Positions 1-64,000 of a stretch of 64,000 nucleotides of DNA are shown here, in pieces. The translations under genes were made by a program, and so were the position numbers. Numbering within the stretch: the stretch's first letter is position 1; each line of letters opens with the position of its first letter. Below the pieces are notes generated by a model, which did not search any database, was not told the DNA's origin, and worked only from the letters and a program-made list of their open reading frames with translations. Origin of the DNA: Actinomycetes bacterium (GTDB lineage: Bacteria > Actinomycetota > Acidimicrobiia > Acidimicrobiales > RAAP-2). The stretch lies in contig JAJXZW010000008.1 in NCBI GenBank assembly GCA_021779855.1, positions 1 through 64,000 of the forward strand. The letters run 5' to 3'.

Positions 1-173
1 TCGGGGGCGCGGGCGAGCTCCTCGCGCAGGCGCGCGAGGGCCGCCGCCTCGCGCGCCACGAGCGCCGCGGCCTCGCCCTCGCCGAGCTCGCCCGCGGCGA
101 GCTCGCGGCGGGCGTCGTCGATCGAGGCCTCGCGCAGGGCGATCTCGTCGGAGAGGGCCTGGCGGCTCCTCAT
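1..173 (-). CDS. CcmI/CycH-like protein, N-terminal fragment
   Basis: Only the first 57 codons are in the window; the gene runs off the left edge. The ATG overlaps the ccmH stop as ATGA, so it is the next gene of the ccm operon. The visible peptide is Ala/Glu/Arg-rich and helical, with a DDARRELAAGELGEGEAAAL stretch that resembles the region following the first membrane helix of CcmI/CycH (the haem-lyase subunit that presents apocytochrome). No membrane helix is seen, so this could instead be another small operon protein. The assignment rests mainly on position. Confidence 0.45.
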   Translation of the reverse strand, partial: MRSRQALSDEIALREASIDDARRELAAGELGEGEAAALVAREAAALARLREELARAP

Positions 174-565
174 CGCCGCCTCGCCACGCGGATCGCCCCG
201 CCCACGACCGCCAGCGCCACGAGGAGCGGGCCGACCCACAGCAGGACCCCGAGGCCGCTCGTGGGCGGGCTGAGCAGGATAGAGGTCCCGTAGACGGCCT
301 CGAGCGAGGTGAGGATCCGGGCGTCGCTGAGCCCCCGGGCGACGTCGGCCGCGATCTCGTGGCGCACGGCGATCGCCGAGGTGGCGTCGCTCTGGGCGAC
401 CGAGAGGTCCTCGCAGGCCGGGCAGCGCACCAGGGACTCGAGCCGCGCGACCCGGGCCGCGTCCCCGCCGGCGCGCGGGGCGAGGGTGAGGGCGAGGGTC
501 GCCACCGCGACCAGGGCCAGCGCGAAGAGGGTGAAGGAGCGCAGCGCCCCCGCCAGTCGGCTCAC
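170..565 (-). CDS. ccmH: Cytochrome c maturation protein CcmH (CcmH/NrfF/CycL family)
   Basis: 131 aa. CcmH is a membrane-anchored thiol oxidoreductase that helps keep the apocytochrome CxxCH cysteines reduced for haem ligation. Residues about 10-30 form an N-terminal membrane segment. The family motif RCPAC is at residues 47-51, followed by a helical region and a C-terminal hydrophobic segment (about 105-125). The GTG start at 565 is chosen because it overlaps the ccmG stop as GTGA and directly precedes the hydrophobic segment; the open frame continues upstream only as an antisense-like extension. Its stop overlaps the next ATG. Part of the ccmABCDEFGH operon. Confidence 0.85.
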   Translation of the reverse strand: MSRLAGALRSFTLFALALVAVATLALTLAPRAGGDAARVARLESLVRCPACEDLSVAQSDATSAIAVRHEIAADVARGLSDARILTSLEAVYGTSILLSPPTSGLGVLLWVGPLLVALAVVGGAIRVARRR

Positions 566-1092
566 GACGCCACCTTGGCCACGACCGCCTCGAGCTGGGC
601 GCTCGAGACGGGGCCGAGCAGGGTCGCCGCCACCCGGCCCGAGGCGGAGATCACGAAGGTCGTCGGCGGCGAGGTGACGCCGTAGCGGTTCGCGATCACC
701 CCGCCCGGGTCGACGACCGAGGGGTAGAGCGAGCCGTAGTAGTGGGCGAAGGCGCTGGCGGCCGCCACGGTGTCGTTGAAGACGACCCCCACCACCACCA
801 CGCCGCGCCGGCGCATCCGCCAGGCCGCGCTCGAGAGGTCCGGCGCCTCGGTGCGGCACGGGCCGCACCACGACGCCCAGAAGTTGACGACGACGACGTG
901 GCCCCGCTCGCGCGCGAGGTCGAAGCGCCCCCCGCCGAGCTCGGAGCCCGAGAGCGCCGGCGCGAGCCGCCCGAGCAGCGGGCTGGGCGCCTCGGTGGCG
1001 TCGGTCACCGGGTGGCGGGTCGCCAGGAAGAGGGCGAGGGCCGCCACGACCACGAGCACCGCGATCGAGGCGAGGGCCACCGAGCGCCTCAC
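562..1092 (-). CDS. ccmG: Thiol:disulfide interchange protein CcmG/ResA-type thioredoxin
   Basis: 176 aa. A periplasmic-side, membrane-anchored thioredoxin that reduces apocytochrome c or CcmH. An N-terminal hydrophobic anchor (about residues 5-24) is followed by a thioredoxin fold with the active site WCGPC at 75-79, preceded by VVVVNFWAS, and a cis-Pro region in the TSPPTTFVI segment. Length is normal for CcmG/DsbE. The GTG start at 1092 overlaps the ccmF stop (GTGA) and its stop overlaps ccmH, so translation is likely coupled. The larger open frame upstream is only read-through of the antisense of ccmF. Confidence 0.88.
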   Translation of the reverse strand: MRRSVALASIAVLVVVAALALFLATRHPVTDATEAPSPLLGRLAPALSGSELGGGRFDLARERGHVVVVNFWASWCGPCRTEAPDLSSAAWRMRRRGVVVVGVVFNDTVAAASAFAHYYGSLYPSVVDPGGVIANRYGVTSPPTTFVISASGRVAATLLGPVSSAQLEAVVAKVAS

Positions 1093-3044
1093 GCCGACTC
1101 CCCCACCCGGCGCCGCGCGAGGGTGAGCGCGCTGCCCAGGGCGATCACGAGTCCCCCGACCCACAGCCAGGCGAGCAGGGGCTCGACGGTCACCCCGAGC
1201 ACGACCGAGCCGGCCGGCAGGCCGCTGGCGACCTGGGCCCCCGACGCCGAGCCCGTGCCCCCGACCGCGTCGAAGGTCACGTAGACGTCGCGCACCAGGT
1301 TCGAGTCGATGGCCGGCGTGCCGACCGTCTGGCCGTTGGCGCCGTGGAAGGTGGTCACCGCCGGGTAGAGCGCGTGGCCGTCGACGGCGACGCGCAGGCT
1401 CGTGGCGCTCTCGAGGGCGCTCTGGACGTGGCGGAAGCCCCCGAAGGAGACCAGCTGGCCGTCGACGACGGTCGACTGGCCCGTCGCCAGGGTCACCTGG
1501 TCGCGCTGGACGAACGTGCTCGAGGTGACGACCCCGAGGGCGAGGATCACGACCCCCAGGTGCACGACCATCCCGGCCGTCGAGGGCGCCCGCCACCAGC
1601 CGCGCGCCTCGCGGCGGCGCAGCGCCGCCACCAGCGAGCCGCGCAGGGTGCGCACCGCGGCGCCGGCGGCCAGCACCGCGAGGAAGACCGCGACGAGCTC
1701 GGCCGGCCGGCGCACGTGCGCGAGCACGAGGGCGAGCACCGTCGCGAGGGCCACCCAGGCCGAGACCCGGATCCGGGACCAGAGCACCCGGGCGTCGGCG
1801 TGGCGCCACCCCACGAGCGGGGCCAGCGCCATGAGGGCGAGCAGCACGACCCCGAGGGGCGCCGCGACCGTGACGAAGTACGGCGAGCCCACCGTCACCG
1901 CCGCCCCGTTCACGGCCTGGTAGAGGAGGGGGAAGACCGTGCCCAGCAGCACGACCAGGGCGAAGCCGACGAAGAGCACGTTGTTCGCGACGAAGAGCCC
2001 CTCGCGGCTGAGGGGGTGGTCGACCCCCACCGGGGCCCGCAGCCGGTCGCCGCGCCAGGCGAGGAGCCCGCCCCCCGCGAGCACCACGACGAAGAAGAAG
2101 GTGATGAGGACCGGCCCGAGGGTCGAGGAGCTGAAGGCGTGCACGCTCACGAGCACCCCGGAGCGGGTGAAGAACGTGCCGAGGATCGTGAGGGCGAAGG
2201 TCGCGATCGCGAGCGACAGGTTCCAGACCCGGAACAGCCCACGGCGGTCCTGGACGATGACCGAGTGGATGTAGGCCGTCCCGGTGAGCCAGGGCAGCAG
2301 CGCGGCGTTCTCCACCGGGTCCCACCCCCAGAAGCCGCCCCAGCCGAGGACCTGGTAGCTCCACCACGCCCCGAGCACGATCCCGAGCGACAGAGCGCCC
2401 CAGGCGATCACCGTCCAGCGCCGCTGCTCGAGGGGCCAGCGCTCGTGGACCCGCCCGGTGACGAGCATGGCGATCGCGAAGGCGAAGGGCACGCTGAAGC
2501 CGACGAAGCCGAGGTAGAGCAGCGGCGGGTGGACCGCTACCAGCGGGTTGTCCTGGAGGAGCGCGTTCGGCCCGGCCCCCTGGTGCACGACGGCCGCGTT
2601 GGCGACGAAGGGGTCGGCCGGCCCGGCGAGCACCAGGGCGAAGAAGGCGGACACGCAAAAGAGCACCAGGGTGGCCCAGCGCACCACGTCGTCGTCGCGC
2701 CGGCGCCGGTAGACGGCGATCACGCTGGCCAGCACGCCGAACTGGATGAGGACCCACAGGAGGAGCGACCCCTCCAGGGCCGACCACATCCCGGTGATCG
2801 AGTAGAGCAGCGGGGTGAAGGTGGCGTTGTTCTCGGCCACGTAGGCCAGGGCGAAGTCGTGGGTGATAAGGGCGTACTCCATCACCGCGACCGCGCCGAC
2901 CACGCCGAGGAGCCCGGCGGCGAGGAACCACCGGGCGTGGGCCGGCCGTCGCGTCACGAGGGCGCGCGCGAGGTCGCCGACGCCGCCCAGGGCGCTGAGC
3001 GCGCTGAGGTAGACGAAGGCCCGGCCCAGCCAGGTCAGGGTCAT
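1089..3044 (-). CDS. ccmF: Haem lyase subunit CcmF
   Basis: 651 aa, a polytopic membrane protein that takes haem from holo-CcmE and attaches it to apocytochrome c together with CcmH/I. The WWD haem-handling signature GWGGFWGWDPVENA is at about 234-247, with conserved His-containing segments such as VAVHPPLLYLGF near 170-180. Many hydrophobic helices span the protein, with an extracytoplasmic loop near the C-terminus. Length matches the family (about 650). The ATG overlaps the ccmE stop (ATGA) and the stop overlaps ccmG, so it sits in the middle of the tightly packed operon. Confidence 0.95.
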   Translation of the reverse strand: MTLTWLGRAFVYLSALSALGGVGDLARALVTRRPAHARWFLAAGLLGVVGAVAVMEYALITHDFALAYVAENNATFTPLLYSITGMWSALEGSLLLWVLIQFGVLASVIAVYRRRRDDDVVRWATLVLFCVSAFFALVLAGPADPFVANAAVVHQGAGPNALLQDNPLVAVHPPLLYLGFVGFSVPFAFAIAMLVTGRVHERWPLEQRRWTVIAWGALSLGIVLGAWWSYQVLGWGGFWGWDPVENAALLPWLTGTAYIHSVIVQDRRGLFRVWNLSLAIATFALTILGTFFTRSGVLVSVHAFSSSTLGPVLITFFFVVVLAGGGLLAWRGDRLRAPVGVDHPLSREGLFVANNVLFVGFALVVLLGTVFPLLYQAVNGAAVTVGSPYFVTVAAPLGVVLLALMALAPLVGWRHADARVLWSRIRVSAWVALATVLALVLAHVRRPAELVAVFLAVLAAGAAVRTLRGSLVAALRRREARGWWRAPSTAGMVVHLGVVILALGVVTSSTFVQRDQVTLATGQSTVVDGQLVSFGGFRHVQSALESATSLRVAVDGHALYPAVTTFHGANGQTVGTPAIDSNLVRDVYVTFDAVGGTGSASGAQVASGLPAGSVVLGVTVEPLLAWLWVGGLVIALGSALTLARRRVGESA

Positions 3045-3526
3045 CGAACCGTCCCGTTGGGGGCCCTCACCCGGCCGGGGTGCTCGGCGATGTAGGACGC
3101 GGTGTGCTTGACCAGGATCTGGTCGGCGCTGAAGGTGTCCGAGGTCGCGCTCGTGAAGTGGCCCTGGACGACGACCGGGATGTCCGAGGCGAAGAGCTGG
3201 GGCGGCGTGCCGTGCGCGCGCACGAAGACCCGCTCGCCCCGGCCCCCCCGCACCCAGAAGTCGGCCCCGGTCGCGGTGCGCTCGATGGTGCCCGCGACGA
3301 CGACGCCCTCGAGGCGGAAGACGCTCGTGCCGAGCTTCGCGCGCGAGGCCATGGCCTCATCGACCGTCTCGAAGTAGTTGAGCGAGTGCAGGAGGCCCTG
3401 GCTCAGCAGCGCCAGGACGGCCGCCGCGAGCAGGGCGAGGACGACCCCGGTGCGCAGCCGACCGCGCCGGCGCACCGGCGGCGCGGCGACGGGGGCGAGG
3501 TCGGGGGCGGCCTCAGCGTCGAGCAC
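3041..3526 (-). CDS. ccmE: Cytochrome c maturation haem chaperone CcmE
   Basis: 161 aa. CcmE binds haem covalently and carries it from CcmC to CcmF. One N-terminal membrane helix (about 26-43) is followed by an OB-fold beta domain. The haem-attachment motif is HxxxY (His141, Tyr145, in the KHTASY context), so this is the classical histidine type rather than the cysteine variant found in some archaea and Gram-positives. The GTG at 3526 is the likeliest start; it overlaps the end of ccmD by 14 nt. The C-terminal tail is short. Confidence 0.9.
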   Translation of the reverse strand: MLDAEAAPDLAPVAAPPVRRRGRLRTGVVLALLAAAVLALLSQGLLHSLNYFETVDEAMASRAKLGTSVFRLEGVVVAGTIERTATGADFWVRGGRGERVFVRAHGTPPQLFASDIPVVVQGHFTSATSDTFSADQILVKHTASYIAEHPGRVRAPNGTVR

Positions 3527-3608
3527 GACGGCCCCGCCACCAGATCGAGAGCGCGTAGAGCGCTAACCCCCCAAAGGCGAAGGCGTAGCCGGCGTCGACG
3601 TAGCCCAT
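3513..3608 (-). CDS. ccmD: Small membrane protein CcmD
   Basis: 31 aa with one hydrophobic helix (AYAFAFGGLALYALSIWW) followed by an Arg-rich cytoplasmic tail, in the ccmC-ccmE gap where CcmD always lies. CcmD is needed to release holo-CcmE from the CcmABC complex. The ATG shares one base with the ccmC stop (TGATG) and the end overlaps ccmE. The size, topology and position are typical; the sequence itself is too short for independent proof. Confidence 0.8.
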   Translation of the reverse strand: MGYVDAGYAFAFGGLALYALSIWWRGRRARR

Positions 3609-4330
3609 CAGGCGACCCCCTCGCGTCGGCGCAGTTCGAGGGCCTCGGCGAAGGCGACGGCGTCGCGCTCGGCGCGCGCGATCTCGAGCCGGTAGCGCGC
3701 CCGCAGCAGCCAGAAGAAGAGGCTCGTGAAGCCGAGGAAGCTGATGAGCAGCGTCCAGGCCATGATCCCGTGGATCAGCAGCGTGCGGTTCGCGGTGAAG
3801 ACGGTCGCGCCCTGGTGCAGCGTCTTCCACCACTGGACCGAGAAGTGGATGATCGGCACGTTCACCGCGGCGACCAAGCAGAAGACAGCCGCGCGTGTGG
3901 CGCGCGCCTCGGGGTCGTCGGTCGCCCGGCGCAGCGCCAGGTACGCCAGGGCGAACAGCCCGAGCACGGCCGTCGAGGTGAGCCGCGCGTCCCAGGCCCA
4001 CCACACCCCCCAGGTGGGCCGCCCCCAGATCGAGCCGGTGATGAGGGTGAGGGCGATGAAGACGACCGAGACCTCCATCGCGCAGTGCGCTACCCGGTCC
4101 ATCGTGCCCGAGCGGGTCCGGCGCCAGAGGTAGAGGGCCGAGGCGATCGTCGCGGTGCCGAACGAGACGTAGAGGGCCACCCAGGCGATCGCCGGGTGGA
4201 CGTAGACCAGACGCGCGAGGTTGCCCTGGACCTTAGCCGGCGGGGTGACGAAGAGGCCCAGCCAGAAGGTGAGCGCCAGCAGGACGAGCGTGACGGGCCC
4301 CAGCAGGCGTGACGCGACCATTTTCACCAT
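3608..4330 (-). CDS. ccmC: Haem exporter/handling protein CcmC
   Basis: 240 aa, six predicted membrane helices. CcmC loads haem onto CcmE. The WWD motif ([12 protein letters not shown], about 107-118) and two conserved histidines, in YVHPAIAW (about 45) and in the VPIIHFSV loop, are present. The ATG at 4330 lies inside the 8-bp target duplication of the transposon next door. Upstream codons belong to the mobile element, so longer readings are artefacts. Before the insertion this ATG overlapped the ccmB stop. Expression now depends on read-through of the element or on a promoter inside it. Confidence 0.93.
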
Positions 4331-4331
4331 G
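4324..4331. repeat. Target-site duplication, ccmC side (TCACCATG)
   Basis: An 8-bp direct repeat identical to 6240-6247. Read on the minus strand it is CATGGTGA and contains the ccmC start codon. Removing the element and one copy gives a continuous ccmB-ccmC overlap. Confidence 0.8.
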
Positions 4332-4350
4332 CGGGGGTATCCATCTAACC
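4332..4350. repeat. Terminal inverted repeat, tnpB 3' end
   Basis: 19-bp end of the element, CGGGGGTATCCATCTAACC. It matches the opposite end in inverted orientation at 16 of 19 positions with an unbroken core GGGTATCCATC. The TAG stop of the tnpB-like ORF (4345-4347) lies inside it. Confidence 0.75.
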
Positions 4351-6189
4351 AGGGGAGTCTAGGGCTCGTTCGATTGATGGTCTGCCCGTGCCCGGACTGT
4401 CTGCTCGACAGGGGCCGCGCTCGCCGCCAGAGGTGACGACGCGGTCCCCGTCGAGGTCGACCAGGGGGTCGGTGCTTCGCCGCGAGCGTCGATCTCGACG
4501 AGCGCCGGACTGCGCGCCCGCCCGTCTCATGCTTGACTGCCGAGAGATGACTCCCGGCCTCCGGGACGCCGCGGTCAGGGGACCCTCGGCCCCCGTCGCC
4601 CATACGCGCGTGGCGTAGGGCACGTCCAGGTAGAAGGTAGGTGCGTCACCACCGACGCACCCGGCGAGCAGCGCCGAGTGGAGGTCGCGCTGCACCGGGG
4701 CACTGTCACAGGCGAGGCAACGATGCGTGCGCTGTGCGAGGAGCTTGGCCAGCTTCGCTCCGCAGTGGCAACTCGCCGTCAGCGCAAGGCTCGTGGGCAC
4801 CAGAGTGAGTCCGGGACCGCCGGCCAGCTTCGCCTCGACGTCGATCTTGGCCCGGAGATCACCCGGGGCGAAGGAGAGGATCGATCTCCCCCACCGCTTC
4901 TGCCAGGGCCGCACGCTGACGTCCTCGGTGACGAGATCGGCCCCTAGCCCGGTGACGATGGTGCGGGCAAGTCCGTTGCGACGGCGTTTCCTTTCCTCCA
5001 CGATGCGTCGATCCTCGTCAGTCAGGCGCTGCTGGCGCTCGCGATGGGCCCGAGACGTGACGAGCCTCGCCCCGGGCTTGTAGCTGCCCCGGTGAGCCCG
5101 GCCCCTCGCGTCTGGGAGGAAGGCCGCGGGGTTGGTGTTGCGGCGTGACCGGTCGAGGGCGCGCTGCTCGCGCCGACGACGCAGTGCCCGCTCCTTCTCG
5201 CGGGCCCGTTCCTCCACGCTCGACGTCACGAGCAGGGCCGCCGTGACCCGACCGCCCTCGACAGCAACCGCGGCGAGGCTGGAGACCCCGAGGTCGAGGC
5301 CCACTCGGGCGCTGGGCACGTGGTCGTAGAGCCCGGGGGCGCGGTAGGGGGCGAGGCGGGCGACGAGGTGGGCCTCGTAGCGGGGCCGGCCCCGCACGAC
5401 GCGGCGCTCGAGGCTGACCGTGCGCCAGGTGTCGGGGCGATCGAGGTAGTGGCGCTCGCGCTCGTAGTCGGGGTCACCGGGCTGGGACACGACGACCGGG
5501 ATCTCGAGGCGTCGCTCGCGGTCCCGGCTCGGGCTGAGGCGCAGGACCAGACCACTCTCACCTTCTTGGAGAGTCAGGCCCGCCCACGTGCCGTGACGCT
5601 CCTTCGGCGGGGTCTTGTCCCGGGCGAGAGCCCGCTCGGTCTCCGTAGGGGTCGCCGGACCGCGTCCCTGGTCGCGGGAGGACCCCGGCAGGTGAGTGAC
5701 TTCGCGCGCCCAGGGGACCTTGGGCCGGCCGGCGCCGGCGAAGACGTGGCGCTCGAAGACCTCCCAGACCTCGTGGCTCACTCTGAGAGCCGAGGAAGAG
5801 GGCACGTGCTCGGCGATCCAGTGCGACTCGCGGCGCAGTTCCAGTACCACCATCTCGAAGTCCCGCTCGGAGAGCCGGTGGGACAGGCGAGCGGCGTCGA
5901 GGGCCTCATTACGAGCCGTGCGGGCGGGTGCGTTGATCACCTTGCCCGTGGCGTCGAGTCCGGTGGGGAGTCCGCGAGCCGCCCGCCACTCGGGGCTCTG
6001 GCGCAGGTCCCGGAGACGGGCGAGCCCGAAGCGCGTGAGGGCCCGTCTCAGGTTGCCCGTGGCGAAGAGGGCCTGGTCGAGACGGTGGGCCTGGGCGGGA
6101 CTGGGCCTCAGGTCCAGCACAAGGACGCTGCGGTCAGCGGCGGCGGCGATACGGGACACGCAGGAGATCGTGTCACCGAGCCGTGACAA
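4345..6189 (-). CDS. TnpB-like / Cas12-related RuvC endonuclease
   Basis: 614 aa, clearly longer than usual TnpB (about 400). It has an N-terminal WED-like strand (LRPSPAQ), a central helical and beta region, and a complete split RuvC domain: Asp299 in GLDLG (RuvC-I), Glu422 in VTEDVS (RuvC-II) and Asp502 in QRDLHSALL (RuvC-III). A four-Cys zinc ribbon (C474, C476, C491, C494) lies between II and III, and an Arg-rich helix near 328-350. About 110 residues of low-complexity Arg/Gly/Ser follow RuvC-III and reach the TIR; this part may really be guide-RNA sequence kept open by high GC. The TTG start at 6189 has AAAGGG upstream; GTG at 6159 is an alternative. By family knowledge it would be an RNA-guided DNA nuclease. 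No TnpA or CRISPR array is adjacent. Confidence 0.8.
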
Positions 6190-6220
6190 GCCAACCCTTT
6201 GGAATGGCGGCCTTCACCCC

Positions 6221-6239
6221 GGTTTGATGGATACCCACA
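6221..6239. repeat. Terminal inverted repeat, tnpB 5' end
   Basis: 19-bp end of the element, inverted relative to 4332-4350. It is followed directly by the second copy of the 8-bp duplication. Confidence 0.75.
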
Positions 6240-6247
6240 TCACCATG
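6240..6247. repeat. Target-site duplication, ccmB side (TCACCATG)
   Basis: Second copy of the 8-bp direct repeat. On the minus strand it reads CATGGTGA and supplies the last Trp codon and the TGA stop of ccmB, so ccmB is not truncated. Confidence 0.8.
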
Positions 6248-6899
6248 ATTCCTCGACAACACCGTAAAGGAGAACGCCGAGGGCCACGTAGGCGGCCAGG
6301 GCGACGAGGGAAATCACCCACCACTGCCAGAGCGCCCCCCCGGCGAGGGCGCTGTGGTAGGCCCGCTCCCCCGCGATCAGCAACGGCACGAAGCCCGGGA
6401 ACGAGATCGCCGGCAGCAGGGTCGCGGCGCCGCCCCCGCCGCAGAGCGCGCCGTAGAGCGACCCGGCCGCGGCGAGCGCGCCGAGGGTCACCGCGACGCT
6501 CGGCAGGGCCTCGAGGGTCCCCGCGAGCCCCGCGTGGAGCAGCAGGACCGAACCGGCGAGCAAGACCGCGCCGATCGCCCACAGCTCGACCGCCAGCGCC
6601 AGGGCCTTGCCGAGGAAGACCCCCGCGGGGTCGAGCCCGAGGGTCGCGACCGAGGTCCGGGTGCCGCTCGCGCCCTCGATCTGGGTGGAGCGGTTCACGG
6701 CGAGGAGGGTGACGAAGAGCGCCACGAGGTAGAAGAGCCCGGGGCCGGCGTCGGAGTGGCCGGCGCGCGCCGGCCCGAGCGCGATCCCGGCGAGCACCAG
6801 GGCCACCACCCCGAAGGGCAGCACCTGCCAGAGGAGCACCCGGCTGCGCGCCTCGATGCGCAGGTCCTTGCCCGCGACCAGCAGGGCCGTCGCGATCAC
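6240..6899 (-). CDS. ccmB: Haem exporter membrane subunit CcmB
   Basis: 219 aa, six hydrophobic segments. CcmB is the membrane partner of the CcmA ATPase in the CcmABCD haem-release complex. Family-like features include the N-terminal KDLRIEARSR stretch before the first helix and FPGFVPLLIAG in the fourth/fifth helix region. The GTG start at 6899 overlaps the ccmA stop (GTGA). The natural stop TGA (6242-6240) falls in the target duplication of the transposon, so the C-terminus is native despite the insertion immediately after it. Confidence 0.9.
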   Translation of the reverse strand: MIATALLVAGKDLRIEARSRVLLWQVLPFGVVALVLAGIALGPARAGHSDAGPGLFYLVALFVTLLAVNRSTQIEGASGTRTSVATLGLDPAGVFLGKALALAVELWAIGAVLLAGSVLLLHAGLAGTLEALPSVAVTLGALAAAGSLYGALCGGGGAATLLPAISFPGFVPLLIAGERAYHSALAGGALWQWWVISLVALAAYVALGVLLYGVVEESW

Positions 6900-7552
6900 G
6901 GCCGTCCCGAGGGGACGTCGCCGACGACCCGGCCGCCCGCCATCGCGAGGGTGCGCGGGGCCAGCGTCGCGCTGCGCAGGGGGTCGTGCGCGCTCAAAAG
7001 GACCGTCGCCCCGGCGGCCACCACGTCGGCGAGCAGCGCGTCGAGGAAGTCGCGGCCCTGCGCGTCGAGCGAGGCGTAGGGCTCGTCGAGCAGCCAGAGC
7101 TCGGCCCGGCGCACGAGCAGCCACGCGAGCCCCAGGCGCCGGCGCTGGCCGGCCGAGAGGCGCCGGGCCGCGGTCGCCCGGCGGGCCGCGAGGCCGACGC
7201 GCTCGAGCGCGGGGTCGATCGCCGCCACGGGGCGGCCGAGGGCCCGGGCGGCGAAGACGAGGTTCTCGCGCACGCTGAGGTCGTCGTAGAAGGAGCCCTC
7301 GTGGCCGAGCCAGCCGACCCGCCGGCGCAACGACCGCCGGTCGCCCGCCGCGAGGTCGATCCCGCAGACGACCGCGCGCCCACCGCCCAGTCCCACCAGA
7401 CCGCCGAGCAGGCGCAGGAGGCTCGTCTTGCCGGCGCCGTTGGGGCCGGTCGCCACGGTGAGGGTCTCGGGCTCGACGACGAGGTCGACCCCGGCGAGGA
7501 GGGGGTAGCCGGCGGAGGTGACGACGGCCCCCTCGAGGGTCACCACGGGCAC
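6896..7552 (-). CDS. ccmA: Cytochrome c biogenesis ATP-binding protein CcmA
   Basis: 218 aa ABC ATPase that drives release of holo-CcmE from CcmCD. Walker A GPNGAGKTS is near residue 38, the signature region LSAGQRRRLGLAWLL follows, Walker B LWLLDEP and the H-loop SAHD come later; the signature is LSAGQ, as usual in CcmA. The GTG at 7552 is chosen because homology begins at once (VVTLEGAVV) and it lies 11 nt after the gmd stop. Co-transcription with gmd is likely. Confidence 0.92.
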   Translation of the reverse strand: MPVVTLEGAVVTSAGYPLLAGVDLVVEPETLTVATGPNGAGKTSLLRLLGGLVGLGGGRAVVCGIDLAAGDRRSLRRRVGWLGHEGSFYDDLSVRENLVFAARALGRPVAAIDPALERVGLAARRATAARRLSAGQRRRLGLAWLLVRRAELWLLDEPYASLDAQGRDFLDALLADVVAAGATVLLSAHDPLRSATLAPRTLAMAGGRVVGDVPSGRP

Positions 7553-7563
7553 GGCGTCGACCC

Positions 7564-8526
<963 letters not shown>

Positions 8527-8606
8527 GGTCCTCCCAAAGTGCGCCGACTCGGACCGTCGGAGTCTACCGGCGCCCCGCCCGGCCCTCCCGGGGCCACCGG
8601 GCGTCG

Positions 8607-8612
8607 TAGCCT
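8607..8612 (+). promoter_or_regulatory. Putative -10 box (TAGCCT) of a leaderless transcript
   Basis: TAGCCT ends 6 nt before the GTG of the glycosyltransferase, so transcription would begin at or next to the start codon. No Shine-Dalgarno sequence is present. Confidence 0.45.
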
Positions 8613-8618
8613 CGGGCG

Positions 8619-9650
8619 GTGGCGCGCGTCGGGGTCGTGAGCTACCGCCTGGGCGGGGTCGACGGGGTGAGCGTCGAGGCCGCGAAGTGGGCCGGGGCCC
8701 TGCGCGCGCTCGGCCACCGGGTGGTGACCGTCGCCGGCGAGGGGACGGCCGACCACCTCGTCGAGGGCCTCTCGCACCGCGGCACGGGCCCCGTTGACGA
8801 GCTCGCGCTGGCGCGCGCGCTCGAGGGCTGCGACCTCGTCGTGGTGGAGAACCTGGTCTCGCTGCCCCTCAACCCCCGCGCCGTCGAGGCGACCTACGCG
8901 GCCCTGGGCGACCGCGCCGCCCTCCTGCGCCACCACGACCTCCCCTGGCAGCGCCCCGGCGGCGCCGACGCGCCCCCGCCGCGCACCGGGCCGCGCTGGG
9001 GCCACGTCACGATCAACGAGCTCAGCCGCGTCGAGCTCGCCCGTCGCGGCGTCGAGGCGACCACCCTCTACAACGCCTTCGACCTCGACCCGCCCCCCGG
9101 GGAGCGCCGGGCCACCCGCGAGCGGCTCGGGGTCGGCGACGGGCGCCTCGTCCTCCTGCCCTCGCGCGCGATCGCGCGCAAGAACGTCCCGGGCGCCCTG
9201 GCCCTCGCCGAGGCGCTGGGGGCGACCCTGTGGATCCTCGGGCCGGCCGAGGACGGCTACGACGCGGAGCTCGCGCGGCTCGTCGGGCGAAGCGCCGCGC
9301 CGGTGCGCCACGGCCGCCCCCCGGGGGTCGGGGTGGCCGACGCCTACGCCGCCTGCGACCTCGTGGTCGTCGCCTCGACCTGGGAGGGCTTCGGCAACCC
9401 GGTCCTCGAGTCGGTCGCCCACCGACGGCCGCTCGCCGTGCACCCCTACCCGGTGCTCGCCGAGATCACGGCCACCGGCCTCGCCTTCGTCGACCTCGCC
9501 GACGTCGAGGGCGTCGCCGCCGAGCTCGACCGGCCCGACCTCGCCCGGCGCGAGGCCAACCTCGCCGTCGCCCGGGCCCACTTCGACCTCGCGGACCTGC
9601 CTCGCCGGCTGGCCCCGCTGGTGGGGGACCTCCTCGCGAGCAGCCGGTAG
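8619..9650 (+). CDS. Glycosyltransferase, GT4-like (GT-B fold)
   Basis: 343 aa. The N-terminal half has a Rossmann-like nucleotide-sugar/acceptor domain ([18 protein letters not shown], glycine-rich loop) and the C-terminal half the donor domain, with [14 protein letters not shown] (the conserved R and K that contact the donor phosphates) and the [13 protein letters not shown] motif with the E-x7-E pair. The acceptor and sugar are unknown; the divergent gmd suggests a deoxyhexose-containing glycan. The stop codon TAG doubles as part of the -10 box of the next gene. Confidence 0.8.
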
Positions 9651-9653
9651 GCT
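9648..9653 (+). promoter_or_regulatory. Putative -10 box (TAGGCT) overlapping the upstream stop codon
   Basis: TAGGCT ends 7 nt before the tetR ATG at 9661. Its first three bases are the stop codon of the glycosyltransferase. It fits the same leaderless pattern as other promoters in the window. Confidence 0.4.
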
Positions 9654-9660
9654 CGAGCCA

Positions 9661-10290
9661 ATGGTCCTCAACGACGAGCGCCCGCTCTCGAGCGAGCGCA
9701 CCCCTCCCCCCGAGCGACGGGACCACCTGCTCCGGGTCGCGCGCACGGTCTTCGCCGGCGGCGGCTTCCAGGCCACCACGATGGACGAGATCGCCCACGA
9801 GGCCGGCTTCACCAAGCCGATCCTCTACCAGTACTTCGACTCCAAGACCGAGCTCTACCGCGAGGTCGTCACCCGGACGGCCGAGACCCTCCTCGGGGCG
9901 CTGGCCGCGGCCGTCGAGGACGCCACCACCCCGCGCGAGCGCATCGAGGTCTCCTTCCGGGTCTTCTTCGACATGGTGGTCGAGGAGACCGACGCCTTCC
10001 GGGTCCTGTTCATCCACTCCCACGAGGGTGAGACCAAGGGCGACCTGCGCTCCTTCGAGGCGGCGCTCGTGTCGTTCATCGAGCCGCTCATCGCCGTGCG
10101 CATCAAGCCCGACCACCGGCGCCAGCTGGCCGCGGGCGTCGTGGGCATCGCCGAGGGCGCCGCGACCGCGTGGCTCATCCAGCAGGAGGCGCGCGGCTGG
10201 CCGCCGCCGCGCCCGGGCGTCGCCCAGCGCCTCGCCGCGCGCAGCGCCACCCTCGCCTGGGGCGGGCTGCGCTCGATCCAGATCGACTAG
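9661..10290 (+). CDS. TetR/AcrR family transcriptional regulator
   Basis: 209 aa. Residues about 18-70 form the TetR DNA-binding domain, with the helix-turn-helix TMDEIAHEAGFTKPILYQYF. The C-terminal ligand domain is all-helical and resembles regulators of lipid metabolism (FFDMVVEETDAFRVLF segment), but the ligand is unknown. No ribosome site is present; a -10 box 7 nt upstream suggests a leaderless message. It ends on a CTAG shared with the convergent phosphatase gene. Confidence 0.85.
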   Translation: MVLNDERPLSSERTPPPERRDHLLRVARTVFAGGGFQATTMDEIAHEAGFTKPILYQYFDSKTELYREVVTRTAETLLGALAAAVEDATTPRERIEVSFRVFFDMVVEETDAFRVLFIHSHEGETKGDLRSFEAALVSFIEPLIAVRIKPDHRRQLAAGVVGIAEGAATAWLIQQEARGWPPPRPGVAQRLAARSATLAWGGLRSIQID

Positions 10291-10844
10291 GCCCGCGCGC
10301 CGAAGGCCAGCTGGCGGGCGATGACCCACAGCTGGGCCGCCGTGTCGTCGTAGACCGACTGGTCCCCCCCGGCCGGGTCGGTGACGTCGTGGCGGTCGTC
10401 GGGGTGACGGGCCGCGACGCGCGCCACCTGGGTCGCGAGCGGCTCGCCCTCGGGGGCCTCGGCGATGAGCTGGCCGACCGAGACGGCCCGGGCCGTCGCC
10501 TCCGGGAAGGCGAGGCGGATGTGGCGGACGTGGTCGGCCTCGGTCGTGAGGATCGCGTCGGCCCAGGCCACGTCGCCCGCCCCGAGGCGGTGGCTGCGGT
10601 GCAGGGTGAGCAGCGGGGCGTCGACCTCGGGCAGCGCGGCCATGGCGACGAGGGTCCGCGGGCTCACCCGGTCGCCCTCGCCGGCGAGGGTCCCGGCGCT
10701 GCGCACCGACCACCCCCGCCCGAGGTCCTCGGCCAGGCGCTCGAGCATGGCGGCCAGCATCGGCGAGCGCGCCACGTTGCCCGTGCACACGACGAGCAGC
10801 CTCGCGCCCTCTCCCACGGGCTCAGCGTAACGAGCGCGCACCAC
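10287..10844 (-). CDS. Low-molecular-weight protein tyrosine phosphatase-like protein
   Basis: Up to 185 aa. The phosphatase P-loop C-x5-R-S is present as CTGNVARSP in the N-terminal strand-loop, and a late DP segment (DVTDPAGGD) occupies the place of the general-acid Asp. These features define the LMW-PTP/arsenate-reductase fold; the enzyme may act on tyrosine phosphate or sugar-polymer kinases such as those controlling exopolysaccharide. The GTG at 10844 is the first possible start, but an internal GTG just before GEGARLLVVCTGN would give a more typical N-terminus. Confidence 0.75.
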   Translation of the reverse strand: MVRARYAEPVGEGARLLVVCTGNVARSPMLAAMLERLAEDLGRGWSVRSAGTLAGEGDRVSPRTLVAMAALPEVDAPLLTLHRSHRLGAGDVAWADAILTTEADHVRHIRLAFPEATARAVSVGQLIAEAPEGEPLATQVARVAARHPDDRHDVTDPAGGDQSVYDDTAAQLWVIARQLAFGARA

Positions 10845-10872
10845 CGGCCCCGGCGGCGACCCGCCGCACCGC

Positions 10873-11904
10873 TCAGTGGTGGGTGAGGGCGATGACCGCG
10901 AGGCTCACGACCGCCACCACCGCCCACACCCCCGCGCCGAGGGCCAGGGGGCGCACCCCGGCGCGCCGGATGGCCGCGAGGTCGGTCGACAGGCCGATGC
11001 CGGCCAGCGCCACGGCGATCATGAAGGTGGCCAGCGAGCCGAGCGCCGAGGCGACCGACGGGGTGAGCAGGCCCAGCGAGCTCACCGCGACCGCCGCCAC
11101 GAAGGCCAGGATGAACCACGGGAAGGACGAGGCCGCCGCGCGCAGCGAGCCCGTCGAGACCTCGGCCGCCCGGGCCCGGCGCCACGAGAGCGCCAGGGTG
11201 ATCGGGATGATCGCGAGGGTCCGGGCGAGCTTCACCACGATCGCGTAGGAGGTCGCGCCGTGGCCGAAGGAGGTCGCGGCCGCCACCACCGAGGAGACGT
11301 CGTTCACGGCCGTGCCGGCCCACAGGCCGAAGGTGTGGCTGGAGAGGTGCAGGGCGTGGCCGAGCAGCGGGAAGAGCAGGACGGCCACCACGTTGAAGGT
11401 GAAGATGGTCGCGATGGCGTAGCTGACGTCGCGCTCGCGCGCGCGCAGCACGCCGTCGGTCGCGGCGATGGCCGAGGCGCCGCAGATCGCCGTGCCCACC
11501 GTGATCAGGGTGCGCAGGTCGCCCCCCACCCCGAGGAGCCGGCCGAAGAGCAGGGCGCCGAGGAGCGCTCCGAGGAGGCTCGAGGCGAGCACCGGCAGCG
11601 ACGACACCCCGATCGAGGCGACCGCGGCGAAGGAGAGCCCGAAGCCGAACAGGACGACGGCGAGCTGGAGGACCGGGCGGGCCGCGACGCGCAGCCCCGG
11701 CCGCAGCGCCGGCGTGGTGCGCCCGGTGAGGGCGAGGAGGGCCCCGATGACGATCGCGAAGACCGGCGCCCCGACGGTCGGGGCGAGGCGGGCGAGCCCC
11801 GTGGCGACCAGGCCCACGGCGAGCGCCAGTCCGAGGCCCGGGGCCGCGGCGAGGGCCGCGCGGGTCCGCGTCGGCGGGTTCGCGAGGGCGGCCGTCTCGT
11901 CCAC
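10873..11904 (-). CDS. YeiH-type putative sulfate exporter family membrane protein (UPF0324)
   Basis: 343 aa, about ten hydrophobic helices. Motifs of the YeiH/PSE family are clear: LFGFGLSF, TAICGASAIAA, the FTFNVVAVLLFP stretch and AGTAVNDVSSVVAA. Substrate is not firmly known for the family; sulfite, sulfonate or other anions have been suggested. The GTG at 11904 is chosen because it directly precedes the first helix; the longer open frame upstream is antisense to the lysR gene. The gene diverges from a LysR regulator across 70 bp, the same pairing as yeiH/yeiE in enterobacteria. Confidence 0.85.
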   Translation of the reverse strand: MDETAALANPPTRTRAALAAAPGLGLALAVGLVATGLARLAPTVGAPVFAIVIGALLALTGRTTPALRPGLRVAARPVLQLAVVLFGFGLSFAAVASIGVSSLPVLASSLLGALLGALLFGRLLGVGGDLRTLITVGTAICGASAIAATDGVLRARERDVSYAIATIFTFNVVAVLLFPLLGHALHLSSHTFGLWAGTAVNDVSSVVAAATSFGHGATSYAIVVKLARTLAIIPITLALSWRRARAAEVSTGSLRAAASSFPWFILAFVAAVAVSSLGLLTPSVASALGSLATFMIAVALAGIGLSTDLAAIRRAGVRPLALGAGVWAVVAVVSLAVIALTHH

Positions 11905-11957
11905 GGCTACGAGCCTGCCGGGCCGGGCCGCCGCCGCGCCCGGTGACGTCGCGTGAA

Positions 11958-11980
11958 GGTCATAACATACGCTTATGACC
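11958..11980. promoter_or_regulatory. LysR-type operator palindrome between yeiH-like gene and lysR
   Basis: Perfect inverted repeat GGTCATAA-N7-TTATGACC. The right arm contains the ATG of lysR (11975), and TAACAT at 11963-11968 could serve as the -10 box of a leaderless lysR message. A T-N11-A motif inside a dyad is typical of LysR binding, so autorepression is likely. Confidence 0.65.
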
Positions 11981-12883
11981 CGTTGGCCCGACCTCGACGG
12001 CCTCGCGCTGCTCGCGGCGGTCGCCGAGGCCGGCTCGATCTCCCGGGCGGCCGAGGGCGCCGGGATCACCCAGCCGGCCGCCAGCCTCCGGCTCAAGCGG
12101 CTCGAGGCGGCCCTCGGGCTCACCCTGCTGGAGCGCTCCACCGCGGGCACCCGGCTCACCCCCGAGGGGGCCGCCGTCGTCGGCTGGGCCGCGCCGGCGC
12201 TCGACGCGACGCGCGAGCTGATCGACGGGGCCCGCCTGCTCGCGTCGCGGCGGCGCCACCACCTGCGGGTCGCGGCGAGCCTGACGGTGGCGGAGTACCT
12301 GCTGCCGGCCTGGCTCAGCGCGCTGCACGCGAGCGACCCCGACATCGCCGTGTCGCTGCGCATGGCCAACTCCCACGAGGTCGAGGAGTCCTTCTCGCGC
12401 CGGGCCATCGACCTCGGCTTCGTCGAGGGCGCCCGGGTCCCCCCCGGCCTGCAGGGCCGCACCGTCGCCCACGACGAGCTGGTCGTCGTCGTCGCCCCCG
12501 ACCACCCCTGGGCCCACCGACGCCGTCCGATCGACGCCGCCGTACTAGCGCGCGCCGAGATCGTGGCGCGCGAGTCGGGCTCGGGGACCCGCGAGGTCCT
12601 CGAGCGCGCGCTCGCCCGCCACGGCCTCGCCCTCACCCCGGCCGTCGAGCTGGCCTCGACGACGGCCATCAAGTCCGCCGTCGCCGACGGGTTCGGCGTC
12701 GGGGTGGTGGGTCGCGCGGCGGTCGCGCGCGAGCTCACCGAGGGCCGGCTGGTGGCGGTGGCCGTGGCCGACCTCGACCTGCGCCGGGCGATCCGGGCCG
12801 TGTGGCCACGCGCCACGTCGCTCTCACCCGCGGGCCGACGCCTGCTCGCCTCGGTCCGGGCCCCGGACGCCGCGCGCGACTAG
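11975..12883 (+). CDS. LysR family transcriptional regulator
   Basis: 302 aa, the normal length. The N-terminal winged helix-turn-helix covers about residues 8-65 (SISRAAEGAGITQPAASLRL). The C-terminal periplasmic-binding-like effector domain starts near 92 (HHLRVAASLTVAEYLLPAWL) and is of the CysB/CbbR-like class. The divergent YeiH-type permease is the probable target. The ATG lies inside the operator palindrome, without a ribosome site. The gene is followed by 218 bp in which no gene or clear structure was seen. Confidence 0.9.
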   Translation: MTRWPDLDGLALLAAVAEAGSISRAAEGAGITQPAASLRLKRLEAALGLTLLERSTAGTRLTPEGAAVVGWAAPALDATRELIDGARLLASRRRHHLRVAASLTVAEYLLPAWLSALHASDPDIAVSLRMANSHEVEESFSRRAIDLGFVEGARVPPGLQGRTVAHDELVVVVAPDHPWAHRRRPIDAAVLARAEIVARESGSGTREVLERALARHGLALTPAVELASTTAIKSAVADGFGVGVVGRAAVARELTEGRLVAVAVADLDLRRAIRAVWPRATSLSPAGRRLLASVRAPDAARD

Positions 12884-13101
12884 GGCGAGAGCGACGGGCC
12901 CGCCCCGGCCCGGGTCGGCCGCGTCGCCCGGCCGCGCGCAACGTGACCGCCACACCGCGCTCGACCACGCGGCCGCGGTCCGCGCACGCGATCACGACGT
13001 GAGGCTCAGGGCGCCGAGGCGGCCGTCTCGACCAGCGCCCGCTCCGAGGGGTGCTCGTACGCGTCTCGCCCGAGGATCCGCCCGTCACCTCGGCGCGCCG
13101 C

Positions 13102-13486
13102 CTACCGCAGGGCCACCACCACGAGCGACGCGGCCCGCGCGGCCTCGCTGAGCCGTTCGTCGTAGACGACGAGGCCCTCGAGGTCGTCACCGATCTCCAT
13201 CGCCGTGGCCGGGTGCAGGGCGTCGAGCGAGCGAAGGGTCCCGGGCTGGAGGCGCCGCGGTGGCGAAGGTGGTGACGCCCGGCCGGACGAGCGAGACCGC
13301 CTCGAGGGCGTCCTCGACGACCTCGGCGTCGATGCCGAGCCGAGCGGCCGACCGCATCGCCTCGGGGTGCAGGAGCCGGCTCGACCCGATCGCCTCGTGG
13401 GCGGAGAACCACGCGCGAAGCCCGAGCGACTCGTCCTCGAGCGCCACCAGCGTCACGAAGGCGGACGCGTCGAGATGCCGCACCAC
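13102..13486 (-). pseudogene. PIN-domain (VapC-like) toxin, frameshifted
   Basis: The first frame (from GTG 13486) gives the start of a PIN domain: HLDASAFVTLVALEDE with the first catalytic Asp, then helices to about residue 78. At about 13250-13262 similarity moves to the next frame, which encodes the PIN C-terminus (LRSLDALHPATAMEIGDDLE, then VYDERLSEAA with the last acidic residues) and stops at 13104-13102. The total length is one base more than a multiple of three, as for one inserted base. Either a real inactivating indel or a sequence error. It follows its antitoxin directly. Confidence 0.7.
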
Positions 13487-13490
13487 GGGA

Positions 13491-13761
13491 CTAGTCCTCG
13501 TCGCGCGGTTCGCCGAGGGCCTCGGCGGTGGCGCTCGACGCGCACCGCCGCGGGCAGGTCGCCCGTCGCCCGGCGGGCCGCGGTGACCCGGCCCGACGCG
13601 ACGAGGGCCGCCGCGCCGGTGGCGGCCGACGGCGCGCTGAGGACCGCCCCGAGGCGACCCCGCTCGGTCACGCCGACGGCCCCGCCGCGCTCGACGCGGC
13701 GCAACGCCGCCGACGCGTGCTGCTGAAGCTCGCGGACCCCGATGGTCTTCGTGTGCGTCAC
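13491..13761 (-). pseudogene. Phd/VapB-type antitoxin, frameshifted near the C-terminus
   Basis: From GTG 13761 the protein begins VTHTKTIGVRELQQHASA, the YefM/Phd-like DNA-binding N-terminus, and continues to about 13525. There the expected tail (SATAEALGEPRDED and stop at 13493-13491) is found in another frame, again one base off. The unshifted frame runs into the toxin gene. The short tail lies just before the toxin start, as in intact VapBC-type pairs. Two nearby indels in one module argue for decay, although sequencing errors are possible. Confidence 0.6.
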
Positions 13762-13808
13762 GGGTAGCACGTAGAGGGGGCGCCGACCACGCCTCCCTCG
13801 ACGGCGCC

Positions 13809-15029
13809 TCAGCGGATGTGCTTGCCCGAGATCGCCCGGGCGATGATCAGCTGCTGGATCTCGCTCGTGCCCTCGAAGATGGTGTAGATCTTCGAGTCGC
13901 GGTGCCAGCGCTCGACGGGGTACTCGCGCACGTAGCCGTAGCCCCCGAGGATCTGGATGGCGTCCTCGGTCACCCGCACGGCCGTCTCGCCCGCGAAGTA
14001 CTTCGACATCGAGCCCTCGCCGGCGGTGAAGGTCTTGGCGGTCGCGGCCATCCAGGCGGCGCGCCACACGAGGAGCCGGGCCGCGTCGACGGCGGTCCTC
14101 ATGTTGGCGAGCTTGAAGGCGATCGCCTGGTTCTCCACGATGGCCCGGCCGAACTGCTTGCGCTCCTTGGCGTAGTCGAGGGCGTACTCGTAGGCCGCCC
14201 GGGCGATCCCGAGGGCCTGGGCCCCGACGGCCGGGCGGGTCGCCTCGAAGGTCGCCATGGCCGCCTGGCCCGAGGAGCGCTTGCCCTCGCGGGCCCGCGC
14301 CAGGCGCTCGTCGAGCTTCTCCTTGCCCCCGAGCAGGCACCGGCCGGGCACCCGGCACTCCTCCAGGACGACCTCGGCGGTGTGGCTCGCGCGGATGCCC
14401 ATCTTCTTGAACTTCTGGCCCATGCGGATCCCCGGGGTGCCCTCAGGCACGACGAAGGAGGCCTGGCCCCGGGCGCCCAGCTCGGGCTCGACCGAGGCGA
14501 CCACGACGTGGGTGTTGGCGATACCGCCGTTGGTGATCCAGGTCTTGGTGCCGTTGAGGACCCACTCGTCGGTCGCCTCGTCGTAGGTGGCGCGGGTGCG
14601 CAGCGAGGAGACGTCGCTGCCGGCGTCGGGCTCGGTGACGCAGAACGCCGCGAGCTTCACGTCGTCGGGGGTGCCGTAGCACTGGGGGACCCACTCCCTC
14701 TGCTGCTCGGGGGTGCCGTTGGCGACGATGCCGGCGACCCCGAGCGAGGTGCCCATGAGCGACATGCACAGCCCGGCGTCGCCCCAGGCCAGCTCCTCGA
14801 GGGCGACCATGAGCGAGAGCCCCGTCGGGTCGGCCAGGGCGCTCATCATGAACTCGAGGCCGTAGATGCCGATCTGGGCGGCCTCCTCGATGAAGGGCCA
14901 GGGCGTCTCCTCGCGCTCGTCCCACTCGGCGGCGATCGGGCGCATCTTCTCGAGCGCGAAGCCGTGCACCCAGTCGCGCAGGGTGACCTGGTCCTCGTTG
15001 AGGTCCATCGAGAACTCGCCCATCACCAC
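13809..15029 (-). CDS. Acyl-CoA dehydrogenase
   Basis: 406 aa (404 if the ATG at 15023 is used). An FAD enzyme that introduces the C2-C3 double bond of acyl-CoA thioesters. Domain order is helical N-domain, beta middle domain with the FAD-binding FCVTEPDAGSD and WITNGG motifs, and helical C-domain with the flavin-contact QILGGYGYVREYPVER. The catalytic Glu is in IFEGTSEIQ near the end, as in short- and medium-chain enzymes. The substrate cannot be told from sequence. A triple GGGTTACC repeat lies just upstream and may be a regulator site. Confidence 0.93.
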   Translation of the reverse strand: MVMGEFSMDLNEDQVTLRDWVHGFALEKMRPIAAEWDEREETPWPFIEEAAQIGIYGLEFMMSALADPTGLSLMVALEELAWGDAGLCMSLMGTSLGVAGIVANGTPEQQREWVPQCYGTPDDVKLAAFCVTEPDAGSDVSSLRTRATYDEATDEWVLNGTKTWITNGGIANTHVVVASVEPELGARGQASFVVPEGTPGIRMGQKFKKMGIRASHTAEVVLEECRVPGRCLLGGKEKLDERLARAREGKRSSGQAAMATFEATRPAVGAQALGIARAAYEYALDYAKERKQFGRAIVENQAIAFKLANMRTAVDAARLLVWRAAWMAATAKTFTAGEGSMSKYFAGETAVRVTEDAIQILGGYGYVREYPVERWHRDSKIYTIFEGTSEIQQLIIARAISGKHIR

Positions 15030-15042
15030 CTACTCTCCTACC

Positions 15043-15073
15043 GGGTTACCCATGGGTTACCCACCGGTAACCC
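15043..15073. promoter_or_regulatory. Repeated GGGTTACC operator-like sites upstream of acyl-CoA dehydrogenase
   Basis: Two direct copies of GGGTTACC start at 15043 and 15054, 11 bp apart (about one helical turn). A third, inverted copy (GGTAACCC) is at 15066-15073. The array begins 14 bp upstream of the acyl-CoA dehydrogenase start, a plausible repressor position. Confidence 0.5.
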
Positions 15074-15102
15074 ACGCTACCAAATCGGCCCGGACACGAC
15101 GA

Positions 15103-15129
15103 GGCGGCCGCCGCGGAGCGGCGGCCGCC
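15103..15129 (-). terminator. GC-rich hairpin downstream of the cold-shock gene
   Basis: Perfect 12-bp stem (GGCGGCCGCCGC and its complement) with loop GGA, starting 11 bp after the csp stop. No T-run follows, as is common for actinobacterial terminators. It separates csp from the acyl-CoA dehydrogenase. Confidence 0.6.
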
Positions 15130-15139
15130 GGTCGGAGCC

Positions 15140-15340
15140 CTAGACGAGGGCGACGCGCTTGGCGAGCGGACCGCGCTCGCCGGCCTCGATGTCGAACTCC
15201 ACCTTCTGTCCCTCGACGAGGGTCCGACGACCATCGCCCTGGATCTCGGAGTAGTGGACGAAGACGTCGGGCTGGCCATCGACCGCGATGAACCCCCACC
15301 CCTTCTCGTCGTTGAACCACTTCACGGTTCCTGCGGCCAC
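15140..15340 (-). CDS. Cold-shock protein (CspA family)
   Basis: 66 aa single cold-shock domain that binds single-stranded RNA/DNA and acts as RNA chaperone. Both RNA-binding motifs are intact: KGWGFI (RNP1) and VFVHYS (RNP2). The GTG start has a strong GGAGG ribosome site 8 nt upstream. The 5' leader contains a 5-bp hairpin (GGCCC/GGGCC, about 15368-15380), which may modulate expression. A strong hairpin follows the gene. Confidence 0.95.
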
Positions 15341-15447
15341 CGGGGCCTCCTTCAGTTAACGCTTCTCGGCCCCTCGGGCCTGGAGGGAACCACGACGGCA
15401 ACCTCGTCGGCAACGCTACCCGAGCGCCCCGGCGGACCACAAGACGT

Positions 15448-16842
15448 CTAGGCCCGGCGCACCACGGTCCCGGCCGGGCCGTCCTCGACGACCCAGCCCC
15501 GCTCGACCAGCTGGTCCCGGATCCGGTCGGCGTCTCCGAAGCGCCTCTGGGCCCGGGCGGCGTCGCGCTCGGCCACCAGCCGGCGGGTCACGTCGTCGAC
15601 CTCGTCGGTGCCCGCGCGCAGCCCGAGCCCCATCGCCCCGAAGAGGGTGTTCACGGCGTGGGCCAGGCGCCGGGCGGGGCCGTGGCGGCCCTCGTCCTCC
15701 ATCTGGTGGGCCGCGGTGACGGCCTCGAAGAGGTCGGCCACCGCCAGGGGCGTGTCGAGGTCGTCGTTGAGGGCGGCCGCGACCCGCTCGTAGAGGTCGT
15801 CGGCCTCCTCGGCGAAGTCGTGGCGGTCGTGGCGGCAGAACCGGTCGGCCCCGGCCAGGGGGTCGAGGTCGAAGCGCCGGGCGAACGCGTCGAGGCGCGC
15901 GAGGGCCCGCTCGGCGTCGGCGACCGTCGCGGGGTTCACCTCGAGGGGCGAGCGGTAGTGGCTGCGCAGCACCAAGAGGCGGTAGGCCCGCGGGTCGGTG
16001 CGCGCGGCGAGGTCGCTGAGCGAGGTGAAGTTGCCGAGCGACTTCGACATCTTCTCGCCGCCGACGGTGACCATCCCGTGGTGGTCCCAGTGGCGCGCGA
16101 AGGGCCGCCCCAGGGCGGCGGCCTGGGCCCGCTCGTTCTCGTGGTGGGGGAACTTGAGGTCGATCCCGCCGGTGTGCAGGTCGAAGCCCTCGCCCAGGAG
16201 GTCGAGGGCCATCACGACGCACTCGGTGTGCCAGCCCGGGCGGCCCTCGCCGAAGGGCGCCGGCCAGCTCGGCTCGCCGGGCTTCGCGGCCTTCCAGAGG
16301 GCGAAGTCGAGGGGCGTGCGCTTCTCGTCGCTCACCCCCACCCGGGCCCCGGCCCGCAGGCTCTCGAGGGGCTGGCCGGCGAGCAGGCCGTAGTCGCGCA
16401 CGCTGGTCACCTCGAAGTAGACCCCGTCGCTCGTGCGGTAGGCGGCGCCGCGCTCGAGCAGCTCCTCGATGAGCTCGACCATGCCCGCCACGTAGTGCGT
16501 GGCGTGGGGCGTCTCGTCGGGCCGGGCCACCCCGAGCAGGGCCATCGCGGCCCACCACTCGGCCTCGTACTCGGCCGCGACCTCGGACTCGGCGCGCCCC
16601 TCAGCGGCCGCGCGCGCGATGATCTTGTCGTCGACGTCGGTGACGTTCGAGACGAACTCGACGCTCAGCCCCTGGAAGGTCAGCCAGCGCCGCAGCACGT
16701 CCCAGACCAGGGTGGAGCGGCCGTGGCCGAGGTGGGGCGGGCCGTAGACGGTGGGCCCGCAGACGTAGACCGAGACCCGCCCGGGGTCGCGCAGGCGCAG
16801 GTCGCAGACCTCGCCGCGCGCCGAGTCGTAGAGACGGATCAC
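15448..16842 (-). CDS. cysS: Cysteinyl-tRNA synthetase
   Basis: 464 aa class I synthetase. CGPTVYGPPHLGHG contains the zinc-binding Cys and the HIGH motif (HLGH); later zinc ligands are in GWHTECVVM and HHENERAQ, and the KMSKS loop is intact (GEKMSKSLGN). The C-terminal anticodon-binding helix ends with ADRIRDQLVERGWVVEDGPA. It starts with GTG, 19 bp from the oppositely oriented valS start, and has no ribosome site. Confidence 0.96.
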   Translation of the reverse strand: MIRLYDSARGEVCDLRLRDPGRVSVYVCGPTVYGPPHLGHGRSTLVWDVLRRWLTFQGLSVEFVSNVTDVDDKIIARAAAEGRAESEVAAEYEAEWWAAMALLGVARPDETPHATHYVAGMVELIEELLERGAAYRTSDGVYFEVTSVRDYGLLAGQPLESLRAGARVGVSDEKRTPLDFALWKAAKPGEPSWPAPFGEGRPGWHTECVVMALDLLGEGFDLHTGGIDLKFPHHENERAQAAALGRPFARHWDHHGMVTVGGEKMSKSLGNFTSLSDLAARTDPRAYRLLVLRSHYRSPLEVNPATVADAERALARLDAFARRFDLDPLAGADRFCRHDRHDFAEEADDLYERVAAALNDDLDTPLAVADLFEAVTAAHQMEDEGRHGPARRLAHAVNTLFGAMGLGLRAGTDEVDDVTRRLVAERDAARAQRRFGDADRIRDQLVERGWVVEDGPAGTVVRRA

Positions 16843-16847
16843 TGCTC

Positions 16848-16854
16848 TAAACTA
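16848..16854. promoter_or_regulatory. Shared bidirectional -10 region between cysS and valS
   Basis: The 7-bp TAAACTA reads as TAAACT on the plus strand (8 nt before the valS ATG) and TAGTTT on the minus strand (6 nt before the cysS GTG). The gap between the two start codons is only 19 bp, so both mRNAs must be leaderless or nearly so, and the two -10 boxes overlap by five bases. Confidence 0.5.
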
Positions 16855-16861
16855 CGCCACC

Positions 16862-19414
16862 ATGCCCGATCAGCCCCCGGCCCACCGGGTCCCCGACCAG
16901 CCCTCGGTGGACGGCCTGGAGGCGGTCTGGGGCGAGCGGTGGGACGCCGAGGGCGTCTACCGCTTCGACCGGGAGGCGACCGCGGCGACGATCTACGCGA
17001 TCGACACGCCCCCGCCCACCGTCTCGGGGAGCCTGCACCTCGGTCACGTCTTCAGCTACACCCACGGCGACCTCCTGGCCCGCTTCTTCCGCATGCGCGG
17101 GCGCGACGTCTTCTACCCGGTGGGCTGGGACGACAACGGCCTGCCGACCGAGCGCCGGGTCCAGAACTACTACGGGGTGCGCTGCGACCCGACGCTGCCC
17201 TACGACCCCGCCTTCGAGCCCGACGGGACCGGAGACGGGCGCACCCCGGTCTCGCGGCGCAACTTCGTCGAGCTCTGCACCCGGCTCACCGCGATCGACG
17301 AGGAGGCCTTCAAGGGCCTGTGGCGGTTCCTCGGGCTCAGCGTCGACTGGACCCTCGAGTACTCGACGATCTCGCCGCACGCGCGCGCGATCTCCCAGCG
17401 CGCGTTCCTAGAGATGCTCGAGCGCGGCGAGGTCTACGCGAGCGTCGCGCCCACCCTCTGGGACGTCGACTTCCAGACGGCCGTCTCCCAGGCCGAGCTC
17501 GAGGACCGCGAGCGCCCCGGCGTCTACCACCGGGTGGCGTTCCCCCGGGTCGACGCCGAGGGCGCGGTCGAGATCGAGACCACCCGGCCCGAGCTCATCC
17601 CGAGCTGCGTGGCGCTCGTCTGCCACCCGGGGGACCCCCGCTACGCCGGGCTCGTGGGGAGCGCCGTGCGCACCCCGCTGTTCGGCGTCGAGGTCCCGGT
17701 CGTCGCCCACGAGCTGGCCGACCCGGAGAAGGGCTCGGGGATCGCGATGGTCTGCACCTTCGGCGACACGGCCGACGTCACGTGGTGGCGCGACCTCGAG
17801 CTGGCGACCCGCGCGCTGATCGGCCGCGACGGGCGCTTCGCGCCCTGTGACTTCGCCGACCCGGCCTTCGCCTCGGTCGACCCCGCGGCCGCGAACGCCC
17901 ACTACGCCGAGCTCGCCGGGCGCACCGTCACCCAGGCCCGCGCGCAGATCGTGGAGATGCTGCGCGCGAGCGGGGCCCTCGTGGGCGACCTGCGCGAGAT
18001 CACCCACCCGGTCAAGTTCTACGAGAAGGGGGAGCGGCCCCTCGAGATCGTGACGAGCCGCCAGTGGTTCGTGCGCACGCTCGAGAACCGCGAGGCCCTG
18101 CTCGCCCGGGGCGAGGAGCTCGACTGGCACCCCGAGTTCATGCGGCACCGCTACCGCTCGTGGGTCGAGGGGCTCAACGTCGACTGGAACATCTCGCGCC
18201 AGCGCTTCTTCGGCGTCCCCTTCCCCCTGTGGTACCCCGTGGGCGAGAACGGCGAGGTCGACGTCGACCACCCGATCCGCCCGGCCCTCGCCGACCTGCC
18301 CGTCGATCCCTCGTCCGACGCCCCCCCGGGCTACGCCGAGGAGCAGCGGGGCCGCCCGGGCGGCTTCGTCGGCGACCCCGACGTCATGGACACCTGGGCC
18401 ACGAGCTCGCTCTCGCCCCAGATCGCCGGCCACTGGGGCACCGACCTCTTCACCCGCCTCTTCCCCTTCGACCTGCGCCTGCAGGCCCACGAGATCATCC
18501 GGACCTGGCTCTTCTCGACGGTGGTGCGCGCCCACCTGGGCCACGACAGCCTGCCCTTCACCAACGTGCTGGTCTCGGGCTGGGTGCTCGACCCCGAGCG
18601 CAAGAAGATGTCCAAGTCCAAGGGCAACGCGGTGACCCCGCTGCCGCTGCTCGAGCGCCACGGGGCCGACGCCGTGCGCTACTGGGCGGCCCTCGGGCGC
18701 CCCGGCACCGACACCGCCGTCGACGAGGGCCAGATGAGGGTCGGCCGGCGCCTCGCGATCAAGATCCTCAACGCCTCGAAGTTCGTGCTCGGCCGGATCG
18801 AGCCCGGCGTCGACTACGCGGCCGGCGACGTCACCGAGCCCCTCGACCGGGACCTCTCCGCCCAGCTCGACGGGCTCGTCGTCGAGGCGACCGAGCTCTT
18901 CGAGCGCTACGACTACGCCCGGGCCCTCGAGCGCACCGAGGCCTTCTTCTGGGGCTTCTGCGACGACTACCTCGAGCTCGTGAAGCTGCGCGCCTACGGC
19001 GAGGGGACCGCGGCGCAGGTGCGCTCGGCGCGCGCGACCCTCGCGCTCGCCCTCTCCACCCTCCAGCGGCTCTTCGCCCCGTTCCTCCCCTACGTCACCG
19101 AGGAGGTCTGGCGGTGGTGGCACGAGGGCTCGGTCCACCGGGCCCCCTGGCCGGCGCCGCTCGCGCTGGCCCCCGTCGAGCCGACCTACGACGCGGTGCG
19201 CGAGGTGCTCGAGGCCGTGCGCCGCGAGAAGAGCACCGCCCGGGTCTCCCAGCGCGCGGCCGTCGAGGCGCTCGCCCTCACCGGGCCGGCCGAGGCGCTG
19301 GAGGCGATAGCGCGCGCCGAGGCCGACCTCATGGCCGCCGGCTCGATCCAGGGAATCGAGTACGCGCAGGGCCCCGAGCTCGTGGTCGCGGTCGCCCTGG
19401 CGGCGACCGACTAG
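16862..19414 (+). CDS. valS: Valyl-tRNA synthetase
   Basis: 850 aa. The HIGH motif is in SGSLHLGHVFSY (near 57), the editing domain with ETTRPELIPSCVALVCH at about 240, VDWNISRQRFFGVPFP, and KMSKS in RKKMSKSKGN near 580. The class I catalytic core and the anticodon-binding helical domain are complete. The C-terminus lacks the long coiled-coil arm of E. coli ValS, as in the shorter ValS forms. The stop shares CTAG with the convergent esterase gene. Confidence 0.95.
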   Translation: MPDQPPAHRVPDQPSVDGLEAVWGERWDAEGVYRFDREATAATIYAIDTPPPTVSGSLHLGHVFSYTHGDLLARFFRMRGRDVFYPVGWDDNGLPTERRVQNYYGVRCDPTLPYDPAFEPDGTGDGRTPVSRRNFVELCTRLTAIDEEAFKGLWRFLGLSVDWTLEYSTISPHARAISQRAFLEMLERGEVYASVAPTLWDVDFQTAVSQAELEDRERPGVYHRVAFPRVDAEGAVEIETTRPELIPSCVALVCHPGDPRYAGLVGSAVRTPLFGVEVPVVAHELADPEKGSGIAMVCTFGDTADVTWWRDLELATRALIGRDGRFAPCDFADPAFASVDPAAANAHYAELAGRTVTQARAQIVEMLRASGALVGDLREITHPVKFYEKGERPLEIVTSRQWFVRTLENREALLARGEELDWHPEFMRHRYRSWVEGLNVDWNISRQRFFGVPFPLWYPVGENGEVDVDHPIRPALADLPVDPSSDAPPGYAEEQRGRPGGFVGDPDVMDTWATSSLSPQIAGHWGTDLFTRLFPFDLRLQAHEIIRTWLFSTVVRAHLGHDSLPFTNVLVSGWVLDPERKKMSKSKGNAVTPLPLLERHGADAVRYWAALGRPGTDTAVDEGQMRVGRRLAIKILNASKFVLGRIEPGVDYAAGDVTEPLDRDLSAQLDGLVVEATELFERYDYARALERTEAFFWGFCDDYLELVKLRAYGEGTAAQVRSARATLALALSTLQRLFAPFLPYVTEEVWRWWHEGSVHRAPWPAPLALAPVEPTYDAVREVLEAVRREKSTARVSQRAAVEALALTGPAEALEAIARAEADLMAAGSIQGIEYAQGPELVVAVALAATD

Positions 19415-21036
19415 ACCCGCGCGCCGGTCGCGGCGTCGCGCACGGCGACCCCCTCCCCGGTCACCTCGTAGAACGCGTACTGGCCCCAGGCCCGCGACAG
19501 GGCCGCGGCGTCGCGCCGCGAGAGGCCCGCGAGGGCGAAGCCCACCTCGCTCGGCCACGCCCCGGTGGGGTCGGCCGCGCGCGTGCGGCGCGCGTCGAGC
19601 CCGAGGGCCGCGAGGGAGGCCGCCATCTCGGCGCGCCGGCGGGCGTTCGCCTCGGGCGGGGTGGGCACCGAGTAGGGGTTGTCGGGGGTCACCACGACGT
19701 AGGGACCGAGGGCGGCCGCCGCCTCGAGGGCCCCGAGGTAACGGCCCGCCAGCTCGACCTCGAGCACCGTGGGGGGCGCCTGGTAGGTCGCGGCCAGCTC
19801 GGGCGGGGTCGGCCCGCGCGTCGCGACGGCCGCCGTCGCCACGGCGAGCGCCGCCCGGGTCGTCGCCGAGGTGCGCGGGCTCGCCGTCACGTCGAAGGCG
19901 TGCTGGGTGAAGGGCAGCTCCACGTGGTAGCAGGGGGCGAAGGCGCTCGCGCGGAACCGGGCGACGAAGGCCCGGGCCACCCGGTAGTCGACCAGGGTGT
20001 CGCCGGTGCCCTGGACGACGAGGAAGGGCGGGGCGTCCCGGGTGATCCGCTCCAGGGGCGAGATGGAGCGGTAGAGGTCCTCGTGGCCGGCGTAGGGCAA
20101 CTGGACGACGCGGTGCTCGAGGAGGCGCCGGATCCCCCAGCCCAGGCCGTGCCAGTGGTCCTCGTCGCCGGTCATCTCGAGGACCCCGTAGTAGGAGAGG
20201 ACCGCCCGCACCGACAGGTCGACCCCGTCGTCGACCCCGTCGGGCCGCCAGGCCGGGTCGGCGGCGGCCAGGCCCACCAGGGCCGCCAGGTGGCCCCCGG
20301 CCGAGCCGCCCGAGACGACGACCCGCTCGGGGTCGCCGCCGTGACTCGCGATCTCGCGCTTGACCCAGGCGAGCGCGGCGACGGCGTCCTGCATCGGCGC
20401 GGGCCAGGGGTCGCGCGGGGCGAGGCGGTAGTTGGGGGTGACGACCACCCAGCCCCGGGCCACGAACTCGTGCAGCATCGGCCGGCCCTGCTCGCGCTTG
20501 TCGCCGAAGGTCCAGGCCCCGCCGTGCAGGTAGAGGACGACCGGCGCGCCCGGGCCGGCGTCGGGCAGGTACCAGACGTCGAGGCGGTTGCGCCGGTGCT
20601 CGCCGTAGACGAGGTCGCGCTCTATCACCATCCCCCTCGGGTGGGGCGAGAACTGCAGGGCGGTGCGCCACCACGTGCCGAAGCGGTCCTCGCCGGGGGC
20701 GGGCAGGGCGAGGACCCGGTCCGGCGCGCGCTCGAAGGCCCGGCGCACGACCGTCCGGGACCGGAAGGAGATGGCGACCAGCGCCAGGTTCTCCGCGGCC
20801 ACGAGCGCGGCGAGGGCGATCACGGCCTCGCCCAGCCCGCTGGTGCGCGGCCAGCCCCACCAGTGCAGCAGCGCCACCAGGACGGCCTCGACGACGAGGG
20901 CCTGGCCGGCGAGCTCCCCGGCGGCCCAGCCGACGGGGAACGCCAACGCCGCGAAGACGCCCCGGCGCCCCGGGCGCAGCGCCGTCGCCGCCGACAGGGC
21001 GAGGAAGGCGCTCAGGGCGAGGACCACGTAGGCCAT
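19411..21036 (-). CDS. Membrane-anchored alpha/beta hydrolase (esterase) fused to a DUF3293-like domain
   Basis: 541 aa. About 100 N-terminal residues with three or four hydrophobic helices are followed by a hormone-sensitive-lipase-type hydrolase: oxyanion hole LYLHGGAW, nucleophile in GGSAGG, acidic residue near GTGDTLVDY and His in FTQHAFD. The last 120 residues are a separate domain with VVVTPDNPYSVPTPPEAN, PTGAWPSEVGFAL and WGQYAFYEV, which resembles DUF3293. The ATG at 21036 precedes the first helix; upstream codons run into the divergent gene. The substrate is unknown; LipN/LipO-like membrane esterases are the nearest class. Confidence 0.78.
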   Translation of the reverse strand: MAYVVLALSAFLALSAATALRPGRRGVFAALAFPVGWAAGELAGQALVVEAVLVALLHWWGWPRTSGLGEAVIALAALVAAENLALVAISFRSRTVVRRAFERAPDRVLALPAPGEDRFGTWWRTALQFSPHPRGMVIERDLVYGEHRRNRLDVWYLPDAGPGAPVVLYLHGGAWTFGDKREQGRPMLHEFVARGWVVVTPNYRLAPRDPWPAPMQDAVAALAWVKREIASHGGDPERVVVSGGSAGGHLAALVGLAAADPAWRPDGVDDGVDLSVRAVLSYYGVLEMTGDEDHWHGLGWGIRRLLEHRVVQLPYAGHEDLYRSISPLERITRDAPPFLVVQGTGDTLVDYRVARAFVARFRASAFAPCYHVELPFTQHAFDVTASPRTSATTRAALAVATAAVATRGPTPPELAATYQAPPTVLEVELAGRYLGALEAAAALGPYVVVTPDNPYSVPTPPEANARRRAEMAASLAALGLDARRTRAADPTGAWPSEVGFALAGLSRRDAAALSRAWGQYAFYEVTGEGVAVRDAATGARV

Positions 21037-21088
21037 TCCCCCATTCTTAGGGCTCCGGCCGCCGCGCCGGGCCGACCGGGCCGGTGAG

Positions 21089-21094
21089 TAGGGT
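21089..21094 (+). promoter_or_regulatory. Putative -10 box (TAGGGT), leaderless
   Basis: TAGGGT then CGAGCC then the GTG start at 21101. Same arrangement as the promoters at 9648, 22046 and 24618. Confidence 0.4.
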
Positions 21095-21100
21095 CGAGCC

Positions 21101-21997
21101 GTGGAGTCGACGGCCCTCTCAGCGCTGCGCGGGACGGTGGGGCTCTGGACGGCCACCCTGGACTCGGTCCCCCCGGCCCGGGCCGTCCAGCTGGCCCAGG
21201 AGGTCGAGGACCTCGGCTACCCCTCCCTCTGGTTCCCCGAGGCCTGGGGCCGCGAGGCCCTCTCCCAGGCGGCCCTCTTCCTCTCGGTGACGACCCGGAT
21301 GACCGTCGCCACCGGGATCGCCAACATCTGGGCCCGCGACGCCGTGGCCACGCGCAACGCCGCGCGCACCCTGGCCGCGGCCTCGCGCGACCGCTTCGTG
21401 CTGGGCCTCGGGGTGAGCCACCAGCCCCTCGTCGAGCGCCTCCACGGCCACGCCTACGCCTCGCCCGTCGCCCACGCGCGCGCCTACCTCGAGGCCATGG
21501 ACGCGGTCCCCATGCACGCCTACGAGGCCGAGACCCCCGTGCCGGTGGTGCTCGCGGCCCTCGGCCCGCGCATGCTGGCGCTCTCCGCCGAGCGCGCCGC
21601 GGGCGCCTTCACCTACCTCGTGACCCCCGGGCACACCGCGAGCGCCCGGGCGGCCCTCGGCGACGCCTTCCTCGTCGTCGAGCAGGCCGTCGTCCTCGGC
21701 CGGGACCGCGCGACCTACCTCGAGCGGGCCCACGCCCACCTCGATTTCTATACAGGGCTCACGAACTACCGCAACAACTGGGCCCGGCTGGGCTTCACCG
21801 ACGCCGACTGGGTGCGCGGGGGCTCCGAGCGGCTCTGCGAGGCGCTCGTCGCCCACGTGGACCTCGAGGGCGCGCGCGAGGTCGTCGCCCAGCACCGCGC
21901 GGCCGGGGCCGACCACGTGCTCCTCCAGGTGCTCGGCGAGGGGGACGAGCCCCCGCTCGAGGAGTGGCGCCACCTGGCCGAGGGCCTCGCGGGGTAG
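21101..21997 (+). CDS. LLM-class F420-dependent oxidoreductase
   Basis: 298 aa TIM-barrel protein of the luciferase-like family. Visible signatures are LAQEVEDLGYPSLWFPE near residue 30, the non-prolyl cis-peptide region TGIANIWARDAVAT, and FVLGLGVSHQPLVERLHG, which is the family's phosphate-binding stretch. The sequence resembles the TIGR03620-type probable F420 oxidoreductases common in Actinomycetota. The substrate is unknown. It appears to be leaderless. The downstream TetR gene has its own promoter but may control it. Confidence 0.85.
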   Translation: MESTALSALRGTVGLWTATLDSVPPARAVQLAQEVEDLGYPSLWFPEAWGREALSQAALFLSVTTRMTVATGIANIWARDAVATRNAARTLAAASRDRFVLGLGVSHQPLVERLHGHAYASPVAHARAYLEAMDAVPMHAYEAETPVPVVLAALGPRMLALSAERAAGAFTYLVTPGHTASARAALGDAFLVVEQAVVLGRDRATYLERAHAHLDFYTGLTNYRNNWARLGFTDADWVRGGSERLCEALVAHVDLEGAREVVAQHRAAGADHVLLQVLGEGDEPPLEEWRHLAEGLAG

Positions 21998-22045
21998 CCC
22001 TCGGGTTCGGAGTCGGTCTCCACAACGGCGGCGGCGCCCAAGGGC

Positions 22046-22051
22046 TAGGTT
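22046..22051 (+). promoter_or_regulatory. Putative -10 box (TAGGTT), leaderless
   Basis: TAGGTT then CGGGCC then the GTG of the TetR gene at 22058. Confidence 0.4.
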
Positions 22052-22057
22052 CGGGCC

Positions 22058-22678
22058 GTGGCCGAGGGCACAGCGGACCGGGCGGCGCGCGACGTCCTGA
22101 TCGAGGCCACCGTGCGCCGCTTGTGGGCGGCCGACGAGGGCGAGTTGCGCATCCTCGACATCTGCCAGGAGACCGGGCTCTCGACGAGCGTCATCTACGG
22201 CCACTTCCGCTCCCGCCAGGGCCTCGTCGACGCCGCCCTGCTCACGATCCTCACCGAGATCACCGACGGGGTCGTCGCGGGCATCGAGGGGGTGCTCGAC
22301 GGGCCCCACCCGACGGGCCGGATGCTCGACAGCCTGCACCGCTACCTCACCGACCCGGCCCTCGAGATCGAGCACACCCGCAACCGCCAGGCCTACCTCC
22401 GGGTCGCGGCGACGGCCCTCGCCCGGCCCGCCCTGCGCCCGGGCTTCCTCGAGGTGTACGCGCGCTACATGGGGCGCTGCGCCGATCTCTACGACGGGGC
22501 CGTGGCCCGGGGACTCCTGCCCGACACCCTCACCGGACGCCAGTGGGCGCTCCTCCTCGAGAGCCAGATGGTCGCACGCGCCCTGCACGACCTCGACGCC
22601 GCGTGGGACGACCAGGGCGACTGGCTGCTCGCCCTCGCCCGGCTCGCCGCCGGCGAGGGGGCGACCGAGCCGGCCTAA
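22058..22678 (+). CDS. TetR family transcriptional regulator
   Basis: 206 aa. The helix-turn-helix is at about 32-55 (ILDICQETGLSTSVIYGHF), followed by an all-helical ligand domain with no obvious relative. It follows the LLM oxidoreductase after 60 bp and could regulate it. A TAGGTT box 6 nt upstream suggests a leaderless transcript. Its stop is close to the left end of the IS110-type element, and a small hairpin (22694-22709) follows, so the C-terminus appears native. Confidence 0.85.
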   Translation: MAEGTADRAARDVLIEATVRRLWAADEGELRILDICQETGLSTSVIYGHFRSRQGLVDAALLTILTEITDGVVAGIEGVLDGPHPTGRMLDSLHRYLTDPALEIEHTRNRQAYLRVAATALARPALRPGFLEVYARYMGRCADLYDGAVARGLLPDTLTGRQWALLLESQMVARALHDLDAAWDDQGDWLLALARLAAGEGATEPA

Positions 22679-22682
22679 TGGG

Positions 22683-22890
22683 ACTGGAAGGTCTGTCCCC
22701 AATGGGGCAGGCTCTCTACTGAGCCGCTGGCTGGTGATCACTCCGTTGGCCTGAGCTTCGAGCTCTAGCGCTAGATCGTGGCCCAGCCAGTCGGTGAGGT
22801 CGACGGAGAGGGCCGGAGGTGTCGTGCCAGGAGCACTTATCCATTAGGTCGCCGCCGTCGTCCTCGAGGCTCGAGTCCATCGACCAGGGG
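22683..22890 (+). ncRNA. Candidate bridge-RNA region of the IS110-type element
   Basis: This 208-bp stretch between tetR and the transposase has no gene but several dyads: TGTCCCC-AAT-GGGGCA (22694-22709), GAGCT-TCG-AGCTC (22753-22765) and the palindrome TCTAGCGCTAGA (22764-22775). In IS110-group elements the left-end non-coding region encodes the bridge RNA that pairs with donor and target DNA. The position and structure fit, but no guide loops could be proven by eye. Confidence 0.35.
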
Positions 22891-24131
22891 GTGAGCGTGA
22901 TATTCGTCGGAGTGGACTGGGCCGAGGCCCACCACGACATCTGTGTAGTGAGTGAGGCGGGTGAGGTCCTCGCTCGAAGAAATCCCCGACACCCTCGCGG
23001 GCGTGCGGGCCCTGCACGAGCTGCTCGCCGGCCTCGCCGATGAGCCGACCGAGGTGATCGTCGGCATCGAGAAGGACCGGGGGCTCCTCGTCGCGGCGCT
23101 GGTCGGCGCGAGCTACCGCGTCTTCGCCGTCAACCCGATGTCGGCGGCGCGCTACCGCGAGCGCCACGTCACGAGCGGCTCGAAGTCCGACCCCGGCGAC
23201 GCGAAGGTCCTCGCTGACCTGGTGCGCACCGACCGGCACAACCACCGTGAGGCGGCCGGGGACTCCGAGGGGGTCGAGGCCCTCACGGTCCTCGCCCGGG
23301 CCCACCAGAACGCCGTCTGGGCGCGCCAGCGCGAGGCCAACGCCCTGCGCAACGCCCTGAAGGACTACTACCCCGGGGCCCTCGACGCCTTCGGCACCGA
23401 CCTCGACGGCCGCGACGCGTTGGCGATCCTCGCGATCGCCCCCACGCCGTCCCTCGGGCGGCGGCTCTCGCGCTCGAGGGTCGCCGCGGCCCTGGCGCGC
23501 GCGGGGCGACAGCGCAGCCTCGAGCGGCGCGCGAGCGAGATCCAGGCGGCCCTGCGCGCCGAACAGCTCGCCCCGGGCCCGACCCTCGAGGCCGCCTACG
23601 GCGCCACCACCGCGGCCCACGTCGCGCTGATCCAGGCCTACAGCGCCCAGCTCGAGGCTTTGGAGGGCTCGCTGAGAGAGAGTTTTGAGGCGCACCCGAG
23701 CGCCGGGGTCGTCCACTCCCTGCCAGGACTAGGGACGATCCTCGGCGCCCGGGTGCTCGCAGAGTTCGGGGACGACCCCGAGCGCTACGCCAGCGCCCAG
23801 TCTCGCAGGAACTACGCCGGCACGTCGCCGATCACGAGGGCCTCGGGCAAGAGCCACGTCGTGCTCGCGCGCCACCGACGGAACCGGCGACTGGCCGACG
23901 CCCTCGACCAATGGGCCTTCTGCTCGCTCAGCACCTCGACGGGCGCCCGCGCCTACTACGACGAGCTGCGAGCCCGGGACAAGACCCATCGCCAGGCCAT
24001 CCGCCAACTGGCCAATCGCTGGGTGGGGATCCTGCACGCCTGCCTCGAACAGGGCGTCGCCTACGACGAGGGCATCGCCTGGAAGCACCGGGTCGACCTC
24101 GCCGCTTGACAAGTTAGAGGCAAGGGGTGTC
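22686..24131 (+). mobile_element. IS110-family insertion sequence (approximate ends)
   Basis: Contains one DEDD/serine recombinase gene and a left non-coding region, the IS110 layout, with no terminal inverted repeats. The ends are estimates: a 9-of-12 similar direct pair, GGAAGGTCTGTC (22686-22697) and GCAAGGGGTGTC (24120-24131), may represent the core repeats. The right end would coincide with the stop codon of the neighbouring membrane-protein gene. Confidence 0.55.
22891..24109 (+). pseudogene. IS110-family transposase, frameshifted
   Basis: The frame from GTG 22891 encodes the first DEDD strand, VIFVGVDWAEAHHDICVV, but after GEVLARR the continuation (EIPDTLAGVRALHELLAGL) is in the next frame. 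One extra A in the AGAAATC run near 22977-22982 explains it. The rest is complete: IVGIEKDRG, SDPGDAKVLADLVRTD (acidic residues), coiled region, and the C-terminal Tnp_20 domain with PGLGTILGA and AGTSPITRASGK, where the catalytic Ser lies. If the A is real the element cannot move by itself unless ribosomes or polymerase slip at the A run. Confidence 0.8.
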
Positions 24132-24574
24132 TAGCGGGGGCGCTCGCCGGGCCGGAAGTAGACCTCGGGCCGGTCCCGGCGCCCACCCGATAGGGCGCGC
24201 ACCACGAGCGCGACGAAGCCGACGAAGAGCACCTCGCCGAGGGCGACCCCGACCCAGCCGACCGTAACGTAGAGCACGCCCAGGAAGAACCCCTTCACGA
24301 CCCCCGAGTGGACCATCGAGGCGACGACGAGGGGGAAGGCGGCGAAGAGCCAGCTCACGACCGGGGCGATGAGGACGGTCCCGACCCGGCGTTTGGCCCC
24401 CAGGTACGCGCCGAGCAGCGCCGAGGCCGCGAACCCCGAGAGCACGTCGCCGCCCGAGGGGGCGACGACGCCGACCACCAGCACCACGGCCATGGCGATC
24501 GCCCAGAGCACGAGGGGACCGGACACCCCGGCCCGGGTGCGCTGGCTGACGGTCACGACGAATCCGGCCACCAC
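24131..24574 (-). CDS. Small integral membrane protein of unknown function
   Basis: 147 aa with four hydrophobic helices (about 20-38, 46-60, 66-88 and 95-125) and a charged tail RRDRPEVYFRPGERPR. No family was recognised. The stop codon falls at the presumed right end of the IS110-type element, so the last residues may have been altered by the insertion. It diverges from the S51-like gene with 55 bp between the starts. Confidence 0.6.
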   Translation of the reverse strand: MVAGFVVTVSQRTRAGVSGPLVLWAIAMAVVLVVGVVAPSGGDVLSGFAASALLGAYLGAKRRVGTVLIAPVVSWLFAAFPLVVASMVHSGVVKGFFLGVLYVTVGWVGVALGEVLFVGFVALVVRALSGGRRDRPEVYFRPGERPR

Positions 24575-24617
24575 TTCACGCTAGCGGGGGGCGGAGCCGC
24601 CCGTCGGGGCCCCACGG

Positions 24618-24623
24618 TACGCT
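24618..24623 (+). promoter_or_regulatory. Putative -10 box (TACGCT), leaderless
   Basis: TACGCT then GAGCCG then the ATG at 24630. No ribosome site is present. Confidence 0.35.
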
Positions 24624-24629
24624 GAGCCG

Positions 24630-25748
24630 ATGGCGGCCGGCGTCCTCGTCCTGCTGGGCTCGGGCGAGACGGCCCCGGGCATGACCCGGGTCCACCGCGA
24701 GGTCCTCTCGAGGATCACCGACCTCACGGCCGTGAACCTGGACACCCCCTACGGCTTCCAGCTCAACGTCCCCCAGATGAGCCAGAAGCTCGAGGAGTAC
24801 TTCGCGACCTCGCTGCGCGTCGAGCTCACCACCCTGCACCTCGCCTCCTACGCGCGCGCAAGCCAGGTCGAGCGCGCCCTCTTCAAGGAGCGTGTGCGCC
24901 AGGCCACCTACGTCTTCGCCGGGCCCGGCAGCCCCACCTGGGCCCTCGCCCAGTGGGGACCCCTCGACCTAGCCGAGGACCTCGCCGCCGTCCTCGACGC
25001 CGGCGGTACGGTCTGTCTCGCCTCGGCCGCGGCCCTCACGGCCGGGGCCCTCACCGCCCCCATCTACGAGATCTACAAGGTCGGCGTCGAGGACCCGACC
25101 TGGGTGCCCGGCCTCGACCTCCTGAGCGCCTGTGGCCTCTCCTGTGTCGTGATCCCCCACTTCGACAACGCCGAGGGCCAAAACTACGACACGCGCTTCT
25201 GCTACCTCGGCGAGCCGCGGCTCGCCCTCCTCGAGGGCCAGCTCCCCACCGGCGTCGCGACCCTCGGCGTGGACGAGCACACCGCGGTCATCCTCGACCG
25301 CGCGAGCGACACCCTGAGCGTGCGGGGACGGGCCCGGGCCCACTGGCGCCTCGGCGGGGAGACCCGCTCGATCGCCGCGGGTGAGACGGTGCCCCTCGAC
25401 GAGCTGCGCCGCCGCGGTCCCGATGCAGGGACCCCCACGAGGCCGAACGGCCCCGAGAGCCCCCTACCGATGTCTTCCCGTGGGCCACTCGCCCTGGCCG
25501 AGATCGCGGCGGGCGGCGGCCCCGAGGCGACCCGCGCCCTCGCCCGTCTCGTCCAGCTCGCCGAGGGCGGCGGGGAAGGCACGATCGAGCCCACCCGACT
25601 CGTGGAGGGCGTCCTCGCGACCCGGCGCGCGGCCCGCGCGGCGGGCCAGTACGCGCTCGCCGACCAGCTGCGCGACGCCCTCGTCGCAGCGGGCATCGAG
25701 GTCCACGACGGTCCCTCGGGCACGTCCTGGTCGCTCCGGCCCGCCTGA
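24630..25748 (+). CDS. Peptidase S51-like (cyanophycinase fold) protein with a CysS-like C-terminal domain
   Basis: 372 aa. The first 240 residues look like the class I amidotransferase/S51 fold: LVLLGSGETAPG at the N-terminus, FAGPGSPTWALAQ, CLASAAALTAGA at the nucleophile-elbow position (Ser kept, the usual G-S-A-G replaced by A-S-A-A), then YEIYKVG and LGVDEHTAVI. After a Pro-rich linker, the last 50 residues (RAARAAGQYALADQLRDALV, then a GIEVHDGPSGTSW ending) match the end of CysS found in this same window. Catalytic activity is uncertain because the elbow is altered. Confidence 0.7.
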   Translation: MAAGVLVLLGSGETAPGMTRVHREVLSRITDLTAVNLDTPYGFQLNVPQMSQKLEEYFATSLRVELTTLHLASYARASQVERALFKERVRQATYVFAGPGSPTWALAQWGPLDLAEDLAAVLDAGGTVCLASAAALTAGALTAPIYEIYKVGVEDPTWVPGLDLLSACGLSCVVIPHFDNAEGQNYDTRFCYLGEPRLALLEGQLPTGVATLGVDEHTAVILDRASDTLSVRGRARAHWRLGGETRSIAAGETVPLDELRRRGPDAGTPTRPNGPESPLPMSSRGPLALAEIAAGGGPEATRALARLVQLAEGGGEGTIEPTRLVEGVLATRRAARAAGQYALADQLRDALVAAGIEVHDGPSGTSWSLRPA

Positions 25749-25817
25749 CCAACCCCCGCGCGCTCCGGCCGCTAGACCGAGCGCCCCGTCGGCGGCGCCG
25801 CACAGCGCACGCAAAAG

Positions 25818-25845
25818 GAGGAGGGCCCCCGAAGGGGCCCTCCTC
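25818..25845 (-). terminator. Strong intrinsic terminator of the IPT/TIG surface-protein gene
   Basis: 12-bp perfect stem (GAGGAGGGCCCC and its complement) with a four-base loop. On the minus strand it is followed by a short T-run (CCTTTTGC). It lies 24 bp after the stop of the surface-protein gene and may also stop transcripts from the convergent S51-like gene. Confidence 0.8.
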
Positions 25846-25869
25846 TCTACTGCGTGGAGTGAAACGGAA

Positions 25870-28731
25870 CTACTTGGTCAGGTAGTTGACCTTGCCCGAC
25901 TTGCCGTTGGCGAGACGCACCGTGAAGGTGTGCCAGCCGCGGACGTTCATCGGGGTGGTGACGCGCACCGTGAGGACCTTGCCGTTGTCCTTAGCGACAA
26001 CCGCGCGGACACCCTTGGCGGTGCTGGTGATCTTCGGCTGGGCGTAGAAGCCGGTGCCGGTGATCGTGATCGTCACGGTCTTACCGTGGACGGCAGCCCC
26101 GTGGACGGCCGAGACGTGGAACGCCGGCGCCGGCGGCGCAGGCGTCTGGGCCGGCAGAACGGTGGCCGACGTGGCCGTACCGCCGTCGGGGTTGGTGACC
26201 AACAGGGTCACCGCAGACGAGCCCGCCGCACCGAGCGTGCAGGACACCGTGATCGACGTCGCCGAGGCGACGGTCGTCGTACCGCAGGTGCCGTTGCTCG
26301 AAGCCGTCACCGTCGCGCCGGACTGGAAGCCGGTGCCCGTGATGGTGAAGGCGTTCGTCGCGCTCGGTGTCGCTGTCGACGGCGACACCGCCGTGATGGT
26401 CGGAGCCGCGTCAATCGTCAAGCCGATCGGCGCAACCGCGATCACGCTCACCGAACCACCGTCGGGGTTCGAGACCGTGTAGCCCACGATGGTGTTGGTC
26501 TCACCCGCCGCGATGGCAATCGTCGCCGTGATGCTCGTCGACGTGACCGCCGTGACCTTCGCAGTGACATTGGCGTCCGCCTTCCCCGAGGAGTCGACGA
26601 ACGTGCCGACCGTCGCGCCGGACTGGAAGTACATGCCAGAGATGACTACCTGCTGCGCGGTCGCACCGACGCCGACACCCGAGGTGCCCGTGACGTACGT
26701 GATACCGGTCACGACGGGCTGGTTATTGATCGCCAGGTTCGCCGGAGCGGACGCGACGCTGTAGCCGTAGGCGTCCACCGTGGTCACGGCCAGGGAGTCA
26801 ACGGCCCCGCCGACCGTAGGCGGCGTGGTCACGACAAAGTTCTCCGAGGTCGCGCTGACGTACTGGAAGATGCCACGGAGCGCGTCGCTCCCCGAAACGT
26901 GTGTGACCTGGCCGGTCGACGTGTTCGTGAAGCCCGTGCCGGTGATGGCCACGACCGTACCGATCGGCGCCCCGACGGCGAGCGCCGTGGGCGAGATCGA
27001 GGTGATCGACGGGCCTGCCACCGAGAACGCGTTGGGGAGTTGGCCCCCGTTCACGCTCACGGCGTACTGCCCCTGCACACCCGTGTGGGACGTAGTGCCG
27101 GCGAAGACGTTGCACGTCAGGGTCGTCCCCGAACCGTTGGCGACACAGCCCGTGATGGCGGAACTCGCGGTACCACCGAGCGGGTCCTTCGCGGCAATCG
27201 TGCCGTTGGAGGCACCAAAACCCGAGCCGGTGAGAACCATCGTCACCGACGGGGCTCCGGCCGTGAGGGCCGCCGCGCTCGTCAGGCTCGACGAGGTGAT
27301 CGTGGGCGAGGCCGTGGCGTTAGTGCCGAAGCCCACCGCACCGCCGAGGACGAACGCCGCCTGATTGTCACCCGTCCCGTTGTTCTCCACCTGGAGGTCA
27401 CACACCACTCCCGACGTCATCGAATTGTTCGTCGTAAGGGTGGCGGTAATCTGGTTCGCGCTCACGACGGTCACGCTGGTCAGCGAGGCGTCCCCGCAAA
27501 CGGAAGACGAATTGTGGGCCAAAAGCGTGACCGTGGGGTTCTGCTGGAAGCCAGCGCCGTTGATCGTGACGGGGTAGGCCGTATTGGTGGCGGTCCCCGA
27601 GAAGGACGACGGGCTCACGTTGTTGGCGACGACCCCGATCACGGTGAAAATCGGACCGGTCGTGACCGAGCCTCCGTCACCGTTCGTGATGGTCAGCGTG
27701 TACGCGCCCGGAGTCGCGGCACCGGTGGTGATCATGTTCTGCAGGTAGAAGGTGATACTCGCCGTGCTCGACGGAGAGGCCTCCGTGCCAGCCGTTGACG
27801 CGGCACTCACGTACAGCTGCGTTCCGTCGGCCGTGCTCGTCAGCGCCACGTTGGCCGCAGACAGGTCGCTGAATCCCGAACCCGTGACAGTCTCCGTCAC
27901 CGCGGTCCCAGTACCGAGTGTCCCCTGCGTCGTCGGCGTCGTTGAGCCCGTGGACTGTGACAGCGAGGTCACCGTCGGAGCGGCATTAACGCTGAAGGCG
28001 TTGTTGTACGTCTCGGTTCCCTTGTTGTCAGTCACCGTGACGTTGTACGTGCCCTGAACCGTTGCCGACGTAGAGGCGAAACTACCCGTGATGACGTTCT
28101 TGTCCGTCGACACGTTCGAGATGCCGGAGAACGTGACACCGGGTGCGTTGGTCGTCACCGTGGTGTTGCCCCCGTCGCCCGCGAAAGGAGCACTGGAGTC
28201 GTAGATCGAGAAGGTCCCAGCTGCGCCAGTTCCGAAGTACGAACCGGCGGATCCACCATTGGTGTTGAAGTCGATGAAACTCGTGCCAGCTCCACCCACC
28301 GTGATGGTCGCGGTAACGGTGTTCCCAGCGCTAGCGCCGGAGGTAGCAGTGTCCGCAACCGTGACCGTGTAGACGCCCGGCGAAGCCCCAGAGGCGTCGT
28401 AGGTGTCCGAAGCAACGGTCGAGCTCGTCGCAAATTTACCTGTACCGAAGGTGATCCCCGAACTGCCGCTGGCAGTGAAGGTCACAGGATCATTGGCCAC
28501 AAACGCAGTCGACGACGATGCCGTGACCGTCAAGGTCCCGGTTGTGTCAGCAGTCGGCACAGGGTACGACAGAGTCGAGGAGTTCGTCGTGCTGAAAGAC
28601 GCCGTCCCCCCCGAGGTCGTCGTTGCACCCGCGACGCTTGCAATCGCCATTGGCAGTGCCGCAGCCGCGAGCAAGGCTCCCGCGGCCAGGGCCTTCACCA
28701 AGTGGCGCTGAATCGCTCTTGGATTATTCAT
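25870..28731 (-). CDS. Large secreted surface protein with IPT/TIG repeats
   Basis: 953 aa. The signal peptide LVKALAAGALLAAAALPMAI ends near ASVAGA. The mature part is Thr/Ser/Gly/Val-rich beta structure with seven or more IPT/TIG-like units, recognised by repeated P-x-I/V-T-x-(I/V)-S and TGTGF or TGSGF turns (for example ITSISPTALAVGAP, AITGTGF, SGMYFQSGATV, ITGTGFQSGATVTA). There is no LPXTG or C-terminal membrane helix; the end KVNYLTK is basic. The gene is visibly less GC-rich than its neighbours. A strong terminator, a -10 box and a structured leader of about 110 nt suggest high expression, so an S-layer or adhesin role is possible. The ATG at 28731 was chosen to place the signal peptide correctly. 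Confidence 0.82.
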   Translation of the reverse strand: MNNPRAIQRHLVKALAAGALLAAAALPMAIASVAGATTTSGGTASFSTTNSSTLSYPVPTADTTGTLTVTASSSTAFVANDPVTFTASGSSGITFGTGKFATSSTVASDTYDASGASPGVYTVTVADTATSGASAGNTVTATITVGGAGTSFIDFNTNGGSAGSYFGTGAAGTFSIYDSSAPFAGDGGNTTVTTNAPGVTFSGISNVSTDKNVITGSFASTSATVQGTYNVTVTDNKGTETYNNAFSVNAAPTVTSLSQSTGSTTPTTQGTLGTGTAVTETVTGSGFSDLSAANVALTSTADGTQLYVSAASTAGTEASPSSTASITFYLQNMITTGAATPGAYTLTITNGDGGSVTTGPIFTVIGVVANNVSPSSFSGTATNTAYPVTINGAGFQQNPTVTLLAHNSSSVCGDASLTSVTVVSANQITATLTTNNSMTSGVVCDLQVENNGTGDNQAAFVLGGAVGFGTNATASPTITSSSLTSAAALTAGAPSVTMVLTGSGFGASNGTIAAKDPLGGTASSAITGCVANGSGTTLTCNVFAGTTSHTGVQGQYAVSVNGGQLPNAFSVAGPSITSISPTALAVGAPIGTVVAITGTGFTNTSTGQVTHVSGSDALRGIFQYVSATSENFVVTTPPTVGGAVDSLAVTTVDAYGYSVASAPANLAINNQPVVTGITYVTGTSGVGVGATAQQVVISGMYFQSGATVGTFVDSSGKADANVTAKVTAVTSTSITATIAIAAGETNTIVGYTVSNPDGGSVSVIAVAPIGLTIDAAPTITAVSPSTATPSATNAFTITGTGFQSGATVTASSNGTCGTTTVASATSITVSCTLGAAGSSAVTLLVTNPDGGTATSATVLPAQTPAPPAPAFHVSAVHGAAVHGKTVTITITGTGFYAQPKITSTAKGVRAVVAKDNGKVLTVRVTTPMNVRGWHTFTVRLANGKSGKVNYLTK

Positions 28732-28754
28732 TCCTATTTTCACTCCATTCGAGT

Positions 28755-28770
28755 CCCGGCGGGTGCCGGG
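28755..28770 (-). promoter_or_regulatory. Hairpin in the 5' leader of the surface-protein gene
   Basis: CCCGGC-ACCC-GCCGGG, a 6-bp perfect stem in the presumed untranslated leader, 24 nt before the start codon. It may stabilise the message or tune translation. A second weaker dyad (CCGTG/CACGG) lies about 45 nt further upstream. Confidence 0.4.
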
Positions 28771-28844
28771 CCGTTGATTACATGCGGCACTGCCTTTGAT
28801 GCGTGCAGGAGAGCCCGTGAGAACACGGCCTCCCTCGAGAGAAA

Positions 28845-28874
28845 AGTATAGGTAAGGCCCTACGGGCGACAGAA
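28845..28874 (-). promoter_or_regulatory. Promoter of the IPT/TIG surface-protein gene
   Basis: On the minus strand TATACT (28850-28845) is a near-consensus -10, with TTCTGT (28874-28869) 18 bp upstream as a weak -35. Transcription would start about 110 nt before the ATG. The rest of the 346-bp gap (28732-29077) holds the leader hairpins and a 9-mer TTATCCACA at 28910-28918; no gene was seen. Confidence 0.5.
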
Positions 28875-28909
28875 GGAGCCCAAGGTCACAGTTCGTGTCG
28901 CACGCAGGG

Positions 28910-28918
28910 TTATCCACA
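28910..28918 (+). other. Single DnaA-box-like 9-mer
   Basis: TTATCCACA, identical to the classical DnaA box. Only one copy is seen and no replication gene is near, so it is not evidence for an origin; it may titrate DnaA or be chance. Confidence 0.25.
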
Positions 28919-29077
28919 ACGACTCGGCGGTGCTCCCCACCTGGTCACCCTGGGTTTCTCGCGGCCCCACGCACACCGTCGCCCCCGGCGACGCGAATCG
29001 TAACCATATTGTAAGCGGGCTCATCGGGGCGGAAGGAGTGGCGACGTCGCCCCGCGCGACCGGTTCGCCGCGAGGGA

Positions 29078-30166
29078 TCAGGCGATGGCGCAGCGGTTCG
29101 GCCCGGTCTCGAGCTCGGCCGCGTCCGCCGCGACATCCTCGTGCCCGGCGTTCACTGCCACGATGCGCCGGTAGTTGCCGGGCCGGTCCTTCACGTTGGC
29201 GACGGCCCAGGCGACGAACGCGGGCTCGTCGAGGGCGAGGGGTGCTAATTCCCCTCGCAGCTCGCCGAGGGGCCGGCTGACGAGGGCCCCCGAGCGCACC
29301 TCCACCCCGGGCCCGAAGTGGGCGGGGAAGACGGCGACGTCGTCGGGCAGCGGGAGGACCCGCTCGTGCAGGGAGCGGTAGAGGTGCCGGGCGAAGGCCT
29401 CGGCCTCGTCGGCGAGGTCGGGCCGCCCGACGCTCTCCAGGAACAGGGTGTCGCCGGTGAAGACGGCCGCCTGGCCCAGCTGGTACATCGTGGAGCCCTC
29501 GGTGTGGCCGGGCACGCTGACCGAGGCGACCTCGAGGTCGACCCCGTGCACGAGCTCGATCGCCGTGCCGTCGCTGAGGGGGGTGAAGTCGAAGGCGAAG
29601 GGGTCGCTCGCATTCAGCCAGAGCTCGGCGCCCGTCGCGGCGGCGAGCGCGCGGGCCCCGCTCAGGTGGTCGGCGTGCAGGTGGGTGTCGAGGACGTGGG
29701 TGAGCGTCCAGCCGTGGCGCGCGGCGACGGCCCGGTAGCGCTCCACCTCGAGCGAGGGGTCGATCACGACGCAGCGCTCGCCGGCGCCCACGACGTAGGA
29801 GAGACAGCCCTTCCCCCGTCGGCGCACCTGGACGACGGTGGCCCCGGCGAAGTCGCCCTCGACCTCGTCGTAGGTGGAGGACCAGGCGGCCATGCCGCCC
29901 TCGAGCACCGAGGCCGTGCGCCCCGCCTCAGTTAGCAGGGTCGCCCCGGCGCTCGCCCGGGCGCCCATCGCGCACACGACGACGACCTCGCGGTCCTCGG
30001 GGAGATCGGCGAGGCGCGCCCCGAGCTCGCCCAGGGGGACGTTCAGCGCCCCGGGGAAGGCCCAGGCGGCCACCTCGTCGGGCTCGCGGACGTCGAGGAC
30101 GAGGACCGCGGGGTCCTCCAGGCGGGCGGCCAGGGCCGCGCCGGAGATCAGGGACGGCTGCGACAC
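29078..30166 (-). CDS. Rhodanese / metallo-beta-lactamase fusion (persulfide dioxygenase-like)
   Basis: 362 aa. Residues 1-100 are a rhodanese domain, with LDVREPDEVAAW and the active-site Cys in VVVCAMGARASAG (C-x2-G-x-R). Residues about 110-330 are a metallo-beta-lactamase domain with metal motif THLHADHLSG, later His in VPGHTEGSTMY and Asp in FTGDTLF, like ETHE1-type persulfide dioxygenases. The likely role is sulfane-sulfur detoxification, with the rhodanese handing persulfide to the dioxygenase. A 35-residue tail follows. No other sulfur gene is adjacent. Confidence 0.82.
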   Translation of the reverse strand: MSQPSLISGAALAARLEDPAVLVLDVREPDEVAAWAFPGALNVPLGELGARLADLPEDREVVVVCAMGARASAGATLLTEAGRTASVLEGGMAAWSSTYDEVEGDFAGATVVQVRRRGKGCLSYVVGAGERCVVIDPSLEVERYRAVAARHGWTLTHVLDTHLHADHLSGARALAAATGAELWLNASDPFAFDFTPLSDGTAIELVHGVDLEVASVSVPGHTEGSTMYQLGQAAVFTGDTLFLESVGRPDLADEAEAFARHLYRSLHERVLPLPDDVAVFPAHFGPGVEVRSGALVSRPLGELRGELAPLALDEPAFVAWAVANVKDRPGNYRRIVAVNAGHEDVAADAAELETGPNRCAIA

Positions 30167-30216
30167 GCGACCAGCCTACGGCGCGACCGGGCCCGCCGGC
30201 CCGACCCGACCCGCCC

Positions 30217-30597
30217 TCACGAGCGGTCGAGCCACTCGGGCCACTCCCACCACTCGGGCTCTTCGTGGGCGAAGGGCTCGAGGCCGAGCGACCAGCGATA
30301 GCCGGCGTGGACCCACGCCGCGTCGCTCGCCGGCTCGAAGACGAGGTCCACCGCCGAGACGGTCACCGCCTCGCCCGAGGCGAGGCGGCACCGAGCCGCG
30401 AGCCCCCGTTCGGGCGCGCCCTCGGGCGCGACCTCCTCGACCTCGAGATCGACGCCGAGGAGCCGGGCCGCCCGAGCGCCCCCGAGGGCCTCCTCGAAGT
30501 AGGCCGCGAAGGCACCGAGGCGCTCGTCGGGGTCGTAGGTGTCGACCGTCACCACCTCGACCAAGTCGTCGAGGCGCTCGCGCTCCGTCGGCCCCAC
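30217..30597 (-). CDS. Conserved hypothetical protein with acidic Trp-rich tail
   Basis: 126 aa, acidic. Starts GPTERERLDDLVEVVTVDTY and ends with an unusual EEPEWWEWPEWLDRS tail. It resembles small actinobacterial proteins sometimes called calcium-binding, with a barrel-like LAARCRLASGEAV core, but no function is established. The GTG start at 30597 is tentative. It lies between the rhodanese fusion and the tRNA pair and has no obvious partner. Confidence 0.55.
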   Translation of the reverse strand: MGPTERERLDDLVEVVTVDTYDPDERLGAFAAYFEEALGGARAARLLGVDLEVEEVAPEGAPERGLAARCRLASGEAVTVSAVDLVFEPASDAAWVHAGYRWSLGLEPFAHEEPEWWEWPEWLDRS

Positions 30598-30705
30598 GCC
30601 GGCACGCTACGCCGCCGCGGCGCCGCGACGGCACCCGACGGGCGCTCGTGTCCGCACCGTCGCGCGAGAGGCCGTGGTCGCACGAACGGGGGCCAGGCCT
30701 ACTGG

Positions 30706-30778
30706 CAGTCCCAACGGGATTTGAACCCGTGCCTCCACCTTGAGAGGGTGATGTCCTAGGCCGCTAGACGATGGGACC
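30706..30778 (-). tRNA. tRNA-Glu (CTC)
   Basis: 73 nt, plus an encoded CCA at 30705-30703. Acceptor GGTCCCA pairs with TGGGACT (G-U at 1-72), the D arm is of the GTCTAGCGGCCTAGGAC type usual for tRNA-Glu, the anticodon loop is CTCTCAA with anticodon CTC at 30744-30742, and the T loop is TTCAAAT. The neighbouring gltX encodes its synthetase. Confidence 0.93.
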
Positions 30779-30815
30779 AAGTCCGTCAACGATACCGGCA
30801 CCGCCGACGGATTCG

Positions 30816-30887
30816 CTCGGGGGCAAGGATTCGAACCCTGAATAACTGGACCAGAACCAGTTGTGTTGCCAATTACACCACCCCCGA
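30816..30887 (-). tRNA. tRNA-Gln (CTG)
   Basis: 72 nt. Acceptor TCGGGGG pairs with CCCCCGA (U1-A72, as in bacterial tRNA-Gln), discriminator G, anticodon stem ACTGG/CCAGT with loop TTCTGGT and anticodon CTG at 30854-30852, T loop TTCGAAT. CCA is not encoded. In Actinomycetota it is normally charged by GltX and amidated by GatCAB. Confidence 0.93.
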
Positions 30888-30930
30888 AGGGCCCGACCAT
30901 CCTACAGGAGAGCCCGGTGGGCCCCGTGGC

Positions 30931-31566
30931 TCAGCCCCGCAGCGGCGTGCGCGCCGTCCACTCGCTGAGCCGCCCGTAGCCGACGACCCGGGCCACCCCG
31001 ACCTCGAGGGTCTCCTTCAGGTAGTAGCGCCACAGGCCGTAGTGCGAGGTCGGCGAGTCGGTGACCGGGCTCGGGTAGGGCGTGAGCCCGAAGTCCGAGG
31101 CGATGGCCATGGCCCGGTACTCGTGGAAGGGGTCGGTCACGGTGAGGACGCTCGTGAGGCCCTTGGCGAGGAGGGCCGGGGCCACGCTCTCGACGTTCTG
31201 CCAGGTGTCGACCCCGCCGCCCACGATCACCCGGTCCCGGGGCACCCCGCGGCGCTCGAGGAAGGTCGCCGAGACGCCGGCCTCGGTGTAGACGTCGCCG
31301 GGCTGGCGGCTCCCGGTGACGGCGACGTAGGGGGCCCGCCCGGCCCGGTAGAGGGCGAGGGCCGCCTCCAGGCGGTCGGTGAGCTCGAGCGAGGGCGTGC
31401 CGTTGTCCTCGGTCGTGCCGAAGACGAGGATCGCGGCGGCGTCGGCGCTCGAGTGCTCGTGGCCGCGCAGCCAGATCTGGACGAAGGTGACGGCGAAGTA
31501 GCCGATAAGGACGATGAGGGCCGCCGCGGCGAGGCGGGCGACGAGCTTGAGCGGCCCGAGGATCAC
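30931..31566 (-). CDS. YdcF family (DUF218) membrane-associated protein
   Basis: 211 aa. One N-terminal membrane helix (about 7-30) is followed by the DUF218 alpha/beta domain: AAILVFGTTEDNG, the VAVTGSRQPG strand-loop and TVTDPFHEYRAMAIAS. The family is also linked to SanA and envelope integrity; the biochemical activity is not known. The GTG start overlaps the gltX stop as GTGA, so it is probably co-transcribed with gltX and ferredoxin. Confidence 0.82.
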   Translation of the reverse strand: MILGPLKLVARLAAAALIVLIGYFAVTFVQIWLRGHEHSSADAAAILVFGTTEDNGTPSLELTDRLEAALALYRAGRAPYVAVTGSRQPGDVYTEAGVSATFLERRGVPRDRVIVGGGVDTWQNVESVAPALLAKGLTSVLTVTDPFHEYRAMAIASDFGLTPYPSPVTDSPTSHYGLWRYYLKETLEVGVARVVGYGRLSEWTARTPLRG

Positions 31567-33002
31567 GCCCGCGCGAGGGCGGCGGCGAGCCGGGCGAGCG
31601 TCTCTGCTCGCCCGAGTATCGCCAGCGACTCGAAGAGCGGCGGGCCGACCAGCCGGCCGGTCACCGCGCAGCGGATCGGGGCCTGGGCCTTGCGCAGGCT
31701 GAGCCCGCGCGCCTCGCCGAGGGCGAGGGTGGCGGCGTGCAGCGCCGCGGGGGCGAACGCCTCCAGGCCGGCGTAGGCGTCGACCGCGGCCGATAGGACG
31801 GCCGGGCCCTCGGGGTCGTGGCGGATGACCTTGTCGAAGGCCGCCTCGTCGTAGGCGGGGTCGATGAAGAAGAAGTCGACCATCGCGGGCACCTCGTCGA
31901 GGCGGGCGACCCGCTCCTGGACGAGGGGCGCCACCCGGGCGAAGAGCCCCTCGTCGTAGCGCTCCAGCCCCCAGGCCGGGCGGTACCCGGTGGGCCGCCA
32001 GGCGACGTCCCCGGGGTCGACCCAGGGCCGGCAGGCCTCGGCGAAGGCCTCGGGGGAGAGCCGTCGGATGTAGTCGCCGTTCAGGGCGGTGAGCTTTCTC
32101 ACGTCGAAGAAGGCCGGGGAGTGGGCGACGTCCTCTAAGCGGAACTGGCGGACGATCTCGTCCATGGCGACGATCTCCTCGTCGCCCCGGGGGCTCCAGC
32201 CGAGCAGGGCCAGGTAGTTGAGGACGGCCGCGACGAGGTAGCCCTGGTCGCGGTACAACTCGAGGGCCACGGGGTCGCGGCGCTTAGAGAGCTTCTTTCG
32301 CTGCTCGTTCACGAGCAGGGGCAGGTGGGCGAAGACCGGCAGGGGCACCTCGATCCCCGTCGCCGCGTTGAGGGCCGACCAGAGCAGCATCTGCTTGGGG
32401 GCGTTCGCCAGGTGCTCCTCGCCGCGCACCACGTGGGTGATGCGGTCGTCGCGGTCGTCCACGACGTTCGCGAGCGCGTAGAGGGCCTCACCGCTCCGCC
32501 GGGCCACGACGAAGTCGTCGATCGAAGACAGCGCGAAGGCGACCTCCCCGCGCACGAGGTCGGGCACGTTAAGCGTCCCCTCGTCGGGGGTGCGAAAGCG
32601 CAGCGCCGTCGTCGCCGAGCGCTCGAGGCCGCGGTCCCGACAGAAGCCGTCGTAGCCCGGGGTCGCGCCCTCGCCCCGGCGGGCCTCGACCTCGGCCGGG
32701 GTGCAGTCGCAGTAGTAGAGGTCGCCGGCCGCGCGGAGGGCCTCCAGGGCGGCGGCGTGGGCCGGCGCGTTCTCGCTCTGGCGGAACGGCCCGGTGTAGT
32801 CGAGGCCCAGCCAGGCCATCGCCGCGTAGATCGCCTGGACCCACTCCTCGCGGTTGCGCTCGGGGTCGGTGTCCTCGACGCGCAGGATGAAGACGCCCTC
32901 GGGGTCCTGTCGCGCGAGGATCCAGTTGAAGAGGGCCGTGCGCGCCGTGCCGACGTGGAAGTAGCCCGTCGGCGAGGGCGCGAGGCGCACCCGGACGGGC
33001 AC
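31563..33002 (-). CDS. gltX: Glutamyl-tRNA synthetase
   Basis: 479 aa class I synthetase. HIGH-type motif in APSPTGYFHVGTARTALFN at the N-terminus, RVEDTDPER, a zinc-like cluster in YYCDCTPAEVEARR with a later Cys in GFCRDRG, and the KMSKS equivalent KKLSKRRD. The GTG start at 33002 shares one base with the ferredoxin stop. Probably non-discriminating, since bacteria of this type lack GlnRS and use GatCAB, but that is not shown here. The two tRNAs it would charge lie just downstream. Confidence 0.95.
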   Translation of the reverse strand: MPVRVRLAPSPTGYFHVGTARTALFNWILARQDPEGVFILRVEDTDPERNREEWVQAIYAAMAWLGLDYTGPFRQSENAPAHAAALEALRAAGDLYYCDCTPAEVEARRGEGATPGYDGFCRDRGLERSATTALRFRTPDEGTLNVPDLVRGEVAFALSSIDDFVVARRSGEALYALANVVDDRDDRITHVVRGEEHLANAPKQMLLWSALNAATGIEVPLPVFAHLPLLVNEQRKKLSKRRDPVALELYRDQGYLVAAVLNYLALLGWSPRGDEEIVAMDEIVRQFRLEDVAHSPAFFDVRKLTALNGDYIRRLSPEAFAEACRPWVDPGDVAWRPTGYRPAWGLERYDEGLFARVAPLVQERVARLDEVPAMVDFFFIDPAYDEAAFDKVIRHDPEGPAVLSAAVDAYAGLEAFAPAALHAATLALGEARGLSLRKAQAPIRCAVTGRLVGPPLFESLAILGRAETLARLAAALARA

Positions 33003-33190
33003 TACTCGACCGAGATGGCGCCGTTGGGGCAGCTGGCGACGGCCTGGCGGAGCCGCTCGTCGAACTCCGGGCCGGGGTTCTCGTCGAGGACGTACAGGTA
33101 GCCGTCGTCGCGCACCTCGAAGACCTCGGGGGCGATGCCCATGCACACCGCGTTCGACGTGCACAGGTCGAAGTCGACCTTGACCCTCAC
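33002..33190 (-). CDS. Ferredoxin, [3Fe-4S] type
   Basis: 62 aa. Cys10 in DLCTSNAVCMG, Cys16 and Cys54 in SCPNGAISVE give three ligands; the fourth position of a [4Fe-4S] cluster is not a Cys (SNA), which is the pattern of the small ferredoxins that serve cytochromes P450. No P450 gene is in the window. The GTG start has a good AAGGAGG ribosome site. First gene of the ferredoxin-gltX-ydcF unit. Confidence 0.9.
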   Translation of the reverse strand: MRVKVDFDLCTSNAVCMGIAPEVFEVRDDGYLYVLDENPGPEFDERLRQAVASCPNGAISVE

Positions 33191-33271
33191 GGGACCTCCT
33201 TTCCCCCAATCGTACCGGGGCGGCGCGGGCCCGGCGGGGCCGTGCGTAGGCTCGCCGGGGAAAGGACGGAC

Positions 33272-34195
33272 ATGGAGACGCGCCCCCTCGGATCGCTACG
33301 GGTCTCGGTCGTCGGGATCGGCTGCAACAACTTCGGCCGGCGCCTCGACCAGGCGGCCACCGACGCCGTGGTGCACGCCGCCCTCGAGGCCGGCGTGACC
33401 CTCTTCGACACCGCCGACGTCTACGGCGACACCCTCTCGGAGGTGATGCTCGGCCGGGCCCTCGCCGGCCGGCGCGACGAGGCCGTCGTCGCGACCAAGT
33501 TCGGCATGCCGATCGACGACGAGCGCTACGGCGCCGCCCCCGCCTACGTCCGGCGGGCCTGCGAGGACTCGCTGGCGCGCCTTCGCACCGATCGGATCGA
33601 CCTCTACCAGCTCCACTACCCCGACGAGTCGGTCCCCATCGCCGACACCCTGGGGGCCCTGGCCGAGCTCGTCGCCGAGGGCAAGGTGCGCGAGATCGGC
33701 TGCTCGAACTTCAGCGCCGCCCAGCTGCGCGAGGCCGCGGCCGCGGCCGGCTCGGGCCCGGCCTTCGCCTCGGTGCAGAACCAGTACTCGCTCCTCGAGC
33801 GCTCCCCCGAGCGCGACGGGGTCCTCGAGGCCTGCGCCGAGCTCGGGGTCGCCTTCTTGCCCTTCTACCCCCTGGCGAACGGACTGCTCACCGGCAAGGT
33901 CCGCCCCGGCGCGCCCCTGCCCGAGGGGTCGCGGCTCGCCGCCATGCCCGCCGAGCGCGCCGCCCACTGGCACAGCCCCGAACTGATGGACCGGGTCTCG
34001 GACCTCCTCGAGCTCGCCGAGGGCGAGGGGGCGAGCCTCCTCACCCTGGCCTTCTCCTGGCTGCTCGACCACCCCCAGGTCGCCTCGGTGATCGCCGGGG
34101 CCTCGAACCCCGAGCAGGTGCGCGCGAACGCCGCGGCCGCGCGCGCCCTCGCCCCGGCGCTGCGCGCCGCCCTCGACGCGCGCAGCGCCCCCTAG
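33272..34195 (+). CDS. Aldo/keto reductase
   Basis: 307 aa TIM-barrel NADPH oxidoreductase. The catalytic tetrad is visible: Asp and Tyr in FDTADVYGDT, Lys in VATKFGM and His in LYQLHYPD. NADP-binding C-terminal residues lie in SVIAGASNPEQVRANA. The ATG at 33272, with AAAGGAC upstream, is preferred to the GTG at 33242. A TAGGCT -10-like box is at 33247-33252. The substrate is unknown. It ends on a CTAG shared with convergent lepB. Confidence 0.9.
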   Translation: METRPLGSLRVSVVGIGCNNFGRRLDQAATDAVVHAALEAGVTLFDTADVYGDTLSEVMLGRALAGRRDEAVVATKFGMPIDDERYGAAPAYVRRACEDSLARLRTDRIDLYQLHYPDESVPIADTLGALAELVAEGKVREIGCSNFSAAQLREAAAAAGSGPAFASVQNQYSLLERSPERDGVLEACAELGVAFLPFYPLANGLLTGKVRPGAPLPEGSRLAAMPAERAAHWHSPELMDRVSDLLELAEGEGASLLTLAFSWLLDHPQVASVIAGASNPEQVRANAAAARALAPALRAALDARSAP

Positions 34196-34773
34196 AGCCA
34201 GCCGATCCGGCTCAGGGGCCAGTAGCGGATGAAGACCTTGCCGATGATCGACGAGCGCGGCACGAAGCCCCAGTAGCGGCTGTCGCACGAGTTCGGGTGG
34301 TTGTCGCCCAGCACGTAGTAGTCGCCCCGGGGCACCACCGTCGTGGGGATCGGCCGGCCGAGGGGCTCGTTGTGGGGCCAGTTCTCCTTGAGGAGCTGGT
34401 CGTTGACGTAGATGCGGTTCCCGATCGAGGCGATGGTGTCCCCGGGCAGGGCGACGACGCGCTTCACGAGGTCGGGCACGGTGTCCCCGCAGGCCGTGGC
34501 CACCGCCCCGAGCGAGGTGAAGACGATGACGTCGCCGATGTTTATCGTGCCGAAGTCGACGGCGAGCTTGTCGACCATCACCCGGTCGCCGACCTGCAGG
34601 GTCGGCTCCATCGAGCCCGAGGGGATGAAGTAGGACTCGAAGGCGAAGGCGCGCACGAGGATCGAGGCGAGAAGCGCCACCGCGAGCGCGATGAGCCAGT
34701 GGCGCAGGCCGCGGCTCCGCCACCACGCCCGGGGCGCCGGGGCGTGCTCGGGCGCGGGCGCGGCGTCGGACAT
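34192..34773 (-). CDS. lepB: Signal peptidase I
   Basis: 193 aa type I signal peptidase. An N-terminal cytoplasmic part and one membrane helix (about 26-46) are followed by the catalytic Ser in IPSGSMEPTL, the Lys in LVKRVVALPGD and the box E motif GDNHPNSCDSRYWG. It cleaves Sec and Tat precursors, including the secreted proteins of this window. ATG 34773 is preferred over an adjacent GTG (34776). Confidence 0.95.
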   Translation of the reverse strand: MSDAAPAPEHAPAPRAWWRSRGLRHWLIALAVALLASILVRAFAFESYFIPSGSMEPTLQVGDRVMVDKLAVDFGTINIGDVIVFTSLGAVATACGDTVPDLVKRVVALPGDTIASIGNRIYVNDQLLKENWPHNEPLGRPIPTTVVPRGDYYVLGDNHPNSCDSRYWGFVPRSSIIGKVFIRYWPLSRIGWL

Positions 34774-34846
34774 CACGCCAGTCTCGCAGAGCCCGACGCG
34801 CGGGCGCCGGGCGCGCGGCCCGCCCCGGCGGGGAATCGCCTGAGAG

Positions 34847-36241
34847 CTAGGAGGCCTTGACGGCCGCCACGATCTTGGTGAGGGTGTCCTTCGCGTCGCC
34901 GAAGACGAGGGTCGTCTTGGGGCTGTAGAGCAGCTCGTTGTCGATGCCGGCGAAGCCCGGGCGCATCGAGCGCTTCATGAAGATGACGTTCTCGGCCGCG
35001 TCGGCGTGGATGATCGGCATCCCGTAGATCGGCGAGCCCGGGTCGTTCACGGCGGCCGGGTTCACGGTGTCGTTCGCCCCGACCACGATCGCGACGTCGG
35101 CCGACTCGAGCTCGGAGTTGGCCTCGTCCATCTCGATCAGGTCGTCGTAGGGGACGTTGGCCTCGGCGAGCAGCACGTTCATGTGCCCGGGCATGCGCCC
35201 GGCCACCGGGTGGATCGCGTAGAAGACCTCGACGCCCTTCTTCTCGAGGATCTCGGCCAGCTCGCGCAGGACGTTCTGGGCCTGGGCGACCGCGAGGCCG
35301 TAGCCGGGGATGAAGACGACCCGGCTGGCGAAGCCCAGCATGACCGCCACGTCCTCGGGCGAGCCCGAGCGCACGGTGCGCTGCTCGGCGCCGGGCCCGG
35401 TGCCGGCCGTCACGACCGAGCCGAAGGCCGAGAAGAGGATGTTGGGGAGCGAGCGGCCCATGGCCTTGCTCATGAGCATCGTGAGCAACGTGCCCGAGGC
35501 GCCGACCAGGGTGCCCGCCACGATGAGGAGGTTGGATCCCAGGGTGAAGCCCGAGGCCGCGACGGCGAGGCCGGTGAAGGAGTTCAGCAGCGAGATCAGC
35601 ACCGGCACGTCGGCCCCGCCGATGGGCAGAACGAAGGCGATCCCGAGCACGAAGGCGACGGCGAGCAGCACCCACAGGAGGGCCGTCGAGCTCGTCACGA
35701 GGGCGATCACGATGACGGCCAGGGCCGCCAGGCCCACCAGGGCGTTGATGACCTGCTGGCCCGCGTAGGTGATGGGCCGGCCGGTCATGAGCTCCTGGAG
35801 CTTGGCGAAGGCGATCGCCGAGCCCGAGAAGGAGACGGTGCCGATGAGGACCCCGAGCAGCACCTCGAGCACCACGTAGGTGGCGGGCTTGGTCGACTTG
35901 ATGTGGATGAACTCGGTCAGCGACACGAGGCAGGCCGCGCCGCCGCCCACCCCGTTGAAGATGGCGACCAGCTGGGGCATCGCCGTCATCTGGACGAACC
36001 GGGCCGTGGGCACCGCGACGACGAGCCCGACCGCCATGCCGAGCAGGATCAGGGGCACGTGGTGCAGGGAGTGCCCGTCGACGCGGTTGAAGAAGGTCGC
36101 CACGATGGCGAGCAGCATCCCGGCCGCCGCCACGACGTTGCCCAGGCGGGCCCGCTTGGGGCTGCCGAGCCCCTTCAGGGCGAGGATGAAGGTCAGCGCC
36201 GCGACGAGGTAGAGCAGGTCGATGAGGGTGCCGCGGCTCAC
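34847..36241 (-). CDS. pntB: NAD(P) transhydrogenase subunit beta
   Basis: 464 aa. Nine or so membrane helices (domain II) are followed by the NADP(H)-binding domain III, with FIPGYGLAVAQAQ, HPVAGRMPGHMNVLLAEA and the late NDTVNPAA and MKRSMRPGFAG segments. With the two alpha genes it makes a proton-translocating transhydrogenase that produces NADPH. The GTG start overlaps the pntAB stop (GTGA). Confidence 0.95.
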   Translation of the reverse strand: MSRGTLIDLLYLVAALTFILALKGLGSPKRARLGNVVAAAGMLLAIVATFFNRVDGHSLHHVPLILLGMAVGLVVAVPTARFVQMTAMPQLVAIFNGVGGGAACLVSLTEFIHIKSTKPATYVVLEVLLGVLIGTVSFSGSAIAFAKLQELMTGRPITYAGQQVINALVGLAALAVIVIALVTSSTALLWVLLAVAFVLGIAFVLPIGGADVPVLISLLNSFTGLAVAASGFTLGSNLLIVAGTLVGASGTLLTMLMSKAMGRSLPNILFSAFGSVVTAGTGPGAEQRTVRSGSPEDVAVMLGFASRVVFIPGYGLAVAQAQNVLRELAEILEKKGVEVFYAIHPVAGRMPGHMNVLLAEANVPYDDLIEMDEANSELESADVAIVVGANDTVNPAAVNDPGSPIYGMPIIHADAAENVIFMKRSMRPGFAGIDNELLYSPKTTLVFGDAKDTLTKIVAAVKAS

Positions 36242-36582
36242 GAGTCGGCCCCCTTCGCCCCGTCGCTCGCCTCGGCCTTGTCGCCGGGCTTCGCGCGCGG
36301 GGTGCGGGGCTTGAACATCTCGAGCATCCGGTCGGTGACGACGAAGCCGCCGACCACGTTGAGGGTGGCCAGGATCACCGCGAGGAAGCCCAGCACCTCC
36401 TCGGCGTTGGTGTTGGCCGCCCCCAGGATGAGCATCGAGCCCACGAGGATCACCCCGTGGATGGCGTTCGAGCCCGACATCAACGGGGTGTGCAGGATGC
36501 TCGGGACCTTCGAGATGATCTCGATGCCCACGAACACGCTGAGGACGAACACGGTCGCGTACTGCAACAGCACGTTGGTCAC
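36238..36582 (-). CDS. pntAB: NAD(P) transhydrogenase subunit alpha 2 (membrane part)
   Basis: 114 aa with three membrane helices; the conserved VPSILHTPLMSGSNAIHG stretch is typical of the transmembrane part of PntA. The GTG at 36582 overlaps the pntAA stop and was chosen over the long read-through frame. The alpha subunit is thus split, as in Rhodospirillum-type and many actinobacterial enzymes. The C-terminus is a charged tail. Confidence 0.92.
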   Translation of the reverse strand: MTNVLLQYATVFVLSVFVGIEIISKVPSILHTPLMSGSNAIHGVILVGSMLILGAANTNAEEVLGFLAVILATLNVVGGFVVTDRMLEMFKPRTPRAKPGDKAEASDGAKGADS

Positions 36583-37745
36583 TTCGACTCCTCCGCGTCG
36601 GCGGTCTCGGTGGGGGTGGGGACGGCGACGGGCACGGCCTCGACCCCGAGGGCCTCGGCGGTGGGCCGGTGGTGGACGCGCCCGCCCGAGGTGAGCGTGG
36701 TGCCCGCCACGACCTCGTCGGCCCAGTCGGGGGCCACCTCGCCGTGCCCGTAGAGGGCGAGGAGCTTCACCACGTTGTTGGCGTACATCGTGCTCGCGTG
36801 CCGGCCCATCGCGGCCGGCGGGTTGGCGAGCCCCACGACCGAGACCCCGTGGTGGGTGACGACCTCGCCGGCCACCGTGAGCTCGCAGTTGCCGCCGCCG
36901 TCGGCGGCCATGTCGACGATGAGCGAGCCGTCGGCCATCGCCTCGACCATGGCGCTCGTGAGCAGGATCGGCGCCCGGCGCCCCGGGACGGCGGCCGTGG
37001 TGATGATGACGTCGGCGGCGGCGACCTCGTCGACGAGGGCCGCCTGCTGGCGGGCCTTCTCCTCCTCGGTCAGCTCGCGGGCGTAGCCGCCGGCGGCGTC
37101 GGCCGTCACCCCGAGGTCGACGAAGGTCGCCCCGGCCGACTCGGCCTCCTCCTTGGCGGCCGAGCGCACGTCGTAGGCGCGCACCCGCGCGCCCAGGCGC
37201 TTCGCGGTGGCGATGGCCTGCAGGCCCGCGACCCCCACCCCCATGACGAGGACCTTGGCCGGGCGGATGGTGCCGGCGGCCGTCGTGAGGAGGGGGAAGA
37301 ACCGGTCGAGTTGGTGGGCCGCCTCGAGGGCCGAGCGGTAGCCCGAGACGGTCGCCTGGCTCGAGAGCGCGTCCATGTACTGGGCCCGCGAGATACGCGG
37401 CAGGAGGTCGAAGCTCACGACCGTGACCCGGCGCTCGACGAGCGCGCGCACGACGTCGAGCGCGAGCAGCGGCGAGAGGAACGAGAGGTGCAAGGAGCCC
37501 TCGGGGACGCGCGCGACCTCCTCGAGGGTCGGGGGGTTGACCCGGACGGTCACCTCGCCGTCGGGGCTCTCGGTGATCGTGGCGCCGGCCTCGCGGTAGG
37601 CGTCGTCGCTGAAGTGCGAGCGCGCGCCCGCCCCCCGCTCGACCTCGACGGTCCAACCCTCCTTGATCAGGGATTTCACAGCGTCAGGGGTGAGCCCCAC
37701 GCGGGTCTCGCCGGCGCGCGACTCCGCCACCAGGGAAATCTTCAT
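36579..37745 (-). CDS. pntAA: NAD(P) transhydrogenase subunit alpha 1 (NAD-binding)
   Basis: 388 aa soluble domain I, related to alanine dehydrogenase. N-terminal AESRAGETRVGLTPDAV, the RAQYMDALSSQATVSGYR region, and the Rossmann loop VMGVGVAGLQA (GxGxxG type) near 175 bind NAD(H). The last 30 residues (VAVPTPTETADAEE) are a variable linker. ATG start at 37745. Order pntAA-pntAB-pntB with overlapping codons. Confidence 0.95.
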   Translation of the reverse strand: MKISLVAESRAGETRVGLTPDAVKSLIKEGWTVEVERGAGARSHFSDDAYREAGATITESPDGEVTVRVNPPTLEEVARVPEGSLHLSFLSPLLALDVVRALVERRVTVVSFDLLPRISRAQYMDALSSQATVSGYRSALEAAHQLDRFFPLLTTAAGTIRPAKVLVMGVGVAGLQAIATAKRLGARVRAYDVRSAAKEEAESAGATFVDLGVTADAAGGYARELTEEEKARQQAALVDEVAAADVIITTAAVPGRRAPILLTSAMVEAMADGSLIVDMAADGGGNCELTVAGEVVTHHGVSVVGLANPPAAMGRHASTMYANNVVKLLALYGHGEVAPDWADEVVAGTTLTSGGRVHHRPTAEALGVEAVPVAVPTPTETADAEESK

Positions 37746-37803
37746 CCCCTCGTTCTATCAGGGCGGCTCCGAGGGGCCGATGTGACCAAAGTCTCTGTTG
37801 GGC

Positions 37804-38616
37804 CTAAGGGCCGGCGAGGACGAGCCGGGCGAGCGCCCCGGGCGCCTCGTAGGGGACCCAGTGGCCGACGCCCTCGAGGCGGTGGTAGGAGAAGCCGCTC
37901 GCGCAGTAGCGGCCCGAGTCGCGCATCTGGGCCTCGGTGAGGGCCGGGTCGCCGCTCGACCACACCCCCACGACCGGCACCGCGACCGGCTCGAGCACGG
38001 GGGCCGGGCGGGTGAAGGCGTCGGGCGGCAGGTTCGCCCGGTACCAGAGCAGGTGGGTCGTGATCTGGCCGTCCCGCTCGAGCTCGACGATGGTCTCTGC
38101 GGCCCGGGGGTGGGCGAACCAGCGGCGCAGCACCGCGTAGTCGTCCTGGCGCAGCACGGCCTCGCCCAGGCCCTCGAACTGGAAGAGCAGCGTGTACCAG
38201 CTGCGCCGCAGCTGCTCGAAGCTCCCCGAGCGGAAGGCGCTCGGGTGGCCCACCGAGACCGCGACGAGCGAGCGCACGAGGTCGGGCCGGTAGGTCGCCA
38301 CGACCCAGGCCAGCGCGGCGCCCCAGTCGTGGCCCACCAGGGTGACCGGCCCCGCGCCGGCCGCCTCGACGAGGGCCACGACGTCGCCGACGAGCTCGGT
38401 CATCGCGTAGCGGCCCACCCCGGTCGGCTTCGCCGAGCGCCCGCAGCCCCGCAGGTCGGGCGCGAGGCAGCGCCGACCCGCCGCGACGAGGCGTTCGACG
38501 ACCCCGTCCCAGAGGGCCCCGGTGTCGGGCCAGCCGTGCAGCAGGAGGACCGGCGGGCCCTCGCCGGCGTCGCGCACGAAGAGGCCCCCGGCGCCGCCCT
38601 CGACCACGTACTCCAC
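37804..38616 (-). CDS. Alpha/beta hydrolase, epoxide-hydrolase-like
   Basis: 270 aa. HGWPD oxyanion-hole motif, nucleophile Asp in LVGHDWGAAL (the epoxide hydrolase/dehalogenase class uses Asp), cap domain in the middle, and the base His in GVGHWVPYEAP. The cap has LWYRANLPP, where a ring-opening Tyr is expected. The substrate is unknown. It stands alone, divergent from ogt with 31 bp between starts. Confidence 0.85.
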   Translation of the reverse strand: MEYVVEGGAGGLFVRDAGEGPPVLLLHGWPDTGALWDGVVERLVAAGRRCLAPDLRGCGRSAKPTGVGRYAMTELVGDVVALVEAAGAGPVTLVGHDWGAALAWVVATYRPDLVRSLVAVSVGHPSAFRSGSFEQLRRSWYTLLFQFEGLGEAVLRQDDYAVLRRWFAHPRAAETIVELERDGQITTHLLWYRANLPPDAFTRPAPVLEPVAVPVVGVWSSGDPALTEAQMRDSGRYCASGFSYHRLEGVGHWVPYEAPGALARLVLAGP

Positions 38617-38647
38617 GCGTGCGACGCTACGGGACTAGGAAGGCGTC

Positions 38648-39130
38648 GTGACGAACTTCACCGCGACCGTCGACTCGCCCGTGGGACGCTTCGGCGTCGA
38701 GGGCACCGCGGCGGGGCTGACCCGGGTCCGGCTGCCCGCGGACCGGCCCCGCGCGAGCGCGGGCCGGGCCCCGGCCCCGGTCGCGGCGGCGGCCCGCCAA
38801 CTGGCCCAGTACCTCTCGGGCGATCGCCGCCGCTTCGAGCTCGACCTCGCCGAGGTCGAGGCGACCGGCTTCCAGCGCGACGTGTGGGCGGCGCTGGCCG
38901 AGATCCCCTACGGCGAGGTGCGCACCTACGCCGAGGTCGCGGCCGCGGTCGGCCGGCCCCTCGCCGCGCGGGCCGTCGGCAACGCCAACCACCGCAACCC
39001 GTTCCCGGTCGTCGTGCCCTGCCACCGGGTCGTGGCGGCGAACGGGCTCGGCGGCTACGGCGGGGGCGACCGGGTGAAGCGCTACCTGCTCTCGCTCGAG
39101 GGCGTCTCGCTCGAGGGCGTCTCGCTCTGA
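38648..39130 (+). CDS. ogt: Methylated-DNA--protein-cysteine methyltransferase
   Basis: 160 aa suicide DNA-repair protein that removes O6-alkyl groups from guanine. The acceptor Cys is in VVVPCHRVVAANG and the helix-turn-helix with Arg finger in RAVGNANHRNP. The C-terminus ends SLEGVSLEGVSL, caused by a 15-bp tandem duplication (39091-39120) that also lies inside the convergent gene. GTG start. Confidence 0.93.
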   Translation: MTNFTATVDSPVGRFGVEGTAAGLTRVRLPADRPRASAGRAPAPVAAAARQLAQYLSGDRRRFELDLAEVEATGFQRDVWAALAEIPYGEVRTYAEVAAAVGRPLAARAVGNANHRNPFPVVVPCHRVVAANGLGGYGGGDRVKRYLLSLEGVSLEGVSL

Positions 39131-39525
39131 GCCACGGCGGCGCCGTAGCGCCGCAGGGCCCGCGCGGCGGTCCACCACAGGGCGAGGGCGATGGGCAGCT
39201 CGACCACGAGCAGCGCCGCCGAGCTGCTGAGGTCGCCCGGGGAGGCCGTCGTGACGTCGAACCACGCGTCGATCACGTAGAGCGCGGCCGTCGCCGACGC
39301 CGACAGGGCCAGGAGGCCCGGCCGCCGGCGCCAGGCCAGGTAGGCCGTGACGAGCAGCATCGCGATCTCGATCACGTCGAGCCCGACCCAGGCGAGGGTC
39401 CAGTGGCGGACCTCGTAGCGGTTGGGCAGGCGCAGCCCCAGCGCGATCGTCCAGGCGACCTCGGCGACCGCCCCGGTCGCCAGGGCGAGGATCACCCGCC
39501 CGCGGAGGTCGTGCGGGGCGCGCAC
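39082..39525 (-). CDS. Membrane protein of unknown function
   Basis: 147 aa with four hydrophobic helices (about 9-30, 42-64, 70-90 and 100-122). No family was recognised. The tail QSETPSSETPSSESR is encoded by the opposite strand of the ogt tandem repeat; the two genes overlap tail to tail by 49 bp. The GTG start follows the upstream stop by one base, so it is co-transcribed with the SCO6745-like gene. Confidence 0.6.
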   Translation of the reverse strand: MRAPHDLRGRVILALATGAVAEVAWTIALGLRLPNRYEVRHWTLAWVGLDVIEIAMLLVTAYLAWRRRPGLLALSASATAALYVIDAWFDVTTASPGDLSSSAALLVVELPIALALWWTAARALRRYGAAVAQSETPSSETPSSESR

Positions 39526-39526
39526 G

Positions 39527-40282
39527 CTAGTGCCCGGCGGCGACCGGTTCGTCCAGGGCCGCGCGCATCGCGGCGACGACCGCGGCGAACTCGTCGGCGG
39601 AGCCGTCGAGCGCCCCGAGCAGCTCGGCCATGCGCTCGTCGGTGCGGTCCTCGGCCGCCGCCCGGGCCGCGCGCAGCTCGTCGGTCACCTCGGGCGCGTC
39701 GGCGTCGGTGAAGCCGTGCAGGGCGAAGCTGTCGGCGCCCTCCAGGTAGCTCGCCGCCGCCGGGCTGACCCCGAGGGCGCGCAGGGCCCCTAGGTAGACC
39801 CCGCCGCGCAGCTCGCGCAGCAGGATCGCCCCGAGGTAGCCCCGGTGCAGGGGCTCGACGGGGTCGGCGATCGCGAGGTAGCCCTCGGCCAGGGGCGCCT
39901 CGCCCGCGCGCGCGCCCTCGGCCACCCGGCGCCCGCCCGCGCCGACCCGCTCGAGGGCGTCGGGCCCGAGGGCGCCGAAGGTCCGCTCGGCGAAGGCGTA
40001 GGCCGCCTCGAGGTGGTCGCGCGCCGTCGCCAGGGGGGCCCGCCGGGCCCGGGGCCCGCTGTAGATGCCCTCGATCGCCGCGGGCGAGAAGAAGGCGAAG
40101 ACCTCGAGCACCCGGGCCGGCTCGACGTCGCCCATCACCCCGGCGCGCCCCAGGCCGTAGAACTCGTAGGCGTTGAGGCCGAGCTCGTGGGCCCGCTCCC
40201 TCGTGCCGGGGTCGAAGTAGAAGGCCGCGCCGATCGTCTGGATCGGTGCGGCGAGGGCGCGGGCGAGCTGGAGGGAGTCCAC
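39527..40282 (-). CDS. SCO6745-family hypothetical protein
   Basis: 251 aa, mostly helical. The N-terminal IQTIGAAFYFDPGTRERAHE segment and FAFFSPAAIEGI resemble the SCO6745/EvbL-like actinobacterial family of unknown function. GTG start at 40282. It sits between a histidine kinase gene upstream (9 bp) and a membrane protein downstream, so it may belong to the DoxX-Rieske/two-component operon. Confidence 0.55.
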   Translation of the reverse strand: MDSLQLARALAAPIQTIGAAFYFDPGTRERAHELGLNAYEFYGLGRAGVMGDVEPARVLEVFAFFSPAAIEGIYSGPRARRAPLATARDHLEAAYAFAERTFGALGPDALERVGAGGRRVAEGARAGEAPLAEGYLAIADPVEPLHRGYLGAILLRELRGGVYLGALRALGVSPAAASYLEGADSFALHGFTDADAPEVTDELRAARAAAEDRTDERMAELLGALDGSADEFAAVVAAMRAALDEPVAAGH

Positions 40283-40291
40283 GGGGCGAGC

Positions 40292-41707
40292 CTAGGGAGT
40301 CGGCGGGCCCCCCGCCGCGAGGGTCGCCCCGTCGCGGCGCACCCGCAGCTCGACGCAGGCCCCGCGCTCGGCGGCCACGAAGCGGGCCGAGCCCCCGTGG
40401 CGCCGCGCGATCTCGGCCACGATGGCGAGCCCGAGGCCCGTCCCGCCCCGGTCGCGGCTGCGGGCCGAGTCGGCCCGGGTGAAGCGCTCGAAGAGCCGGT
40501 CGCTCGTGGCGAGCTCCACGCCCTCGCCGTCGTCGGCCACGGTGACCACGGCCTCGTCGCCCTCGGCGCGCACCGTGAGGCGCAGCTCGGCCTGGGTGTA
40601 GCGCAGCGCGTTGTCGACGACGTTGCGCACCATGTGGCGCAGCATCGCCTCGTCGCCGATGACCCGGGTGGGCTGGACCATCGAGGTGTCGACGGAGAGC
40701 TCGGTCATGGCGCGCACCCGGGAGGCCTCGTCGAACAGCAGGTCGTCGAGGTCGACCTCGACCGGGTTCACCTCGACCCGGTCCTCGTCGCTGCGCGCCA
40801 GCCAGAAGAGGCGCGAGATGAGGGCGTCGAGGCGGCGCCCCTCGCGCACGACGGTGTCGGCGACGACCGGCCAGTCGGCGCGCTCGGGGTCGGCCGCGGC
40901 CCGCTGGGTCGTGGCGAGCAGGGTGGTGAGGGGGCTGCGCAGCTCGTGACTGGCGTTCGAGACGAACTCCTGCTGGAACCGCGAGGCCGACTCCAGGCGC
41001 GCGAGCATCGCGTTCACCGTCCGGCTCAGCCGGGCGATCTCGTCGTCGCCGCCGATGACCGGCACCCGCTCGGAGAGGTCGCGCGCGGCGATCTGGTCGA
41101 CGCGCCGGCGGATGCTCTCCACGGGCGCCAGCGCGAGGCCCAGCCCGAGCCAGATGATGGCCCCCGAGAGCACGAGCAGCAGCGGGAAGGAGACCCCCAG
41201 GCTCAACAGCAGCGTCCCCTCGCTGTGGGCGATCGGCGCGTCGTAGAGGAAGGCGTAGACCAGGCCGATGCCCCCGGGGGTCGCGATGAGGGCGGCCTGG
41301 CCCGAGGAGAGCCGGCTGAGGTAAGGCCGGGTGTACCGGTCGCGCACGTACTGCACGGCCAGCCCGCTGGGCCGGGTCCCGTCGAGGCGCGCCGTCGCGA
41401 GCACCGGCGCGCCGGCGATGGCGGCGCTGGCGGCGAGCACCCTCGTGCCGGCGCGGTTGGTGACCTGGACGACGGCGTCGCCCACGTCGCCGAGGGTGAG
41501 GCGCCGGGTGATCGGCCGGCTCGCCAGGGCGAAGCGCTCCTGGGTCTGCTGCATCACCGCGTCGACCTGGTTGGTCGCCTGGTTCACCAGGGCCCGGTGG
41601 ACGAGGTCGTTCAGGGCCAGCCCGGTGAGCGAGAGGATCACCGCGATTGCCACGACGAAGATGATCGTGAGGCGCACCCTGATCGACAGGGGCGCCGGGC
41701 GGCGCAC
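40292..41707 (-). CDS. Sensor histidine kinase
   Basis: 471 aa. Membrane helices at about 10-30 and 165-190 bracket an extracytoplasmic sensor domain; a HAMP follows, then the dimerisation/phosphoacceptor motif FVSNASHELRSPLTTLL with the H-box His. The ATPase domain has the N-box NVVDNALRYT, the G1 region VADDGEGVE and G2 GTGLGLAIV. The GTG at 41707 shares one base with the response-regulator stop. The stimulus is not known; the DoxX-Rieske gene ahead suggests redox. Confidence 0.92.
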   Translation of the reverse strand: MRRPAPLSIRVRLTIIFVVAIAVILSLTGLALNDLVHRALVNQATNQVDAVMQQTQERFALASRPITRRLTLGDVGDAVVQVTNRAGTRVLAASAAIAGAPVLATARLDGTRPSGLAVQYVRDRYTRPYLSRLSSGQAALIATPGGIGLVYAFLYDAPIAHSEGTLLLSLGVSFPLLLVLSGAIIWLGLGLALAPVESIRRRVDQIAARDLSERVPVIGGDDEIARLSRTVNAMLARLESASRFQQEFVSNASHELRSPLTTLLATTQRAAADPERADWPVVADTVVREGRRLDALISRLFWLARSDEDRVEVNPVEVDLDDLLFDEASRVRAMTELSVDTSMVQPTRVIGDEAMLRHMVRNVVDNALRYTQAELRLTVRAEGDEAVVTVADDGEGVELATSDRLFERFTRADSARSRDRGGTGLGLAIVAEIARRHGGSARFVAAERGACVELRVRRDGATLAAGGPPTP

Positions 41708-42393
41708 TAGGCCTCGCGGACGCTGTAGCCGAGCCCGCGCACGGTGCGCACCAGCGAGGGCCCGCCCGCGAGGTCGACCTTGCGGCGCAGGTAGCCCACG
41801 TAGACCTCCACGATGTTCTGGTCGCCGTCGAAGTCGTCGCCCCACACCGCGTCGAGGATCTCGCCCTTGGAGAGGACCTCGCGGGGGTGGCTGAGGAGGA
41901 ACTCCAGCAGGCTGAACTCCCGCGGGGTGAGCGACACCGGGCGCCCGTGGGCGACCACCCGGCGGGTCACCGGGTTGAGGCTGACCCCGCCGACGGTGAG
42001 GCTCTGGGGACGGCCCCGCTCCTGGCGCCGCAGCAGGGCGTGGACCCGCGCCATGAGGACGGTGCGCTCGAAGGGCTTGCGCAAGAAGTCGTCGGCGCCG
42101 ACGTCGAGGCCCTCGACCTCGTCCCACTCGCCCTCTTTGGCCGTGAGCATCAGCAGCGGCGTCGCCACCCCGGCCGCGCGCAGGTCCTGGCAGACCCGGA
42201 AGCCGCTGCGCTTGGGCAGCATGATGTCGAGCACGATGGCGTCGTAGTCGCCCGAGAGGGCCTCGGCCAGCCCGCTCTCACCGTCGTGGCGCTCCACGAC
42301 CTCGAAGCCGTCGTCGGCGAGCAGCCCCGCCACCGCCGCCGCCTGGCCCGGGTCGTCCTCGACGACCAGCACCCGCCGGGGTCCGTCGCTCAT
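41707..42393 (-). CDS. OmpR/PhoB-family response regulator
   Basis: 228 aa. Receiver domain with acidic pair VVEDDPGQA, phospho-acceptor Asp in AIVLDIMLPK, switch Thr in LMLTAKEGE and Lys in FLRKPFE. C-terminal winged helix with SLTPREFSLLEFLL and VRTVRGLGYSV. The ATG overlaps the stop of the DoxX-Rieske gene (ATGA), so the three genes are one operon. A direct repeat of the kind bound by this family lies upstream of the operon. Confidence 0.95.
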   Translation of the reverse strand: MSDGPRRVLVVEDDPGQAAAVAGLLADDGFEVVERHDGESGLAEALSGDYDAIVLDIMLPKRSGFRVCQDLRAAGVATPLLMLTAKEGEWDEVEGLDVGADDFLRKPFERTVLMARVHALLRRQERGRPQSLTVGGVSLNPVTRRVVAHGRPVSLTPREFSLLEFLLSHPREVLSKGEILDAVWGDDFDGDQNIVEVYVGYLRRKVDLAGGPSLVRTVRGLGYSVREA

Positions 42394-43664
42394 TGCAGGT
42401 AGAGGTTACCGTTGCCCTCTTCGACGACGTCGAGCTTGGTCAGCCCGTGGGGCGCCGGCCCGGCGATCACGTCGCCGGTCATCACCTCGAACTCCGAGCC
42501 GTGGCAGGGGCAGACGATCAGCTGCACCGAGGGGGCGTAGCCGACCGTGCAGCCCAGGTGCGGGCAGACCGCGTCGTAGGCGACGAAGAGGCCCTCCTTG
42601 GTGTGCACGACGATCCCGGGGTCGCCGCTCTTGGGGATGGTGAAGCTGGCCGCCTGGTTCGTGGGCACCTGGCTGGCGCTGCCGAGAAGGGTGCCCTTGG
42701 GGTGGGCGGTCGTGGTCGGGGGGGCCGTCGTGGTCGGGGCGCCGGTCGCGCCGGTCGAGGCGGTGGGCGCGCTCGTGGTGCTCGGGGGGGTGCCGGTCGC
42801 GGTCGTCGGGCTGAGGGTGCGCCCGCCGCCGCTCGAGCCCGAGGAGAGGATCTTGCCGCCCTCGGCCGTGATGCCGCCGATCGCGATGGCCCCGGCGACG
42901 CCCCCGACCACCGCGCTGGTGCCGGCGATGAGCGTTCGCCGGTCCACCGCGTCGAGGTGGCGCCGGTCGTAGAGCGAGGGTCGCTCCCCGGCGAGCACCG
43001 GGCAGTGGGCGGGGCCGCACGGCGCGCGCAGGGCCCGGCACCGCCCGTCGTCGTAGTGGCCGCAGATCGACTGCACGCTCGCGAAGGCGATCGGCACGAG
43101 CGTGGGCGGCGGCGCGCCCTGCTGGCGGGCGGCGATCTGGGCCAGCTTCGCGTCGACGCTGAGCCGCGAGCCGCCCCCGGCGATGAGCAGCGGGATCCAG
43201 GCGAAGAAGAAGACGATGTCGCTGCCGGTGAAGTAGGGCGTCGTGTGGAAGCTCACCGTGAGGAAGAGGCTCAGCGAGATGAGGAGGCCCCCCGCGGCCG
43301 CCACCCGGGTCCACAGGCCGAGCACCGTGCCCAGGCCCACGACGAGCTCCCCGGAGGCGAGGACGACGCCGATGATCCGCGCCTCGCCCACGAGGTGGGC
43401 GAGCAGCCCGCCGATGGGGCTGGTGGTGACGGCGAAGGCCATCTGGTGCTGGATCGAGACGGAGCTCGCGGCGGTGGTGAAGGCGGGGTTGGCCAGCTTC
43501 TGCAGCCCGGCGTAGACGAAGGTCACCCCGACGAAGAGGCGCAGGGGCAGCAGCGCCCACTCGGACATCGCCCAGGCGCGCTGGGGGGCGTGCAGGGGCA
43601 AGCGTCGCGTCGCGCGGGCCTCGGTGAACGGGCGTCGGGGGCTCGGGGCGTCCGGGTTGGCCAT
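42390..43664 (-). CDS. DoxX-family membrane protein fused to a Rieske [2Fe-2S] domain
   Basis: 424 aa. Residues about 36-165 form four helices of the DoxX/TQO type (FVGVTFVYAGLQKLANP). A cytoplasmic loop with four cysteines (201, 209, 216, 221) follows. DRRTLIAGTSAVVGG (from 241) is a twin-arginine-like signal with its helix, then a Thr/Pro-rich linker (about 282-325) and a Rieske domain with CPHLGC (367-372) and CPCHG (385-389). Topology would resemble the actinobacterial QcrA Rieske protein, which uses both Sec and Tat. A quinone- or thiol-linked electron transfer role is inferred. No ribosome site deciding the start was seen; the ATG at 43664 fits. Confidence 0.82.
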   Translation of the reverse strand: MANPDAPSPRRPFTEARATRRLPLHAPQRAWAMSEWALLPLRLFVGVTFVYAGLQKLANPAFTTAASSVSIQHQMAFAVTTSPIGGLLAHLVGEARIIGVVLASGELVVGLGTVLGLWTRVAAAGGLLISLSLFLTVSFHTTPYFTGSDIVFFFAWIPLLIAGGGSRLSVDAKLAQIAARQQGAPPPTLVPIAFASVQSICGHYDDGRCRALRAPCGPAHCPVLAGERPSLYDRRHLDAVDRRTLIAGTSAVVGGVAGAIAIGGITAEGGKILSSGSSGGGRTLSPTTATGTPPSTTSAPTASTGATGAPTTTAPPTTTAHPKGTLLGSASQVPTNQAASFTIPKSGDPGIVVHTKEGLFVAYDAVCPHLGCTVGYAPSVQLIVCPCHGSEFEVMTGDVIAGPAPHGLTKLDVVEEGNGNLYLQ

Positions 43665-43706
43665 CGCGTCATGGTAGGGGCGGCGCGCGCGGCGCGCCCC
43701 GGACAC

Positions 43707-43724
43707 TCTTAGCGGGGTCTTAGC
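43707..43724. promoter_or_regulatory. Direct-repeat site of OmpR/PhoB type upstream of the DoxX-Rieske operon
   Basis: TCTTAGC-GGGG-TCTTAGC: two identical 7-mers, 11 bp apart, the same geometry as a pho box. It lies in the 102-bp gap between the DoxX-Rieske operon and dedA, and could be bound by the response regulator of the operon. Confidence 0.5.
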
Positions 43725-43754
43725 CGTTTCGGGCACGGCACCCCGGGCGCCCAG

Positions 43755-43760
43755 CAGAAT
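43755..43760 (+). promoter_or_regulatory. Putative -10 box (CAGAAT) of dedA, leaderless
   Basis: CAGAAT ends 6 nt before the dedA ATG at 43767. No ribosome site is present. Confidence 0.3.
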
Positions 43761-43766
43761 GGACCG

Positions 43767-44393
43767 ATGCTCGCCTCGATCGTCACGTCGGTGACGAACG
43801 AGCTCCACCGGCTGAGCCCGGGCCTCGTGATCGCGCTGGTCGCCCTCCTGGTCTTCGGCGAGGCGGCCATCTTCATCGGCTTCGTGCTGCCCGGGGAGAC
43901 CTCGGTGATCGTGGCCGGGGTCATCGCCAGCCAGGGCCGGCTGAACGTGGGGCTGCTGTGCGCGGTCGTCGTCGTCGCGGCCGTCGTGGGCGACACCGTC
44001 GGCTACGAGGTCGGTCGGCACTACGGGCCGCGACTGCTCGAGCTCAGGGTCTTCGAGCGGCGCCGGGCCGCGCTGGAGCGGGCCCTCGCGGCCCTGGAGC
44101 GGCGCGGGCCCACCGTCGTCTTCGTCGGGCGCTTCACCGCGTTCTTGCGCGCGGTCACCCCGGGGCTCGCCGGGCTCAGCGGGATGGCGTACCGCCGGTT
44201 CCTGGCCGCCAACGCCGCGGGCGGGCTGATCTGGGGCATCGCCTACACCCTGCTCGGCTACTTCGCCGGTCACGCCCTCACGACCATCGAGCACTGGTCG
44301 AGCTGGTTCGCCATCGCGGTGCTGGTGCTCGTCCTGGGGGCCGCCGTGGCCCTGTACCTGCGCCGACGCCGCCAGGGTCGCTCAGCGCGCTAG
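43767..44393 (+). CDS. DedA/VTT-family membrane protein
   Basis: 208 aa. DedA signature segments FGEAAIFIGFVLPGET and GRFTAFLRAVTPGLAG are present, the latter with the conserved Arg residues, plus re-entrant and membrane helices and a basic C-terminus RRRRQGRSAR. The family includes undecaprenyl-phosphate and phospholipid flippases. It overlaps the convergent GH1-like gene by 12 bp. Confidence 0.9.
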   Translation: MLASIVTSVTNELHRLSPGLVIALVALLVFGEAAIFIGFVLPGETSVIVAGVIASQGRLNVGLLCAVVVVAAVVGDTVGYEVGRHYGPRLLELRVFERRRAALERALAALERRGPTVVFVGRFTAFLRAVTPGLAGLSGMAYRRFLAANAAGGLIWGIAYTLLGYFAGHALTTIEHWSSWFAIAVLVLVLGAAVALYLRRRRQGRSAR

Positions 44394-45167
44394 GGCGACC
44401 AGCCCCTCGTCCTCGACCCGCCAGGCGCGCCCGTCGTGGGCGAGGAGCCCCCGCGCGCTCGCGCTGGGCCCGGCGCCGCGCACGAGCGAGCGCACGTGCA
44501 GCTCGCCGCGGGCCCCCCGGGCCCGCGCCAGGGCGACCGGGTCGAGCTCGACCGGGCGCGCCTCGACGAGGCGCGGGCCGATCGACGTCGTCGCCACCGC
44601 CTCGGTGACCCGCGCCAGCTGGCGCCGCGCGAGCGCCGCCTCGGCCCGCGCGCGACGCCGCCACGGGGGACGGGTCCCCTCCAGGTAGCCGCCCGAGACG
44701 AGCCCGGTCGGGTCGGCGAAGACCACCCAGCCCGTCGGCGCGTCCCCCAGGGCGTCGGCCACCCGGGCGGCGTGGGCGAGGGCGTGGGGCACGACCCAGG
44801 GCAGGATCCACGCCTCGGGTCCGAGCCACGAGGGCCAGGCCGAGGTGACCAGGCGCACCGTCACGAGGAGCCCGAGCGAGCGCGCGTGCTCGACCACCTC
44901 GCGATAGCGCGCGAGGGCCGCCTCGTCGACCTCGTCGGGGCGCGGCTCGACCCGGGCCCACTCGACCGAGAGCGCGACGCCGGCGAGGCCGAGGCGAGCG
45001 GCCGCCTCGAGGACCTCCTCGTAGCGCGTCCACAGCCCCGCGGCCTCGCCGGGCGCCTCGTGGCGCCCCAGCGCGATGGTCGGGGCGTAGCAGGTGGCCG
45101 GGTGGCCCCCGCCGTCGAGGCCGCCCTCGACGGCGTAGCCGTCGAGGGCGAGCAGCGTCGTGGCCAT
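44382..45167 (-). CDS. GH1-like (beta-glucosidase fold) protein lacking catalytic residues
   Basis: 261 aa. RYEEVLEAAARLGLAGVALS, EWARVEPRPDEVDEAALARY and LLVTVRLVTSAWPSWLG follow the pattern of the first half of glycoside hydrolase family 1 (RFSxxWxRxxP, LxHxxxPxWL). The acid/base NEP site is replaced by ADP (VVFADPTGLVSGGYLEGTRP), and the TENG nucleophile half is absent; the protein is about 60 percent of normal length. It is probably a binding pseudoenzyme or a degenerate hydrolase. ATG start. Confidence 0.6.
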   Translation of the reverse strand: MATTLLALDGYAVEGGLDGGGHPATCYAPTIALGRHEAPGEAAGLWTRYEEVLEAAARLGLAGVALSVEWARVEPRPDEVDEAALARYREVVEHARSLGLLVTVRLVTSAWPSWLGPEAWILPWVVPHALAHAARVADALGDAPTGWVVFADPTGLVSGGYLEGTRPPWRRRARAEAALARRQLARVTEAVATTSIGPRLVEARPVELDPVALARARGARGELHVRSLVRGAGPSASARGLLAHDGRAWRVEDEGLVALAR

Positions 45168-45202
45168 CGCGCCAGTCTCCCACGGGCGCGCGGGGCCGGC
45201 GG

Positions 45203-45208
45203 TAGCGT
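45203..45208 (+). promoter_or_regulatory. Putative -10 box (TAGCGT) of the enoyl-CoA hydratase operon
   Basis: TAGCGT is followed by CGGGCC and then a leader with GGAGGA before the ATG at 45230. Same core as the leaderless promoters, here in a leadered transcript. Confidence 0.35.
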
Positions 45209-45229
45209 CGGGCCGTCGAAGGAGGACCC

Positions 45230-45994
45230 ATGGCCCACGAGGTGCTGAGCGAGCGGCGCGGCCGCGTCGCGCTGCTCACGATCAACCGACCCGAGGCGCG
45301 CAACGCCATCAACCTGGCGACCGCCCGGGCGCTGTCGAGCGCTCTCGACGAGTGCGCGAGCGACGACGCCGTGAGCGTGGTCGTGCTCACGGGGGCCGGC
45401 GACAAGGCCTTCTCGGCCGGCATGGACCTGAAGGCGTTCGCCGCCGGCGAGGTGCCCATAACCGAGCACGGCTTCGCCGGGATCACCAAGCGCGCCTTCG
45501 ACAAGCCCCTCATCGCCGCGGCCAACGGGGCGGCCCTCGCCGGCGGCTTCGAGATCCTCATCAGCTGCGACATGGTGGTCGCCGCCGAGCACGCGGTCTT
45601 CGGCATCCCCGAGGCCCAGCGCGGGCTCATCGCCGGCGGGGGCGGCCTGATCCGCCTGCCCCGGCGGGTGCCGCTGGCCGTCGCCTACGAGATGGCCCTC
45701 ACGGCCGACCCGATCGGCGCGGCCCGCGCCTACGAGCTCGGGCTCGTGAACCGCGTCGTCCCGGCCGGCGAGCTGCTCGAGGTGGCCGTCGCGCTCGGCG
45801 AGCGCATCGCCAGGAACGCGCCGCTCGCGCTGCGCGCCTCGAAGTCGGTGATGCGCCGATCGCTCGAGCTCACCGAGGACGAGTCCTGGGCGGTGAGCGA
45901 CGAGGCCTTCGGGGCCATCGGGCGCAGCGCCGACGCCCTCGAGGGCGCCGTGGCCTTCGCCGAGCGGCGCGAGCCGAACTGGCGGGGCCGATGA
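45230..45994 (+). CDS. Enoyl-CoA hydratase/isomerase (crotonase family)
   Basis: 254 aa. CoA-pocket motif TGAGDKAFSAGMDLKAF, the oxyanion loop NGAALAGGFEILISCD with the first Glu, and IPEAQRGLIAGGG with the second Glu position. It probably hydrates 2-enoyl-CoA in fatty-acid or related acyl-CoA breakdown. Preceded by a GGAGGA ribosome site; the stop overlaps the next ATG (ATGA). Confidence 0.9.
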   Translation: MAHEVLSERRGRVALLTINRPEARNAINLATARALSSALDECASDDAVSVVVLTGAGDKAFSAGMDLKAFAAGEVPITEHGFAGITKRAFDKPLIAAANGAALAGGFEILISCDMVVAAEHAVFGIPEAQRGLIAGGGGLIRLPRRVPLAVAYEMALTADPIGAARAYELGLVNRVVPAGELLEVAVALGERIARNAPLALRASKSVMRRSLELTEDESWAVSDEAFGAIGRSADALEGAVAFAERREPNWRGR

Positions 45995-46419
45995 GCCTCG
46001 CCCACCCGGGCCCCCAGCTCGCCGACGCCCTCACCATCGTCCGGCTCTCCCTGCACGTGTTCGCGGCCTGCGTCTGGGTCGGGGGCCAGGTGACCCTCGG
46101 CGGGCTCGTGCCGACGCTGCGCCGCGAGGCGCCCCACGCGCTCACCGGCGTGGCGCGCGCCTTCGCCCGGCTGGCCTGGCCGGCCTACGCGCTGCTGATC
46201 GTGACCGGGGTCTGGAACGTCGCCGCCGTGCACGTGGGCCAGGCCTCGTCGGCCTGGAACGCCGTGTTCGGGGTGAAGATGGCCCTCGTGGTGGTCGCGG
46301 GCGCCGGCACCCTCGCCCACCAGCGCGCCACCACGGCGTCGCTGCGCGGGGCGGCCGCCGGGGTCGGGACGCTCGCGACGGTCGCCGCCCTCGTGCTGGG
46401 CGTCGCCCTCTCGGGCTGA
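45991..46419 (+). CDS. CopD-like/DUF2269-type integral membrane protein
   Basis: 142 aa with four helices. LSLHVFAACVWVGGQVTLGG at the first helix (His and the W-x-G-G pattern) and VFGVKMALVVVAG in the third resemble CopD-like and related cytochrome-type membrane families. Function is not established. Translationally coupled to the enoyl-CoA hydratase. The 169 bp to tatA contain the tatA promoter. Confidence 0.6.
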   Translation: MSLAHPGPQLADALTIVRLSLHVFAACVWVGGQVTLGGLVPTLRREAPHALTGVARAFARLAWPAYALLIVTGVWNVAAVHVGQASSAWNAVFGVKMALVVVAGAGTLAHQRATTASLRGAAAGVGTLATVAALVLGVALSG

Positions 46420-46555
46420 GACCCGCGGGCGACCCGCGAGACGACCGCAACGCATCCCCGGCCCCGGGATCAGGGAGACGAGGGCGCCGGCGCCCGTCGT
46501 CCCCGGCGCCGGGCGGCCGACACCCCTCGCCGACGCGGCCGGGCCCCGACGGGAG

Positions 46556-46561
46556 TAGGAT
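46556..46561 (+). promoter_or_regulatory. Putative -10 box (TAGGAT) of tatA
   Basis: TAGGAT lies 27 nt upstream of the tatA GTG. A strong AAAGGAGA ribosome site (46576-46583) follows, so tatA is a leadered gene, unlike many neighbours. Confidence 0.4.
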
Positions 46562-46588
46562 CCGGGTAGTACGACAAAGGAGAAGGCC

Positions 46589-46810
46589 GTGTTCTTCGGT
46601 GAGATCTTCGGACCGGACCTGCTGATCGTCGTGATCGTTGTCGCGGTACTGGTCTTCGGTGGCTCCGCCATCCCCCGCCTGGCCCGCAACCTCGGGAGCG
46701 CGAAGAGCGAATTCGAGAAGGGCTTGAAGGGTGCCAAGGCCTCGGACGCCGCGGCCGCCAACGCCAAGGCGACCGAGATGACCGAGTCGAGCTCCGACTC
46801 CGAGAAGTAG
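46589..46810 (+). CDS. tatA: Sec-independent (twin-arginine) translocase subunit TatA
   Basis: 73 aa. One N-terminal membrane helix (LLIVVIVVAVLVFGG), the FG hinge, an amphipathic helix (IPRLARNLGSAKSEFEKGLK) and an acidic/Ser-rich tail. It forms the Tat pore with TatBC encoded elsewhere. It could export the Rieske domain of the DoxX fusion. GTG start with AAAGGAGA. A hairpin GCCCCG-AGC-CGGGGC (46813-46827) follows. Confidence 0.93.
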   Translation: MFFGEIFGPDLLIVVIVVAVLVFGGSAIPRLARNLGSAKSEFEKGLKGAKASDAAAANAKATEMTESSSDSEK

Positions 46811-46812
46811 TA

Positions 46813-46827
46813 GCCCCGAGCCGGGGC
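46813..46827 (+). terminator. Hairpin between tatA and the next gene
   Basis: Perfect 6-bp stem with loop AGC, starting 2 nt after the tatA stop and ending 1 nt before the next GTG. It could attenuate read-through or mask the downstream start codon; there is no T-run. Confidence 0.35.
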
Positions 46828-46828
46828 C

Positions 46829-48109
46829 GTGGAGCTCGTCGAGCTCGCCGAACGCCTCTGGCGCGGCGAGGACCCGGACCACGCCGCCGCCCCGCTCGGC
46901 CCGGGCGCGCCGCTCGGCGAGGTGGCCGACGGCGTCGCCTTCCTGCCCAACTTCGCCAACTGCTCGATCGTCGACACCGGTGACGGCCTGGTCATGGTCG
47001 ACACCGGCTCGGCGCTCACGGCCGCGCGCGTCTTCTCCGAGGTGCGCGCCTGGCGCGGCGCGCGCCTGAGCCACGCCGTCTTCAGCCACGGCCACATCGA
47101 CCACGTCTTCGGCGTCGGCCCCTTCGACGAGGAGTCGGCCGAGCGGGGCTGGCCCCGGCCGACCGTCGTCGCCCACGCGCACCTGCCCCGCCGCTTCGAG
47201 CGCTACGTCCTCACCGCGGGCTACAACGCCGTGATCAACCGGCGCCAGTTCGGCGTGGAGGGCCTCGAGTGGCCCCTCGAGTACCGCTACCCCGACGAGA
47301 CCTACGAGTCGGCCACCTCCTTTGTCGTCGGCGACGACCGCTTCGAGCTGCGCCACGAGAAGGGCGAGACCGACGACGCCACCGTCACCTGGCTCCCCGG
47401 GCGACGGGTCCTGTTCACGGGGGACCTCTTCATCTGGAACAGCCCCAACGCCGGCAACCCCCAGAAGGTCCAGCGTTACCCCCGGGAGTGGGCGCAGGCC
47501 CTGCGGCGCATGGCCGAGCTGGGGGCCGAGACCCTCCTGCCGGGCCACGGCCTGCCGGTCTTCGGCGCGGACCGGGTGCGCCAGGCGCTCTCCGAGACGG
47601 CCGAGTACCTCGAGCACCTGGTGGCCGCCACCCTCGAGGTGATGAACGCCGGGGGGCGCCTCGACGAGGCCCTCCACAGCGTGCGCCCGCCAGCGCACCT
47701 CGCCTCGCGCCCCTACCTGCAGCCCTACTACGACGAGCCCGAGTTCATCGTGCGCAACGTCTGGCGCCTCTACGGCGGGTGGTGGGACGGCAACCCCTCC
47801 CACCTGCGCCCGGCGCCCGAGCGGCGCCTGGCCGAGGAGCTCTGCGCCCTGGCCGGGGGGCCGGGGGCGCTCGCCGAGCGGGCGCTCGCGCTCTGCGAGA
47901 CCGGCGACGAGACGGCGGGCCGCCTGGCCGGCCACCTCGCCGAGACCGCGTGGCTGGCCTCCCCCGACGACCCCGAAGTCGCCCGGGCCCGTCGGCGCGT
48001 CTTCGGCGCGCTGGCCGAGCGGGCGACCTCGACCATGTCGCGCGGGGTCTTCCGCCACGCCGCGCGCGAGGCCGCTCCGGGGCCCCCGGGCGAATCGGAG
48101 CGACCGTAA
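46829..48109 (+). CDS. Alkyl-sulfatase-like metallo-beta-lactamase hydrolase
   Basis: 426 aa. Metal motif SHGHIDHVFG, with VVAHAHLPRRFERY and VLFTGDLFIWNSPNAGNP typical of the SdsA1/alkyl sulfatase group, and a following dimerisation domain (NVWRLYGGWWDGNPSHL). The SCP2-like C-terminal domain of full SdsA1 enzymes is missing. It may hydrolyse alkyl sulfates or another ester; the substrate is unproven. GTG start directly after a hairpin. Confidence 0.82.
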   Translation: MELVELAERLWRGEDPDHAAAPLGPGAPLGEVADGVAFLPNFANCSIVDTGDGLVMVDTGSALTAARVFSEVRAWRGARLSHAVFSHGHIDHVFGVGPFDEESAERGWPRPTVVAHAHLPRRFERYVLTAGYNAVINRRQFGVEGLEWPLEYRYPDETYESATSFVVGDDRFELRHEKGETDDATVTWLPGRRVLFTGDLFIWNSPNAGNPQKVQRYPREWAQALRRMAELGAETLLPGHGLPVFGADRVRQALSETAEYLEHLVAATLEVMNAGGRLDEALHSVRPPAHLASRPYLQPYYDEPEFIVRNVWRLYGGWWDGNPSHLRPAPERRLAEELCALAGGPGALAERALALCETGDETAGRLAGHLAETAWLASPDDPEVARARRRVFGALAERATSTMSRGVFRHAAREAAPGPPGESERP

Positions 48110-48131
48110 AAACTGACTAAGGTCTCTGGAC

Positions 48132-48971
48132 GTGGAACCCTCCGCCCTGTCCCCCCAGGGAGGTCCGGAGCGGCCGCGGCGTCGGGGACGGCTGCGCACG
48201 CTGCTCGTCCTCCCCCTGGCCGCCCTGGCGCTGGCCGGTTGCACGGTCCCGCGGTTCGGCGCCTCGCCCGGGGCGACGACGAGCTCGAAGTCGGTCTTCC
48301 ACCTCTGGCAGGGCTTCTCGATCGGCGCCGTCGTCATCGGGACCCTGGTCGTCGTGCTCATCGTCTGGTCGGTCATCTTCCACCGCCGCCGCTCCGGGGC
48401 GATCCCCCGCCAGACCCAGTACCACATCCCGCTCGAGCTGACCTACACCATCATCCCGATCCTCATCGTGCTCGGCCTCTTCGCGGCCACGATGGTCGTG
48501 GAGAACAAGGAGGTCGCCAACCCCAAGACCAGCGTCGTCATCGACGTCAACGCCTTCCAGTGGGGCTGGAAGTTCACCTACCCCGGCCACGGCGTCGTGG
48601 TCGTCGGCCAGACCACCCAGGACCCGACCATGGTGATGCCGGTGGACGAGAACGTGCGGATCAACCTGACCTCGTCCGACGTCGTGCACGGCTTCTACGT
48701 CCACGCCTTCAACTTCAGCCGCTACGCGCTGCCCGGGGTGCTGAACCAGTTCACCCTGCGGGCCACCTCGACGGGGCTCTTCAACGGCCAGTGCACCCAG
48801 CTCTGCGGCCTCTACCACTCCCTGATGTTCTTCCGCGTCCGGGTGGTCACCGCCGGCCAGTACCAGTCGTGGCTCACCAGCCAGGCGAACGCCGCGGCCG
48901 CCCAGGCGGCCCAGTCGGCGACGAGCCAGCAGATCTCGTCCATCGTCCCGACCAAGCCGACGAAGGGTTAG
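48132..48971 (+). CDS. ctaC: Cytochrome c oxidase subunit II
   Basis: 279 aa. Lipoprotein-type signal ending LALAGC, two membrane helices, then the cupredoxin domain with CuA ligands: His in SSDVVHGFYV and the C-x3-C...H...M motif GQCTQLCGLYHSLMFF, plus the aromatic electron-entry patch FQWGWKF. No cytochrome c domain is fused. TAAGGT 8 nt before the GTG suggests a leaderless start. First gene of ctaC-ctaD-ctaF; ctaE and assembly genes are not in the window. Confidence 0.95.
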   Translation: MEPSALSPQGGPERPRRRGRLRTLLVLPLAALALAGCTVPRFGASPGATTSSKSVFHLWQGFSIGAVVIGTLVVVLIVWSVIFHRRRSGAIPRQTQYHIPLELTYTIIPILIVLGLFAATMVVENKEVANPKTSVVIDVNAFQWGWKFTYPGHGVVVVGQTTQDPTMVMPVDENVRINLTSSDVVHGFYVHAFNFSRYALPGVLNQFTLRATSTGLFNGQCTQLCGLYHSLMFFRVRVVTAGQYQSWLTSQANAAAAQAAQSATSQQISSIVPTKPTKG

Positions 48972-48975
48972 TGCC

Positions 48976-50661
48976 ATGACTGACGTGCTCGAGCGCCCCG
49001 CCCACGCCGAGGGCCACGGCCACGAGGAGCACGGCCCGACCGGCATCCTCAAGTGGCTCACCACGACCGACCACAAGGTGATCGGACTCAGCTACACGGT
49101 GACGGCGGTCGTGATGATGGTCATCGGCGGCGCCTTCGCCGAGATCATCCGGGCCCAGCTCTCCAGCCCCAACGGGACGCTGGTCTCGCTCGCCCAGTAC
49201 AACGAGCTCTTCACGATGCACGGCTCGGTGATGATCTACCTCTTCGCCGGCCCCTTCGCCTTCGGGGCGCTCGCGAACATCATCGTGCCGATCCAGATCG
49301 GCGCGCCCGACATGGCCTTCCCGCGCCTCAACGCCCTGTCGTACTGGCTCTACCTCACCGGCTCGATCACGATGCTTTCGGGCTTCTTCGTCGCCGGCGG
49401 GGCGGCCAACTTCGGGTGGGTGGCCTACGTGCCGCTGTCGAGCTCGGTGGCGACCCCCGGCTCGGGCGCCGACCTGTGGATCGGGGGGCTGCTGCTCACC
49501 GGGTTCTCGGCCATCTTCACCGGGGTGAACCTCTGCGCCACGATCTTTTACCTGCGCGCGCCCGGCATGACGATGTTCCGCATGCCGATCTTCACCTGGA
49601 ACCTGCTGGTGACGGCGATCCTCATCCTGCTGGCCTTCCCCGTCCTGACGGCCGGGCTGATCATGCTCTACGCCGACCGGCACTTCGGGACCCACATCTT
49701 CTCGGTGGCCGGCGGGGGCGTGCCCGTCCTCTGGCAGAACATCTTCTGGTTCTGGGGCCATCCCGAGGTCTACATCCTCGCCCTGCCCTTCTTCGGCATG
49801 GTGACCGAGATCATCGCCGTGTTCTCCAAGAAGCCGGTCTTCGGCTACAAGGGGATGATCTTCGCCACGCTGACCATCGGCGCTTTGAGCCTCGGGGTGT
49901 GGGCCCACCACATGTTCACCACGGGCACCGTGCTGCTGCCGTTCTTCTCGATCATGAGCCTGCTCATCGCGGTGCCCACCGGCATCAAGATGTTCAACTG
50001 GGTCGGCACCATGTGGCGAGGCCAGATCTGGTTCTCGACGGCGATGCTGATGGCGATCGGGTTCCTCGTCACCTTCCTCGTGGGCGGCCTCACCGGGATC
50101 TACCTCGCGAGCCCGCCGCTCGACTTCTTCACCCACGACACCTACTTCGTCGTGGCCCACTTCCACTCGGTCGTGATGGCCCTGGTGCTCGGCGCGATGG
50201 GCGGCCTCTACTACTGGGGCCCGAAGATCACCGGCTACATGCTCAACGAGCGCATCGGCAAGGCCCAGTTCTGGTTCCTCTTCGTCGGCACCCAGGTCTT
50301 CACCCTGCCGATGTACCTCCTGGGGCTCCGGGGCATGCCGCGACGCATGGCCGTCTACCCCAAGCACCCCTCCTGGCAGTACCTGAACGACTGGGCGACG
50401 GTGGGCGCCGTCTTGATCGGGATCTCGACGATTCTGTTCGTCGTCAACGTCGTCTACAGCTGGAAGCGCTACCCGGCCGGGGACAACCCGTGGGACGGCC
50501 ACACCCTGGAGTGGTTCACCACCTCGCCGCCGCCCCACCACAACTTCTACCGGCTGCCCCCCATCCGCTCGGAGCGCCCGACCTGGGACTACAACCACCC
50601 CGAGCACAAGGCCCTGGAGCACGGTCACCGCGAGCCGGCGGCCGAGGGGAGCGCTAAGTGA
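48976..50661 (+). CDS. ctaD: Cytochrome c oxidase subunit I
   Basis: 561 aa aa3-type oxidase core with twelve helices. Ligands seen: TMHGSVMIYL (low-spin haem a), WFWGHPEVYILALP (CuB His and cross-linked Tyr), AHHMFTTG (CuB His pair) and VAHFHSVVM (haem a3 and a). The proton-channel Glu is in GHPEVY. The C-terminal extension is longer than in subunit I proteins of some bacteria. Four bases after ctaC; the stop overlaps ctaF. Confidence 0.97.
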   Translation: MTDVLERPAHAEGHGHEEHGPTGILKWLTTTDHKVIGLSYTVTAVVMMVIGGAFAEIIRAQLSSPNGTLVSLAQYNELFTMHGSVMIYLFAGPFAFGALANIIVPIQIGAPDMAFPRLNALSYWLYLTGSITMLSGFFVAGGAANFGWVAYVPLSSSVATPGSGADLWIGGLLLTGFSAIFTGVNLCATIFYLRAPGMTMFRMPIFTWNLLVTAILILLAFPVLTAGLIMLYADRHFGTHIFSVAGGGVPVLWQNIFWFWGHPEVYILALPFFGMVTEIIAVFSKKPVFGYKGMIFATLTIGALSLGVWAHHMFTTGTVLLPFFSIMSLLIAVPTGIKMFNWVGTMWRGQIWFSTAMLMAIGFLVTFLVGGLTGIYLASPPLDFFTHDTYFVVAHFHSVVMALVLGAMGGLYYWGPKITGYMLNERIGKAQFWFLFVGTQVFTLPMYLLGLRGMPRRMAVYPKHPSWQYLNDWATVGAVLIGISTILFVVNVVYSWKRYPAGDNPWDGHTLEWFTTSPPPHHNFYRLPPIRSERPTWDYNHPEHKALEHGHREPAAEGSAK

Positions 50662-51050
50662 GGACCGAGGCGCGCGTCCTGCTCAGCCTCGGCGTCTTCT
50701 TCGCGATCATGGATGCCGTCTACTGGATCTGGTCGAAGGAGGACGCCGGCGGCGTGATGATCATCGCCGGCACGCTGCTCTGCTTCCTCCCGGGCCTCTA
50801 CTACTTCTGGTGGAGCAGGCGCATGCGGCCCCGTCCCGAGGACGACCCGCACGCCGAGCCCGCCCAGGGCGCGGGTGTCGTGGGGACGTTCCCCGGCACC
50901 TCGATCTGGCCCTTCACGCTCGGGATGGCGTCGTTCGTGATGGTCCTCGCGCTGGTGTTCGGCGTGTGGCTCCTCGTGCCCGGCCTGGGACTCACGTTCT
51001 GGGCCGTGGTCGGCGCCACGGGCGAGAGCCGGCGGGGCGGACAGCACTGA
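50658..51050 (+). CDS. ctaF: Cytochrome c oxidase subunit IV, actinobacterial type
   Basis: 130 aa with four helices (residues about 7-27, 33-50, 83-105 and 107-123). LSLGVFFAIMDAVYWIWS and LLCFLPGLYYFWW are typical of the small actinobacterial CtaF that joins the oxidase to the bc1 complex. The GTG overlaps the ctaD stop as GTGA. Confidence 0.88.
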   Translation: MRTEARVLLSLGVFFAIMDAVYWIWSKEDAGGVMIIAGTLLCFLPGLYYFWWSRRMRPRPEDDPHAEPAQGAGVVGTFPGTSIWPFTLGMASFVMVLALVFGVWLLVPGLGLTFWAVVGATGESRRGGQH

Positions 51051-51083
51051 GCCATCTCGGGGGTACCCGCCGCCCGTGCTAAG

Positions 51084-51089
51084 TATGGT
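51084..51089 (+). promoter_or_regulatory. Putative -10 box (TATGGT) of the sdh operon
   Basis: TATGGT lies 31 nt before the first sdh start codon, with an AGGAGG ribosome site at 51111-51116. The sequence is less GC-rich than the surroundings. Confidence 0.4.
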
Positions 51090-51120
51090 TCGCGGCGCGC
51101 AGACCGCGTAAGGAGGACCC

Positions 51121-51936
51121 GTGACGGCTCTGGAGAGCTCGACGAAGGTACAGCTGGGCGGAAGGAGAGGTGGTCCGGACCAGCCGACGCTGCGCCAGGA
51201 CCGATGGTGGGTCCAACCGGTGGTGACGGTCTCGGTGCTGACCGCGTTCGTCATCTACTCGACGTGGGCGGCGTTCCAGAACGCCAACTACTACGTCGGC
51301 GCCAACGTCCACCGCGACCTGATCAGCCCGTTCTACTCGCCCTGTCTCGCCGGCAGCTGCGTCGCCGGCTCGACCCACGGGTTCGTGCTCAGCGGCTGGA
51401 CCATCTCGCCGGCGCTGCTCGTGCTCATCTTCCCGCTGGGCTTCCGGCTCTCGTGCTACTACTACCGCAAGGCCTACTACCGGGCCTTCTGGTGGTCGCC
51501 GCCGGCCTGCGCGGTGGCCGACGGCCACAAGACCTACTCCGGCGAGACGCGCTTCCCGCTGATCATGCAGAACGTGCACCGGTACTTCTTCTACTTCGGC
51601 GTGCTCTTCAACATCATGCTGACCTACGACGCGGTGCGCGCCTTCCGTCAGCCCGGGATCGGCTGGGGCGTGACCGTCGGCACCCTGGTGCTCGTGGTGA
51701 ACGCCGTGCTCCTCTGGCTCTACTCGATCAGCTGCCACGCCTGTCGCCACCTCTGCGGCGGCGGGTCCAAGAGCTTCCACGCCCACCCGATCCGCCACCG
51801 GATCTGGAAGGCGCTCACGCCGCTCAACGCGCACCACATGAACTTCGCCTGGGCGTCGCTCATCTTCGTGGCGCTGACCGACGTCTACGTGCGCCTGGTC
51901 GCCTCGGGCGTCCTGACCGACTACCGCCTCTTCTAA
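51121..51936 (+). CDS. sdhC: Succinate dehydrogenase membrane anchor (Sdh1 type)
   Basis: 271 aa with five hydrophobic helices. The length, position and features (HGFVLSGWTISPALLVLIFP, QNVHRYFFYFG, SCHACRHLCGGG with several His/Cys) match the single large anchor of the mycobacterial Sdh1-type complex better than the usual pair of 12-15 kDa subunits. The histidines of helices II and IV probably bind haem b. GTG start with AGGAGG. Confidence 0.75.
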   Translation: MTALESSTKVQLGGRRGGPDQPTLRQDRWWVQPVVTVSVLTAFVIYSTWAAFQNANYYVGANVHRDLISPFYSPCLAGSCVAGSTHGFVLSGWTISPALLVLIFPLGFRLSCYYYRKAYYRAFWWSPPACAVADGHKTYSGETRFPLIMQNVHRYFFYFGVLFNIMLTYDAVRAFRQPGIGWGVTVGTLVLVVNAVLLWLYSISCHACRHLCGGGSKSFHAHPIRHRIWKALTPLNAHHMNFAWASLIFVALTDVYVRLVASGVLTDYRLF

Positions 51937-51944
51937 GGACCGAC

Positions 51945-53759
51945 GTGACCGACACCTACGAGCACCACGACTACGACGTCCTGATCATCGGGGCCGGCGG
52001 CGCGGGCCTGCGCGCCGCCATCGAGGCCAAGCAGCGCGGGCTGCGGGTCGCGATCGTGACCAAGTCCCTGCTGGGCAAGGCCCACACCGTGATGGCCGAG
52101 GGCGGCATGGCGGCGGCCCTGGGGAACGTCTACCCCGAGGACAACTGGCAGGTCCACTTCCGCGACACCATGCGCGGGGGCAAGTACCTCAACAACTACC
52201 GGATGGCCGAGCTGCACGCCAAGGAGGCCCCCGCCCGCGTCCTGGAGCTCGAGCAGTGGGGGGCGCTCTTCGACCGCACCCCCACCGGCAAGATCCTCCA
52301 GCGCGACTTCGGCGGCCACCGCTACGCCCGCCTGGCCCACGTGGGCGACCGCACGGGCCTCGAGCTCATCCGCACCCTCCAGCAGAAGGTCGTCTCCATG
52401 GGCACCGACGTCTTCATGGAGTGCAAGGTCCTGCGCCTCGTCCACGACGACTCGGGTCGGGCCGCCGGGGCCGTCGCCTACTGGCGCGCCACGGGCGAGT
52501 TCGTCACCTTCGCCGCCAAGGCCGTCGTGCTGGCGACCGGCGGTCTCGGCAAGTCCTGGGAGTTCACCTCGAACTCCTGGGAGTGCACCGGTGACGGCCA
52601 CGCCATGGCCCTGTGGGCCGGGGCGCGGCTCATCGACATGGAGTGCGTCCAGTTCCACCCCACGGGCATGGTCTGGCCGCTCAGCGTGCGCGGCCTGCTC
52701 GTGACCGAGGGCGTGCGCGGCGACGGCGGGGTGCTGCGCAACTCCGAGGGCCAGCGCTTCATGTTCAACTACGTCGCCCCGATGTTCCGCGACGAGACGG
52801 CCGAGTCCGAGGAGGAGGGCGACCGCTGGTACGAGGACCACAACGCCGGTCGGCGCCCGCCCGAGCTGCTGCCGCGCGACGAGGTCGCCCGGGCCATCAA
52901 CGCCGAGGTGAAGGCCGGCCGGGGGAGCCCCCACGGCGGGGTCTTCCTCGACATCGCCACCCGGCGCAGCCCCGAGTTCATCCGCCGGCGCCTGCCCTCG
53001 ATGTACCACCAGTTCATGGAGCTGGCCGGCGTCGACATAACCCGCGAGGCGATGGAGATCGGCCCGACCTGCCACTACGCGATGGGCGGGGTCCAGGTCG
53101 ACGCCGACACCGCCGCGACGGCCGTGCCCGGCCTCTTCGCCGCCGGCGAGGTGGCCGGCGGCATGCACGGCGCCAACCGGCTCGGGGGCAACTCGCTCAG
53201 CGACCTCGTCGTCTTCGGCCGGCGCGCCGGGATGGCCGCGGCCGACTGGGCCGAGTCCGGCGGGGCCGCGACCTCGATGGACGGGGGCGAGGTCGAGGCG
53301 GCCGTGGCGGCCGCGCTCGCGCCCTTCGAGCGCGAGGCGGGTGAGAGCCCCTACGACGTCCACCACGCCCTCCAGCAGATGATGCAGGCCAACGTCGGCA
53401 TCATCCGCACCCAGTCCGAGCTCGACGAGGCCAAGGAGCGACTGGTCGGGTTCACCGAGCGGGTCAACAACGTGCGGGTCACCGGCGGGCGGGCCTACAA
53501 CCCCGGCTGGAACCTGGCCACCGACCTGCCGAGCATGATCACGGTCAGCCGCTGCGTGACCGAGGGGGCGCGCCTGCGCACCGAGTCGCGCGGGGGCCAC
53601 ACCCGCGAGGACTTCCCCACCGCCGACGACCGGCTCGGCACGCTGAACTTCGCCCAGACCTGCCCCGGCGGGGCCTGGGACGGGGAGTACCGGATCGAGG
53701 AGTCCCCGTTGCTCACGATGCCGGCGGAGTTGAAGGCCCTACTCGAGGAGGCGCACTGA
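51945..53759 (+). CDS. sdhA: Succinate dehydrogenase flavoprotein subunit
   Basis: 604 aa. FAD-binding VLIIGAGGAGLRAAIEAKQ, covalent FAD His in KAHTVMAEGGMAAAL, substrate-binding QFHPTGMVWP and catalytic Arg region with GANRLGGNSLSDL. Oxidises succinate to fumarate. The GTG at 51945 is 8 nt after the sdhC stop; the stop shares a base with sdhB (TGATG). Confidence 0.95.
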   Translation: MTDTYEHHDYDVLIIGAGGAGLRAAIEAKQRGLRVAIVTKSLLGKAHTVMAEGGMAAALGNVYPEDNWQVHFRDTMRGGKYLNNYRMAELHAKEAPARVLELEQWGALFDRTPTGKILQRDFGGHRYARLAHVGDRTGLELIRTLQQKVVSMGTDVFMECKVLRLVHDDSGRAAGAVAYWRATGEFVTFAAKAVVLATGGLGKSWEFTSNSWECTGDGHAMALWAGARLIDMECVQFHPTGMVWPLSVRGLLVTEGVRGDGGVLRNSEGQRFMFNYVAPMFRDETAESEEEGDRWYEDHNAGRRPPELLPRDEVARAINAEVKAGRGSPHGGVFLDIATRRSPEFIRRRLPSMYHQFMELAGVDITREAMEIGPTCHYAMGGVQVDADTAATAVPGLFAAGEVAGGMHGANRLGGNSLSDLVVFGRRAGMAAADWAESGGAATSMDGGEVEAAVAAALAPFEREAGESPYDVHHALQQMMQANVGIIRTQSELDEAKERLVGFTERVNNVRVTGGRAYNPGWNLATDLPSMITVSRCVTEGARLRTESRGGHTREDFPTADDRLGTLNFAQTCPGGAWDGEYRIEESPLLTMPAELKALLEEAH

Positions 53760-54538
53760 TGGCTGAGGTGACGATGCGGATCTGGCGCGGCGACGCCTCG
53801 GGCGGGGAGTTCGCCTCCTACACCCTCGCCCAGAACGAGGGCGAGGTCGTCCTCGACGTGGTCCACCGGATCCAGGCCACCGATGCCCCGGACCTGGCGT
53901 GCCGGTGGAACTGCAAGGCCGGCAAGTGCGGCTCGTGCTCGGCCGAGATCAACGGCAAGCCCCGGCTCATGTGCATGACCCGGATGGACTCGCTGCCCGA
54001 GGGGCCGGTCACCATCGCGCCGATGCGGACCTTCCCGGTCATCCGGGACCTGGTGACCGACGTCTCGTTCAACTTCGTGCGGGCCCAGCAGGTGCCCGCC
54101 CTGCTCCCCCCGCCGATGCCCGAGGGCGGCTACGTCATGTTCCAAGAGGACGTCGAGCGCGGCCAGGAGTTCCGCCAGTGCATCGAGTGCTTCATGTGCC
54201 AGGACGTCTGCCACGTGATCCGGGACCACGAGGGCAACAAGCAGCACTACGCCGGCCCGCGCTTCTTCATCCGCTACGCCGAGCTCGAGATGCACCCGCT
54301 CGACCAGAACGACCGGCGCGAGTACCTGCGCGAGGAGATGGGCCTGGGCTACTGCAACATCACCAAGTGCTGCACCGAGGTCTGCCCCGAGCACATCAAG
54401 ATCACCGACAACGCGATCATCCCGCTCAAGGAGCGCGTCGTCGACGCCCACTACGACCCCCTCGCCTGGCTCGGCCGGGCCATCCGACGCAAGAGGAAGG
54501 TCTCGGCCGCCGACGCGGACGTCCAGCCGGCCCCCTAG
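53759..54538 (+). CDS. sdhB: Succinate dehydrogenase iron-sulfur subunit
   Basis: 259 aa. Ferredoxin-like N-domain with [2Fe-2S] ligands C52, C57, C60 and C72 (WNCKAGKCGSC), then two clusters in the C-domain: CIECFMCQDVCH and CNITKCCTEVCPEH for [4Fe-4S] and [3Fe-4S]. It links the flavoprotein to the quinone site. The charged C-terminal tail is short. Same operon as sdhA. Confidence 0.95.
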   Translation: MAEVTMRIWRGDASGGEFASYTLAQNEGEVVLDVVHRIQATDAPDLACRWNCKAGKCGSCSAEINGKPRLMCMTRMDSLPEGPVTIAPMRTFPVIRDLVTDVSFNFVRAQQVPALLPPPMPEGGYVMFQEDVERGQEFRQCIECFMCQDVCHVIRDHEGNKQHYAGPRFFIRYAELEMHPLDQNDRREYLREEMGLGYCNITKCCTEVCPEHIKITDNAIIPLKERVVDAHYDPLAWLGRAIRRKRKVSAADADVQPAP

Positions 54539-54539
54539 C

Positions 54540-54890
54540 GTGGCCGACTTCCTGAGTGCGGCCTGGTTCGCCGAGCGCAACGCCGCACTGGCCCGGCGCG
54601 GCCCGACCGGGGTCGCGAGGGCGCTGCGGGTCGCCCTGGTGCTCTCGGACGCGCCCTCGGGCGGCCCGGGGGCGCTGACCCTCGTCCTCGACCCCGGGGG
54701 CGGCCGGCTCGAGCCGGGCGACCCCGGGGTGGCCGACGTCGTGGTGACCCTGTCGGTCGACGACGCGGCGGCCCTCGTCGAGGGTCGGGTCACCTCGACG
54801 GCGGCGCTGCGCGCGGGCCGGCTCGCGGTGCGCGGCAACGCCGCCGTCCTCGTCCCGGTGACCGCCTGGCTGGCCGGCGAGGTCGCGTGA
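54540..54890 (+). CDS. SCP2-like sterol-binding domain protein
   Basis: 116 aa. The pattern ADVVVTLSVDDAAALVEGRV followed by AALRAGRLAVRGNAAVLVPV is that of SCP2/YhbT lipid-carrier domains. The ligand is not known. The GTG is one base after the sdhB stop, and its stop overlaps the next gene, so it lies in the sdh transcription unit. A role in supplying lipid or acyl-CoA is guesswork. Confidence 0.72.
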   Translation: MADFLSAAWFAERNAALARRGPTGVARALRVALVLSDAPSGGPGALTLVLDPGGGRLEPGDPGVADVVVTLSVDDAAALVEGRVTSTAALRAGRLAVRGNAAVLVPVTAWLAGEVA

Positions 54891-55675
54891 CCTTCCCCCT
54901 CTTCGAGGACGACCTCGCCGAGGCGGGCCTCATCGCCGGGCGGGACATGCACCGGCGCGGGGCCGACCTGCCCGGGGTCGCGGTGCTGTGCTTCTTCCAC
55001 GAGGTGCTGACCAACCTCGCCGCGTCGGGCGAGCTGGTCGAGCGCTACCGGCTGCGCAGCGAGTTCGGCGTGAACCCGGTCTACGTCATGGACGTCGAGG
55101 GCCGCGCGGTCACCGTCACCCACCCCGGCGTGGGGGCGCCGCTCGCCGTGGCCTTCGCCGAGGAGCTGGTCGGCCTCGGGGTGACGACGCTCGTCGCCTG
55201 CGGGGGCGCCGGGGCGCTGGTGGAGCGCGAGCTCGGCCACGTGATGGTCGTCGACTCCGCCCTGCGCGACGAGGGCACCAGCTACCACTACGCCGCCCCG
55301 TCGAGGGTGATCGACGCCGACCCCCTCGGGGTGCGCGTGGCCACCGAGACCCTGGAGCGCCTCGGCGCCCCCTACGAGGTCGGCCGAACCTGGACGACCG
55401 ACGCGCTCTACCGCGAGACGCCCTCGCGCATCGCCCGGCGCGTCGGGGAGGGCTGCGCGATGGTCGACATGGAGTCCTCAGCCTTCATCGCGGCCACCCG
55501 GTTCCTCGGGGTGCGCTTCGCCCAGCTCCTCTACGCCGGGGACTCCCTCACGGGCGGCAGCTGGGACTCGCGCCACTGGGTCCACGCCGGGGACGTGCGC
55601 GAAGGGCTCCTGCGCGCCGCGGCCCGCGTGGCCCTGGCCCTCGCCGACGCCCCCGAAGCGACCGGCGCGCGCTAG
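54887..55675 (+). CDS. Nucleoside phosphorylase (uridine/purine phosphorylase family)
   Basis: 262 aa. PNP_UDP_1 fold: VTHPGVGAPLAVAFAEEL, GGAGALVERELGHVMVVD and the ribose-binding CAMVDMESSAFIAA, where the Met-Glu pair is typical of hexameric uridine or MTA/purine phosphorylases. It splits nucleosides with phosphate. The GTG overlaps the SCP2-like stop (GTGA). It ends on a CTAG shared with the convergent acetyltransferase gene. Confidence 0.85.
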   Translation: MTFPLFEDDLAEAGLIAGRDMHRRGADLPGVAVLCFFHEVLTNLAASGELVERYRLRSEFGVNPVYVMDVEGRAVTVTHPGVGAPLAVAFAEELVGLGVTTLVACGGAGALVERELGHVMVVDSALRDEGTSYHYAAPSRVIDADPLGVRVATETLERLGAPYEVGRTWTTDALYRETPSRIARRVGEGCAMVDMESSAFIAATRFLGVRFAQLLYAGDSLTGGSWDSRHWVHAGDVREGLLRAAARVALALADAPEATGAR

Positions 55676-56301
55676 CGGCGCGGCTCGCGGCGCATCGTGA
55701 AGAGCCCGGACCCGCCCCGGCCGAGGTCGAGGCGCGCGTCGAGGGCGAAGCCGAAACGCTCGTAGTAGGCGAGGTTGGCCTCGTCGTGGGTCTCGAGGTA
55801 GGCGAGGGCGCCCTCGGCGTCGACGCGCTCGAGCGCCGGGGCGAGCAGGGCGGACCCGATCCCGGCGCGCTGGGCCGCCGGCTCGACCGCGAGCAGCTGG
55901 AGGTACCAGTGGGGCTCGCGGGGGTGGCGGGCGAGCGTCGCCGCCTCGGCGCGCGCCGCGAGCCGCAGGGCGCCCCAGTGCGGGGCGAACGCCGCCAGCA
56001 CGCTCGGCAGGCGGATGAGCTGCTCGCGCACCGGCGGGGGGAAGCCCCCGGGGGCCAGCCAGGCCGCGACGCCGAGGACCTGGCCGTCGTGGGCCCGGGC
56101 CACCGAGCACCGCCCCGCCGGGCCGAGGTGGGCGAGCGCCGCCCGGTGCAGGGCGGCGATCGAGCGCGCCCGCGATCGCGGCGCGGGGAAGAACAGTCGG
56201 AACATCTCGGCGCCGGCGAAGGCGCGCGCGCACAGCTCCCCGCAGGCGCGCCGCGTCGACCGGTCGAGGGGGCCCTCGTCGATCGTCACGGCCGCGGGCA
56301 C
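55672..56301 (-). CDS. GNAT family N-acetyltransferase
   Basis: 209 aa. The acetyl-CoA pyrophosphate loop is LLAVEPAAQRAGIGSALL (Q/R-x-x-G-x-G/A), preceded by WYLQLL and followed by ANLAYYERFGF, the last strand and helix of the GNAT fold. The acceptor is unknown; the layout resembles enzymes for small amines. GTG start. Confidence 0.85.
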   Translation of the reverse strand: MPAAVTIDEGPLDRSTRRACGELCARAFAGAEMFRLFFPAPRSRARSIAALHRAALAHLGPAGRCSVARAHDGQVLGVAAWLAPGGFPPPVREQLIRLPSVLAAFAPHWGALRLAARAEAATLARHPREPHWYLQLLAVEPAAQRAGIGSALLAPALERVDAEGALAYLETHDEANLAYYERFGFALDARLDLGRGGSGLFTMRREPRR

Positions 56302-56474
56302 CGGCGCAGTCTACGGTCGGTCGGGCCAGGCGGAGTCCGGGGACCACCCTTCGCGCCGGCCGTCCCGGCCCGCCCCACCCGCTTCCTCGCACCGCGTCGA
56401 GCGGTTAGGGCTCGACGCCCCGGTCGGCCGAGCGCCGAGGCGGTCGGGGGTCGGTCGCCGCCACCGGCCGCGCG

Positions 56475-58412
56475 TCAGGTCCGCGCGACGAGGGTGACCG
56501 ACGGGAAGCCGCGCGCCCCGACGCCCACGACCACGCGAACCGAACCGGCCCCGCGGGCGGCGAGGTCTCGGCGCAGGAGGGCCGCCACCGCTCGCGCGCG
56601 CGGGAGGGCCCGTCCCGCGTCCGCGGCCCCGGGGCGCTCGTGCCCGAGGACCCCCACCACGCGATAGTGGTCGAGGGCGACCGTGGACGCCACCGCGGCC
56701 ACCTGGCGCGCGAGGGCCGGGGTGAGGGTCGCCGCGCCGAGGTCGAAGGGGCCGACCTGGGACGCGCGGCTGGCCGCCACGACCCGGAACGTCAGGCTCT
56801 GGCTCGAGGGGCCGAAGTCGGGGCTCACCGGTGCGAGGGCCGCCACCACGAGCTCGGGGCCCGCGGCGCCGGCCCGGAACCGACAGGTCGCCGTCGTCGT
56901 CGCGGGCACTCCCAGGCATCCGGGGACGATCGAGCCGTTCGCGCTGAAGGTGACCGTGCCCGGCGTCGAGACCGTCGCGGTCGCGGTGAGGAGCACTCCG
57001 GTCACGGCCTCGCTCCCCGGGCCACCGACCGTGAGCTGGACGGTCGAGGCCGCCGGCTGGACGCTCGCACTGACCGGCGTCGACGTCGAGGGGGCGTCAC
57101 CCGCGTTCCCGGGGGCCAGCGCGGCCATGAGGGCCACCGCGCCCACCGTGGCGGGCGTCCAGGCGCAGGTGGCCACCGTGGTGGCCGCGACGGCCGTGCA
57201 GCCCGCGATCGCCTGGCCGTCGGCGTAGAAGGTGACCGCACCGGGCACCGAGACCGTCGCGGTCAGAGTGTCGGGGGCGGCGTAGACGGGGCTCGGGTTC
57301 GCGGCCGTGAGCGAGGTCGTCGTGGGCGTGCGGATCACCGCGGTGGGAAGCGGGATCCGCAGGAGGGCGCCCGTGTTGGCGTCGTCGGCGACGAGCGCGT
57401 CCCCGCTCGCCGCGAGGAGGGCCGGCACCAACGACGTGTCCCGGTACTGGTTCTCCACCGCGAGGGTCGAGGGGTCGAGTTGGTAGACGTAACCGTGCGA
57501 GATGTCGGTGACCCACAGCGACCCGCCCACCTCGAGGCTGGCGAAGAGGGTGGCGGCGGGGATCGTGGCGGAGGCCGCGAGGGCGAGGGTCGAAGAGGAG
57601 TACGCGTACTCCGTGGCGCCCCCCGTCACGTAGAGGACGCCCCCGGCCTGCGAGACGGTCGGGATGGTCGAGCTCGAGGTGATCGGGGTCACGCTCAGCC
57701 CGCTGAAGGCCCCGGTCGTCAGGTCGACCCGCTGCCACTCGTAGTAGTGGTTGTTGTCCTGCCACTCGAGCGAGACGAGGGCGCCCCCCACCATCTCGAG
57801 GGCGACCGGCGAGTCGTTCGCCGCGCCGTTGGGGTTCGTCGACCACGTCGTATGCGACCCCGTCGCCAGGTCCAGGGCCACGATCGCGTTGTCACTCTCA
57901 GAGCTCACGTAGGCCGTCGTCGACGAGAGGGCGATGCTGTAGGTGGTGGACGCGTCGGCGTGGGTGAACGTCGAGGTGAGGTCGTAGGGGGTGAGGGTGG
58001 CGGTGGCGACGTCCAGCACGTAGACGGTCCCGTCGCTCACGGTGACCACGTAGGCGCCGTTGGCGGCGACGGGCAGGTAGCGGTCGCAGGTGCCCGGGCC
58101 CGCGGTGAGGGGGTAGGCGGCCAGGAAGGCGCCGGACTCGGTGAACTCGACGAGCGAGTTGTCGGCGGTCGAGCCGCCGCACCCCCCGCTCCCCTCGCCC
58201 CACAGGTGCGTGCCGTCGTTGGCGGGGGCGCCGATCTCGGCCGCCGGGTTGGCGTAGGTGACGACGGGGTTGAACCCCACCGCGCTCGCCCCGGCCGGCG
58301 CGGACCACGCCGCAGGAACCCCGACCAGGGCGCCCAGCGCCAGCGCTGCCGTGAGAAGTCGCGCGCGACCCCGCCGAGCGTTCTGGAACCCGTCTGGCTC
58401 GCGTGCGACCAC
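56475..58412 (-). CDS. Secreted beta-propeller protein with Ig-like repeats and an OmpA-like end
   Basis: 645 aa. Signal peptide ending near PAAWSAPAGASA. Residues about 45-350 contain repeated YVLDVATATLTPYDL- and ALDLATGSH-like blades of a YVTN/quinoprotein-type propeller. Two related Ig-like units follow: SVPGAVTFYADGQAIAGCTA with TTVATCAWTPA, and STPGTVTFSANGSIVPGCLG with TTTATCRFRAG (Big_3-type). The last 90 residues resemble OmpA_C: DHYRVVGVLGHERPGAADAG and ARAVAALLRRDLAARGAG. Probably cell-surface or peptidoglycan-bound. GTG start. Alone, followed by 173 bp without a gene. Confidence 0.72.
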   Translation of the reverse strand: MVAREPDGFQNARRGRARLLTAALALGALVGVPAAWSAPAGASAVGFNPVVTYANPAAEIGAPANDGTHLWGEGSGGCGGSTADNSLVEFTESGAFLAAYPLTAGPGTCDRYLPVAANGAYVVTVSDGTVYVLDVATATLTPYDLTSTFTHADASTTYSIALSSTTAYVSSESDNAIVALDLATGSHTTWSTNPNGAANDSPVALEMVGGALVSLEWQDNNHYYEWQRVDLTTGAFSGLSVTPITSSSTIPTVSQAGGVLYVTGGATEYAYSSSTLALAASATIPAATLFASLEVGGSLWVTDISHGYVYQLDPSTLAVENQYRDTSLVPALLAASGDALVADDANTGALLRIPLPTAVIRTPTTTSLTAANPSPVYAAPDTLTATVSVPGAVTFYADGQAIAGCTAVAATTVATCAWTPATVGAVALMAALAPGNAGDAPSTSTPVSASVQPAASTVQLTVGGPGSEAVTGVLLTATATVSTPGTVTFSANGSIVPGCLGVPATTTATCRFRAGAAGPELVVAALAPVSPDFGPSSQSLTFRVVAASRASQVGPFDLGAATLTPALARQVAAVASTVALDHYRVVGVLGHERPGAADAGRALPRARAVAALLRRDLAARGAGSVRVVVGVGARGFPSVTLVART

Positions 58413-58538
58413 TGTGCCCTCCCCATCCGGTGTCGACGCCGCCGACAGACAGCGAATACGTTGTCTACACCAGCGGGACGACCGCCGGGGACGCGCCCCT
58501 CTCAGGAAGGGCCCGGTCGCACCGACGAAGCCGGGCGT

Positions 58539-59525
58539 CTAGAGGAGACCGAGGGCGCGCACCTCGTCGCGCTCGGCGAGGAGCTCGTCGGTCGTGGCGG
58601 CGACCCGCTCGCGGGCGAACGCGTCGTGGGTAAAGCCCTCCTTGACCGCGTAGCCGCCCGCGCCGTCGGCGACGATCGGCAGGCCGAAGGTGAGCCCCTC
58701 GGGCACCCCGTACTCCCCGCGGGTCGTCACGGCGACCGAGGCGCAGTCGCCCGGGGCCGTCGGCGTCGTGAGCGAGACCACGGTGTCGATCGCGGCGTTC
58801 GCGGCCGAGGCGGCCGAGGAGAGGCCGCGGGCCTCGATGATGGCCGCCCCGCGCTTCTGGACCGTCGTGAGGAACTCCCCGCGCAGCCAGGCGTCGTCGG
58901 CGATCACCTCGGGGGCCGGGCGGCCCACGATGGTCGCGTTGGCGAAGTCCGGGAACTGGGTCGAGGAGTGGTTGCCCCAGATCGCGAGGTTCCTGACCTC
59001 GCTCACCGGCACGCCGGCCCGCGCGGCGAGCTGGGTCTCGGCCCGGTTCTGGTCGAGGCGGGTCATGGCGAACCAGCGCTCCGCGGGCACCTCGGGGGCC
59101 GCCGAGCGGGCGATCAGGCAGTTGGTGTTGCAGGGGTTGCCGACCACCAGCACCCGCACGTCACTGGCCGCGTGCGCCGCGATCGCCTGGCCCTGGGGCT
59201 TGAAGATCCCACCGTTCACGCTCAAGAGGTCGCCGCGCTCCATGCCGGCCTTGCGCGGGATGGAGCCGACGAGCAGGGCCCAGTTGGTCCCGTCGAAGGC
59301 CGTCGCGAGGTCGCTCGTCGCCTCGATCGAGGTGAGCAGGGGGAAGGCGCAGTCGTCGAGCTCCATGATGACGCCCTCGAGCGCCTTCATCGCGGGCTCG
59401 ATCTCGAGCAGGCGCAGGGCCACGGGCGTCTCGGGCCCGAAGAGGGCGCCCGAGGCGATCCGGAACAGCAGGGCGTAGCCGATCTGACCGGCGGCGCCGG
59501 TCACGGTGACGGTGACGGGGGGCAT
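58539..59525 (-). CDS. mdh: Malate dehydrogenase
   Basis: 328 aa, of the bacterial LDH/MDH type with the N-terminal [19 protein letters not shown] loop. Substrate-binding Arg in the [14 protein letters not shown] loop, [14 protein letters not shown] with the Asp-Arg pair, and the active-site His in [12 protein letters not shown]. Catalyses malate to oxaloacetate. GAGGAGAAGAG lies ahead of the ATG. Follows icd by 18 bp in one operon. Confidence 0.96.
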
Positions 59526-59543
59526 CTCTTCTCCTCGGTGCGA

Positions 59544-60740
<1,197 letters not shown>

Positions 60741-60747
60741 GGCGCCC

Positions 60748-60753
60748 ATCCTA
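60748..60753 (-). promoter_or_regulatory. Putative -10 box (TAGGAT) of icd, leaderless
   Basis: On the minus strand TAGGAT is followed by GGGCGCC and the ATG at 60740. It supports the shorter icd start. Confidence 0.35.
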
Positions 60754-60772
60754 CGACCGCCCCGGCGAGGGC

Positions 60773-60798
60773 CCCCTAGGGACCTCGGTCCCTAGGGG
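60773..60798. terminator. Perfect palindrome between metF and icd
   Basis: CCCCTAGGGACC-TC-GGTCCCTAGGGG, a 12-bp perfect stem with a 2-bp centre. It contains the metF stop codon (60794-60792) and lies about 20 bp before the icd -10 box. It may terminate metF transcripts, or act as an operator for icd. Confidence 0.5.
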
Positions 60799-61637
60799 AA
60801 GAGGGCCCGGTGGATCTCCCGGGTCGCGCTCGAGCGGTTCAGCGTGTAGAAGTGCAGGCCCGGCACGCCCGCCTCGAGCAGCGCCTCGCAGAGCTCGGTG
60901 GCGGCCGCCACCCCCTCGGCCCGCACCGCCCCCGGCCCGCCGCGGTGGTGGGCCGACTCGAGCCGCTCGACCAGCCAGTCGGGCACCACCGCCCCCATCT
61001 GGGCCATCCGGGCGACCCCCGACAGGGTCGTGACGGGCATGATCCCGGCGAGGACGGGCTTGTCCACGCCGAGCTCGCCGAGCTCGAGCACCAGGCGGAC
61101 CCACTCCTCGGGCTCGAAGAAGAACTGGGTCACCGCGAAGTCGGCGAGGCGCAGCTTCTCGGCCAGGCGCCGCCGGTCGCTCGCCCGGTCGGGCGAGCGG
61201 GGGTGGCCCTGGGGGTGGGCCCCCACCCCCACGCAGAAGTGCCCGGCCTCGCGCGCGAGCTCGATGAGCTCGCTGGCGTAGCGCAGCTCGCCCGCGGGGG
61301 CCTCGCCCGCGGGGGTGTCCCCGCCGAGCGCCATCACGTTCTCGACCCCCGCCGCGGCGTAGCGCGCCAGCAGCTCGCGCATCTCGGCCCGGCCGTGGCC
61401 GACGCAGATCAGGTGGGCCATGGCCGTGAGGCCCTGGGCCTCGATCGAGGTCACGAGGTCGAAGGTCCGCTGGCGGCTGGCCTCGCCGCCCCGGTAGGTC
61501 ACCGAGACGAAGGAGGGTGCCAGCTCCTCGAGCTCGACGAGGGTCGCCTCGAGGGTGAGGCGCTCCTCCTCGCCCCTGGGCGGGAAGAACTCGAAGGATC
61601 GGGTCAGCCCGCGAGCGACCAGCTCGTCGACGCGCAC
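60792..61637 (-). CDS. metF: Methylenetetrahydrofolate reductase
   Basis: 281 aa TIM-barrel flavoprotein. Starts with SFEFFPPRGEEE, has FVSVTYRGGEASRQRT, MAHLICVGHGRAEM, the VMALGGDTP FAD loop and FAVTQFFFEPEEW. It makes 5-methyl-THF for methionine synthesis. GTG start; it follows the cupin gene by 4 bp, and folD is two genes upstream, so a folate operon is clear. Confidence 0.95.
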   Translation of the reverse strand: MRVDELVARGLTRSFEFFPPRGEEERLTLEATLVELEELAPSFVSVTYRGGEASRQRTFDLVTSIEAQGLTAMAHLICVGHGRAEMRELLARYAAAGVENVMALGGDTPAGEAPAGELRYASELIELAREAGHFCVGVGAHPQGHPRSPDRASDRRRLAEKLRLADFAVTQFFFEPEEWVRLVLELGELGVDKPVLAGIMPVTTLSGVARMAQMGAVVPDWLVERLESAHHRGGPGAVRAEGVAAATELCEALLEAGVPGLHFYTLNRSSATREIHRALFP

Positions 61638-61641
61638 GGGT

Positions 61642-62028
61642 CTAGCCGGCGCGACCGAAGTCGTCCTCGAGGCGCTCGATGTCGTCCTCGCCGAAGTAGG
61701 TGCCGGTCTGGACCTCGACGAGGGTCACCGGCTCGGTGCCGCGGTTCTCGCACCGGTGCGCCTGGCCGACCGCGATGTCGACGCTCTGGCCCGGGAGGAG
61801 GGCGATCTCCTCGCCGTCGAGGACCACCGTCGCGACCCCGGCCACCACGAACCAGTGCTCGGCGCGGTGGCGGTGGCGCTGGTAGCTCAGCCGCTTGCCC
61901 GGCTCGACCACGAGTCGCTTGACCTTGTGGTCGGCGCGCTCGTCGTCGAGCACCCAGAAGGCCCCCCAGGGCCGGTGGTCGAGCTCGCGGCCGCGCTCGT
62001 CGCGCGTCGCGTCGTCGGTCGTGGTCAT
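61642..62028 (-). CDS. Cupin-domain protein, mannose-6-phosphate isomerase type II-like
   Basis: 128 aa. RPWGAFWVLDD, SYQRHRHRAEHWFVVAGVA and a DGEEIALLPGQSVDIAVGQA core are typical of the C-terminal cupin of type II phosphomannose isomerase/GDP-mannose pyrophosphorylase; metal ligands are the HRHRAEH histidines and Glu and a late His (QAHRCEN). Standing alone it may isomerise sugar phosphates. The ATG overlaps the folD stop (ATGA), an unexpected neighbour for folate genes. Confidence 0.82.
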   Translation of the reverse strand: MTTTDDATRDERGRELDHRPWGAFWVLDDERADHKVKRLVVEPGKRLSYQRHRHRAEHWFVVAGVATVVLDGEEIALLPGQSVDIAVGQAHRCENRGTEPVTLVEVQTGTYFGEDDIERLEDDFGRAG

Positions 62029-62876
62029 CGTGTCCTCTCGGCGGCCAGCACGGCGTTGCGCAACAGCATGGCACGGGTCATGGGCCCCACACCACCCAGG
62101 CGCGGCGTGACCCACCCGGCGACCTCGGCGACGTCGTCGGCGAGGTCCGAGAGGAGCCGGCGGCCCTCGAAGGAGGTGCCCGCCCCGACGACGGCCGCGC
62201 CGGGCTTGACCATGTCGGCGCGCACGAGGCCCGCTCGCCCGGCGGCCGAGACCACGACGTCGCCCGAGCGCACCAGCGCGTCGAACTCGGCGACACCGGT
62301 GTGCACGACCGTGACCGCCGCGTTGCAGTGGGGCCGCTTCATCGCGAGCAGCAGGGCGAGCGGCCGGCCGATGGTGAGGCCCCGGCCGATCACGACGACG
62401 TGGCGACCCTCGACCGGCACGTCGAAGGCGGCGAGCAGCTCGACGATCCCCTGGGGCGTGCAGGGCAGCGGCCCGGGGTTGCCCATGACGAGCCGTCCCA
62501 GGTTGACCGGGTGGAGCCCGTCGACGTCCTTCTCCGGGCGTACGCGCATCAGGACCGCCGCCTCGTCGACGCCCTCGGGCAGGGGCAGCTGGACCAGGAT
62601 CGAGTGGACCGCCGGGTCCTCGTTGAACCGGTCGACGACCGCCTCGAGGTCGGCCTGGCTCGCGTCGGCGGGCAGGTGCACGTCGAAGGAGCGAACCCCG
62701 ATCTCGGCGCACTCGGCGACCTTCATGGCGACGTAGCGGGCGCTCGAGGGGTCGTCGCCCACGAGGATCGTGCCGAGCCCGGGGGTCACCCCGGTCGCGA
62801 CGAGGCGGGCGACGCGCTCGGTGAGCTGCATCTTCACGCCGGCGGCGACCCGTTCGCCGTCGAGTAGCTGGGCCAT
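62025..62876 (-). CDS. folD: Bifunctional methylenetetrahydrofolate dehydrogenase/cyclohydrolase
   Basis: 283 aa. Catalytic Lys in YVAMKVAECAEIG (Y-x3-K), the HSILVQLPLPEGVDE signature, PEKDVDGLHPVNLGRL, and the NADP loop VVIGRGLTIGRPLA. Interconverts methylene-, methenyl- and formyl-THF and feeds purH. The ATG at 62876 follows purH by 13 bp. Confidence 0.96.
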   Translation of the reverse strand: MAQLLDGERVAAGVKMQLTERVARLVATGVTPGLGTILVGDDPSSARYVAMKVAECAEIGVRSFDVHLPADASQADLEAVVDRFNEDPAVHSILVQLPLPEGVDEAAVLMRVRPEKDVDGLHPVNLGRLVMGNPGPLPCTPQGIVELLAAFDVPVEGRHVVVIGRGLTIGRPLALLLAMKRPHCNAAVTVVHTGVAEFDALVRSGDVVVSAAGRAGLVRADMVKPGAAVVGAGTSFEGRRLLSDLADDVAEVAGWVTPRLGGVGPMTRAMLLRNAVLAAERTR

Positions 62877-62889
62877 GGTCCTCCTCGGC

Positions 62890-64000
62890 CTAGTGGCGGA
62901 AGTGCCGCTCGCCGGTCATCATCACGACGAGCCCCGCCCGCTCGGCGGCGGCCACGACCTCGCCGTCGCGCACCGAGCCGCCCGGCTGGACGACGGCCGT
63001 GACCCCGGCGTCGGCGAGGCGCTCCAGGCCGTCGGGGAAGGGGAAGAAGGCGTCCGAGGCGGCGGCGGCCCCCCGGGCCCGCTCGCCGGCCTTGGCGACG
63101 GCGAGTTCGGCCGCGACGACCCGTGACTGCTGGCCGGCCCCCACGCCCACCGCGACGCCGTCCCTCGCGATGACGATGGCGTTGGAGGTCGTGCGCGCGC
63201 AGACCCGCCAGGCGACGACGAGGTCGACCATCTGGGCCGGCGTCGGGGCGGCCGCCGTCGCACACGTCCAGGTCGAGGCCGCGGCCACCAGCTCGTCGGC
63301 GTCCTGGACGAGGGCGGTGTCGCCCAGGGTGCGCACCGAGAGCCCCAGCGGCTCGGGGGCCGGTGCCGCCAGCAGCCGGGTGGCCTTGCGCCGGGCCACG
63401 AGGGCCTCGATCGCCCCGGGGGTGAACCCGGCCGCCACGATCACGTCGGCCTGGGGGCCGGCGGCGACGGCGGCGGCCAGGTCGTCGTCGACCTCGCCCC
63501 CGATGGCCACCACGCCCCCGAAGGCGCTCACCGGGTCGGCGTCGAGGGCCCGCTCGAAGGCGGCGCGCAGGGTCTCGGCGACCGCGGCGCCCGAGGCGTT
63601 GGCGTGCTTGATGATCGCCGCCGCCCGCGAGCCCGGGACGTCGGCCGCCAGCTCGTGCACGAGCCGCCAGGCGGCGTCGGCGTCGAGGTAGTTCAGGTAC
63701 GACAGGGCCGCGCCGGCGTGCTGGGTCACCCCGTCCCACCACGGACGGGCGCCGGCGCGCCGGTAGCGCGCGGCGTGCTGGTGGGGGTTCTCGCCGTAGC
63801 GGGTGGCGGCGACGCGCTCGAGGTCGAGCACGAGCCGCTCGGGCAGCGCCTCGTCCCCGGCCAGCCAGGCGGCTATCGCCGCGTCGTAGGCGGCGCTCTG
63901 GGCGAAGGCCGCCCGGGCCAGGCGGCGGCGCGTCTCGGGCGAGGTGGCCCCGCGCTCCACCAGCTCGGCCAGGACCGCGTCGTACTGGCTCGGGTCGGTG
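62890..64000 (-). CDS. purH: Bifunctional purine biosynthesis protein PurH, C-terminal part
   Basis: The gene runs off the right edge; about 370 codons are visible, and the frame continues to the window end ([14 protein letters not shown], the end of the IMP cyclohydrolase domain). The AICAR formyltransferase domain is complete: [28 protein letters not shown] with the catalytic Lys-His, [13 protein letters not shown] and the terminal [14 protein letters not shown] and [12 protein letters not shown]. Uses 10-formyl-THF, which folD supplies. Confidence 0.95.

What the first reader, a model, noticed from the sequence alone, without database searches (positions are those of the whole stretch)
4332..6239. 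TnpB-like RNA-guided-type nuclease inside a TIR transposon with target duplication
Seen directly: 19-bp ends matching at 16 of 19 positions in inverted orientation, an 8-bp flanking duplication (TCACCATG), and one gene with intact RuvC residues (D299, E422, D502) and a four-Cys zinc ribbon. Known: bacterial TnpB normally rides on IS200/IS605 or IS607 elements, which have neither TIRs nor target duplications; eukaryotic Fanzor proteins are known in TIR-type transposons. A bacterial TnpB relative of 614 aa as the sole cargo of a TIR/TSD element suggests an independent capture, or a non-autonomous element moved in trans by a DDE transposase.
Basis: partly seen in the sequence, partly recalled or inferred. 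Interest (0 to 1): 0.8.

Follow-up and report, generated by a model that had tools for sequence, protein, structure and literature searches.

The report
RNA-guided nuclease in bacterial cut-and-paste transposon
A relative of the RNA-guided DNA-cutting enzyme TnpB, known in bacteria mainly from IS605- and IS607-type elements, sits here as the only gene of a different kind of jumping element that appears to be moved by a borrowed transposase, a bacterial counterpart of what is known for Fanzor nucleases in eukaryotes.

Summary
Window 4332-6239 is a 1,908-bp element with imperfect terminal inverted repeats (TIRs) and an exact 8-bp target duplication, in the overlap of ccmB and ccmC. Six relatives have the uninterrupted site with one copy of the 8-mer. 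The same genome holds a second full copy and two internally deleted ones, a sister MAG another; all five two-ended copies have matching ends and exact 8-bp duplications. The gene is a divergent TnpB-family nuclease with the D-E-D triad and zinc ribbon. Elements with the same TIR and duplication length in sister genomes encode IS1595-family DDE transposases, so this is most simply a non-autonomous IS1595-type element whose only gene is tnpB. No transposase lies in it, and none was found in its own MAG. About 295 nt at the right end, overlapping the ORF's 3' part, are more conserved than the nuclease core and kept in both deleted copies: a likely reRNA whose scaffold ends in the TIR. Guide activity is inferred and no TAM could be told apart from target preference. 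Eight paper searches with TnpB as a term listed no bacterial TnpB in a DDE/TIR element (listings, some capped); eukaryotic Fanzors are the precedent.

The parts
4324..4331 (.). target-site duplication, copy at the right end (RE) of the element; also carries the ATG of the ccmC-like gene
   Evidence: single copy in six empty sites
4332..4355 (+). terminal inverted repeat, RE (3' side of tnpB)
   Evidence: corresponding end in 4 of 4 copies in this genome
4332..4627 (-). right-end block, about 295 nt: putative reRNA (omega RNA) scaffold ending at the TIR; overlaps the 3' end of the ORF
   Evidence: 267/294 identical to copy C51 vs 889/1116 in the middle; C10 vs window 274/290 vs 389/497 at the LE, p=2.6e-10; weak fold support
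4310..4331 (-). predicted guide region if the reRNA reads out of the RE (TSD plus flanking host DNA); inferred, boundary not tested
   Evidence: inference from TnpB/Fanzor biology (PMC10711439, passages and section 25 read)
4345..6189 (-). tnpB-like ORF, 614 aa, TTG start; RuvC D299/E422/D502, zinc ribbon C474/C476/C491/C494; stop codon lies in the TIR
   Evidence: dN 0.145/dS 0.416 against copy C51 over codons 1-515
6216..6239 (-). terminal inverted repeat, LE (5' side of tnpB)
6240..6247 (.). target-site duplication, copy at the LE; carries the stop codon of the ccmB-like gene
3608..4330 (-). host gene on the RE side: cytochrome c assembly protein (PF01578), CcmC-like
6240..7124 (-). host gene on the LE side: CcmB (PF03379)

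Best explanation
This is a non-autonomous IS1595-type transposon whose only gene is a TnpB-family RNA-guided nuclease. Shown: TIR ends, exact 8-bp target duplications in five two-ended copies, empty sites, internally deleted copies with the same ends, purifying selection on the nuclease, the catalytic triad, and IS1595 transposases in elements with the same TIRs in sister genomes. Inferred: an IS1595 transposase acting in trans excises and inserts the element. The 3' part of the tnpB transcript is the reRNA; its scaffold ends in the TIR and its guide is the host DNA just outside the right end. After excision the nuclease, guided by that RNA, cuts the empty site, and repair from a chromosome that still holds the element puts it back. 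Deleted copies that keep the right-end block would supply guides for a nuclease made by a full copy.
For: Ends and TSDs. Empty sites in six relatives. Four copies in the genome, two internally deleted; two ORFs of 614 aa, 80% identical. TnpB identity: NF040570 guided_TnpB E=4e-12 (window), 1.2e-18 (G009), 8.2e-16 (G105); the ten-sequence profile matches PDB TnpB 8bf8 and 8h1j at E=3.1e-5. Partner: same-TIR elements with an IS1595 transposase, NF033547 E=6.7e-52 and PF12762 E=1.7e-23 in G048. Target preference, T just outside the TSD: 11 of 13 flanks of TnpB copies (7 of 7 left, 4 of 6 right) and 10 of 14 flanks of seven elements without TnpB. Right-end block: more conserved than the rest in the pairs window/C51, C10/window, C10/C51, C44/window and C10/C44 (259/291 vs 396/496), and visibly in G009/G105; retained in both deleted copies, though related elements of 299-408 bp suggest that transposition needs less. 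Two pairs with changes on both sides between G009 and the G105 copies.
Against: No IS1595 transposase was found in the window's own MAG at E<=1e-6; the MAG is 97% complete in 51 contigs. In the IS1595 copies of G009, G105 and G012 I saw other ends or none. The preference is not the same at other positions: G at -4 in 5 of 7 left but 1 of 6 right TnpB flanks against 10 of 14 in the others; first TSD base C in 5 of 7 TnpB copies against A in 9 of 14. The NCBIfam TnpB score (46 bits) is under its curated cut-off (100), Pfam OrfB_IS605 (27.4) under 30.5. C44 and C51 do not differ between left and right ends (475/496 vs 280/292). Fold support is modest: z -1.9 to -3.0 for 300 nt in five copies, near 0 for 100 nt in three of the G000 copies; in the G000 group no pair of 94 has changes on both sides and 5 are broken. 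Rfam: only matches below the gathering score. No TAM found. The AlphaFold model is poor (mean pLDDT 45.9).
Confidence: 0.73

Rival explanations
1. The nuclease is a passenger without guide function at the right end: the right-end block is conserved because it codes for a protein tail or because the transposase binds there, and tnpB is carried along.
For: The frame stays open to the TIR in both full copies of this genome and in G009 and G105; the tail has dN/dS 0.054/0.214, which looks coding. IS1595 elements are known to carry passenger genes (recalled), and an element with a related TIR here carries a lone SIMPL-domain gene.
Against: C10 has a 4-nt deletion in the tail yet keeps 274/290 identity to the window. 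Related elements of 299-408 bp are too short to hold the block and the gene-side half seen in C44, and the block searches did not hit them; but their TSDs are imperfect, so they are weak controls. Third codon positions are also less changed in the tail, 16/99 vs 141/515, p=0.02.
Confidence: 0.2
2. An IS200/IS605 or IS607 element whose ends were misread.
For: Bacterial TnpB is described from these families and IS1341 (abstract of PMC9956272; passages of PMC10711439).
Against: Exact 8-bp TSDs in five of five two-ended copies, TIRs shared with IS1595 transposase elements, empty sites with one TSD copy, no second gene in the element.
Confidence: 0.02
3. The element moved long ago and is now immobile; the tnpB copies persist for a host function.
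For: The two full copies are only 83% identical in DNA; no transposase seen in the MAG.
Against: Two intact nuclease ORFs, four insertion sites in one genome, and the window insertion is absent from six relatives that are 93-96% identical at the locus.
Confidence: 0.15

Closest known systems
Fanzor1 and Fanzor2* in eukaryotic TIR/TSD transposons (PMC10711439; passages and section 25 read)
   Same: TnpB-type nuclease as cargo of a cut-and-paste transposon with TIRs and TSDs, in one described case non-autonomous; TIR and TSD predicted there to be part of the reRNA scaffold
   Different: Bacterial; RuvC-I reads DLG, not the DPG that the paper gives as Fanzor signature; partner is IS1595-type
IS200/IS605 and IS607 TnpB
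   Same: RuvC triad, zinc ribbon, gene 3' end at the element's right end
   Different: Those elements move by HUH or serine recombinases (established knowledge); here TIRs and 8-bp TSDs, no TnpA
IS1595 family (ISXO2-like; related to eukaryotic Merlin; PMC8101967, passages read)
   Same: 8-bp TSD; same TIR as IS1595 transposase elements in sister genomes
   Different: No transposase gene in the element; tnpB in its place
Cas12f / type V effectors
   Same: weak profile matches (PADLOC Cas12f E=9e-9)
   Different: no CRISPR-like array among the 20 of 38 direct-repeat families shown for 3900-6700; multi-copy transposon gene

Membership tests
TnpB family | RuvC D-E-D triad | tested here: met
   D299, E422, D502 invariant in 10 sequences; E and last D aligned with 9yyg, last D also with 9j09, first D only in weak segments
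TnpB family | C-terminal zinc ribbon in RuvC | tested here: met
   C474, C476, C491, C494 invariant, aligned with the cysteines of 9yyg and 9j09
TnpB family | score over the curated family cut-off | tested here: not met
   NF040570 46.1 bits vs 100; PF01385 27.4 vs 30.5. E-values are significant, so I call it a divergent relative
TnpB family | reRNA from the right end | tested here: inconclusive
   conserved block and retention in deleted copies; weak folding evidence
TnpB family | RNA-guided cleavage with a TAM | not testable with these tools
   needs an assay; a TAM is not separable from target preference with 7 left-end flanks
IS1595-type element | 8-bp target duplication | tested here: met
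   five of five two-ended copies
IS1595-type element | TIR shared with IS1595 transposase elements | tested here: met
   G046, G048, G033, G042, G113
IS1595-type element | encodes an IS1595 transposase | tested here: not met
   the only long ORF that fits is tnpB; so non-autonomous at best
IS200/IS605 or IS607 | HUH or serine recombinase TnpA and ends without TIR and long TSD | tested here: not met
Fanzor | DPG in RuvC-I | tested here: not met
   DLG at 299-301; signature as given in PMC10711439

The most novel reading that the evidence does not exclude
A bacterial parallel to the Fanzor/DDE partnership: TnpB has been captured by an IS1595-type transposon (the bacterial relatives of eukaryotic Merlin), uses the TIR as the 3' end of its guide-RNA scaffold and protects the element by cutting empty sites, while guide-only deleted copies act as helpers. 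A related TnpB family in this genus sits in a second kind of TIR element (CTAAG...CTTAG), so partner switching has happened more than once.
Probability: 0.5. Interest if true: 0.85.

Novelty: new variant of a known kind. Interest (0 to 1): 0.72.

Why it matters
TnpB is the ancestor of Cas12 and is thought to help transposons persist at sites they leave. How such nucleases passed from IS605/IS607 elements into DDE transposons is known, as far as I could find, only from eukaryotic Fanzors. A bacterial case with several copies, empty sites, deleted copies that may bear guides, and a nameable transposase family makes that switch testable in a laboratory bacterium: whether the nuclease helps an element moved by a different chemistry, and how the guide RNA adapts to a TIR and an 8-bp duplication.

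Tried and rejected
TAM: left-end flanks of the TnpB copies share GNRT before the TSD (7 flanks). I took it for a TAM, then found G at -4 and T at -1 in 10 of 14 flanks each of seven elements without TnpB, so it cannot be told from target preference. That G at -4 is in 5 of 7 left but only 1 of 6 right TnpB flanks stays unexplained; the numbers are small. The control set was six elements with an IS1595 transposase (one with a stop codon) and one with a SIMPL gene, with the same or a related TIR and an exact TSD; left out were elements with 1-3 mismatches in the TSD or ambiguous ends (G046 C227, G003 C29 and C156, G033 C18, G005 C1, G048 C74, G120) and IS1595 elements with other TIRs.

More copies: the search for related loci with the single protein gave none in genome contigs or viral contigs; with alignments 3 loci in genome contigs and none in viral contigs. 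The TIR 18-mer has no exact match in viral contigs. The whole-element DNA search over 100 relatives gave only short, weak matches apart from this genome and G009. In the 3-mismatch TIR search the backward control also has hits, so its 43 of 99 genomes is no count of elements. A tblastn in plasmids found 17 records, all under 60% identity and none covering 80% of the protein.

Structure: AlphaFold with three sequences gave a poor model; I ran no fold search on it. Rfam: only sub-threshold matches. A family tree with Cas12 and Fanzor references was not built.

Full report
Observation. The element spans window 4332-6239 (1,908 bp). Its ends pair at 18 of 20 positions between 4335-4354 and 6217-6236, and TCACCATG flanks it on both sides. 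It carries one long ORF that fits, 4345-6189 on the minus strand, 614 aa. It sits in the overlap of two genes for cytochrome c maturation: the left TSD copy holds the ATG of a CcmC-like gene and the right one the stop codon of CcmB.

The ends are real. The genome (G000, 2.06 Mb, 51 contigs) has four copies: the window, a full copy on C51 (83% DNA identity), and two internally deleted ones, C44 (about 0.8 kb) and C10 (about 1 kb). All four begin and end at the same TIR to within 1-2 nt and are flanked by different, exact 8-bp duplications. Of 8 exact GGGTATCCATC in the genome, 6 are ends of these copies and 2 are not. A fifth copy, in G009, with 45% protein identity, ends the same way with TSD CTTCAAAA. 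A copy in G105 is split over two contigs; its two ends carry the same 8-mer ACTCCTCT, so the pairing is inferred. Other ends in G105 and G012 are one-sided. A 244-nt query of the two host flanks with a single TSD matches six relatives over its whole length at 93-96%, with one TCACCATG each. These are empty sites.

The gene. Pfam OrfB_IS605 matches at 4.2e-6 but under its cut-off. NCBIfam guided_TnpB matches at 4e-12 for the window, 1.2e-18 for G009 and 8.2e-16 for G105, also under the cut-off of 100 bits. A profile of ten relatives matches eight distinct PDB sequences at E<=0.01, among them TnpBs 8bf8 and 8h1j (3.1e-5); the best is a designed RNA-guided nuclease, 9yyg (1.3e-8). In the two alignments printed (9yyg, 9j09) the zinc cysteines and the RuvC-III D line up, in 9yyg the RuvC-II E too, and RuvC-I only in weak segments. 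D299, E422, D502, C474, C476, C491 and C494 are invariant in all ten. RuvC-I reads DLG, which by PMC10711439 is the TnpB, not the Fanzor, signature. Against copy C51, dN is 0.145 and dS 0.416 over codons 1-515, so the nuclease is under purifying selection.

The partner. Elements in sister genomes with the same TIR (GGGTATCCATC or GGGTCTCCATC and the like) and 8-bp TSDs encode an IS1595-family DDE transposase: G048 and G033 with 353 aa, and G042, G046 and G113 with shortened or interrupted frames. The G048 protein matches NF033547 at 6.7e-52 and PF12762 and PF12760. IS1595 elements usually have 8-bp TSDs (PMC8101967, passages). The target preference is partly alike. T just outside the TSD: 7 of 7 left and 4 of 6 right flanks of TnpB copies, 10 of 14 flanks of seven elements without TnpB. 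G at -4: 5 of 7, 1 of 6 and 10 of 14. First TSD base: C in 5 of 7 TnpB copies, A in 9 of 14 of the others. PF12762 is found in 26 of 99 genomes of the genus but not in G000 at E<=1e-6, and for those of G009, G105 and G012 I saw other ends or none. So trans-mobilisation is inferred, and the source of the transposase in this genome is open.

The right end. In TnpB elements the guide RNA comes from the right end and reads into the flank (PMC10711439, section 25 and passages). Here the ORF runs into the right-end TIR in all four full-length genes that I have. The last 295 nt are the most conserved: window vs C51 267/294 against 889/1116 in the middle; C10 vs window 274/290 against 389/497 at the left end, p=2.6e-10; C10 vs C51 263/290 against 398/495; C10 vs C44 259/291 against 396/496; C44 vs window 264/292 against 415/496, p=0.008. 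C44 vs C51 shows no difference, 280/292 against 475/496. Both deleted copies keep the block, and C10 keeps its sequence in spite of a 4-nt deletion in it. Related elements of 299, 397 and 408 bp suggest that the transposase does not need so much sequence, but two of these have imperfect TSDs and one no clear TSD. Folding energies of 300 nt lie 1.9 to 3.0 SD below 60 shuffles in five copies; for 100 nt three of the four G000 copies (window, C51 and C10) lie within 0.5 SD. In the G009/G105 group, 2 of 42 pairs show changes on both sides (each between G009 and the three G105 copies), 5 one-sided changes and 5 are broken in some copy; in the G000 group 0, 14 and 5 of 94. I read this as a probable reRNA with the TIR as 3' end of the scaffold: the evidence from conservation is good, that from structure weak. 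The tail also has a coding-like dN/dS (0.054/0.214), so it may be both.

Mechanism. A DDE transposase that cuts the element out leaves an empty site. A TnpB guided by the flank would cut such a site and let repair restore the element from a chromosome that still has it. This is the idea held for IS605 TnpB, carried over by inference. Whether the guide starts at the TSD, or behind it as proposed for Fanzors (PMC10711439), cannot be told here.

Spread. In the genus, 12 of 99 genomes match the alignment at E<=0.001; the close type with this TIR is in four, G000, G009, G105 and G012, the last only as a piece at a contig end. Among 395 genomes drawn from the class, only two genomes, both of this genus, match at E<=1e-25. 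Searches with the right-end block found only the four copies of G000 and those of G009 and G105 at length. Two records are named as Acidimicrobiaceae MAGs, isolates palsa_596 and palsa_641.

A second family. TnpBs 27-29% identical to the window's, in G101 (three), G109, G107 and G005, and DNA relatives of them in G008 and G058, lie in elements with quite different TIRs, CTAAGCGTTGAGTCGTAAGTCC and CTAAGAGCTGAGTCGTAAGTCC; both ends were seen in three G101 copies, G008 C164, G109 and the deleted copy of G058. No longer target duplication is visible to me in these; the flanks would fit a TA duplication in CTAG, as in IS630-type elements (recalled), but I could not test empty sites and saw no transposase. 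The 736-bp deleted copy keeps 357 nt of the right end. This suggests that the lineage changed its partner more than once.

Novelty. Of ten paper searches, eight had TnpB as a term and two were on IS1595. None listed a report of a bacterial TnpB in an IS1595 or other DDE/TIR element by title and abstract start; several lists were capped (for instance 25 of 76, 15 of 45), and the library lacks many subscription papers. PMC9956272 (abstract and outline only) sorts 9,996 TnpB-containing elements of six species under IS605, IS607 and IS1341. The closest precedent is Fanzor in eukaryotic TIR transposons. I call it a new variant of a known kind.

Noticed in passing
L172 289-3184, L173 2148-4993, L174 2110-5032, L052 1944-4504, L175 1926-4194, L291 1856-2591: A second TnpB family of the genus lies in elements with TIRs CTAAG...CTTAG and no visible long TSD, with a deleted 736-bp copy that keeps the right end; transposase unknown.
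   Followed up: partly
L125 1522-2395 (G039 C28): An element with a related TIR and TSD AAAAACAA carries a lone SIMPL-domain (DUF541) gene, again a sole cargo without a transposase.
   Followed up: no
L122 1646-2251 and 2256-3317 (G048 C1): The same-TIR IS1595 element carries a second ORF of 201 aa with no Pfam match beside its transposase: perhaps a passenger.
   Followed up: no
L128 1424-1722, L130 1395-1791, L126 1476-1883: Elements of 299-408 bp with the same or a related TIR, too short for a transposase gene, TSDs imperfect: MITE-like.
   Followed up: partly
L293 3361-3458, L295 2232-2284: Right-end pieces of the second TnpB family; no left end seen in the stretch fetched.
   Followed up: no
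L054-L057 (G092): Another genome of the order has several related TnpB copies in a shared stretch of about 2.3 kb (one cut short at a contig end); in L055 palindromic GGCCCTGAAGGGCC sequences lie near both ends.
   Followed up: no
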